Below, in pieces: positions 1-64,000 of a stretch of DNA of 64,000 nucleotides (the stretch's first letter is position 1; every line of letters begins with the position of its first letter). The position numbers and the translations under genes were made by a program. The stretch lies in assembly GCA_019914995.1 (NCBI GenBank), contig CM034131.1, forward strand, positions 1,550,001 to 1,614,000. The letters are read 5' to 3'. The DNA is from Acanthochlamys bracteata. Its lineage: Eukaryota > Streptophyta > Magnoliopsida > Pandanales > Velloziaceae. The notes below the pieces were generated by a model that made no database searches, had not been told where the DNA came from, and was given only the letters and a program-made list of their open reading frames with translations.

Positions 1-409
1 TGAAATTTTTAGGCTTTAGGTCTAAGGACATTTTAACGACGTATCTGAACCCCTGACTCAAGCTTGTCTTACCACTGGAGAAATTTCACTCAATCTATGA
101 AGTTACTATTCAAATTTGTCAGCCTATGCTGTCTATCCAGACTTTCATGATACTTTACTTTTTTTGTGATTACGTTCTTCTATATTTTGTTTGTCTAGAT
201 AGTTTGGAAGCTCTTATTATTTTGTGTGGATCCAACAGAAGACAGCAGCTTCCTAATCATTTTGCTAGCCTAATCATGGAGGTTTGAAATATCCTAATCA
301 ATTAGTGTGATTTATTTTTGGTGTTCAACTTCCTGGATGTAAATAGATGTGTCCAGGAAAGTTTGTTTTTTTTCCCTACAGAATATTACTAAGAACTATG
401 AACTATTTG

Positions 410-438
<29 letters not shown>
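410..438. repeat. (TC)n microsatellite in an intron
   Basis: About 14 uninterrupted TC units, lying roughly 95 bp upstream of the splice acceptor of the receptor-kinase exon. It is pyrimidine-rich on the coding strand but too far from the AG to be the polypyrimidine tract itself. It is likely length-variable. Confidence 0.95.
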
Positions 439-444
<6 letters not shown>

Positions 445-532
445 ATTTAAGCTGTTGTGGTATGAAGTTGATGACAAGCATCATCGATTTCTTTTCTGCC
501 GTTAATAATGATTCTGCTTTTTTATCTTGCAG

Positions 533-1017
533 TTACTGGAAAAATAAGCACCAAGGTTGATGTCTATGCATTTGGTGTCATCTTAATGGAGGTAATTATG
601 GGCAGAAAAGCATTGGACGAGTCTCTGCTTGAAGAACAAAGACATCTTGTTACGTACTTCCGCAGAATTATCCTTGACCAGGTTAAGTTCTTAAAATCTG
701 TAGACCCAAGTCTCAACCTTAACGATGAAGATAGGAAGAGCGTTCTTGAAGTAGCAGAATTAGCACGTCATTGCACAGCTCGTGAACCAAGTCAGAGACC
801 AGACATGAGCCACGCTGTGAACGTGTTAGCTCCTTTGGTAGATCAATGGAAGCCAACTTGCTCCAACTATGAGGATAACTATGATTCTGGAATGAGCCTC
901 TCTCAAAGACTCGAAAGTTGGCAGTTTGATGATTCTAGTTCAACAACTGAGCTGTTCAGTGGATATAGGAGGAGTCTTGATACAACATACGGAACAGGAA
1001 GCACATCACACTATTAG
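533..1017 (+). CDS. TMK-type receptor-like kinase, last exon only (5' part outside window)
   Basis: C-terminal part of a serine/threonine receptor-like kinase of the TMK (transmembrane kinase, auxin-linked LRR-RLK) family. The exon starts after an acceptor ending CTTGCAG at 532 and enters at phase 1, since the first two bases complete a codon. The protein runs from just after the activation segment through kinase subdomains IX-XI: the invariant Asp of the DVYAFGVILMEV motif and the Arg of SQRPDM are both present. TMK hallmarks are GRKALDES, HLVT.FRR and the NVLAPLVDQWKPT end of the kinase domain, followed by a tail with a MSLSQRLESWQ motif where TMKs have a similar MSLPQAL..W motif. TMK genes typically have one intron near this point, so the LRR ectodomain, membrane span and N-lobe should lie left of the window. 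The last exon shows no damage. The family call is firm; which TMK paralogue is not determined. Confidence 0.85.
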
Positions 1018-3170
1018 AGGAAGGCTTTTATTCAGGGAGACACTTCCTTGAATATATGTGCCGAAGTTTTATTGTCTTGGGTAACAACTGGGAACGGATA
1101 CTTGTCACAACCCTGCTTCGGATAGCTTTCACATGCAGGGAAGGTTATAAGCTGTGCATGCCCCAATCTCATGACGGACAACATAGTGCAGAAGACCCCC
1201 TGTAACTATCAGTTAGTTGCTGCATGATGATCGTTTTTTCTTGTTCCTTACGGTTGCCTTAGATCATGTCTGTTTAGCTGGTCACCAGGTGAATATTTAA
1301 TTTCAGTTTTGTTTCACCCGAAGATGATAAAAGATGATTACTAGTGTATTGGTAATGTTAGAAGCAGGTAGAGAATTAAAGAGTTTTACAGGTACATGGG
1401 GTTCTACTTTTAAAATCTGCTGCTATTTTAGTTCTGATGGCTCACTTTGTATTTTGTGCATTCTGGTATGAAACTTCTCCATGTCTGATGCTGATCAGAT
1501 GCTTGCAAGATCTGCTTTTTTTTTTTTCCTCGTTGGAGAAGTCTCCATGTTTTGGTGGAAGGCGAACACATTAAAGGTGTCTAGTTTGTACTCAAGGTGG
1601 CTTCTTTTTCTTTGTTCCATGTGATTCTGAGCTGGATTTGTGAAAAGTTTTACTTTAGTTGATGATGACTTTCTGCATGATTAAATGTAGTTGGTCTGTT
1701 ATTCTTTACTTGCTAAATTTCTCTTAAGGTGTGTTTTACTTGTTAGTGAGCCAGCAGTGATTTTTGGAAATTTTTGCCGAAGAAAATCACTTTGGAAGTC
1801 ACATAGGCTGTGCTAGGTGAGCTTAATCTTTTCGAATATGAATATAAAAAATATAATTTAAAATTTAACTATTAAATAAAAAATAAAATTTTATATTAAT
1901 TTTATATTAAAAGTAAATTTTAAAATTAAATATTTATTTATTTTATATTAAAATGAGTTTGAAAAAAGTGAAAATTGGATGGTAAGTAAACACGCTCTTA
2001 AATAAGCTCTTCGAATCAATGAGTGATATTTATGAGATCATAGCAACAGATAATGGCTTAGATTTTTCACCAATATATTCTTCTACATGATTTTTAACCC
2101 CTTTCATTCCAATAGTGTTTTCTAAGAATTTTGTATTTGCATAAATGAAATAGTCTTTATTGCGTGATTTTTTTACTGCGAGTTAACCGTTCGGTTCTTT
2201 TTTCCCCATAAATACATCGTCTACGTTGTAAACAATCGGCAACTGCGACTTTTTGTTATTGATGGATCATGGTGGCCTTTTTAAGGTTCCATGTTTTTGA
2301 CCACCGATTGGTGTGTAGCTCCAAAAACTGGCTCGTCGACTTTTATGACCTTTTTCGGTTGGTGAAGTATATTCGCTCGTGTTGAAGTAACACAAGACTT
2401 TTTAGTATAGATGAAAGTTATTTGATTGACGTTTGCAAGAACTTTTGAATAAATTTTTTTTAAATATATAATATTTTTATTATATTTTAAAAATAAATTA
2501 TATTTTTTAATAAATTTATAAAATATATTATGTAAAATTTTAAATAAATTTTATAAAATATTATAAAAAATTTATTAAAAAATATAAAATAAAAATATTT
2601 TTTGTGAAAGCGTGAACAAACACTCAGCTAGATCTTCATGTGAAGAATTTAAGTTCATATAAGGACTTGGGTGAGGCCTGGACAAATGTGAACAGAGTAC
2701 AACGTATTGGATGCCTAGAGCTGGAGACAAAATTACTGCTTTTACATGGCAGCTCCTGAATGGTTAAAGTGCCATCACTAACCAAATTGGGTTCATCATG
2801 TTTACAGGGATTTGGAATTCCGTATCCCCATATGTGTCACAAGTCCTTGTTCCTGATTGGAAAAGATGGCTAGGTAGATTACCGTTAAAGGGCACCTCGC
2901 CTGAACAGAATGATAATGACCGTAGCAGTTAAAAGAAAGTAGGTATTATTATTGGGTAGAGTGAGAAAGCGAAAACCAAAAATTGAACCTGATTCAGGTT
3001 CAAGTTCAGAGCTAATAAAACATGCACATATGGTAAGGATTGCACCCGCCGTGGTACTTTATGCCCGTGAGCGCAGGACAGCCGCTTTCCGTGGAGGGTA
3101 TAAGAGCCCTTCCTGTGGTTGGGATTCTACGAAGAGGCGCTCATATTCATCTTCACACTCAACTATTGTT
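1018..3170. other. 3' UTR of the kinase gene and intergenic DNA, no convincing gene
   Basis: The first 350-450 bp are probably the 3' UTR. Long A/T-only stretches at about 1840-1960 and 2450-2600 look like decayed miniature transposons. Between 2640 and 3185 the base composition becomes gene-like, and an open frame at 2952-3185 (77 codons, Arg/Lys and Ser rich) is present. I find no recognisable domain, no convincing start context and no clear splice structure, so I do not call it a gene. It could be a relic exon. Confidence 0.5.
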
Positions 3171-3171
3171 A

Positions 3172-3510
3172 AGAGCGTGTTTTAAATATATGTAATTAAG
3201 TTTTGCGAAACTAAATTTCGTAAAAATAGAGTTCGGTAAAAAGTAAAATTTGGTGAAAGTAGAGTTCCGAATGATATGTATAACAAGTAAAGTGAAGTTT
3301 GAAATTAAATTTTGATAGAACCGGAGTTCGATGTGAAAGTGAAATTCGAAGTGACAATTAAAATACTTGAAGTGAAGTTTGAAGATAAATTTTGATAGAA
3401 ACAGAATTCGGTGTGAAAGTAAAATTCGGAGTGACAATTAAAATACGTGAAGTGATTGAACTTAAAAGCTGAAAGAAAAAAATAGAGTTTGGTGTATTTG
3501 AAACAAGTCC
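3172..3510. mobile_element. Tourist-like MITE with internal tandem repeat
   Basis: Begins GAGCGTGTTTTAAATAT and ends with the roughly inverted GTATTTGAAACAAGTCC. TAA lies directly outside both ends, fitting the 3-bp TAA/TTA target duplication of PIF/Harbinger (Tourist-like) elements. The same terminal sequence with a CTGTAATT-like continuation recurs at about 21957, 61430 and 63724, so this is a multicopy family. Inside lie two direct copies of an 80-bp unit (3291-3370 and 3371-3450) that the other copies lack. Non-coding. Confidence 0.7.
3291..3450. repeat. 80-bp tandem repeat, two copies
   Basis: Units 3291-3370 and 3371-3450 are in exact 80-bp register with about 10 mismatches by eye. Each starts AGTGAAGTTTGAA and ends GTGACAATTAAAATAC followed by TTGA or GTGA. 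A third unit begins (AGTGA) and stops. The repeat is inside a MITE and carries spaced TTCG/ATTCG motifs. It is most simply a local replication-slippage or unequal-exchange duplication. Confidence 0.9.
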
Positions 3511-4684
3511 TAAATCACATGCAACTCCTTGATCACTTCTAGAAGCATGATCAACAAGACAACAGGCATCAACAACACTATAGTAATCTGCTTCATTCAT
3601 TGATTGCTATAGACTAATTAAAAGGGCATTGAATGAACGAGCTAAAGATTAACAGGAACGTAGGAGTAGGACTTTGGTACCATTTAGAAGGATCTATCAA
3701 GTGTGGAAAAGGAAGAGGGATACATTTGAAGCACAACAGCTGCTTTTGATGGTATTTCTCAACCAAATTAATCAATGCTGAATAATTGGCCTGTCGGTAG
3801 GACAGGACAAAAAATTGCGTTTGCCATTTACCGGTGCTCTCAGGTAAGAACCCTTCTTTCCTTTTAAGCTAGGTCAGCTTATTCAGGCGAAGAGGTTTTT
3901 TTTATCTGGTTCAAACTAGGATTTCGTTTCAAACTTCCATTAAATTTCAGAAAGCCTTACAGAAACTTGAGATATTTCCTATGTATGACAAGCATGGTAG
4001 AGTATTAGCTGAAAAAAATTTCTTATTTCCCGGAACATTTCATATATCTGTCAAGAGCAGAGTAGTATATAGACGGTAGTGTTAAATCATTTTGATTGAC
4101 CCTAAGCCTTAATTTTAATTTCGTTTAAATCTCTAACATTTAATAGTTTTATTTTGCTCTCTAAAATTTAGATTTATGTTATTCGAAATTTCTGTTAGAT
4201 CTACCACATAACATTATTGTGGAACAACATATAATTTATTATTTATACAAAAAAAATTCTAACATTATGGATCAAAATCAAAACTTTTAGAACTTTTAGA
4301 GATCAACATAAAGCTATTTAATTTAGTAGCTAAATGAAAGCTTAAGAGTCACCAGTTAAGGTGATCCACCTTAAGGTAGTGATATAGCATTAGATGAAAC
4401 TTTAGCAACAATTTGCCTAGAGATAAAAGAAAAATTGGCATCTGATATGCATAGCAATAATTTGAGAGACTAGATTGAAATGCCCTCATGGAGGTTTGAA
4501 GCACTCCAAGCTCTTCACCTGATAAATCTCCATGGACATATGCACAATGGCTTTCGCAACTCTGGTGTCCATCATGAGAGTGTCTGAGGAATTATTAGAA
4601 TCTAGCAAGTTACAAAAGGAACTCTAGTCTCCTGTCTAGAATTTTCACCTACCAACCAACTGTAAAATAATGAGAAACGAGACT
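3511..4684. other. intergenic, no gene seen
   Basis: No reading frame with a recognisable domain. The part closest to the RALF stop codon (about 4500-4684) should include its 3' UTR, since that gene is on the minus strand. Confidence 0.5.
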
Positions 4685-5044
4685 CTAGGTTGGTGTTCCA
4701 ATCCGGCAGTGGTCATAGGGATTGCAGCCACGGTGAGGCTGGTACCCAGAACGAGCAGGCAAACAATTGGCATAAGCCCTGCCACTACCAGGTTGGCAAA
4801 CAGGTTGGTCAGGCCGGAGCACACTGTAACTGATCGTTCCTCCGCCCTCTTGCAGTAACCGTCTGTTCGCCTCTGAATCCATCTGCAGCTCTGCTTCCAC
4901 TTCACACTCTGCTATGCTCCCATTGCAGGAACTAGTATGGCCAACACCCGTTGTTTTGCCATGAACGACACCAGCAAGTAGTGCTACTGTTAAGAAGATT
5001 GTCGTTGTTGTTGTTGTTATTCGGTTTCTCTTGCTCTGCTTCAT
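4685..5044 (-). CDS. RALFL32: RALF peptide precursor, probable RALFL32 orthologue
   Basis: Secreted rapid alkalinisation factor precursor of 119 aa, intronless as is usual for the family. Known RALFs are apoplastic ligands of CrRLK1L receptor kinases (FERONIA type) acting with LLG co-receptors. Residues 1-29 form a signal peptide (basic start, Thr run, hydrophobic core ending near GVVHG). A pro-region with Cys40 and Cys47 follows. A dibasic RRLL at 61-64 matches the RRxL site cut by subtilase S1P. The mature peptide opens with ISYS (71-74, the receptor-binding YISY position) and has the four family cysteines at 83, 94, 107 and 113 with RGC and HCR motifs. The RALFL32 name comes mainly from position beside HSFA5, where Arabidopsis has At4g14010; sequence alone supports only RALF. 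The start Met is the only one that precedes the signal peptide. Confidence 0.9.
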   Translation of the reverse strand: MKQSKRNRITTTTTTIFLTVALLAGVVHGKTTGVGHTSSCNGSIAECEVEAELQMDSEANRRLLQEGGGTISYSVLRPDQPVCQPGSGRAYANCLPARSGYQPHRGCNPYDHCRIGTPT

Positions 5045-5103
5045 CTCTCTTTTTTGTTCGAGGTAATGAGTGCTACAGGATCAAAGTAGAGCTAAAGGAA
5101 TGA

Positions 5104-5113
5104 AGTATATAAT
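5104..5113 (-). promoter_or_regulatory. probable TATA box of the RALF gene
   Basis: On the minus strand TTATATACTT lies about 60-70 bp upstream of the RALF start codon. This leaves room for a transcription start about 30 bp downstream and a short 5' leader. Inferred from position and motif only. Confidence 0.5.
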
Positions 5114-6575
5114 AGTATTGCACTGAGGAATAAAGAAGAAATGGACATAAAGGGAGTCGTTGAAATTTGGTTCGCAAATTTTTATCAACAATTTCAAAAT
5201 TTTCAATGAGATGCTCTCTAATATAAAGTTGATTAAATTGCAAAAAAAATTGATCAAGTGAATATTTGCAATTGCGTTCTCATATGTTTCTCTGTTTTAT
5301 TTTAGCTTTTTTCCCTGTAATTTTCCACAGTAATCTAAAAGAATTTTTAAAATTAAAAATACAAAAAAAATAATTATATGCCATAAAGCTTTATACATAA
5401 AATTATTATTTTATTTTTTAAAATAAAAAATAGATTCATTTTAAAAAAATTAAAAGAAATTTTTATTAATTTATTTTAATTTTTAAATGATTCCTAATGG
5501 TAAGAAAGGAACGAGCAGGAGTGGGATATGAGCATTGAAGCACGAGCATTGTTTTGTTAGTGCGTTACAACAAAGTATGAACTTGGTCTTTTTGTGAGAA
5601 GATGAAAAAATCATAAAAGAGCACTTTAGCTTTGTTGGTTGTTATATGAGAGAGAACGGAGCCAACTTTGAAACAGCTCATCACTTAACAGTGATTTTCA
5701 ATTGAGAGAAAGAGAGGCTACTTTTGATCGCCTAGAGAATAAGGGACAAGTTTTTCAATTTATTTTTATTTTAATGATTTTAAATATTTTTAATTTTTTA
5801 ATGTAGGAAATATAAAATAATTTTATATAGAAAAATTTTACAATTAGTTTTTATTAATTTTTAAAAAAATTATATTTTGTAAAAAAATTTCTTTTTAAAG
5901 TAAGCAAGATGTGAACACCTTAGAGAAAAAGGATTTTGTTTTCTGGTTCCGCCGCTGTTATTCGGATATATGAAAGGGTCTCTTATCACTCTCTTCATCA
6001 TGCCCACATGCTTTTCCTATTTCGTTGAAAGCAATGTTGCCAATTGAATTGATATGGTAGCGCACTAACAAAACTTATTTGGAGTTCACAAATCCTATAT
6101 GGATTTTGGTAACTGAGCACCTGCTGCTAATAATTGTTGCTAAACAATGCTAGCAGCTTTATAGTACTTTAAAGACAATGTTTTAATTATATTAAAGTAA
6201 ATTTTAAAGAAACAGTTTTGTAAAAATAAAATCTGATGAAAACTAAATTTAATAAAATTAAAATTCGTAATAGACTAATAGTAATTAGACAGACTCAAGA
6301 GAACGTTTGGAAGTGACTATAGAAAAAAATTTATATAAAAAATTAGATATTTTATTTTATAAATATTTTTTTAAAATAAAAATTATATGTATAATTACTT
6401 TATAATTCATGTATATCTTTCAAAAATTTTTAAAATCTTTTCGGAAACTTGTACATAAGTTTTTAAGCTTTTTAGGAATTTATATGGACCAATATGTATC
6501 TAAAATGGCAATATGAAAAGATAGATGCACTCTCTCTTCTAAAATCTCACTTTAATGCATTCTATAATTATTTTT
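5114..6575. other. AT-rich intergenic DNA, no gene seen
   Basis: RALF promoter followed by two A/T-dominated blocks (about 5320-5500 and 5750-5900) that resemble decayed MITE interiors. No coding potential recognised. Confidence 0.5.
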
Positions 6576-6855
6576 TCCAATCCAATTCAATTTCTATTGT
6601 TAAATATGATTAACTATAAATTAGTAACATGCGGATAAAATTTTAACTCAATTAGATCACGAATCAACTTCTATCCGATCAGTTGATCAAAATATTAAAA
6701 TAAAAATAACCTCAATATATATATATTATTTTTCTTTATCATATTAATCAAATAGCTGGATGGATATCGATTCGTGATCCGATTGAGATGAAATTTTTTC
6801 AGCTTGTTACCGACTCATAATTTTTTATATTCAATCGTAAAGATTGAATTTGGAG
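6576..6855. repeat. long inverted-repeat (hairpin) element, copy 1
   Basis: Left arm about 6576-6697 and right arm about 6738-6855 are imperfect reverse complements: GATCACGAATC in the left arm pairs with GATTCGTGATC in the right arm, and GTAACATGC with GCTTGTTAC, around an AT loop. The structure is a foldback MITE or other inverted repeat. A transcript through it would form a long imperfect hairpin. Confidence 0.7.
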
Positions 6856-6964
6856 TGCTCCTATCTCTATTGTATATATATAGAGATAAAATATTTCTAC
6901 TTTTAAGGACATGTATGGAGCATCTCTCATTTAAAATACGTTAAAGTCAATATTTATCATTAGA

Positions 6965-7215
6965 TATGAAAAATTATTGGTTAGAATTTATGCGACAAAC
7001 TTTCAGCTTAATTTAATCACGAAACATACTCTATTCAGCATTTTGATGAAGACGATAGAAATAAAACTATATATAATATATATATATATATATATATTGC
7101 TACTTGATCAAAATATCGGAAGAGAGTCGATTCGTAATTCGATTGAGATAAAATTTTTTGCAGAATTTCTGACTAATGTTCTTCATATATAATAATGAAA
7201 ATTGAATTTGAAATA
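6965..7215. repeat. long inverted-repeat (hairpin) element, copy 2
   Basis: A second, more diverged copy of the neighbouring foldback element in the same orientation. The right arm carries GTCGATTCGTAATTCGATTG, matching the first copy's right arm, and the left arm carries TTTAATCACGAA. The loop contains a TA microsatellite at about 7079-7097. The pair suggests duplication or two insertions of one family. Confidence 0.6.
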
Positions 7216-7594
7216 TTCTATATAGAGAATGCTCTATAAATGCTTCTAAGGACGGGGTGCGCCTATTCTCACCCTACAAAAATTATGATTTGCGACGTAT
7301 ATTTTATCAATACTTTTTAAATTCAAGAAAGCTTTGTAAATACTATTAAAAATATATTATCTAATGAGAAGTTCAAAATAATATGGAGAAGCATCTCAAA
7401 CCGTAATGCTAAAACACAATGTACGTAAATAGGCACTAGACGTTCATTATAAATGGGCTTAAATACTAAGTTTTCTGAGCGGTTTCCTGGCCCATCTATG
7501 TAGTTTTTTATATTATTTTAGGTCGAATCCAAGTCCGATAGATTGGGTTCGAGTTTTATTTTTCCTAAAACCCCACCCAAGAAAATCAGATCAA

Positions 7595-7857
7595 GGGGGT
7601 GTTTGGCTTTGCTTTTCTCCAACCCAACTTTTTAATTCTCCATTTCACGTTTTTCAATACATATTTTATAAATATATAAAAAATTTATTTAAAAATTTAG
7701 AAAGTGTAGAAAAATTTTACGGAGTGAGAGATCTTTTTATTACATATTTTTATTATTTTTTGTAAGAAAAAAATAGAAATTGCTTTTTCAAAAAAAAAAA
7801 AAAAATATCCTTCATTTCACAAAAGCTCCATTTCATAAGCAATCCCAAACACCCCCC
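7595..7857. mobile_element. MITE, GGGTGTTTGG family
   Basis: Terminal inverted repeats start GGGGGTGTTTGGCTTTGC and end GCAATCCCAAACACCCCC. The interior is AT-rich and non-coding. It is clearly the same family as 49586-49845: both contain TTTCACGTTTTTCAATACAT, then AGAAAGTGTAGAAAAATT, and the end TTTCATAAGCAATCCCAAAC. It lies about 270 bp upstream of the HSFA5 start and so could have altered that promoter. Confidence 0.8.
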
Positions 7858-8124
7858 AAGACTCGACCCGAAATGAAAAGAAATGATATAATTATGAGTC
7901 AAATTAATAGACCCGAAACGAATGTTTACAATCCCGGGCCCAATACAACACATTACATGTTACATCCCTAAATTTCTAGCCTTAATATGCAGAACATGAT
8001 TTTTAGTGGACCTCTGTTGCTAACCTAAAAGAATAATCGTCCAAAGTTCTCCAACGACCTTCCTCGAAGTCCACAACAGTTCTGTCTCTCTCTCCCCGTT
8101 CAGTCGGCAGAGAACATATCGTAG

Positions 8125-9583
8125 ATGGAATCCGACAACAATCGACAACCGGAAGCGGCGGTGGAAGCGGCGGAGGTCCGGCGCCATTCTTACTGAAGAC
8201 CTATCACATGGTCGATGATTCTTTGACCGACGACATCGTCTCCTGGAGCGATTCATCCAACTGTAGCTTCGTTGTTTGAAATCCACCTGAATTTGCCGCT
8301 CGACTACTTCCTACTTATTTCAAGCACAACAATTTCTCCTCCTTTATTCGACAACTCAACACTTATGTATGTACACGATTGATTGGATTGGAATTCTGAA
8401 CTCTGTTTACTTTAGGGTTGTTAATATGTTGGTGAATTGATTGATTGGTTAACATCTGTCGTTGTTCTGTTAGGGTTTTAGAAAGATTGATCCAGAGAGG
8501 TGGGAATTTGCAAATGAGGATTTCATTAGGGGTCAGAAACACTTGTTGCAGAATATTCACAGGCGAAAACCGATCCATAGCCACAGTCATCCGCCGCAAT
8601 CAGGGCTTCCTGATGCGGAGCGTGCAGCGATGGAGGATGAGATTGACCGGTTGACTCAGGAGCGTGCTGCTATGCAGGCTGATTTGCAGCAGTTCAAGCA
8701 GTACCAGCCGACGCTTCGGATTCAGTTGGAAGCCCTTGATGATCGGCTTCAGAGCATGGAAGTACGGCAGCACCGGATGCTTGATGTTATCAACCACGCT
8801 CTCCAAAGCCCGACTTTTGTTGAAGCACTTGCTAATGTTGCTCATGACCCCTCTGTTGTTCAAAAGAAGCAAAGAATTCGTCTTGCAGAAACGGTATTAT
8901 GACGTGATTTCTGTGACAAGTTGAAATTGGAACTATCTCCGGCCATGTCCAACCAAAATCTGGTTCTGACAACCTGCCACAGCTCAAATGTGGAAGACGA
9001 CAGCCCCAATGGGAAGCAGCAGCCAGAGTATGGGGGTGTTATGAATGCAAGGGTTGAGTGCCTCGCTTTGGTCCCTGAGACACTTGAGCTCACAGGTACT
9101 GGTGCATCTTGTTGCCACAGGAAGAAAGTCTTGTTTGATAAAGATATGGATGAGGAAAGGGAGGGATTCATACCATGCCATTTGAGCCTTACATTGGCAT
9201 CTAGTTCTTTGCAAATTAAGACAACTAGTTCTCTGACAAGTGCTGACCTGCCGTTAAGTAATCATCTAGTAGGCAATGGCAGTGAGTCTACAGCCAGCAG
9301 TAGAGGAGAAATAGATCCTGGTGGGACAGTGAAGGATTCAAAGGAAACTCCCTCTTACATTGAGGCACCAAGCGCTAATCAGACACTTGCACCTGCAGCT
9401 CCTCAAGGGAGAATAAATGATTTGTTCTGGGAGCAGTTCCTCACCGAAAGGCCAGGCTCTTCAGATACGGAAGAGGCGAATTCCAGTTTGTGTGCAAACT
9501 CTGTGGAGGAGCTACAATATGAGAAGGTTGGAAATGACACTTCTTGGCGTACCAGGAAAAATATGGAGCAATTAACCATCTGA
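8125..9583 (+). pseudogene. HSFA5: HSFA5-type heat-shock transcription factor, reading frame disrupted
   Basis: Class A heat-shock factor closest to HSFA5, known in Arabidopsis to bind and repress HSFA4. Exon 1 (8125-8366) and exon 2 (8474-9583) are split by a 107-bp GT-AG intron at the position conserved in HSF DNA-binding domains, after FIRQLNTY. Recognisable parts are a Gly-rich N-terminus, the domain core ([28 protein letters not shown], then KIDPERWEF), HR-A/B coiled coil, LKLELSPA block, the FWEQFLTERPGSSD activator motif and a C-terminal MEQLTI export-like end. The frame is broken. The only nearby ATG (8125) is one base out of frame with the domain. A TGA at 8277-8279 replaces the Trp of the usual VWNP motif. 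Another in-frame TGA at 8900-8902 lies where about 30 residues of the usual linker seem to be missing. The kept intron rules out a processed copy. Sequence error at all three sites is possible but unlikely. A functional product from downstream starts would lack half the DNA-binding domain. Confidence 0.8.
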
Positions 9584-11337
9584 AAGAATATTGTCAAGGA
9601 ACACTGGCTCGGTGCTTTGTGCCTATTCGTCTTTGTGCAGAGGATCTGTATGTTTGTACTTCTTGTAGTGATGTTACACATACTGTACAAGTAATGCAGA
9701 TGATATGAAAAAATAGTTTAATGTTATAATCCAATGAATATAATCATGCTTGAAGGTTTCTTATGCTAATTAGCTTTTACTTCTTTGTTATGTGGACAGA
9801 AATAAATTGGGATTAGAGATTATGATGAGTTTATCTTGGAATTCTATTCTTCGATTATATAAAGTTGTCTCTTATCTAAATGAATCTAGATGTGTTTTAC
9901 TTTCTATCTTGTATGTTCTTAAACGCATGATGAATTATCCATCTTTCAATCATGTTGGCAAAAAATTGCTTGTTTCGTAATGGTTGCTTGGATTTAAGAG
10001 ATATTATGTAGTTTCTTTGTTAATATAAAGGACTGACACTGCTCGAAGAAACTAGACTATTATAGTGACCTAGGAGAACTTGTGAATGATGCTGAAATTA
10101 GACACTATAGGAGCTATACCATGAATTTCTCTAGCATTTGTATTTGTTTTTAGTTATGACTTCTCAAATAATTAATCTTTAAGAGATCATGTAAGCACTC
10201 TAATCAACCTTCTTAACTATTTCTTCCATTTGCATTTTTTGCAACATCTTTCTCTTTCTTAACTATTTACTCTGAGATGTCAAGCTTCCCATTTTAGATT
10301 TACTTCTTGCTTATACTACGCCATATTTTACTTCGTCATATATGTTTCATTTCCTCGTATTGTTTCAGACACGTTTGATGATGCTTATCATTGTTTGCAA
10401 TATTTTATTTCAATTTGTTTTCCAATAAATCTAGTATTTTAAAATTTTAAATTATTTTAAAAAAATATAGATAAAATGTAAGCTATAAATTTTATGTATA
10501 TATAAATTTTTCTAAAAATAAGCTTATTTTTAAAAAATCTAAAAATTATTTATTTTAAGTACTCTCAAATATCTCTTACTTTGTGTAGATCTCTCCTAGA
10601 TTAACTTCCCTTAAATTTCATTAATAATCATAGCAAGAGCCAACGTCTGTACAGTCTAATAAATGTGGGCTTGAAGTTAAAATAATCTTTAGCTGACAAT
10701 GGGGTCACACCGAAAAACAATATTCATTTGGAAATATGGGAGGTTAACTTCGATCACTGGCTTTACCAGACTTGAGAAAGGCAGCAGTTGGGGGGCATCG
10801 CATGCTCATCTGGCCCCTCAAAATAAAAGCCCCTTATGAGCCGTGACTGATGGAATCTCTACCTTTTAAAAACTAGTTTGGTATTGCTTATGTTTTTAAT
10901 TTTTATTCTAATTTTATATTTATATTTTTAATAAATTATTTAAAATATTTTTAAATTTTTTAAATATAAAAAGCTTATGTCATAAAATTTTATTATTTTT
11001 ATTTTTAAAATAAATATAAATTTTATTTTATAAAAAAATTTAAAGTATTTTTTATTTCAAATTTTTTTTTTCTCAAAACATTTCCAAATATTCGCTAAAT
11101 GTTTCCGGTACCGACACCAACGGGTTAAAAAGATCGATATTTGCCGTTGGATTTATCTGATTGCATTCAGATCAAGGCCCAGCTAACCCCCACAAGCAAC
11201 AATGCAGCTATTGTAACCCAACTAGAGTTTTTAGAAAGGGAGGCTTCAAGATTGGAAACCACTAGGAAGTAGTTGGAAACCACAGTATATGGTGCACAGA
11301 GGGAAAGAGAAGGAGGCTTCAAGATTCCAGCTGAATA
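9584..11337. other. intergenic; 3' UTR of the HSF relic, MITE-like DNA, RALF promoter
   Basis: About 9584-9760 probably derives from the HSF 3' UTR. Nothing coding is recognisable to 10860. A block at about 10868-11095 opens GTTTGGTATTGC and closes TTTCCAAATATTCGC around an A/T interior, so it resembles the MITEs elsewhere in the window but with poorly kept ends. The last 230 bp are the promoter side of the next RALF gene. Confidence 0.5.
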
Positions 11338-11706
11338 ATGTGTGTGAAACAAATGTTTCTGTTCTTCTTTTCAGCTCTTGTTCTTCTTCTCCATATCCAA
11401 CAAATTGTTCCCCTGCGAGTTTCCCTCGTAGGCAAGATGAAGAACAACAACAAAAATGGTTGTGGAAAGAATAGCTTGCACAAATGCTTGTGGAATCAAG
11501 AAGAAATCGAAATGGAGATGGATTCTGAAGTTAATAAGAGACAGCTATGGGAACAGAAGAAGTACATCAGCTACGAAGCTCTCAAAGGAGATTTAGTACC
11601 TTGTATGAAACCTGGCGTTGCTTACTACAACTGCAGAGCAATGCCCACGGCTAATCCTTACACTAGAGGCTGCAGTGCCATTTCAGAATGCAGGGGTTCT
11701 CCTTAA
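11338..11706 (+). CDS. RALFL31: RALF peptide precursor, probable RALFL31 orthologue
   Basis: Intronless 122-aa secreted RALF precursor. Residues 1-26 are a signal peptide with a strong hydrophobic core (FLFFFSALVLLLHI). The pro-region holds Cys42 and Cys50. The processing site is KRQL at 67-70, a conservative variant of the RRxL subtilase site. The mature part begins YISY (76-79) and has family cysteines at 89, 99, 112 and 118 with RGC at 110-112. The gene lies head-on to SAHH (stop to stop about 1.6 kb), as RALFL31 (At4g13950) lies next to SAHH1 (At4g13940) in Arabidopsis; the name rests on that order plus family membership. The first ATG gives MCVKQ directly before the hydrophobic core. The next in-frame Met (residue 6) would also leave a workable signal peptide. 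Confidence 0.9.
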   Translation: MCVKQMFLFFFSALVLLLHIQQIVPLRVSLVGKMKNNNKNGCGKNSLHKCLWNQEEIEMEMDSEVNKRQLWEQKKYISYEALKGDLVPCMKPGVAYYNCRAMPTANPYTRGCSAISECRGSP

Positions 11707-13328
11707 TAAGGTGTTTTTTTATGGTGATGGTTGAGCAAATTTTACTAGTTTAAGTTCTTCTGCTAATGTATCTGGAAGTTGAACCTAATTTAATGGAAAA
11801 AGAAAATTGAAGATTCAAAAAATGAAGAGTATTTTGGTCTGAATCTACCTGACTTTTGTTTTTTATTGATTGATTGATTCATTCATTCATTGATTTTGGG
11901 GTGAAAAGGAAAGTTAATAAACTATTCTCATGCTTTTTGAGTGCTGGAATAGCTGTTGATGTGGTTGTTTCTTGCTGATAATGATAGGTGTGTGCCATTT
12001 AAGTGAATCACTCGTATCGCATTGTCTAATGGCTTATTGGTGAGGACAGTGAATTTTTTGAACGATGAAAACACCTGTAGGCCAATTTTTCTCTTTTAAG
12101 TGAGAGTGTTGAACTGTAAACGGAACTTGCATAACCATACCACAACATAATTTGTAAAATCTCTTTTTGCTCCGTGTTTGAACCTGCTTACAAGGTACCC
12201 TTGTTTCATGAGGTTTAAAGTTTGTGCTCCCAATTTCCTTTAACTGAAAAGAGCCAGAGCCTTATCACGTTCATTTGAAGTTGAAATTTTGAACGAAAAT
12301 TGGTAAATGAGCAACGTAAATCGGTATGTAATCAGTAGTTGGTACACAAACAATTACTCCAAAGTCAAATGTGAAAATGGCATCCCACCAGAAATTTATT
12401 CCATGTCTACGTTGCCATGATCCCTCTTTAAATTTTGGTGGGTAATAATTACAATGGAATCCTGATTTTTTTTCAAATTTTAAAAATTTAACACTGAATC
12501 TTATGTAATGTCCCGCTCTATACCTCATTAAATCAATAAACTCATACGTAGTCAAATAAAAATAATCTATAATATCACTAAAAGCAATATACATATAATG
12601 CTGAGGCAATGGAAGATATTTTTGTTCGTTAATTAGAGGAAGGTAGACGTGAGATTATTGGGATCCCACCTTAGTTTTTATGGTGTTAATTCATTGTCAC
12701 TTTAAACTGTAGTGCTGCTACTGCATAGTGCCAGGATTGAAAATTCAAGCTTGCCAAATGATAATGAAGTGCCATCAACGAAAAGTTTAAAGCTAGTTCT
12801 AAACTTCCACATACTCAAAAGTTGCTCGTTAAGCTAGAGCTCAATTAGATGGAGAACTTAAGATTCAAAGAAATACTTGGTTCGGCATTAAATCAACTTC
12901 GACTTAAATGCATAAAAAGGCGTAGCATAAAGCTAATGAACATATCACTAATCCTATCGTAGCTTGTAGATTCCACAAAAACAAAAGCTATCCATAATGA
13001 AAGCATCATTGATAAACTAAGCAACGATCGTTAAATCCAAAAAACTTAATTACCAGCTTTGATAACTCCCAGAAGTAACTACTTATAATTCCTCTAAAAC
13101 ACAACTTACTAGCTTCAATACTAAATATGAAAATTACGGAAAAAATTTGAAGTCTTGAAATATCCTGATTGCATTTAAACATGATCAATGCATGACTAAA
13201 TGGGTTATAGCGGGGTTGCTTTGATAGGTAAGCTAGCATTACGCTAACAAAATGGAAGAGGTGCAAGGGTACAGTATCATTTCAATCACCAGCAATCTGC
13301 AGCAGTGTTCTGATTCCTTCTTGATACT
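11707..13328. other. convergent intergenic region, no gene seen
   Basis: Holds the 3' UTRs of the RALF gene (plus strand) and SAHH (minus strand). A short open frame at 12271-12609 on the minus strand has no recognisable domain or start context. A short ATTC/TTGA-rich run lies near 11865-11895. Confidence 0.5.
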
Positions 13329-16084
<2,756 letters not shown>

Positions 16085-16184
16085 TGTTGAAGAGGTGAAG
16101 CACTCTCTCTCTATGGATCTGAGAAGAATGAAAGCGAATGGTAATGACGAGAGAGACGAAGGAAGAATAGGGGGGAAGAAAGGG

Positions 16185-16192
16185 TATATATA
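16185..16192 (-). promoter_or_regulatory. TATA box of SAHH
   Basis: TATATATA on the minus strand in a GC-richer flank, about 100 bp upstream of the SAHH start codon, followed by a CT-rich leader typical of highly expressed plant genes. Confidence 0.65.
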
Positions 16193-16289
16193 GAGAAGAT
16201 GAGGAAAGGAATGGACGGCCCGGATTTGAGAGGGGTTGTTGAATGAAGTTCGCGAGCTTTTAGGATCTGGTGGTAGAATGCGAGTCATG

Positions 16290-18171
16290 TGACAGATATC
16301 TCTTTTTAACTCTGCCCGCCGGTGGCGGCGTGGGAGATATCATGATAGGACCTTTTATTTTGATAGATTTGCAAAGTGTTGCACAGAATCTATTGTTTCG
16401 TACTTCTTTTATTAATAATTTTTATTTCCAATTAATTTAAATTTATTTCTAAAACTAAATTTATCTAAAAATACACACACTTTTAAATTCACAACTAAAT
16501 GCTATCGATCTTTGTTTTAAATATTTTAAATAAATTTTCTCAAAGCTATCCGTCTTCTAAAATATTTTTTATTTCTAAAGGTTATCGGCCTTCTAAATAT
16601 TTTAAATAATACTTAAATAAATATTTATATTTTCTAAATTTTAAAATTTTTTTAATATTTATAACAATATATTAAAAAACAAAAAATAAAAATAAAAATT
16701 TATTTGTAAAAAGCTCAGTCAAATACGGCCTAATGAACTTCTATAATTTAATATCTATTGGAAGCTCGTTTGTATTAGTTTTATTACTTATTTCGTATTA
16801 AGTTTAGTATTACTTTATAAGTACATAGTTAAATGAAACGTACAAAAATACTGGACAGAGATGTGGAGACATAGGCATTTGCATTGTTTTTCAAAACAGT
16901 ATTTTAATTTTTATTTAATATATTTAAATAAATTTTTTATAATATTTTATAAAATTTTGAAATTAAAAAATTAATTTATTTTTAAAATTAAATAATATTT
17001 TATTTTAAAAATATAATTTCTATTCGCTACCATATGTCATGGGTCTAGAGTTTTATCTTACACCGTGTGACACTTAATCACACCCCTTTATAGTTAAGTC
17101 AGTTTTTCATCCAAATGAGCTATCAAAAATAGCTAAAAAAACTTGAATAAACTAGAAAGAAAATAAGGAACACTTTAAAAGAGAGTTTTTTTTTAAAAGA
17201 AAGCTTTATATTATTTGGTTTGATATAACTCTTGTTTGATTTTTTTGATGGTTCCAAATGAGAGCTCACCTTCCCTATTTATAGCTTCTTTATCTCTTTA
17301 ACGGACAGTGGAGATTATTTCGATCAGATAGTAGAGAATACATGATTTAGAAAGTTCTTACATAATATCTCTTATAAAAATTTTCACTTTTCTAAAATAT
17401 TCTCAAACCTACTTTATATATATGCCAATTACCTTTTATATAAAATATTCTATCATATTTTAGATTTGACTTATACACAAAGTATTTTATCTAAATAAAA
17501 ATATTTTATTAAAATAATTTTGATAGAAAAAATAATCAAAATAGTGATATCATGACACATATTACCGAATATTGTAGCAGATGGAGCGGGCCCAAGAAAT
17601 GTTTCATCACCGAACATTAGTCTTCGTACAGAGTCGATTTCACACGAATGAATGCAAGAAAAATTTGAAGATTCAAATAATTTTACAAAATGTCACCATC
17701 CTCACTTACTATTTCTATACCACGATATCTATCTACTCTTTTGGTTGGTAGGTGGAGTTGGTGAAACTAGTGAGATACAATTCGGTGTAATAAATTATAA
17801 ACAAAATCATTATAATAGTATATATTTAAATATTGAAAATAATTAATTATATTGTTTATATAGTTAGAGTGAACTAAAAATATTTTTAGTAAAAGTATAA
17901 TTGTAAAAGTTAAAAAACACACTAACTATATAAACAGATTCAAAAGTTTTTATTATTTAAAAAATCTTAAATTCTAAATCCTAAATTCCAAAAAATAAAA
18001 ATAATAATAATAATTTAGAGCGTGTTTTTTATGCAGTGATATTCAACTTTTCTTGTAACACTTAATTCTGAACACTCTTATTCTTTTATTCAATTTTATT
18101 ATGTATAACTTATTTTCAAACTTACTGTCAAAAAATTATATTTTAAAACTAAAATTATATTTTTGACTTTA

Positions 18172-18202
<31 letters not shown>

Positions 18203-21200
18203 ACTAAAATTTTTTCAATAATCACTTTTTACATAATTTATTTTAATTTACTTTCAATAATCCACTGAACTTGGGCGATCCAAACCAGTAGGTGTGTGAA
18301 AGTTTGACACATTGAACACTAATGATAATAGACCTAACCCTTCATGATTGCAACGTTGACCTAACCACGCAAATCGCGTACATAATTACATATTCTGTTA
18401 GGAAAACATGAAAACACTAATAATACTAATTTGATATTTTTTAAGCGTTTGAAAATATTTTTAAAATAACTTTTTAAAATAAAAAATATGTTAATCTTTT
18501 TTAAAAAATTAATTATATTTTTATTTTTAAATAATAATATTGTTCTATATTTTTAAAATTTTTAAATAAATAGTTTAAATATTTATTAAAATTTAAAATT
18601 TAAAAATTATTTTTGTAGTAAGTAATACCAAACACATTAGTTCTTGAGTACGCGTTTGGCGATGCTTTTTAAAAATATAATTTTTTAACTTTTAATTATA
18701 TATTTGTTAATACAATTTTATAATATTATGTTAAATTAAAACTTTTTAAAAAATTATATAATAAAATTTTGTACGTGTATTACTATTTATTAAATAAAAA
18801 ATAAACTTTATTTATCAAAATAAATAAAGATATTTTTATTTAAAATAAATATTTTTTTAAAAGTTCTTCAAAATACAAACTGAGTTTAGTCCCCGAAACG
18901 TGACTCGCAACAATCCTTGATAATTTTTTATCTACGTGTCTGGAATAGGAAAGGATCACTATGTCGACATAAATCTAAACTTAGCTAATTAGTACATATT
19001 TTTATTACATTAAATCTTATTGTCTTACCTTTTTTTTAAAAAAAAATTTGATATATTATGTGTTAATTATTAATTCAAAATTTAATATTATTATCACTAA
19101 ATTTAATTGATTAATTTTATTTTTAAATTTTATATTAGAAATTTTATTTATTATTTTGAATTCTATTTTTATTAAATTTTATTTTGATAAAATCTATATT
19201 TATAGAAGCATTGAAATAAGGTTGTGCTATGACTACTTTTTCTTTTTTGTAATTGTTTTTAGATGTTTGAAAGTGATTATTGAAAAGGAGTACTTTGAAA
19301 AAGAGAAATATTTTAAAAATTTTAAAAAATAAGTTTTATTTTTTTATTTCAAAAAAATTATAATAATAAATAATAATAAATTTTCACAACACAGAATGTT
19401 TTTGTACTTTTAAAATTTAAAAAAAAATTCTATAAAGTATTTAAAATTTTATTAAAAAATTGAAAAAAAAACTCCCCAAATATGCACTCAGTATCTTAGA
19501 AGCAATCTTATTACCTAACACTTAACAACGTGCATTGGTTTTGTTGTCAAATCTCAAATTTAAGTAGTGATAATTTTCGTCCACTAACAAAATTTTCATG
19601 AGAAGACGTGAACGCGACCATATTTGTGTTTGGTTGGTGCCGCTGCTCAGTTATTAAGTAAAGCAACTGCATGCCATGAGAATATTTAGAAGTGCTTATT
19701 AGAAAAATATTTAAAATTTTTTAAGAATGGGTTTTATTTTATGGCTAAAATATTTAAAATAAATAATAATAAAATATTATGATAATTTTTTTTTATTTTC
19801 TAAATTTTATGAAAATTATGTAAAATAATCTAACACAATTATGAAAAATGTGAAATTTAACAAAAAAGATAAGGAGGGTATAATTTTTTTCTTCCAATTG
19901 TGTCATGTTTATTTAGAAATTTTGAAAGAATATTTTCATTATATATTTTAAATTATTTTTTTATTCTTTTCAATAAAAAGTAAATTTAGATATATTTACT
20001 TATAGTAATTATATTTTATAGTTTATTGATGGCAAATTATTTTGATGCGTAAGTAAATATAGTGTTGATGGTTTGTTATCAAACGACTTTTCTCTTGATA
20101 TCAAAAGTTCATATTGGAATCAGTGTCGGTAGCTTCGGATCGAACCCTTCGGGTTGATTCAAAACTAGTCCAAATATGCAAATAGATAGTCTATACATAC
20201 AACACGTTTCAATCCGATTTGATTAGGACAAATTTCGAATCGACTTAGCAATCTATCGGTCCGGATCAATTCAGAATTGTTATATAAAAAAAATCATAAA
20301 TTCCTAAATCGGATGCGCAGATCTAGTTTGAATGCGTCATTCGAGACTTCTTCTTCTCCACTAGCGAGCTCGTCCTCGCATTCTCCTCCTTTTTCACCAT
20401 TCAAGCATTTGATAGACAATAGAGGCTTTTTTTCAAAAGAAATTCGCTTTGAATAGCTGTAGTTAAAGCATAGTCATTATGCACGCAAAAATATATGTGT
20501 ATACTTAAATGGCGCTAATTCAAACATCGAGCCATGATCAGACCAGATTACTCGGTTTGTGGTACTGCGATCTACCATTCCGAGAGATTTTTGATTAGCA
20601 AATGGGTCGTCTCTGCCAACTCAGATTAGAATGTGAGTTTTTGACTCGAAAAAAGTGTTCATTTTATTATAGTTATATTTTAAAAATAATATTAATAATA
20701 ATTATTATGAAATAAATTATGAAATAACTTATTACAAACAATAACAAATTTTTTGAAAATAATTTTTTTTTAAAATCCAAAATGTAAACAAAACCACCTT
20801 CAAGGTTTCAAGCCTTCAACCCCTCATATTCTCTCATTTTAACTTGTTAGTCCAAAAGTTCAAGTTTTAAAAAAAAGAAATTTAATCTTTCTTTTAGTAG
20901 AATTTAAAAAAAAAGTTTACTTTTGAATCTTTATGGGCCCAGTAGAGAAGCCCACGAACTTTGTTACATGTTCTTTTATTGATCGTAGGCCACCTAGTTC
21001 TGTAATTAAAAAGAATTAAGCCCATATCACCATTTAAATTGTTGAGGTAAAACAAACAGAAAGAGTCCCGCAAATCTGCAAGGCTACTCTACTCGGCAAG
21101 TAGAACCAAAGAAAAAAACAAAAACGAATTATGAATTCAGGGTTTAAGTTTAGATCAAAACTATTATTTTAATGCTACAGTTAAAAGACTAAAAACTGTT

Positions 21201-21956
21201 ATATATGCTGAACGCCTCTCTAACGGTTTTAAAATACTGTAGTCCTAAAATCACGGTTAAAGAAAAAAATCAAAATAACAATTCTTTAATACTATTTTGG
21301 GCTCTTTCTAAAAAAATTATGTTATTCTTGCTACTGTCTAAGAATTAATAGTCAAACGGTAAAGAATAATGTTAAAAATATTTGAAATCTTCCTAAAAGA
21401 TAAAGACCTTACTATTTTACAAATAATAGAATAACAAAAATAATATTTATTAAAACAAAGTTTCAATTAATCTCATTTAAAAAATTAAAAAAATTTAATT
21501 GTAGTAATATATATGTCATTTCAGAAATATAATTTCTAATTTTTCAATGTATTCAGACGTAACTTTAGTGGTGTATTATTTGTCATCTTAATCATTATTA
21601 TTCGTAGCATTAGTTCTTGACACATAGTAAGTGTGTGTTTGGAATTGCGTTTCTAAATATTTTTTTTAAAATTTTTATTTTATATTTTTTAATATATATT
21701 TTATAAATATTTAAAAATTTTATTTAAAAATTTAAAAAATATAAAAATTTATATAATGAAATTTTTTTATTATTTTTTTAAAAAAAATTATTTTTCAAAA
21801 TTATTTTTTATTTCAGAAAAATTCTATTTTATAAATATTCTCAAAATGCCCGCCAAATTTTTTTTCATTTTTTGAAAAACTTATACACAATATTAATGAG
21901 TGTTTTAAATATTTTTTGGAGTTTTTTTATCAAACACAACTTATAATTACTTATTT
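16290..21956. other. gene-free interval between SAHH and SHMT, MITE-rich
   Basis: The first part is the SAHH upstream region. Most of the rest is over 70% A+T with several MITE-like blocks (for example about 18650-18890 opening GCGTTTGGCGATGC, and 21628-21850 opening GTGTTTGGAATTGCG) and a TA microsatellite at 18179-18202. A less AT-rich patch at 20110-20640 and one at 21040-21180 are unexplained. No reading frame with a recognisable domain exists on either strand. Confidence 0.6.
18179..18202. repeat. (TA)n microsatellite
   Basis: About 12 TA units in AT-rich intergenic DNA. Confidence 0.9.
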
Positions 21957-22199
21957 AGGGCGTGTTTCAAATACCTATAATTTTATTTTTTTGTCAGATT
22001 TTAAGTTTCGAACAATTCATATATTTTAATTATACAAAAAATTTAGAACTCTATTTCTATATGTAGTTCTAACTTTTTTATTTGTACATTTCTCAATACA
22101 ATTATATTTTTTAATTTTTAATATATTTTTAAAAATTTTATTTTTTATTTTTTATTTTTTATTTTTATGAAATTTAGTTATGTACATTTGAAATAAGCG
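21957..22199. mobile_element. Tourist-like MITE
   Basis: Opens GGGCGTGTTTCAAATACC and closes with the inverted GTACATTTGAAATAAGCG. TTTA lies directly outside both ends, a target-site duplication consistent with PIF/Harbinger-type elements. Same terminal family as the copies at 3172, 61430 and 63724. It sits about 180 bp upstream of the SHMT TATA box, so it forms part of that promoter region. Confidence 0.7.
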
Positions 22200-22382
22200 T
22201 TTATGGATACCTATATCATCATCACCAAAAGTGAAAATTAAGGGGAAAAAAAAAGAAGAAAAAAGAACAAACCTTAAAGTCCACTCACCGCACCGCATCA
22301 ACCTCACCCACCAAACCCTGCTCTCACGTCTCACCTTCTGCTCCCGAAATCAAATCATGTTCTCTCCTTCTCTTCGCCTCTC

Positions 22383-22388
22383 TATAAA
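22383..22388 (+). promoter_or_regulatory. probable TATA box of SHMT
   Basis: TATAAA in the context CTCTATAAATCC, 137 bp before the conserved start codon, with a CT-rich stretch downstream suited to a leader. If used, transcription would start near 22413-22420, after the upstream in-frame ATG at 22357. Confidence 0.55.
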
Positions 22389-22524
22389 TCCTCCTTCCAT
22401 TTCTCACCTTCTTTCTCGTCGCACTCCCAGATCTGAACGTTCTCTTCTTCTCTCTTTCTCTACTTCAACAACCACCGCTCTCCATAGTTTTTTATCTTAT
22501 TCTCCTTCAATCACCACCGCCGCC

Positions 22525-25520
22525 ATGGATTCTGTTGGTTCATGGGGATTAACTCCACTCGAACAATCAGATCCAGAGATCTTCGAGCTCATCGAGCGGG
22601 AGAAACACCGTCAATGCAGTGGTATCGAACTAATCGCTTCAGAAAACTTCACTTCCTTCGCCGTAATGGAAGCTCTCGGAAGTGCTTTAACTAACAAGTA
22701 CTCCGAAGGAATGCCTGGTAATCGTTATTACGGTGGTAACGAGTATATCGATAAGATCGAGAACCTTTGCCGTGACAGAGCGTTACAAGCTTTTCATGTG
22801 GATCCGGCGAAGTGGGGCGTTAATGTTCAGCCGTATTCCGGTAGTCCGGCGAACTTTGCTGCGTATACGGCTTTGCTTAATCCTCATGATAGAATCATGG
22901 GATTGGATCTACCATCCGGTGGACACTTGACGCATGGGTACTACACTGCTGGTGGTAAGAAGATTTCTGCAACTTCGATTTACTTTGAATCCTTGCCTTA
23001 TAAGGTTAGCGCGGATTCGGGTTACCTTGATTACGATAAGCTTGAGGAGAAGGCATTGGATTTTCGCCCTAAGTTGATTATCTGCGGTGGAAGTGCTTAT
23101 CCGAGGGATTGGGAGTACAAGAGATTGCGTGAGATCGCTGACAAGTGCGGCGCAATGCTGCTCTGCGATATGGCTCACATCAGCGGGCTCGTTGCTGCTC
23201 AGGTATTGCAATTTCGACTAGTGGATCTGAATTATGTGTGGATCTAGATGTTTTGGTTATGAAAGGTGCATGCTTTTTCAAAATGTAATTTTTGGACCAT
23301 TGATCTGTTTATGTGATTCTGTTTTCTGTTCTTTATTTCATTTGTTATGAGAGATTGTATATTGTATTTAGATCAATTTGGTTCAGTTATTAAGGGTACT
23401 TGCATAGGTCTAATTCTGTTATAACTATATTTTTTATCTGAATGTTTAGTAGGTCTGCATGTTTGGTGAAGTATTTGTTTTGTTATAGATTATGTGATGA
23501 ATGTTCTTTCGTATGTCTAATGTAGGTGTAGATGTCTGTTACAAGTTTGTTGTAATGCTTGTTAGAGTTAACTGGCATCCTTGGTTGAGATATACTTTTG
23601 TCCATTTAGACTTTTGCGCTTTGGGTATAAATAAGTTCTAAGCTTTCTCTGCCAATCATGTGAATATGAAGTGATTGGTGTTGACTCGTTATGTTGTGCT
23701 TAATGTAATGGGTACCATGTGCTTATATTTGTATGTACCTTGGGCGTACTTAGATCTGTATGTGTTGCCCATTTCATTCCTAGTTTTAGATCATTGTGGA
23801 TTTCTTTGTTGGAAACGTCTTAAGGAGTGAAATGACCAATAAGAGCAACAAGGGAGTTGGTTTTCGTTGTTCATATGGTACACCAGGTTTGGTTTTGTGC
23901 CGCATTCTATGCGTTCGTTCGTGCTTATCTTTAGAAGGGACACTGAGATCTTAGTGTTCATTTTATAATTGTCTGGTTGTTTATGAAGTGTGAACATTTT
24001 CATAGCATCTGCTTTGCTTATCAATCCTTCTTCAATCACTATTGGGGTTTTAATTGCTTGGAGCTCTAGGTGACTAGTAATAGTTCTAGGAAATACTGAG
24101 TGGGTAAAAGAATGATGTTTAGATTCCTTAGGTTTCACTAATGGTTTTCAGATTTCATCTTTGTCTTTTCCTGTTCGGTTTTTGGTCTTCTTGTTGCATT
24201 TATCATCTTTGCAATTGTATTGCAGGAAGCTAATAATCCTTTTGAATACTGTGATGTGGTGACGACCACCACTCACAAGAGTCTTCGAGGTCCAAGAGCT
24301 GGAATGATCTTCTATAGGAAGGGCCCAAAGCCTCCTAAGAAAGGCCAGCCTGAGGGTGCTGTGTACGACTATGAAGACAGAATCAACTTTGCAGTGTTCC
24401 CTTCTCTCCAGGGTGGACCCCACAATCACCAGATTGCTGCTTTGGCTGTTGCTCTTAAGCAGGTCATGTCCCCTGGCTTTAAGGCCTATGCTAAGCAGGT
24501 CAAGGCCAACGCTGCTGCCCTCGGAAACTATCTGATGAAGAAGGGCTACAAAATTGTAACTAATGGTACTGAGAACCACCTTGTTCTCTGGGATCTTCGC
24601 CCTCTTGGTTTGACTGGTAAGCATAGGAAGTACATCGCTGCGGAAATGCTTGTTTGTGCTTCATGATCAAGAGGTTGCTACTTAATGCTTCTCGCTGAAG
24701 AATGATAATTATGTCCCTTTTTATACCTGCAGGAAACAAAGTTGAGAAGCTCTGTGATCTTTGCAACATTACGCTCAACAAGAATGCTGTTTTTGGTGAC
24801 AGCAGTGCGCTGTCCCCTGGTGGTGTTCGTATCGGTAAGTATCATTTTATGGACTATAAATAACTTGAAAATGATATAGCATCACTTTTCTCATTTGTGT
24901 TATGTTGAACTTGCTTTGACAGCCACCCATGTTTATGGAACTGTCAGCTAACTATGTGGAGTGATCATCTTTGTGTATAATCAGATTAGATAGAGTCACA
25001 TAGAATAGTGTATTTTGATTTGTTAATACGCAGACATTAAGTTACAATGGAGAACACTGGAAAATTTAATCATCATTTGTTGAATTGGGGGGGCTAGTTA
25101 CTTTGAAGTTGTGTACTAGTGCCTTTATCCAGTTGTATTCCAGCTGTTTTAAACATATCTGAGTTCTCTTCATGTTTTAGCATATGGCTAATGAAATATC
25201 TGTTTGCTTTTTGTTTGAGCTTACTTTAGTTATCTCATTCATTAAAGCTCTTTTTTCTGTTATATAATGTTGCAGGTGCTCCTGCAATGACTTCTAGGGG
25301 TCTTGTTGAGAAGGACTTTGAGCAGATTGCTGAGTTTCTTCACCAGGCTGTGACCATTACTCTGAACATTCAGAAGGAACATGGGAAGCTCTTGAAAGAC
25401 TTTAACAAGGGCTTGGAGAACAACAAAGACATCGAGAACCTCAAAGCAGAGGTTGAGAAGTTTTCCACCTCATTCCCCATGCCTGGCTTTGATATGTCTA
25501 CTTTGAAGTACAAGAACTGA
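22525..25520 (+). CDS. SHM4: serine hydroxymethyltransferase, cytosolic type, complete
   Basis: PLP enzyme interconverting serine and glycine with transfer of a one-carbon unit to tetrahydrofolate. Coding exons are 22525-23202, 24226-24616, 24733-24834 and 25276-25520, all GT-AG, giving 471 aa, the length of Arabidopsis cytosolic SHM4. Motifs include [48 protein letters not shown], the PLP-lysine motif [12 protein letters not shown] (Lys244 by my numbering) and [11 protein letters not shown]. The start is chosen at 22525 because the context CCGCCATGG is strong and [14 protein letters not shown] matches cytosolic N-termini. The frame stays open upstream to an ATG at 22357, which would add 56 residues resembling an organelle transit peptide (see findings). 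No disruption is seen. SAHH lies divergently upstream. Confidence 0.96.
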
Positions 25521-26710
25521 GATTTGTTTACTCCAAGCTCTCCCTCTATGGCACACTTTCACCTGTGGGATTTACCCCACTTTGTTTTACCTATTGCGCT
25601 AGGGTTCTTCACAAGCTTTCTTACGCCTGCTTTATTTTAGTTTATTTTATTTTCATTTAGAATAACTTTCTTGTCAGGATGGTCATCTAGGATAATTGTA
25701 ACTACTATTTACTTACGTATATAAGTGAGAATTATTATGGCGAAGCCTTTTTATCGAGGAATAAACTCGGTAAACCTGCTTTTGCAGATGGTGTTATACT
25801 AGTTCTCATTTTCCAGATGTCCTTTTTGAGTATGGTTAAAGTTGGGGTGCCTAGATTTTGAGGAGTTGTGATAGCCAGAGTATAATGTAGGGGAAGGCTT
25901 GTTTTTATATGATGCGTTAGATTTAGATATCCATTGCTGTTGTTTACTGCAGTTACAGTGCAGTTGACTGCAAGCTAAGATTGTATTGGTCATCTGCAAA
26001 CAGCATTGTTTGGCTCGATAATGTCAATTTCTCTGTTTACTTTTGTGTTTTTCCTCATAATGAGACTGTATTGTAAGTCATTGTATTTCCTTGTTTAAGA
26101 TAAATCTTGGTCTCATTATTTGATTAAATCCTCCACAGTAACATGAAATGCAGAAAGCAAAGAGAAGACTATCATGTGGACACTTGACGTTGAATTTAGC
26201 CAGCCAGTTACTGGTTGATCTTTTAGATGCAAATTTCACAAGAAAAGAATACATTGTTGAATTGTTTCAATTTCGGTCCTCCGTTACGACAATGTTGATG
26301 AGTTCATTTTCTTAATATTGGGAAGTAATTTATGTTATTGGGAAGTAAGTTTTGTGAGCAAGGAAATGGATTTGGAAGTGTGGGTTTGATAGAAAATACA
26401 GAGAGTATGAACTTCACAGCACAGGTGAACCTTGCTGCATCCGCAAGTCCATTTTGTCTCTGATCGGCGTAGGCCTTTTCTTTTGAGAACCAAATTTTTG
26501 CAGGTAATGGTGCTGGACGAAGCCGAACCCAATCATATGAAACGGAAGGTCTTTTGAAATCGATTGTTTTGATTTGGCTATGACGGTTTTGGCATGCTAA
26601 AATGGAACGACCGGGGGATCCAATAGAACGAACCTCCACAGGAGTGTTTAGGTCCAACGCGAGGGTATAGTACCATGACCATAGGATTTTTCCAAAATAT
26701 TTTATTTTTT
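25521..26710. other. SHMT 3' UTR and intergenic DNA
   Basis: About 25521-25790 is likely 3' UTR, with AATAAA at about 25760. No gene is recognised beyond it. Minus-strand open frames around 26304-26657 show no domain. Confidence 0.5.
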
Positions 26711-27167
26711 CAGATATCCAAACAAGGCCTTAGTCAATTACCTTCCACTAGTTAGAAGTTTTAGGCCTTATTTGGGGGAGCTTTTCTTCCCAACTTTTTA
26801 TTTTATTTTTTCTAATAAAGTTTCTAAAATTTTTTATAAAATTTTAATAGTACAGAAAAATTTTACGTTGTAAAATTTTTTTATTAGTTATTTTTATTAT
26901 TTTTTAAAATAAAAAAAATAAAGTTTGTTTTTTAAAATTCTTAAAATATCTCTTCTTTTCGAAAAACTTTTTTTCAAAATCGTAGAAAATCTTTTCTTAG
27001 ATTTAGAAGACATAATTATATTATAAATGATTAAATAGTTATACGCTGCAATCTCTTTTTTAAAAAAGTTATAAAAATTTTTTTTAACTTTCTTTTCAAA
27101 ATATTTTTTTTTTCAGATATCCAAACAAGGCTCTAGTCAATTACCTTCCACTAGTTAGAAGTTTTAA
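26711..27167. repeat. 403-bp spaced direct repeat flanking a MITE-like block
   Basis: CAGATATCCAAACAAGG and the following TAGTCAATTACCTTCCACTA with GTTAGAAGTTTTA occur at 26711-26764 and again at 27114-27167 with only a few differences, exactly 403 bp apart. Between them lies an AT-rich block that starts GGCCTTATTTGGGGGAGC and ends CCAAACAAGGC, which are inverted-repeat ends of a MITE-like element. Either a unit was duplicated in tandem, or recombination between MITE copies duplicated the host flank. Confidence 0.85.
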
Positions 27168-27323
27168 GCTGTGAAAAGAGATTCCAACATACAGTAACAC
27201 ATACTTAAAACACAAATATAACAGAAAAAGAACATATGACCTTTTATTATAGTCTTATTCGAAACAAGAGATTATTAAAACAAGAGTTTACGCGTAGTAT
27301 TACAGTATCAATATAGTGACTAA

Positions 27324-27797
27324 CTACTTCGTTCCAGTTCCAGGTCCCCCGCGGCAATTGTAGTGTTTATTGCAGCCGCGCCTCCAAGGACGACCGACCG
27401 GCTTAGGCCTGAAGTCTTTGTTCTGGTTGCAGTTCTTCAACATTCCACATAGATTGAGATGGCTTGGCCTCTTTCCGGCCTTCTGACTCAAGAATACATC
27501 TGGGAACTCGGAACCAAACTCAGTTTTCCTAAAAGAATCAACTTCATTGGCTACTCCATCAGTTATTTCATGTTCATTTGGTTCAAATGAACCAAGAGGA
27601 CCGTCGGCGACCGGTTTAGTTACAGCAGATTTATCTATCCAATAGAGACTATGCGGTGGCCCTGTAGGTATTGGTTCGGTTGGAATAATTGGCCAATCTT
27701 TTACAAAAGAACCTCTTCTTCTAGCCTCTGCAGTTGATAGCTGATTGCTAAATAGCACAAGGAGCATAAGCGCAAAGACTGAAATGAACTTTTTCAT
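27324..27797 (-). CDS. secreted cysteine peptide with RALF-like C-terminus
   Basis: Intronless 157-aa precursor. Residues 1-25 are a clear signal peptide (MKKF then a hydrophobic core, cut near AEA|R). A proline-rich stretch follows (DWPIIPTEPIPTGPP, 34-48), then an acidic middle. The C-terminus has four cysteines at 117, 123, 142 and 148, with RRGC and HYNCRG. The last pair (RGC, five residues, C followed by R) matches the RALF family, but the first pair is spaced by 5 rather than about 10 residues, no YISY motif is present and no RRxL site precedes it. I call it a diverged RALF-like peptide; other cysteine-rich families remain possible. Probable function: apoplastic signalling (inference). 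It lies between SHMT and J20, with a decayed second copy right upstream. Confidence 0.7.
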   Translation of the reverse strand: MKKFISVFALMLLVLFSNQLSTAEARRRGSFVKDWPIIPTEPIPTGPPHSLYWIDKSAVTKPVADGPLGSFEPNEHEITDGVANEVDSFRKTEFGSEFPDVFLSQKAGKRPSHLNLCGMLKNCNQNKDFRPKPVGRPWRRGCNKHYNCRGGPGTGTK

Positions 27798-27866
27798 GCT
27801 TAAGTTAAATTAGAATACCTAATATCTCTGAAATATACCGTATAGCCAAGTTCAGAACTCTATTAG

Positions 27867-27874
27867 TATTTATA
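27867..27874 (-). promoter_or_regulatory. probable TATA box of the RALF-like gene
   Basis: TATAAATA on the minus strand, about 70 bp upstream of the start codon of the 157-aa peptide gene, in the context CCCTATAAATACTAA. Confidence 0.6.
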
Positions 27875-28245
27875 GGGCCAGGACTTAAAACCGCTAGTGA
27901 GCGGTAATAAAAGGAAATTAAAGTTGAGTATTGGCGTGTAATTAAATGTAAATATGTTTTGCTTAATTTTTAATGGCTAATAAATTGAGTCATTCATTTC
28001 TGAACTTATTGAGAAATGTTCATAAATTAATTGTAGATTGCTATTTTGTAAAGAAGTTTCTAACTAATAAGAGTTGAACCTTTTGGCTAATTGATCAACT
28101 ACGAGCGTGAATATTTAGAAATTGAGTATAAGAAATAGTTGAAGCTTATATTTGATTGTATATAAAAGTAAGTCCAAAAATAATATTTTTATTTTGTTAT
28201 ATATTGAAAGTTAGTTGGAGTAAATTTAAAAAAAAGAAAGGTGTG

Positions 28246-28740
28246 GACAAACCAAGGGACCGTTGGCAACCGTTTTGATAGAATCGGTAGGGATGTCCGT
28301 TGCAATTAAGAAAATATTTGAGAGTATTTATAATTTTTTTTTAATGAAACAAACAGTATTTTAAAAGTATTTAAAAATAAGTTTTATGTTTTGTTAAAAA
28401 AATAATAATAAAATTATACAATATAAATTTAACTGTAAAATTTTATTAAAAAATTTATTAAAAAATTAGAATGAAAAAGAAGTACTCTTATACACCACCT
28501 TAAATTAGTTACGCACCACCTTAAATTAGTTAGAGGAGACACATCTGCTTTGAAAGAATCCCTTCGGTGGTCTAAATTAGTTAGAGTAGACGCATCTGCT
28601 TGGCATCGGTTCCGCTGGTATAATTGGCCTCTCTGGATAAAAATCTCTTATTTTTAATTTCCGTAGCAGGTAAGTTATGGCTACGTTTGTACTGCAAGGA
28701 GTGCAAGCGCAAAAGGGATTAATGAACTTTGCCATGCTTG
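28246..28740 (-). pseudogene. decayed duplicate of the RALF-like peptide gene
   Basis: Two blocks on the minus strand match the gene at 27324-27797 in the same order. 28596-28740 matches its first 50 or so codons: the start region, GCATAAGCGCAAA versus GCAAGCGCAAAA, and PIIPAEPMP versus PIIPTEPIP in the protein. 28246-28300 matches the middle (ACCAAG.GACCGT.GGC.ACCG). Between them lies AT-rich MITE-like DNA and a short direct repeat. The signal-peptide region has lost its frame and the cysteine C-terminus is not found. It is a tandem duplicate that died and received an insertion. Confidence 0.75.
28521..28601. repeat. 30-bp direct repeat, 51 bp apart
   Basis: TTAAATTAGTTAGAGGAGAC with ACATCTGCTT at 28521-28550 recurs at 28572-28601 with 3 differences; a shorter TTAAATTAGTTA also precedes it. 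It lies inside the decayed RALF-like copy. Confidence 0.85.
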
Positions 28741-31277
28741 AGTTTTTGTGGCAAAATCTAGTACATGACTTCATCAGTAACCCTTTTTTGTTTTGTCCAT
28801 TAGAGAGAGTTAGTTTAGTTTGTGAACAAATGCAGAGTTCTGGTTGGTGTTAGATTGCTTAACCTAGTTGAGAACAAGATTTCTTTGCCTGGACGCTTCA
28901 CTGTACTCGTTCCTAATTTGTCTGCTTGCTTTGCTGTTTTCTGTGGATGTTATTACACCTCCTTAATTACCTCGTTTTTCCATTTTACTGGTTTTTCTTC
29001 TTTTCTTTTAAATTCTGTTTCTCATTTCTTTTTTTGTTTTGTTGTCCTTTTTGCTATTAGGGCTCAGGAAGCTCTATTCATTTGGCGTAGGTAATCAGCA
29101 TCTTTAGTAAATTTTAAATATTTTATTCATTTTGCTATTAGATTTTTTGAAAAATATTTTAAAATAAATTTTATTTTTATTTAAAAAATAAATAATTAAT
29201 TAATAATAATAATAATTTAAAACATTTTTCAGTATTTTTAAAATTTAATATTATAGAAACTTTATTAACAAATGTGCAATAAAAAATATTCTAAACATCC
29301 ACTAAGCAAATTGTTTAGGTTTTCGGTAAGACAAATTAAATTCTCTTCACATTATTATCTGTCGTTCTATTTTTTGAGAGTGATGCTGTTTGGTTATTTT
29401 TTACTCATTTTTATTTTAATTATATATTTTTAAATAATTTTTATAATATTGTAAAAAATATTAAAAATATTTAATAATATAAAATTATATTATTATTTAT
29501 TTTTATTATTTTAATATATTAAATAAAATTTATTTTTAAAAATAAAATATTCTTTTTAGAAAAAAAAATTTCAAAACACTCTGGAATATACGGTTTTGAT
29601 ATAACTAGAAGACCACCTCTAAGGACTTAGACGATAATTGCTAGACCGCCTACGAAGACTAGGATGCTATTTGAGATTACTTTTATTAATTTTTAATTTC
29701 ATATTTTTTAATAAAATTTTGAATATTTTAAATTTAAAATATAAAAATTTATATCATAAAATTTTATTATTATTTATTACTATTATTTTTAAATAAAAAA
29801 TAGATTTTTTAAAAAAATTAAAATATTTTATATTTTAAAAAACTCTTTTTTAAAATCACTTTCAAATATCTTCTAAGAGATCATATAGAATTACTTAACA
29901 TAAATTACCTTTTAAAAACATTACTGAAAAAATAAAAAAATAAATTAATATGTTTAGTTAAAACAATTATACAAATATGAATGCATATTTATCATATTTT
30001 TTAAAATTTCAACAAAAATTACAGTATTATAAAAAAATATTGAAAATAAAAATAACAATATAGATTAAATAAATAGCTAACGGTACAGCCGAATATTCTC
30101 TAATACCAGTAGAATTTAACTACGACTTTTAATTAATTTTTGCTTTGCAAATTTATTTGACACGATCTCTAGAGTCTAGACAATGAACTATTGATAGTAA
30201 CCTAATGATAAAAAACGATCTAGTTTTCTATAAAATGTGGGGAAAGAAAGGCAAGTAAAATAATCGATCAATAACTTGGTGGGAAATTTTTTCTTTTTTG
30301 GGTTATCTCTAAAAGTGATTATATATTCTTTTTATGTTGACGTGGATTGAAATCCGAGTGCAATCTACTCGTTGATTTTGTGAGCAAGACCATCTTCTGA
30401 GTCTTTGTTTATTTGGAGAGCAAATGAAAATTCCAAATAAATTTCCAGAGGGATTACGACAGTAGAGTAAAGAAGGCTGTCTTTAAAATGTTATCTAATT
30501 ATTGATCCAAATTATTAATAATGTTAAACTTTATGTCAAAACCATAATTAAAAGAAAAAGTTATTACTATTTACCAAAAAGTATCATTTCTTAGTTTTTT
30601 TTAACGTGATATTCATAAGATATATAGTAGAGAAAAAACAACTCTATGTTACGAACTTGGTTTTTGAAAATAATAGAACGTCATCTGTTAATAGGTTAAA
30701 AATTGCAATGACAAGAAATGAACCTTCTACTAGATAGCAACATATTGATTGGTCTTATTTAGAATTCGTTTGGCAAACTTTTTTATTTTATTATTTTTTA
30801 TAATTTGATTTTTTATAAATTTTAATTTTTAATTTAAAATATACATAACTTATAAAATACTTTGTATTTATAATATTTTATTATCTTCAAATTAAAAAAT
30901 ATAATCTACTTTTTCAAAATTTTAAAGTAAATATTTATTAAAACTTTTATTTTAACTATTTTCGAAATAACTCCATGGTAATAATGCTATTACTAAGGTA
31001 ATTCTCAACACATTCCATAGAAGCTTCCCTAACTAAAACTATGTGCCTTTAAATTATTTTCTCCAGAAAAAAAAAGTAGAAAACACATAGCCATGGAAAA
31101 CATGTTTCATTCTAGAACAAGGCCTTCTCTCATATTTATTTCCCATGATTACTATAGTAATTCTCTTTTCGTATTAAATAATTTTCGATAGTTCAAAGTT
31201 TTTCTGGTTTTAGTTTTACCTCTTTAAAAAAAAAAATCAAAACCACCCAAATTTAACTGAACGTTACTTAGTTATCC
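28741..31277. other. intergenic, AT-rich, MITE-like blocks, no gene seen
   Basis: Blocks near 29100-29300, 29395-29580, 29670-29880 and 30765-30960 are almost pure A/T with GTTTGG- or TTTGAAA-like edges, as in the MITEs elsewhere. An open frame at 28822-29094 is rich in Phe but has no recognisable domain. Confidence 0.5.
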
Positions 31278-31285
31278 ATAAATAG
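31278..31285 (+). promoter_or_regulatory. probable TATA-like box of J20
   Basis: CATAAATA lies about 80 bp before the J20 start codon, followed by a purine-rich leader. Confidence 0.4.
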
Positions 31286-31363
31286 AGCAACTAAATCAAT
31301 CAAATAAATAAACTCGCTGAGACTGAGAAAGTGAGAGACCGAGAAACAAACGAAGAATAACAC

Positions 31364-33730
31364 ATGAACTACCGTATACCATCGTGCAGCAGCACCACCG
31401 CCGGAGCCGGAATCCGGCCACTAAATGGAACCTTTCCTCGGCGTTGCTTAGGACCCACACCTGTTGTTACAATCCGTTGCACCGCGCGTTCCACGGTGGC
31501 GGAGAACGAGACGAGCAACAGCAGTAAGAGTTTCTATGAACTGTTGGGGATCGATAGAGATGGGAGTGTGACTGGTGAAGAAATCAAGCGTGCTTATAAA
31601 AGAATGGCGAGGAAATATCACCCTGATGTTTGCCCTTCGCCGGAACGAGCGGAGGAGTACACAAGAAGGTTTATTGAGGTACAGCAAGCTTATGAGACCT
31701 TATCGGATCCCAATACACGCGTTCTCTATGATCGACATCTCTCTCGTGGATTGCATCTTGCGTTCAACGCACGCAGGTTCCAGCAACAGAAGTTTGATTA
31801 CCAACAGGTTCGTGAACTTCTGTTTTTCGGTTTTGGGATTATGTTATGAACAGTTTGGTATGTCACTGAGTTCTTTCAACAAAAAAAAAAAAAAGGAACT
31901 TGGAGTGATTTGATGATGCTCAATGATTTTGCAGCTTTATTTTCCCCCTTTTAAATTTAATTTGCTGAATTTTTTGCTATTTCAGCACTAATTTGATTTT
32001 GTTTTCAGCTATTATCAAGGCCAAAAAAGTTTATTTTGTGACGGAAATTTTGATTTATCTAATAAGGGATGTGTTTTTGCTTAACGAATAACTTGGTGTA
32101 GGATAGTGGATTGTTTTTTTTATCTCCCAATTTGTTCCATTGAAGTTTCAGTGCTTCAATTCCTTTAAAAAAAAATAATTCAAGCGCCGATTTTCGCATG
32201 CACCTTCTGTAAGTTCTCTAGTACATAGTTCTCATTTTTCTTGGCTGTCTTAGCACTATGAAATCGTTATCTTTTGGTTGTGGATTCTTGCAAGATTGGA
32301 TCTTTTGGTTGTGGAGGTCATTCCTTTTCCAACTCCTTCCTCTGGTGTGTTGTTCATTGTGGGATATTATTCTGCTTTATGCGGCCTACCGCTTTATCCA
32401 ATTACTTTTTTGAGCTGTTTCTTAGTTATTAAATTGTGCCAGAGATTGCGTGCAAGCTACTGCAATTTTGTTAACACTATCCTACACTCAAAAGCCTTCA
32501 GCAAAATCTTTTGGATTTGAAGTTAATCATTCTTCTAACGTAGATGGATATATGAGTTGTATTTCTTGCGTGTATTCTTTTTTCTTCCAGCAAAGAGTCT
32601 ATGAGTTATCCTATTCTTCTGTCTTGTACCATCTTAATGATTGATCTGGTTTTGGAGAAGTTGCTTATTTAGGATTTCTTTTCTATGGATTGGTGGGAAA
32701 AAATAAATTTGTTTCTTTGAGTTGGTTCTAAGCCTTCCAAATGAAAGAAATGAGCTTCATAAGAGTCACTTTATCTGCAGATAACTATTAATAAAATTGT
32801 GCTTTTCCTACCCTCATACAATCTTCTTTTCTTGTCTACGTTTATATGTAGTGCTTCAATTTAATACTCTTAGATGGATGACCGTAGATGCAGGCCATTG
32901 GAATTTTAACCCGCTTCTCTTCACTTAATGTAATTATTTAAGTTCCTCTTCACTTTAGGGTTCTTTGGAAAGGCACCTCTTGAGATTGCAGTTGCAGTAG
33001 GAACCTATAATTCACCTCAACTTATGCAAAAGTAAGTTTTAATTCAGAAGACAATTGTGGGGGTGTTGGGGCACTATACTGGCCGTTCAACTGGTACCAA
33101 CTTTGTAATATTGGAGTTCCTTCTCTTGGAAAAAAGGCCACTTTTGTGAAGTGCTGAAAAAAGAAATGACAATATGGCAAAGCAGTTCTGCTCTTGAATA
33201 CTTTCTACAAGCCTACATGTGCTTTTCAGTTGTATAATTGCTTTTGGAATTGTTCACTCAAAACAACTTTTCTGAAGATGGATTTCAGCTGCTTCATAGG
33301 CAGTATATTTTCTATACCTTTTTTAAAATGTGCTTTCATAGGTTATCTGGAATTAGAGATTAATACAGGAATTCATTGCATCATCTAGGCATAGGTACTT
33401 GTATCATCCTTTATCCATATTTTGGAGTGCTTGTTCCTCTTGTCCATTTAATAAGGTTCTCTTACAAACTATGATCAGAGTTCTAAAATGTCTGCAAAGA
33501 TTTCTTCTCTAAGATTCTATGCATAAGTAGTGCTTAGAAACTCTACATCAAAGCTCAGTGCTTTTACTTCATCTGTGTAGGACCTGGATGGAAGATCTGC
33601 ATGGAAAAATCGTTGGCAGGACCAACTTGCTGAGCTGAAGAGGAGAAGTGCAGAAAAGGAGTCTGAGAATGTATCTTGGGGTGCTCGAATGCGGAGGAAA
33701 CAGGCTCAACCACGAACACAGTGCTTATAG
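31364..33730 (+). CDS. DJC26: chloroplast J-domain protein, J20 type (DJC26)
   Basis: Plastid DnaJ-type cochaperone. In Arabidopsis J20 hands inactive deoxyxylulose-5-phosphate synthase to plastid Hsp70. Exon 1 31364-31807 and exon 2 33581-33730 are separated by a 1773-bp GT-AG intron; the product is 197 aa, the length of Arabidopsis J20. Residues 1 to about 45 look like a plastid transit peptide (Ser/Thr/Arg rich, no acidic residue until E47). The J-domain spans about 56-124 with the essential HPD at 86-88 (RKYHPDVCP), followed by FIEVQQAYETLSDP and LYDR. The C-terminal part has the J20 pattern WK.RWQDQLAELKRRS and SWGARMRR. The ATG at 31364 is the first in frame. The intron placement, after the DYQQ codons, leaves both frames continuous. 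Confidence 0.93.
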
Positions 33731-35877
33731 TACCTAACTTATACAATGTGGTGGGATTTGGTGACAAGATAATCAGGGTAGATGGTGTTCTACCCTAATG
33801 CTTACCTTCTAGTCTTCACGAGCATCAAAACTTACTGCCAGCCTGCAGAGAGGTGTGCGAGGCACCTGCAGTAGGATACTAGCTTTCTTAATTGATGTCC
33901 AGAAGTCGAGATATTTTGTGGAAGAATGTACTTTACTGTCCAGTGAATAGATTCTGAAGCTTTTCTGGTTTGTCGCTAAAGTAACTCGCCCTGTAAATAT
34001 AATCTGCAGCATACTGTAAATATCTAAAAGGTCACTTCTCTTTCTAGGTTCTCTCCTGTAATATATTGTATATGTTCAGCAAAACAGATTACAGGATAGT
34101 TGTTTCACTTGTTTAGTTACTATCATGTACTTATTCATGTTAGTGATTTCTTTCCAAAAACTTGTTTTTGAATCTGTTGCTGTGGTTGCCACTGCTAAAG
34201 AGATTGCCTGGATAATGGTGGAAGCTAAACTAACTGGCACTTGCCTGCTGGTCCCTAAAAGTCTACTTACATATCTAAATTGGTCCACTACAGTTTGCTG
34301 CAGCTGTGTTGCTCTGGTTTTATTTCCAGATAGCGTGGATAAGAGATAACAACAACTTGCAGCTATCAGCCGAAATGAAGTAGAACGAAACACTACTACA
34401 TAAAATCAATTATAGATTACACGCCTAGCACCAAAAGCGACTATTAGGAAATAGAAAGAAGATGAACGACTCATCTTTCAAGCACTGCAGAACACAGGCT
34501 TTACAAGAAACAAAGCAAAATACGGAAATGTGTTGGTACCAAGTAAAATGCGCTGATATAATATGGAAACCTGAAAGATGACACGCAACAAATCCTTCAA
34601 AAAATTGAATCCTAGTTGATAGGTCACCACCAATCCAGGAATCTACAATCTTCAAGCACAAAATCCACTATCACAGTTTGCCACCATTTAAAGATGGTAA
34701 GAATAGACCACCAGTGGACGAGCATAAACTCTATGCCAACTCAGTGTACTACAATGAGTGCACATGCTCTTGAAAATATGAAGCTATGACAACTCAAACA
34801 GTTACGTTCAACATCTCAATCAGCAAATTTGGTACTCCACCAACTGGTTGATAGCAAAGAAGTAAACGAATACCACAAGTTTGCAGATTCCACAAGTATT
34901 ACCTTCTCACAAATTGCAGGCAAATGTTACATCAGGAAAGGGGGATAAAATCAATGGGAAGACAAATGGAAACAAGTTCCCATTTTTAAGACGTTGCCAA
35001 CAGGACCACAATGAGATGCAGAGGATATAACCATGTTAAGCAATAAATTCCTGTTTACAGGAAGTATCACACTAATAGTAGCTATCTAGCCAAAACCCCT
35101 AAATTTCCCTTATCTTTCACACATTTCCAATCAAAATACTTAAGCTAGTGTCTATATTACCCTAACTTTCCTCCTTTTGTTTCGTGCCCACCTCATCGCT
35201 AACACTAAAGTATGCTACACTAATTATTAAGGCCATTAAAACAAGCGCACCATACCACGCCAGAAAATAGGATTATCTTTAGCAATGTGCTTCTACCTTC
35301 GAAAATAAGCTGAACTTAGAGAGTGCCACAACACAATGCAAATTCAAGGGAACAAATCAAGTGTTACGAGTAAAAAAAAATTAAGCAGTTAAATCACAAA
35401 CAAACCTAGAATGAAATAAATGTTACACTAAATTAGGGAAATTTACACCTAGGTTTCAGACTATTCAGAAATTACGATCTACTTGGACACAGACATTTCA
35501 GAAATTTCTTTTGGGCTTTTACATGGTATCACTGTGTCAAGAATGACCAAATATGAATAGGTCATTCTAGAATCCTTTCAAAACAGTTGAGGCCCATATA
35601 CTAACCTAGAATTCATATGGGAGAAAAATGGAGTGAAGCCATGGAACCTCCTAAATTTGGTAGTTCATTGCTAATGTAGGTCTTGGTATGCATATGTGAG
35701 GAGCCTTGATCTGCATATAATCTTCCAATCATATGTAGACATATCTTCTTCTACATTGAAGCAGCTTGGACAGAGAACTACAGAAACAAGTATTCTGAGC
35801 TATGTGATGAACCTACAAGGGAGCTTCTCCAAGGAAGAAAGTCGAGCTCTGGTAGATCCACCTCAATGAAAGTCATG
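33731..35877. other. convergent 3' region between J20 and the His-rich gene
   Basis: The left part is J20 3' UTR and the right part is the 3' UTR of the minus-strand gene. Composition is moderate rather than AT-extreme. I see no exon that can be joined to either gene and no domain in any open frame. Confidence 0.45.
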
Positions 35878-37863
35878 TTACTTTCTCTTCTTTTGTTTGC
35901 GCTGCTTTTCTGTCCATGAAGTTAAACAACAACTGAGAAACCTACATAGATTATTAAGCAAGCAGAAGATGCTTTATGTCAAATGAAAAAGCACCTCCTG
36001 AATTTTATGCCATTTTCAAAACAATCATGGAGCTTTTGAAATGAACATATTACAGTTTTAAGCTTTTATTTAAAGTGAAAAATGTAGTCTTCCCTTTCTT
36101 TACCCTATTTGTAGATAAAGAGTATACAAAAATCTATCATTAGTTTTAATGTGTATCAACTTATAGAAAACACGATTTAGACTTTAGGGGAAGATGCATA
36201 GAAAAGTAAAGGGGGCTTTGCTAATGGTTACCTGTTCTTCTTTTAGCTTCAGATTTAGCAAAGAAGTCCAACCATTCATCTGTTAGGACAAAAATATACT
36301 CTTCATCTCCATTATCTTGCTCAAACTCATCATTGCAGTTTTCATGCTGCAGTCTGCTTATGGGAAATGATACGTCAAGTTAAAATGTCTAGGTAAAAAA
36401 TAAGCTTCACCAAGGTGAACCAGACAGACTATTTTACAATATATACTTCACGCAAAAAAAAAAAAAAGGCATTTCATTCACAATGATGAAGGGTTGAATA
36501 AATCATTACCCATTAATTGATATTGGTACAATTTATTAAATCTCCTCTTATTCCATTCAAGAGAAATAAGCAATACAATTCTCAACCTTCCTGCATGCCT
36601 CTCGGCCATTAGAGCCCCTAGTCCTCCATACTAATAGCTGATGCGTAGCTATATAAGAAACTTAAGCTTAGTTATTACTAACTTCTGTTCATCAGGTTAT
36701 TCCTGGAAAAACTGAATTTCAGATGTATTTACAGAACAAATATATTTTTTTTCCAAGATGCAGTTGCCAAAAATCTGCAAAATATACGTTTCTTCAGGAT
36801 ATTGAACTTTTAATTGCTTGGGAAAAAAAATTTATAGCAAAAAAACAAACCTTTCCTAATAAAATTTCAATTTCTTCATTCTAGTATTTATTTTGGTCTA
36901 CTACAGATAAGCTTTATCCATCAAGTTTGTAGTTAAAAAAGGATAATGATGGCTTAATTCCTTGGTAATATGCAGCCCCAAATTAATACAATGAGATTTC
37001 TAGCAACATTAAGGTCATCAATTTCCATTGCTTCTCCCTTCAGAGAAGCAGTGTCATATCAACATAGAATAGCAAGAAATTCAAAAAACAGTTTAAAGGT
37101 AGCTTAGTCTGAAGGGCAACAGGAGTGTTGCAAATTTTTTATAGTTCATTATATGATTTGAGGTTTATTCAAATTCTAAATTTGACAGCTAAGGTGTCGA
37201 GTCATCATATAGGCACCAAGTTCTACAAGATTACTACACCTATTAGCCTCTATGTAGTCGTGAGTTCATGCGATTCAAACTCATTTGTACAGTATGCAGA
37301 AACCTTGACATTTGGGCAATTACAATAATTACTATATAACAAAATGCTTGGCAGAAGCATTCAACAACATGAATATATTGTCCATATCGTGCTAGAAAGT
37401 TGATTATAATGGTTCTAATCTATTCACTCCCAGCATTCCCGACTTTGCTCTAGCTTAAAGATTATCAACAAAGACTAACATGCATAAATGTAAAAATATG
37501 CTCCTATACATCAAACGAAATATACAGAGAGTAAGAGAAAAGAAAACGGGTATCCGACTCATACCTTGTTCCACAATAACGACCATCCCCATCAAAGCTC
37601 TCGCTAGCCCTTTGCCGAAGTTGTTGAAGAGCAGAGGAATCTGTTTGGATCCTAGGTTGAATTGGATTAAATGAATTAGGAACATGTGCATGATGATAGT
37701 GGTGGTGGTGGTGGTGATGGTGGTGGTGGTGGTGGTGGTGGTGGTGGTAGAAATATGGAAAAATTTGATGGTGGTGGAAATGTTGTTGGAATTGTGAAGG
37801 AGAGCAATGGTGATGGTGGTGAAGATGACGGTGGGGAAGAAACTGAGATTGATCTTTGTTCAT
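35878..37863 (-). CDS. histidine-rich protein of unknown function
   Basis: Three minus-strand exons, 37565-37863, 36232-36353 and 35878-35909, join in frame through GT-AG introns (1211 and 322 bp) to give 150 aa. The N-terminal half is histidine-rich, with HLHHHHH near residue 15 and an uninterrupted run of 16 His at about 40-55. The middle has LQQLRQRASESFDGDG. Exon 2 gives an acidic stretch followed by EEYIFVLTDEWLDFFAKSEAK. The end is strongly basic (KQRKQKKRK). I do not recognise the family; the VLTDEW..FFAKSEAK block looks like the conserved core, and the basic tail could act in nuclear localisation. The start at 37863 has good context (ACAATGAA). A GTG-led extension upstream is less likely. 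An overlapping frame is discussed in findings. Confidence 0.7.
37699..37749. repeat. (GGT)n triplet repeat coding polyhistidine
   Basis: About 17 GGT/GAT triplets on the plus strand, read as CAC/ATC-phase codons for His on the minus strand inside exon 1. It is likely length-variable. Confidence 0.95.
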
Positions 37864-37983
37864 TGTTATCCTCGAAGCCGAACGATGGCTGTTCACCGGA
37901 AATTTTACAGGGAAGAGATAATTCGAAACTTGTTTTTAATTCCTGCAAACTAATTTGAACTCTAGGATTGTTAATTAACAAAT

Positions 37984-38507
37984 AGCATAAAGATCTACGA
38001 AGGCCCAGTGGGATTCAATTGATGAGAGAAACACAAACAAAACCCTAATCAAGTTATTTCCTCGAACTTTGAATGCACACACCTGTTTGTGTAAATGCCC
38101 GTGTTTATTCTTCTCTTGCTATGAAATTAAAAAGACTGTTTTATAAAACTTAATGGGTCACTGCCTAGTACGCCCAATACGAAGGCCTATACAGGTAAGG
38201 ACGCCCAATCATAAAAGCATGCCAACAGTAACAATATGAGGCTTAAATTTAACCAGATTAGCGACAAAATCTTTAGGGGCATTTGGGAATGATTTTAAAA
38301 TAAAATTTTTTAAAACAAAAAATATTTTTATTTTTTTAAAAAATAAGTTTTTTTTATTTTAAAAAAATAATAAAAATAAGTAATAAAAATATCTTATTAA
38401 GTAGAATTTTTTATACTTTTTAAATTTTTAATAAATTCTCCAAATACTTATAAAAAGTATATTGAAAAATATGAAATATAAAATTAAAAAACTACTTTTT
38501 AGGAAAG
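37984..38507. other. promoter side of the His-rich gene and a MITE-like block
   Basis: The first 150 bp are the 5' side of the minus-strand gene. From about 38276 an AT-rich block opens GGGGCATTTGGGAATGATTT, resembling the MITE termini of the window; its other end is not clear. Confidence 0.45.
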
Positions 38508-38771
38508 CAATGTTATACGCTTTAGATTTGTTAGCGAGTGAATATTTATGGTAAATTTACAAAATCTTTGTTCTTTAGTGAATTGAAACTTGAAATATTC
38601 ATTCTCACATGTGAAAAAATAAAAATTATATCGGTAAGAAATTGAAGTGTTGTGACAAATTGGCTATATGTACAATAATTTTATGGAAAGAATTAGAGTC
38701 TAGCTAGCTGTTAATTAATATATAACTGTTGGAAGTTAACCGAATCAATCGGTAAAAATTTGATTGGAATT
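38508..38771 (+). promoter_or_regulatory. duplicated B3-like promoter, distal part (copy L)
   Basis: Matches the region upstream of the B3-like gene (about 45875-46020): TTAGCGAGTGA versus GCTAGTGAGTAG, ATATTC.CAC.TGTGA, TGGTAAGAAAT and GTTGGAAGTTAACC occur in the same order in both. The TRIM element begins directly after this block. Confidence 0.65.
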
Positions 38772-39502
38772 TGTTAAAAAATGTTTAGTCCTACATTACT
38801 TATCAATGATTCTGAAATAATACTCATAAAGATCTGGGCTCAATATTCTCATTGTCAATTAGTTTTGAAAAAGAATTATAAACTCGTCATATGGTATCAG
38901 ATCAGGTTGAGCTAAATCGATCAGAATATGAACTAAATCTAACTTTATTATGTATATCTTCAAAAACCTTCATGGTCTATTTTATTCTAAAACAAAAAAT
39001 ATTTCTCTTTATTTCAGAGCAAGTAGCTAGTTTAATTTAAAAAATAATTGTTTGCTATATTGTAGGGTGATTGCTTATCAATGATTTTAAGATGATATTT
39101 ATAAAAACTTGAACTCAATATTCTCATTGCTAATTGATTTTGAAAGAAATCCTAAATTTATCACATAGTATCAGAGCGGGTTGGGCCGGATCGGCGTAGA
39201 ATAGGGCAAATAATAACCCTCTTTATTTCAGGATAGGTAGCTTGTTTCATTCAAAAAACAATTGTTCGCTATATTGTAGGGCGAGTATCTTATTTTATTT
39301 TAGAACAGATAATCCGTTTTATCCAATTCATTACAAGGCACGTAGCTCGCGTCAATTCAATTAAAAAAAACGCGCTTCATTAGAGGACATGTGTTAAGAA
39401 AAATTTAGTTGTACATCAATAGTCTTGAGATAATAGTTATAAAGATTTGGGCTCATTTTTTTTTATTACCAATTAGTTTTGAAAAAAATCTTAAATTCAT
39501 CA
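38772..39502. mobile_element. TRIM-type short LTR element with three terminal-repeat copies
   Basis: Terminal-repeat-like units at 38772-38889, about 39066-39165 and 39392-39502, each about 100-118 bp; the first and third open TGTTAA and all close near CATCA or similar. The first two are followed by TGGTATCAGATC and TAGTATCAGAGC, resembling the initiator methionine tRNA primer site of plant LTR elements. No coding capacity. Three units suggest two elements sharing an end, as TRIMs often show. It is a diverged fossil and interrupts the duplicated promoter. Confidence 0.65.
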
Positions 39503-39637
39503 TAGAGTTAAATATTACAGTGCTACACTGTTACCTATATATATACTTATTAATCAATCAATCCTGCTCCACATCAAACTCTCTCTAGTTCTTCTTCTAT
39601 ATATCTTGAACATCAGTGTTTGTTCTTGAGTTCTTCT
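39503..39637 (+). promoter_or_regulatory. duplicated B3-like promoter and leader, proximal part (copy L)
   Basis: CTGTTACCTATATATA, AATCAATCAATC and CACATCAAACTCTCT with AGTTCTT match 46042-46114 upstream of the B3-like gene. The TATA-like CTATATATATAC is kept. Confidence 0.7.
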
Positions 39638-39871
39638 ATGAAATATCTCTGTCATCGTTGTTGCTGTTATTCAAGCAATCAAGAATCTGTTCTTCTTGAT
39701 TGGTTGCAATCGACTAACCCATGGCCATCGGTGATCAAGAAACCATGGAGGCTGCGTGATACACAACTGAAAGATGAGAAGGTTAACCGAGCACCCAGTC
39801 AAGATATGCGGTGTTCAAACAGAAGCGGTAAGGGAAAACTGTGTGCTTGTGCTGGATGTGATGAATGCTAG
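39638..39871 (+). pseudogene. possible remnant of a duplicated B3-like gene start, or a novel short ORF
   Basis: Follows the duplicated promoter where the B3-like coding region should begin. One open frame (39638-39871, 77 codons, Cys at both ends) shows no domain. In another frame, ATG at 39721 gives MAIGDQETMEAA and a stop; its METMEAA-like end resembles the MEAAAMKEAQ start of the gene at 46157. I therefore read it as a truncated, decayed copy. The rest of the B3-like coding region is not found before the copia element. Confidence 0.35.
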
Positions 39872-40159
39872 GAGGAGTCTCGTAGGAGTGTAGAGTCCAA
39901 TCCAGAGAGTCTAAGAGTTATGAAGTCTAGTAGAGTCTAGCAGCTCACTTAGGTAGCAATGCTTAATTTAGCTCACTAGTTTAGATGAATAAGAACTCCA
40001 GCTGTCGGCAGTATGAATAATATGAGTTAGATTAGAACTCTAAAGCACAAAGATGTAACTAAGTATAAATAAACTTATAAGCACAAGAGAAAGAGAGAGG
40101 GGGAAGAAAATCAATTTCATTATTGAAAATTGCTTTAGTTTCTACTTACTAACTTAGAG
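39872..40159. other. unassigned segment left of the copia fossil
   Basis: Contains repeated GAGTCTAG/AGAGTCTA motifs, a TATA-like GTATAAATAAAC at about 40060 and a purine-rich run at about 40085. The order resembles a small solo LTR or a promoter with leader, but I see no second copy in the window to prove either. Confidence 0.25.
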
Positions 40160-40316
40160 ATAAAAACACAAGTTGAATTCCTTATTGTTATTCCTCAATG
40201 AAAAGAGCTACATATATATAGAAATACAAGTAACTAAATTAGGAAGATTATTTAATATTTAAGTTAGGAAATATATCAAATATAATATCTAACTTAAGAA
40301 ACTAAATATTTTAACA
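40160..40316 (-). repeat. copia LTR (3' LTR of the element)
   Basis: 157-bp terminal repeat reading TGTTAAAATATTTAG on the minus strand at its inner edge, beside the polypurine tract. Pairs with 45007-45164. Confidence 0.85.
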
Positions 40317-43300
40317 CTCCCCCTCAAGTTGGTGCATAGATGTCACACATGTCCAACTTGTCTAAAAATTTTGAGAAGACATGCTTTGAAACTGGCTTGG
40401 TGAGAATGTCGGCCAATTGATCTTCTGATCAAATCTTAGGCAACTCCAGAATCTTTTCATCCAACTTCTCCTTTATGAAGAACATGTCTACCTCAACATG
40501 TTTAGTGTGATCATATTGGACTGGATTATGTGCTATGTCATATGCTGCTTTGTTATCACAAAACAATCGAATCGATTGCTTAGATGTAAAGCCCAAATCT
40601 TCTAGAAGAAGTTTCAACCATAATGCTTCACAAAGTCCAAGTGCTAAACTTTTGAATTCAGCTTTTGCATTTGAGCGTGCTACAACATTTTGTTTTTTTT
40701 GCTTCTCCATGTAACTAGGTTACTGCCCACAAATGTAAAGTAATCTGAGGTGGACCGTCTATCATTAATTGCTCCATTCCAATCAATATTAGTATATACA
40801 TCTATATTTTGACAATTTATATTCTTTCCAGGAGCAGACTTTAAGTACCTCAAAATGCTTATTACTGCATTCATATGTTGCTCTCCAGGACTATGCATAA
40901 ATTGGCTAACAATACTCAATGCATAAGCAAGATCAGGTCTTGTATGTGCTAGGTACATCAATCTTCCTACCAGTCTCTAATATCTCTCTTTGTTAGCTAG
41001 TACCGGATTAGTCTCAATACGCAGCTTCAGACCTTCTTCCACTGGTGTATCAATTGGTTGACACACAAACATACCAGTCTCCTCTAATAGGTCTAAGACA
41101 TACTTTCATTGTGATAGAAAAATTCTCTTCTTACATCGAGACACTTCGATTCCAAAAAAGTATTTCAAAGGACTAAGATATTTCATTTCAAATTCTCTAG
41201 ATAAGTAATCTTGTAATGCCTTCATTTTTTCCGGATCATTTTCTGTAACAACCATGTCATCTACATATATAATAAAAGCAGTGATTTTGTCATACCTTTT
41301 TTTAAGAAATAAAGTGTGATCTGAATTGCTCTGATGGTACCCAAATGTCACTATAGACTTTGTGAATCTTCTAAACCATGCTTTTGGAGATTGTTTCAAT
41401 TTATAAAGTGATTTTTTTAATTTACACACCTTCTGTCTATGAGTCGCTGATGACATACACCCTGGTGGAAGATCCATATAAATCTCTTCAGTTAATTCAT
41501 CATGTCGAAAGGCATTCTTTACATCAAATTATTGAAACGGTCAATTTAAGTTCACAGCTAAAGATAACAAGACTCGAACTGTGTTGATTTTTATTATAGG
41601 TGCAAAAGTGTCTGTGTAGTCAATTCCGTAGGTTTGAGTGTACCTTTTTGCCACCAATCTTACTTTGAAGCGTTCGATTGTACCATCTGCTTTATACTTC
41701 ATAGTATATACCTATCGGCATCCAACTGTGGTCTTTTCTGGAGGGAGATCAGTAAGTTTCCAAGTTTCATTCTTTTGTAAGAATTTCATCTCTTCATTCA
41801 TAGCTTCTTTCCATCTTGGATCACTTAAAGCTTCCTGCACACTGTTAGGAATAGATACAACAGATAATTAATTTACAAATGATAAATTAGATTCTGACAG
41901 CCGATGGTTAGATATATAGTGACTCATTGGGTATTTAGCTTTATTAGAAAGTTCAGGTTTATACGTGAGTTTAGAAATACCTCTATTATGACGGTGTGGT
42001 AACTATTTTCTGGATGGGTCAGACACTAAATTAAGAACATTCTCAGCAGGCGATTGGTTTGGTATATTTGTTGATTGTTGAGCGAGGGATTCTGAATAAG
42101 GTGAAATTGGTCTCACATCTTCAGTTTCTAAGTGTTTAATACCATTTCCATCTAAAGACACATCAATCAAGTCCTCGTCAATTGGTTCTGATAGAGAGTT
42201 GTTGTCACCGTTGTCCAATGCTTGGTTAGCAAAATCAGATGACGCATATTTTTTAGAAATATCAGACTCATAATCTAAGGTCTGAACTTCTTTCAACTTC
42301 TCCCCCTGAAGTTCAGTCATAGAATAAAAATACATTATATCTTCATGAAATACAATATTTATTGTAATAAACATGCGCTGAATTGGAGGATGATAATATC
42401 TATACTCTTTTTGATGCGCAGCATATTCAAGAAATACGCATCTCAAAGCTCGATGACTCAACTTGTTACGCTGGTGATGGTGAAGATGTACGAACGCCTC
42501 ATAACCAAAGATACGAGGGGGTAAGTTCGAAATTGCCGGCACAACAGTTGCTTCCAAGAGAGATGCGAATGGTATCTTGAAATCTATAGAACTTGATAGT
42601 ACCACATTTATGATATATGCTACAGAAATAAGTGCTTCTCTTCAATAAGTTAGCGGCATATGGGCTTGTATCAATAAGGTACGAACTACTTTCAATAAGT
42701 GTCGATTTTTCCTCTTGGCAATCCCATTCTATTGTGATGTATTCGGATATGTAGCCTGAGGAATTATACCATGTGCTTCTAGATACTGCTGAAGTGCGAA
42801 TATGTATATTCGCCACTATTATCACTACGAAGAACCTGAATGTGTGCATTGTACTGAGTCTGAACCATCTTTGAAATCTTTGAAATAAATAGTTCACCTC
42901 ACTTTTAGACTTCATCAAGTAAAGTCATGTCATTCTGGTACAATAATCAATAAAAGTAACAAACTATCGTGATCCACCTAATTTAGTGATTTTAGATGGT
43001 CTCCAAACATCAGAATGTACTATCATGAAAGAAAGTGAATTTTTATTCAAACATAATGGAAAAAAAGTACGATGACTTTTTGCTAGTTCACAAACATCAC
43101 ATTTAAAATTAGAAAGATCAACTTTATGAAACAAATTAGGAAATAATTTTTGCAGATAATCAAAAGAGGCATGCCCCAATCGTCGATGCCATAACCAGAT
43201 TTCTGACTTTTTGTCTTCTCACCCTTTAAGCCATCTACGGTCAATGCTTGATGTAACTTGTCAGAACTCTTTAACACCAAATTCAAATAATATAGTTGCC

Positions 43301-45006
43301 CTCGATTAGTATCATAACGAATCGTCTGCTTTGTTTGGATGTCCTTAAACACACAATATTCAGGCAAAAAAATCACAACATAAGATAAAATTTTAATTAT
43401 TTGGGAGACAGATAAAAGATTATAGCCTAAGGATGGAACAACTAGTACTGAATCTAAACTTAAGGTATTAGTGAGGGAGACAGATCCTTCACCAATAACA
43501 GAGTTTAGATTACCATTGGTAGTTGAAACAAAATTTTGTGAGGACAGTTTAAGGGTTGAGACATGTTTGGAATCAAATGCCATATGATCTGTAGATCAGA
43601 ATTAATTATTCATGTACTATTAGAAACAGGTGTAGAAGTATGTAAAATCTTACCTCTATTATCTGCAGCCGCTATGAATGCTGAGGACTTTTTAGCACCA
43701 TCATCATCCTCTATCGTTGTCCCAACAACTGCAGCAATATGGCCTTTCTTGGAACCTCACTTTTGCTGATCACGATTATGATCTCACTAATTTGGATATT
43801 CAGTAAGTTCAAAACACTTACTTTTAGTATGGCCAGATTTATTACAGTGAGTACATTTGGAAGTTGACTCATGTGCTGTCTTAGAGTTATTGGACTTTGT
43901 ACGATCCTGTCGATTTCGTACCACCATAGCAGAAACTTCAGAGTGTTCAGACTCACTGTTCAGAATAGAGTGATGCACCATCTCACGACGAACCAGTGAA
44001 TAGCATTCTTCCAAATCTGGGGCTGGGTCTTTGCGAAGAATCTCTCCACGAATCTGGTCAAAGATGCTATCCAATCCAGCAAGAAAAATGTGTAGTCTTA
44101 GTCACTCAATGGACTTTCTGTACGCTACAATATCATCAGGATCTTTCATGACACATTATCACGATGATTTAGTTCTCGAAAAGTTTTTGTCAATTCTCCA
44201 TAATATTCAGAAGGAGATTTTCCACCTTGTTTTGCGGTGAAAGCTCTCTGGTTTAAAAAAAATATCTATAATTCATCACTGCCATCGTAAAATGCCTTCG
44301 ACAAAGCACTCCAAATTTCACGAGCAGTGGATAAGCGCAAATAACGCTTCATAATGTCTGGAGACATGGACATTAATAGCCACCTCTTAACTTTTTGATT
44401 TTCAATATACCATTTCTTATAACCATTTTCTGACTCATTATGTGATTTTGTCTTGCCACGAATATAAGAGAGCTTCTTTCTTTCAGCAATATGCATTTTC
44501 ATTAATTGAGACCAAATATCATAATTGAACTCATTAAGAATAATTCCTGAATTGAAAGTACCTTCAGATTGAATGATAACTGGTACGGTACTTGACATTA
44601 TTGTAAACTCGAACTGGCCCGAATCTAGGGAATGCCGTAATCGGAATCAAACTGCGAAGAGAAGGCAAGTTCGGCGGCAGAGAAACCAGATCGGATCCGA
44701 TCTGGTGGCAGCAACGTCGCAGCAAGTAGGCAGCAGAATAATGATGAGCAGCAACGGCACCCCTGCGAGACGCGATCGGGCGGAGATTCAATTGAGAATC
44801 GTGGCTTCGTGGCGGTGACGGCAGCGAAGCTAAGATTTTTTTCCCCCTCCTTTTTTTTAATAATAATTTTTTTTATAAACAATCAAAACTGTCCATTTTT
44901 TTGACAGTTACAACGATCACCGGCAACAATCACAAGTTGTCCGATGACGTGATTAAATTATGATGGTATAAAAAGTGATAAAAGCAAGTTTGACTCTGAT
45001 ACCAAA

Positions 45007-45164
45007 ATAAAAACACAAGTTGAATTCCTTATTGTTATTCCTCAATTAAAAGAGCTACATATATATAAAAATACAAATAACTAAATTAAAAAATTATATT
45101 TAATATATAAGTTGAGAAATATATCAAATCTAATATCTAATTTAGGAAACTAAATATTTTAACA
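45007..45164 (-). repeat. copia LTR (5' LTR of the element)
   Basis: 158-bp terminal repeat pairing with 40160-40316, next to the primer-binding site. Ends are TG..TA-like rather than a perfect TG..CA. Confidence 0.85.
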
Positions 45165-45874
45165 CTTAACCCCTTGTTTCTTTCAGCTGATAGGTTTGAG
45201 TGTGCTCAATCCTTATCACTGCGGCAATGAAAGAAGTGCAGTAGTATTTATAATCCTGAATGACTTGCTGCTTTGATTCTGCTACACACTCAGATAAGTG
45301 ATGTTGGTCGGTTGTCGTGGAGATGCAACAGTGGCTATTGCATTTTAACTTGTAACTTATAAGCGAATTGATATTGAACATATCGGATTTGCAAAACAGG
45401 TGATAGTAGCAAAGAAAGTTGTACATGTGTAATGCTTTGCTAACCATGTCAACTTCTTTTTTGTTCAGATTTCGAATCCGAATGCAATTGCTTTACTGCT
45501 GCCCAAATTGTAACGTTGAGTATGTAAGCACGTATTACTTCTTACCTGAAGCAGAACATAGTAATTTTGAGTCACCTGTGTTCTATTCATAACAAACAAC
45601 AAAAGGAATACAATAGAAACGTTTAACCGAAACATAATAACCAGTGAACCGAAGTGAAGTTCTTCGATTGTAAAAATCAACACTTTTGACTTAGATAGTT
45701 TCTGTTTAAGTCTCGAGTTTGTAACACATTTGGTAAGAATTAGGAAAATTCATGCCAATGAAAAATTTTGCTGAAATTAATATTACAGTGTAATATGACA
45801 GGATTGATTAATAAAATATCAGGATACACATGCATGTAAAATTAAGATATATACAGAATAAGATTTTTAGTTAC
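45165..45874. other. intergenic segment right of the copia fossil
   Basis: Continues the sequence that lies left of 40160 before insertion. An open frame on the minus strand at 45166-45447 has no recognisable domain. No gene called. Confidence 0.4.
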
Positions 45875-46156
45875 AAACGTGTTAGAATTAATGCTAGTGA
45901 GTAGTCAATCTTTGTTCAGAATTCTAGATTGATTTTACAATATTCTCACACGTGACGAAATAAAAAATATAAGCATATAGTGGTAAGAAATATACCAGCT
46001 GGCGGTTGGAAGTTAACCTAATAAATATATAAAAACCTGCACCGTTACCTATATATACTCAATCAATCAACCCAGACTCCATCTTCTGCTTCACATCAAA
46101 CTCTCTTAGTTCTTTTACCTATATATACTCAATCAATCAATCTTCTGCTAGAAATC
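45875..46156 (+). promoter_or_regulatory. promoter and leader of the B3-like gene (copy R)
   Basis: Uninterrupted counterpart of the duplicated promoter at 38508-39637. It has TATA-like CTATATATAC at 46050 and again at 46120, because the segment beginning TTACCTATATATACTCAATC is itself repeated 70 bp apart (46045 and 46115). Which TATA is used is unknown; the proximal one is only about 35 bp from the start codon. Confidence 0.6.
46045..46150. repeat. 70-bp spaced repeat in the B3-like promoter/leader
   Basis: TTACCTATATATACTCAATC with AATCAA at 46045-46070 recurs at 46115-46140, and TCTTCTGCT follows in both. Copy L of the promoter has only one such unit, so this duplication probably happened in copy R after the two promoters separated. 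Confidence 0.8.
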
Positions 46157-47488
46157 ATGGAGGCCGCGGCAATGAAAGAAGCGCAGCTCTCGACCGCAAT
46201 CAATACCTCTGATGAACTTGCTGGTAGCAGCAATACTTCTGAAGACGATCAGGAGCACCGCCGCATTGTCTCCAGTCAAGAATCAGAGAAAATCGCCGAC
46301 GATGGTCGTGAAGGGAGCATGCCGTTCAAGAAACGAAAGGAACCCTACTGCTCTAGCTCTAGCTATGACGAGACCTTTCAATCCACTGGAAGTAACGATC
46401 GGACGATGATAATCGCAGCTGATTTCTCCTCTGATCGTCAGGATCACGATGATCAGAGCAGCATGCATTTCAAGAAACCATCAAGCTTTGCGCCGTTGAA
46501 TGCTGCTGAGATCACCGCCGATGCCCAATGCAACAACAGCAGCACTACCACCACCACTGCAAAGCCTTTCAAGAAACGAAGTAGGAAATCGCGGCCTCAC
46601 CGTGCTCCATTCGGAGATTTCCACACTTACCTAACCTCTACTACTTGTTCTTCTTCTTCGTCAACTTCCATTGCTGCTGCGGCGCCGTCGCGTAAGAGTA
46701 AGAACATCAAACCCATCAGGCAGCAGCATGCCGGTGATGTTCATGTTCGCGTAGAGAAGAAAGATTGTAAGAAGAAGCCAAATAACCAGGAGATGGTAAC
46801 AGAACCATCACCGGATTTCCAGGAGAACAATATGCCGGTCAGTAATGTTCATGTCGAGAAGAAGGGTGCTAATAATAAGAGGAAACCGGGTAAGGAAGAA
46901 GCGGTATCGGAACCAACGCCAGAGCAACACGATTGCATGAGGAACATTGGTGAAAGTCATGGCTGCTCTGCAGCGCCGATGCACTTCCACAGCAAACATG
47001 TGACTTTGAGCGACGTTCTGGCAACACAGAACCGTTTGCTTATTAATGACAAGTCGAAGAAGGTTAGAGCGCTCTTGGAACAAGTTCTCAGTAATGAGGA
47101 GATGAACATCGTCGACTATGACAATCACGGGCTCTCTGTTGTGCTTGTGGACGGCGCCGGGAAGGTTTATGAGAACATTGACGGGGGCTATGATGCGGAG
47201 GGAAAGAGGGTCCCTGAGAAGCACGCCAGACTCAGGTACTTGGAGAGCAACAAGAGTTTCAGAATCAGAGGGCGCAGCTACAAGGAGTTCATCGAAGATT
47301 ACAAGCCGAAAGAAGAAAAAGACCTGCTTCACCTCTGGGCTTTCGTCGTCTCGCCGGACAACGGTGAACGAAAAATCTGGATCGGGCTGATAAAGGAGAA
47401 GAGCCACCTAGCAGCACAACGGCCAAACAATCACCAGATGCCACCCGCAGCTGGTCTTCATAATCAGATTGTTGCAGCAGGTCCTTGA
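46157..47488 (+). CDS. B3-like domain protein, intronless
   Basis: 443-aa single-exon protein. The first two thirds are low-complexity, Ser/Thr/Lys rich, with repeated short basic motifs (PFKKRKEP, HFKKPSS, PFKKRSRKSRPHRAPFG) that could act as nuclear signals. The last third, about residues 276-420, is a folded-looking region: VTLSDVLATQNRLLI, LSVVLVDGAGKVYENI, then SYKEFIEDYKPKEEKDLLHLW and a short WIGLIKEK strand. This order matches plant B3 DNA-binding domains of the diverged REM/DUF313 type (strand, basic loop, GKVYEM-like strand, W..F...N.LKEGD..QLW). Such proteins are usually nuclear DNA-binding factors; the assignment is mine by pattern and needs a profile search. The first ATG is used, in context AATCATGG. 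A decayed duplicate of its 5' region lies at 38.5-39.9 kb. Confidence 0.65.
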   Translation: MEAAAMKEAQLSTAINTSDELAGSSNTSEDDQEHRRIVSSQESEKIADDGREGSMPFKKRKEPYCSSSSYDETFQSTGSNDRTMIIAADFSSDRQDHDDQSSMHFKKPSSFAPLNAAEITADAQCNNSSTTTTTAKPFKKRSRKSRPHRAPFGDFHTYLTSTTCSSSSSTSIAAAAPSRKSKNIKPIRQQHAGDVHVRVEKKDCKKKPNNQEMVTEPSPDFQENNMPVSNVHVEKKGANNKRKPGKEEAVSEPTPEQHDCMRNIGESHGCSAAPMHFHSKHVTLSDVLATQNRLLINDKSKKVRALLEQVLSNEEMNIVDYDNHGLSVVLVDGAGKVYENIDGGYDAEGKRVPEKHARLRYLESNKSFRIRGRSYKEFIEDYKPKEEKDLLHLWAFVVSPDNGERKIWIGLIKEKSHLAAQRPNNHQMPPAAGLHNQIVAAGP

Positions 47489-49585
47489 TGCTTATGGGAG
47501 AGAACAACAGGCCAGTGCCGGTGGCAGAAGAGAAGAGGAACAGCCGCAGCGTTGCTTAGCTTGTTCCGGCACCGCTTGCACGGGATACCGTTCTGCAAAC
47601 TATGGCAAGGTTACCACTGCAGTGGCATAGAAGAAGCCGTTCTCTCCGTCTACCAATTCCAATTTGAGAAACCATGAGATATTTGTTCACATGATGATGA
47701 TGTTAGGTTGTTGTTTAGCTGCTGATCAATTGCTTATTATTTGTTTGTTGTCGATTCATGAGTTTATTTTATTTCCTTAACAGATGATGATTTATGCTTA
47801 TGTATTACTCTGCAACATTAAAGTTTTGAATAGAAATTTTTGCATTAATATGAAAAAGTCTATTTTAGTTTTGCGGTTATGTCCAGTGGTGTCTGTGAAC
47901 CAATTTTTGCAATCCCTTCTATATATTCTTCAGATGCACGCTTATCATGTCTGAAAACTGAAATCATTACTCGAAAATTTGTAGTTTGATGATTTCAGGC
48001 CAAACACAAGCAGCAGAGCAACTATTCGGCCCAACAGAGACGGCCACAACAAAAAGCAAAGACCATGCTTCATATAGCACCTTAGAGTAAAATTTGACAG
48101 CTTACAATTGTATCAAGGCGCAATTCAGGTAGAGCTTATGAATGGAGTGAAGAAACTTCAGCTTTGACCACAGACATCTATCTAACTGGTAAAGGGTAAT
48201 GAGCTCCAGATTTGTAATTCTAATCTTTGAGCAAAGCAAACCAAGCATGGAATAGCAACAATTTTATCATCACTGAAGAAATGTATCAGCACCATTCGAT
48301 GACAACAACAAAACTCTCTGTCCGCCAATGCCAAATCTTCCAGAATCCACGAAAACAAGCCTCCTGATGAGACTCCCATGGATTATGTACAGTTTTTTGC
48401 GAACCAGAAACAAAAAGTATCATAAATGCTACGACGCACGCATTGTACATTTGGTAAACGTAAATGCCATGTTACACTGGTAAAAAGATTTGTTGGAGCA
48501 AAAGCTTCTGTGTCTCGTCTCATACATTAGAGGGTGCTCCACCCTCATTAAAGTTTCGAGCTCCCTACCAAAAACTATTCCCATGAGGCAACATAATTCA
48601 CGTATAATAAATGTTGTACTAAATCTTTCTTAACACTTATATTCTCATTATGTTGTATCTTTCTAAGAATGTCAATTGGATTGTAGGATTCTTGAGGAGA
48701 AGATGAGAGAGTTGTAACAAAAAGAAGGCTAAATCCTACTGCATATGTTCGGAATTGAGCAAACTTGAGTATATGGGAACCAATGTAAGCTACAATTCTG
48801 AGCAATCTATTTCTATAAAGATATATGAATGAATTATTCAGTATTTGATATGCTCAGGTTTCAGTTTTGCGAACGGTGTGCTATGTGTTATTTGCTTATC
48901 TCCTACATCTGCAAATGCAGAAGGCTGGAGGTCAGAAAACATGGAGGCTAAGCCAATGACAACCCATAGTGCAGCTTAAGGTGTCAAATAGATCTCTTCT
49001 AATCGCGTCAGTGGACCATTTTGTTCTTATATTGGTTGATTTTAATATCATTATAAACTAGGTAAAACATAGTTAACGATGTTTTATTTGGGTGAAACTG
49101 TAGGCAGTTTGTTAAAAAAAAAAGAAACTTTGGCTTTTCTATTCTTTCTACTTTCTTTTTTGCCTTTGGCTATAGGTACTTAGGAAGCAATCCTAGTTGT
49201 TACGCTTAATTATGGCATATAGATTGTCGTTGGGAACGTTAAGTTTGTTCTTCTATTGCTTTTATGCTTTCCTACGACTGAGGAACATTCCCAATATTGC
49301 TCTTCTGCGTTTATGTTTATAACACTATAGCTTTAATATTTTCCTCACCAATGTCGAAGACCTGTAGTAACAGTGCATATGTGTAAAGAGAATTTGTGTA
49401 GCAACATCAAATGCAAGTTATGCAATTATTAGTGAGAAACAAAGGTTAATATTGATACAGTGGTCTGCGTCATTCCTCTTACAAACTAGGTGACTTCAAG
49501 AAGTTAGAATCATTTTACTCAGTACAGGAAATATGTGAGCATGTATTAGTACACAGATTGCCTACTTCATCAAACAGTTTTTATA
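47489..49585. other. 3' UTR and intergenic DNA, no gene seen
   Basis: 3' UTR to about 47870, then mixed-composition sequence. No domain in any frame; minus-strand open frames near 48182 and 48575 are short. Confidence 0.5.
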
Positions 49586-49845
49586 GGTGCGTTTGTTTTT
49601 GCTTTTTTCCGACGAAACTTTTAAATTTTTTATTTCACGTTTTTCAATACATATTTTATAAGTATTTAAAAAATTTATTTAAAAAATTAGAAAGTGTAGA
49701 AAAATTCTAGGTAATGAGATTTTTTTATTGCATATTTTTATTATTTTTTTAGAAGTAAACAAAATAGAGCTCATTTTTTCATAAAGAACAAAAATATCCT
49801 CCATTTTAGAAAAGTTTTATTTCATAAGCAATCCCAAACGCACCC
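49586..49845. mobile_element. MITE, GGGTGTTTGG family, second copy
   Basis: Same family as 7595-7857, with ends GGTGCGTTTG and CAAACGCACCC and shared interior TTTCACGTTTTTCAATACAT and AGAAAGTGTAGAAAAATT. The two copies are 42 kb apart and alignable end to end by eye. Non-coding. Confidence 0.8.
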
Positions 49846-51065
49846 TTACCACCATCGATTTAAGCGAATATTTAAAAGTGCTTATAAAAAATATTTTTTT
49901 AAAATAAATAATATTTTATCTTATTTATAAAACGAGTTTTATTTTTTTATCTTAAAAATTGTAAAAATAAGTAATAATAAAATCTTACAATATAAAATAT
50001 TATTATACTTATTAAAATTATAAATAAATTTTATAAAATATTATAAAAATTTTGTTAAGAATATAAAATTAAAGAATTTAAAAATGATTTTTTCAAAAGC
50101 ACGGTCAAACACACTCTAAATATTTGATAAAACAACTAGAAAGTAGCAGCTATATAAGAAAAAGACGGAGAGATGTGTGACCCTATACTTTTAGAATTTA
50201 TTTACCTACACTCTAATTTTACTTTTTTAAAACTCATTTTAAAAATAAAGTAAATACAAAATTTAAACTAAAATTGTTTGGCAAAATATTCACTTTCAAA
50301 TTTAAAATTTTAAAGTTAAAAATTTACTTTCAAACTCACTCTTAATACAAATAAACATAAAATTTTATATTTATCAAACTCATTTCAACTCTAAATAAAC
50401 TGACTTTAAAAAAATAAATTTAATACCAAAATGAATAACACCTTTAATCACTTACCACTCCCAAGCTCAAAAGCAATTGGATGACCTCTTTATAGGCTAC
50501 AACATGATTAAACGTTACACAGTTTTAATATAGAAATTGCTATACAATAAAATTAACTCTACAATCTAACCGATTGCAATTACGTTTTTAGCTTTCGATG
50601 CTATTGACGAATAGATGAATTAATAGAAGAATTAAGTACGTCCTTCAATTCAGATAGAAATTTATTCAATGGAGAAAACAGGCATGCCTACCATTGAGAC
50701 TAGCAAAAGAAAATATCGAAGGAAGCCTACTGGATTGGTTCGGTAGAGCATTCACTTCCCATATAGGATTTGCTTGCTAAACCAAAAAGTTTATTTAAAT
50801 CAGTTGCTATATTTTTACAAATAAGAAAACAATGTCTTGCTTTAATCGTGTTTCTATTTTATAAAGGATCTTTTAGAAGTTTCAACAGAAAGTTCTTTTT
50901 ATACACGTAATGGCTCGTAGCTAGAAGAAGCATGACAGTAGTATTTATCTAGTTTAATTTAGTAGCAGGATTTTGTTTTCCAATTATTATTTTTAAAAGA
51001 AGAAGAAGAAGAAGTAAGGAGACGCGCTCAGCTCTGGTAAAAAGCGTTAAAAACCGAATCAAAAT
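49846..51065. other. intergenic DNA and SEC23 promoter side
   Basis: An AT-rich block at about 49865-50120 ends CAAACACACTC and may be another decayed MITE. A GAAGAA run (about 50999-51015) precedes the SEC23 leader. No gene seen. Confidence 0.5.
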
Positions 51066-51119
51066 ATGACCGCCTGCGGAAATAAAACTTCCGTCCGTCC
51101 CGATCCGGCGGAGCGTTGA
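51066..51119 (+). promoter_or_regulatory. possible upstream ORF in the SEC23 leader
   Basis: ATG at 51066 opens 17 codons ([17 protein letters not shown]) ending at 51119, 74 bp before the SEC23 start. It counts only if transcription starts further upstream, which the sequence does not show. Confidence 0.3.
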
Positions 51120-51193
51120 TTTTCTATTTTCTGTTTTTTTTTTCCCCTTCCATCTTTTCTTCCCTTCTCCCCGATCCCGTTGAAGAAAAACCG

Positions 51194-59352
<8,159 letters not shown>

Positions 59353-61429
59353 GATATAAATTCAAGTGGCCCGTTTTTCTTGTTTTTTTGTATTTTTCCC
59401 TAGAGGTTTACAATGGGTATAACATCACTAGGTTGTGTCCTCTGAATATTACCTGATTGTGTGAGGCCGATAGAGTTTTTGACCGTGTAGTTTGATATTG
59501 ATTTATATGAAATAATAATTTAAATGATGTCATATACAACAGGAGCTTCTATTAGAAGAATGAGCAAAACAGGCTCACAGATATGTTGATACTTTCAAAC
59601 TAAAGCGTGAGGCTTCCTTGCCTGATCGAGTCTATAGTTAATCTCATCTTTTACTCTATCAGTTTCTTTCCTAACATTATGTACAGCAAATAATTGTAAA
59701 AGAGAAGGTGGTGATATATTTATATATGTCAATGTGTGTGTATACATGTTTGATTACAGTCCTAGCATTGTAGCGGTAGAGATTAGAAAAGAGCAGATTT
59801 CAGAATCAGCAGGAGCAGCAGTAGTAGCAGTAAAACAAACGGCGGGGCCAATTGTAAAGCTGCTCTTTTTTAAATACAATGCCAGCAATAATTATATGTA
59901 TAGGAAACTGTTGGTGTGTTTTCTTTACTTTTACATATCACCTTTTTTGAAACTAAAAATTCACTTTCAATTCACTTCTAATTATACAAAAAAATTCAAA
60001 AAATTATTTTAACTTATTTTTAAAAAAAATTTATAAAAATTAAACTCATTTTCAATAATATTATTTATAATAACTTATTTTCTAATAATTTTATATCAAT
60101 CCAAAAAAAAAGCACGCCCATATAGAGCGCTATTTGATCATGTTGTTGGATAGATATTCTGATTTTACCTAAATGAGTTTAGAAATACATGGCATGAATA
60201 GGTGAAAGAAATGCAACAGTGAGTGTATGAGTTATAGCTAGATTTTGAATGAACAGGAAGGTAGGTTTTCACTGTTTTATCTGCAGGCCACAGGAAAAAT
60301 TGCTATTCTACAGTGAAGTAGATTTCACGCGTACCAACTATCTAAAATTTGTGTATGCATCAAACAATGTCTAAAGAAAGATTGTATCCAAACTTCCCTA
60401 TTGATTTACATATCATATATTCAAGACATGTTTGCGACTTTGAGTTGCTTCGTTATTTTTATCAAAGTTTCATTTCAAATTATTATTTTAATAATTAAAT
60501 TTATACTATTTAATTTTTAAAAAATATAAATAAGTCAGACATAACAAGATTTATTGAGTTAATAAAGTTAAACTTTTTTTGAAAAATTTCAAACTAATTT
60601 TTTAATAAAAACTATTTATTTTAAGCACTCTAGATTTAAAAACAAAATATGAATTCATTCAGCGCACATTTATAATAAAAAATCTCAAACAATGCTTAAT
60701 ATGAAAAAATAATTAGTTCACATGTAGACATGTAGCAAGCGAATTTATATAAATACAAAATTTATATGATAATCTACAAGAAACCTCTTTAAAGCTCTTT
60801 CCTGCAAAGAACCTGACGGACTCCTTCCACTAGCAGCAGAACTGTCACTGCAGAAGCTTTTTTTTTGAACTTTTTTGTGATAATAAATTTCTGAATTGCA
60901 GCGGTGCTGCTGTGCAATACAATGAAAGAGAAACAGCGAGAAAAAGACAGCGCCGGTGATTGAATTGATTTTTCTTTTTTTCTTTTAAAAAGCTTCTCTC
61001 TGTTGTTGATCACCAATCTTTCCATGCGTTACTCTCTTCATTATTGGCTGCTGCAGGTTTCATGGTTTTCAGTGAAAACCCAATCAAACTAAGAGATAAA
61101 AGAAAAAAGAAATACTTTAGCCTGCTCTTCTGATTTGCAACAATGTTTGCAGCAGATAGAACCATCTTTTCGAAATCATATATGACCATTTCTTAAAATC
61201 TGTACCAATGATTGATTGAAGTGATATGTTTATTTTAAGCCCTTTTAATTCAATCCATCATGTGGAATTTATTCGAGTGAGTTAATCCCACCAAATTTTC
61301 AAAATGAACAGAAAATGTTTGTTGCCTTCAAAGTAGTTTCTTGTATACGAAGTACTAAACTTCATAGAAATCAACAACTGCGTTCAAAAATTTGCTTGAG
61401 GCCTCAACTTTTAGTTATTCCAATTTTAA
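59353..61429. other. SEC23 3' region and intergenic DNA, no firm gene
   Basis: 3' UTR to about 59700. A block at 59905-60116 opens GGTGTGTTTTC and closes AAAAAAGCACGCCC, resembling the Tourist-like MITEs. A 78-codon minus-strand frame at 60789-61025 (residues such as ASAVTVLLLVEGVRQVLC) lies in gene-like composition but has no recognised domain; it is discussed in findings. Confidence 0.45.
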
Positions 61430-61728
61430 GAGTGTGTTTCAAATATCTTTAACTAAAGTTCTTCGTAAGTAAATATTAAAAAATAAAATCTTTTGAAAAA
61501 TAGATTAAAAATAAAATTTTTGATTTTGTATTTTAATTGTTTTTAAAAATAAGCTAACAATCAAAAAATAGAACTGTATTAAAAGGTGAGTAACTAAAAA
61601 AATTAAAACTAAAATTCTGTGCGTAAAATTAAAATTTTTAATTTTTTTACAAATAAATATATGAATATTTTGAAACTCCAATTCTAAAGAAAAAAATTAA
61701 ACTTTCAGGACCCATGAAAACACACCCT
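61430..61728. mobile_element. Tourist-like MITE
   Basis: Opens GAGTGTGTTTCAAATATC and closes AAAACACACCC with TAA directly outside both ends (target duplication). The interior is non-coding and close to the partial copy at 63724-64000 (shared TTTTGTATTTTAATT, ATAAGCTAACAATCAAAA-like blocks). Confidence 0.8.
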
Positions 61729-63723
61729 AAGCATTAAAAGTACTTGAATTATCTTGTTATAAAAAATGTTTAAAAAGATTTTTTATAAAATAATTACAGA
61801 AGATGAATTATTATTAAAATTGTAAAGAGTTATTTAAAAATAATTTGTACTAACTTATGGTTGCATAGTACTCTAACCTAATCTAGTCTATGCGTATAAT
61901 TTTGTGGTATTTCTCTTTGAAGCTATACGTTAAATAATGCATGTTTGTTTTTCGAGGATATATATTTGGTGGGATTTTTGTATTTTGTACATAAAATGGA
62001 TAGTGCTAGTTAATTAATTTCTAGAAAAACATGACAATACAAATTCTGAAGGTGCATTATTTTCATAAGATGTGACTTTATAGGAAATGGTTCTTTCAAA
62101 AAAGTGAATAAAAAAACTAAATTATTAAAAAAATAAAAATTATTTGGAGGTAAATTTTTTGATAAAAAATTACTTTCGGTTAGAAAAAAACACGCGCTAT
62201 ATATTGGTGTCGAGAAATGTAGCACTACTACTAAACATACAATGTGGACTTTAAGTGGAAAATGCAATGTGGAATTTTTGACAACATGGAATTTAAGTGG
62301 GGGTTACTAATTATCTTACCATGATTTCAACAATTAGTCAATGGAGAGAATATGTATATAAAAAAACTTTTTAGCTCAAATCTAGTTGAGAATCATTGTT
62401 CATCACACAAAAAAGAGAATTAATGACTACTATGCTCAAGAGTAAAGCTTCTGAAGTGGATTACCACAACCTTTTGAGGAATTGTGTGGATGTAAAATTT
62501 TCTTTTCATCATTAATAAAGGTTACTTTGTTCAATATGGAACCAACTTTGTTATTAGAAAGCAATTATGAGTAAAGTACTTAATTGTTCATAGATTCCAA
62601 ATAATATAATCTAATTTAGTCCACTTGTGTGTGTAGGTTCATGTTGTTATTTAATTTGTATACAATTACTTGAATAATGTTGGATATTTAACCAACTTAA
62701 TGATTTTGTTATCAATGATTTCTATATGTAGTTGAAGTAAATATATTCATGCCACCAAGTAATATAATATACATGAATTATAAAGAAAAACTATATATAT
62801 CAACCACAAAGTCAAGCATGCATGATATTTAGTGGATTATATTGACAGTTTAGGTATAGTTATCAATATTTCTATTGCTTTTTAGAAAGAGAGCATAATT
62901 GTTTATTAATTATTAATTAGTTTAGTATGTATGATATCTCTAGTGGTAAATTATGTTGTAACTTACCTTTGAAAAATTTGAAATGTAACTTTTAAAATAC
63001 TACACTTTTATGGATCCAGACCAATCCTAATTAAAATCCTAATTTTTCGCATTCTTTAATATGGTTATCAAAACTTAGATTTAACTTCCAAAAACATACG
63101 ATTTTATAAGTTTATAGATCAAAATTGATCCTAGCTAAAATCTCAATTTTGACAATCTTGATTGCAATTAAATAAATTCTTGCGGTTAATTATTGATGAT
63201 TATTTTGTGTCTCTTCCACATCAAGTAACAAACTCCAATAATATTGCACTTACATCAATTGCTCATCAACCATCAAGACAATAAATATGCATGCACTAAT
63301 ATAATGGAACAACCAAAGCAATGCCCCACAATATACTCAAATTGTGCTTCGTTTATAATCATTAGTTTCTTTCTTGCAAGATACATATATACAAGCAATG
63401 AAAAAGCTATTCTTATGATGATGTGATAATCAGTGAAATCTAACTAGCACTGTTAAATGTTGTCCCTATGTAAAGCTTCATGTACTTAATTCATGCCAAA
63501 CACAATATGCAATTGGGGCTTATTGAGTCCTTTGTGTTGTGTTGATTTTTTGTTTGTTTGTTTTGGTCACTGAAATTTTTACATTCTTCATTTCATTCAA
63601 TCATTTAAAAGATTTGGCTGTTTTACTTCACCACAGTGAGTTTATGAGAAGTAAAATTTTGAAACTACATAATTTCTATCCAAATTAAGCATGTTTTTCT
63701 TATGCATACGGTCTTCATCACTA
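61729..63723. other. intergenic DNA, no gene seen
   Basis: AT-rich with no domain in any frame. Short open frames at 62010-62267 (minus) and 63244-63426 (plus) show no supporting features. Confidence 0.5.
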
Positions 63724-64000
63724 AGGGCATTTTTCAAATATCTGTAATTGTGTTTTGCGTAAATAAAAAATAGAAAATAAAGTTTCATAAAAAATAAGTT
63801 AAAAATAGAGATTAGTTTTTGTATTTTAATTATTTTTAAAAATAAATTAAAAATCAAAAGATAAAACTATATTGAGAGGTATGCAAATAAATAAATTAGA
63901 ATTAGAATTTCATGCGTGAAACTGGAGTTTCTAACTAATTATATGAACGTTTTAGAACTTTAATTCTGACGAAAAAAATTAAAATTTTGGACGATTGGAA
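63724..64000. mobile_element. Tourist-like MITE, truncated by window end
   Basis: Opens TAAGGGCATTTTTCAAATAT and CTGTAATT and follows the interior of the copy at 61430-61728. It runs to or past the right edge of the window, so the right end and target duplication cannot be seen. Confidence 0.65.

Follow-up and report, generated by a model that had tools for sequence, protein, structure and literature searches.

Background

HSFA5, one of the class A heat stress transcription factors of plants, is reportedly a repressor of HSFA4, as Baniwal et al. are said to have found in 2007. PMC4948027 likewise presents HSFA5 as a repressor specific to HSFA4. The copy number of HSFA5, as listed for different plants, varies: an HSFA5-HSFA5 pair is listed for Populus trichocarpa (PMC9373977, in which the stem "pseudogen" occurs 0 times), apple has HsfA5a and HsfA5b (PMC3575323), a single HSFA5 is given for each of Arabidopsis, tomato, and castor bean (PMC4746267), and one table of Rosaceae genes leaves HsfA5 blank for peach (PMC4310194). 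Given these varying numbers, keeping or losing an HSFA5 duplicate is an ordinary event. The HsfA5 entries of apple and pear give the motifs KKRR, DVFWEQFLTE, and AETLTL, the first of them as the nuclear localisation signal (PMC3575323, PMC4310194).

Here, we analysed a stretch of 64,000 nucleotides from Acanthochlamys bracteata (C6:1550001-1614000; hereafter, the window), belonging to an assembly of 195.5 Mb in 557 contigs, at least 19 of which are several megabases or longer by position (C19 extends past 5.1 Mb). We take the gene that occupies positions 8125-9583 of the window to be of the HSFA5 subclass, a name that relies on published motif lists and on the known features of the Arabidopsis protein. 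Our analysis makes it very probable that this locus is a pseudogene, one of two copies generated by a segmental duplication, the sister of which is open on contig C4.

A Second HSFA5 in the Genome

Positions 8125-9583, searched as DNA against the entire assembly, gave one other full-length match, located at C4:9198455-9199872, 81-82% identical, and with an E value reported as 0; the other 18 of the 20 matches covered 199 query bases or fewer each. An alignment of this quality to another, complete HSFA5 excludes chance resemblance. The gene on C4 is made up of two exons (9198432-9198662 and 9198760-9199872) that encode 447 codons free of stops, and it scored 97.7 bits against the full PF00447 domain. 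When the C-terminal half of its protein was used as query against the genome, strong matches among the seven candidates scored corresponded only to C4 itself and to the window, the remaining three C-terminus matches being two HSFA4 genes (E 2.4e-6 and 4.3e-6) and one with an E value of 0.015.

The genome-wide search for another HSFA5 that had been proposed in the earlier note has thus located one, open, at positions 9198432-9199872 of contig C4. That note had considered two outcomes: the loss of a brake on HSFA4 in this lineage, if this HSFA5 were the only one, or the decay of this copy, if the genome were duplicated. The first is left unsupported, since the C4 gene is open over its full length, which rules out the loss of a sole HSFA5. 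The second agrees with what we found, as the open C4 gene is collinear with the window copy and the Ks between them matches that of the neighbouring genes.

Structure of the Window Copy

The features of the locus and of its upstream region are as follows:

7596..7862, + strand: copy of a short, abundant repeat that is probably a MITE, located about 260 bp before the HSFA5 ATG
8125..8196, + strand: ATG-led frame of 23 codons with the original start ATG and a stop at 8194, frame-shifted relative to the DNA-binding domain
8172..8366, + strand: part of exon 1 that encodes the HSF DNA-binding domain (PF00447, conserved columns), containing TGA 8277-8279
8277..8279, + strand: TGA replacing a Trp codon (Trp in the C4 copy and in 21 of 26 other HSFs)
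8367..8473, + strand: intron within the DNA-binding domain with intact GT...AG ends, differing from its C4 counterpart at 22.6% of 93 aligned bases
8474..8902, + strand: first part of exon 2, with the end of the DNA-binding domain, the coiled-coil oligomerisation domain, an altered KKRR motif, and a terminal TGA at 8900-8902
8630..8902, + strand: remaining ATG-led frame of 90 codons, coiled coil only
8903..9583, + strand: second part of exon 2, with the linker, the activator motif NDLFWEQFLTE, the C-terminus MEQLTI, and the stop at 9581-9583; 74% identical to C4 (E 1.4e-98)

The three interruptions of the reading frame described in the earlier note were all recovered. The ATG at 8125 is out of frame with the DNA-binding domain, leading 23 codons up to the stop at 8194, and the alignment to the C4 copy revealed a one-base gap a few codons past this ATG, together with a 12-base difference. 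Upstream, the frame of the domain holds no ATG before the in-frame TAA at 8034, and CTG at 8082 is its only near-start codon among those looked for. The only ATG of exon 1 in the domain frame, at 8208, was discarded as an alternative start, as it leads 23 codons before the TGA at 8277. This TGA is located at 8277-8279 where the C4 copy has Trp, at a position occupied by Trp in 21 of the 26 other HSFs of the genome and by V, L, or I in the other five. The second in-frame TGA is present at 8900-8902, and the frame beyond it is open up to the stop at 9581-9583.

The rest of the gene is still preserved, as had also been claimed, with GT...AG ends in the intron (8367-8473) and a recognisable coiled coil, FWEQFLTE motif, and C-terminus. 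Exon 1 scored 67.1 bits against PF00447 with one TGA included (cut-off 22), which identifies it as an HSF-type DNA-binding domain, the corresponding C4 exon reaching 67.0 bits. An ORF running from an ATG through the DNA-binding domain, as a functional gene would have, is absent, and we infer that the window HSFA5 makes no working protein.

The repeat located upstream of the gene is about 265 bp long, has inverted GGGGTGTTTGG-type ends, and is found at 7596-7862 and 49591-49833 of the window. It is very abundant in the genome (3657 first-look candidates, 40 of them scored), with the other copies listed being 90-95% identical, and it is absent from the 6 kb upstream of the C4 HSFA5. We rejected it as the cause of the loss of HSFA5, as its family has many members in the genome and no evidence connects it with that event. 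Elsewhere in the window, positions 46157-47488 (+) contain a single open frame of 443 aa without a match in the 180 kb of C4 compared, and positions 41142-42605 (-) contain open frames that presumably correspond to a fragment of a Copia-type retrotransposon polyprotein, as judged by eye, two pieces of which match C4 near 9249 kb with 32-33% protein identity.

Assignment to the HSFA5 Subclass

Both copies show the activator region of HSFA5, with a single FWE motif each (NDLFWEQFLTE) and ends in QLTI (window) or QLTL (C4). With the start of exon 2 of the C4 protein as query, the window ranked second and the HSFA4 gene on C14 third, with loci on C2 and C3 outranking the HSFA4 gene on C13, and with the C-terminus as query, the window again ranked second, followed by the HSFA4 genes on C14 and C13. 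We take these last two genes to be putative HSFA4 members from their shared C-terminal match. As expected of a member of the subclass, the window copy has, by these rankings, its nearest relative within the genome in the other HSFA5, and HSFA4 follows.

Two details of the window copy deserved separate attention. The basic motif of the window copy is KKQR, so it lacks the KKRR listed for apple and pear; since KKRR is kept in C4, we read KKQR as damage to an HSFA5 member. The second detail is the linker near 8900, the short length of which had been counted in the earlier note among the signs of damage. The shortness is real, with 185 residues between the basic and the activator motifs in the window and 184 in C4, compared with 225 for apple HsfA5 according to the listed motif positions (PMC3575323). 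However, its interpretation as damage was wrong, since the intact C4 copy is equally short. A linker deletion was accordingly discarded as a lesion, and the short linker, being common to both copies, is older than the decay.

Origin of the HSFA5 Pair

Comparison of the window with 180 kb of C4 revealed a collinear block, in which window 3.6-25.8 kb corresponds to C4 9190-9227 kb, and an inverted one, in which window 51-63.5 kb, including a Sec23/Sec24-type gene, corresponds to C4 9129-9118 kb. Because the two blocks run in opposite orientations, a rearrangement probably lies within window 28.1-48.6 kb. Some matches fell outside the two blocks, most of them repeats and a multi-copy gene at C4 9228-9262 kb.

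The HSFA5 pair showed a Ks of 0.446 (431 codons), and five neighbouring long exons compared with C4 gave values of 0.439, 0.495, 0.552, 0.388, and 0.397, their Ka/Ks ranging between 0 and 0.18. These five were selected as truly coding, being long frames that fit known proteins, out of a list in which overlapping wrong-frame ORFs and short exons, with widely scattered values, also appear. For the HSFA4 pair (C13 and C14), Ks was 0.60 in exon 1 (91 codons) and 0.40 in the start of exon 2 (131 codons), calculated on long frames fitting HSF exons, with wrong-frame ORF pairs left out. The collinear blocks and a Ks matching that of the neighbours support a segmental origin of the HSFA5 pair, most likely through a whole-genome duplication, its genome-wide extent being presumed. 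The Ks values of HSFA5, its neighbours, and HSFA4 fit a single duplication of large extent. The window HSFA5 combines an open collinear sister with a block-level Ks, which is the pattern of an ohnolog pseudogene.

Regarding other parts of the compared regions, window 27577-28025 shows matches of 67-74% to at least six places within C4 9228-9262 kb, a pattern suggestive of a gene or repeat that multiplied there once the duplication had occurred, and the interval between both blocks (window 28.1-48.6 kb) has a single short match (161 bp, 71%) in the 180 kb of C4 compared. Genes for S-adenosylhomocysteine hydrolase and serine hydroxymethyltransferase are located near HSFA5 (window 13643-16288 (-) and 22231-25773 (+), respectively) and have collinear C4 copies in the first block; over one stretch of 181 codons, the protein of the former shows 100% identity to that of its C4 copy, with a Ks of 0.44.

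Selection and Age of the Decay

The pairwise Ka/Ks between the window and C4 copies of HSFA5 was 0.27 overall. It was lowest in the DNA-binding domain (0.08 and 0.04 for its two parts), intermediate in the oligomerisation stretch (0.22), and highest beyond the second TGA (0.47). Differences at the first, second, and third codon positions numbered 59, 46, and 105, a pattern that, like the low values in the domain, points to past constraint. The value of 0.47 at the C-terminus could reflect loose constraint in both copies. Among the 34 columns of the exon 1 domain that are kept in at least 80% of the 26 other HSFs of the genome, the C4 copy departs at two, and the window copy departs at the same two plus the TGA. 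In exon 2, polarisation of 23 differences by one HSFA4 sequence (C13) assigned four changes to the window and one to C4, with 18 undecided; those on the window side include two replacements by Q, of a K in the LLKNI stretch and of an R in the KKRR motif. With a single HSFA4 as reference, these numbers are a weak hint that the window copy may have decayed faster.

The age of the loss was modelled on the basis that 3.6% of random substitutions create a stop, with indels assumed at 0.12 per substitution and three quarters of them frameshifting. Under this model, two stops and one frameshift were likeliest at a neutral divergence of 0.02 (nine values tried), which is 9% of the 0.223 accumulated per lineage after the duplication, and from 0.07 upwards the probability of so few lesions was below 0.001, with the same assumed indel rate. 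As an upper case, placing all the nonsynonymous change of the exon 1 domain (Ka 0.063) on the window branch after the loss gave a fraction of about 0.28. As there are three disabling lesions only, function looks to have been lost late, approximately in the last tenth of the time since the duplication, an estimate that depends on the model. The recent loss proposed in the earlier note is supported by the conservation of the DNA-binding domain and the low number of lesions.

Alternative Explanations

It is also conceivable, albeit unlikely, that the locus is still segregating, with the broken form as one of its alleles and a working second HSFA5 in other plants of the species, a situation compatible with the pseudogene reading. 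The late look of the loss and the single haplotype seen speak for this, but three lesions on one haplotype would suggest a longer time than a young null allele needs.

Assembly or base-calling errors that disguise an intact HSFA5 as broken are a still less probable explanation. The lesions are few and the remainder is well preserved, which speaks for errors; however, they are three separate ones in a single gene, and none of the 26 other HSF exon 1 domain stretches contains a stop (the four stops in the profile match at C7:2006880 are due to an intron spanned by the match, with the exon ending near 2007058 and the next one starting at 2007153). In the search with the start of exon 2, which gave 28 matches corresponding to 27 loci, one of them in two pieces (the 28th HSF, at C5:10465509, had no match there), 26 of the 27 loci were open for 187-419 aa, compared with 142 aa in the window copy, the shortest one. 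In addition, the neighbouring long exons of the window are open and match C4, and both TGAs are substitutions, which are not the usual type of error in long reads. For three separate lesions in one gene, together with an open sister, decay is a better explanation than error.

Finally, the 90-codon frame at 8630-8902 might yield a peptide consisting only of the coiled coil, still able to bind and block HSFA4, and this we consider very improbable: the frame is led by an ATG and spans the oligomerisation domain, and Ka/Ks is 0.22 there against 0.47 downstream, but such a low value is equally expected from a long period as a working gene, the peptide holds two of the four exon 2 positions at which only the window copy deviates from the residue common to C4 and HSFA4 (residue 106 of exon 2, within the coiled coil, and residue 133, within the basic motif), and its translation would be disfavoured by the upstream ATGs and early stops, features that also predict transcript decay. 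More improbable still is a small regulator derived from a dying duplicate, in which this 90-residue peptide would go on acting as a brake by pairing with HSFA4, without binding DNA.

Fate of the Duplicate and Comparison with Known Systems

Under the pseudogene reading, a segmental, most likely whole-genome, duplication would have generated two HSFA5 copies, both of them probably kept under selection for most of the time thereafter. The window copy would then have lost its function and gathered the frameshift after the ATG, the two TGA stops, and the altered basic motif, with the C4 copy, presumably expressed, left to do the work of HSFA5. As the sister is intact on another chromosome, the locus has the look of a duplicate gene in ordinary decay rather than of a lost brake on the stress response.

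Both HSFA4 genes are retained, with open exon 2 frames of 396 and 371 aa. With these two genes kept and HSFA5 reduced to a single one of its two copies, the case represents one step of post-duplication loss in a stress-response circuit, and the ratio of repressor to target would be lowered if expression follows copy number. With an open HSFA5 on C4, the data show no lineage-wide loss of HSFA5, and losing one of two duplicates is common.

Compared with HSFA5 genes of other plants, the window copy shares the intron inside the DNA-binding domain, the coiled coil, the KKRR-type basic motif, the single FWE-type activator motif (FWEQFLTE), and a C-terminus ending in LTI/LTL. Unlike a working HSFA5, it is not readable throughout, owing to the frameshift, the two TGAs, and KKQR. 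As in the HSFA5 pairs of Populus trichocarpa and apple, there are two copies here, but one of them is broken, and in both the linker is approximately 40 residues shorter than that deduced from the motif positions of apple HsfA5. With the ohnolog pseudogenes left by whole-genome duplications, the window HSFA5 shares the open collinear sister, the block-wide Ks, and the few lesions in a conserved gene; no feature was found that distinguishes it from them, and it appears as one such pseudogene caught early in its decay.
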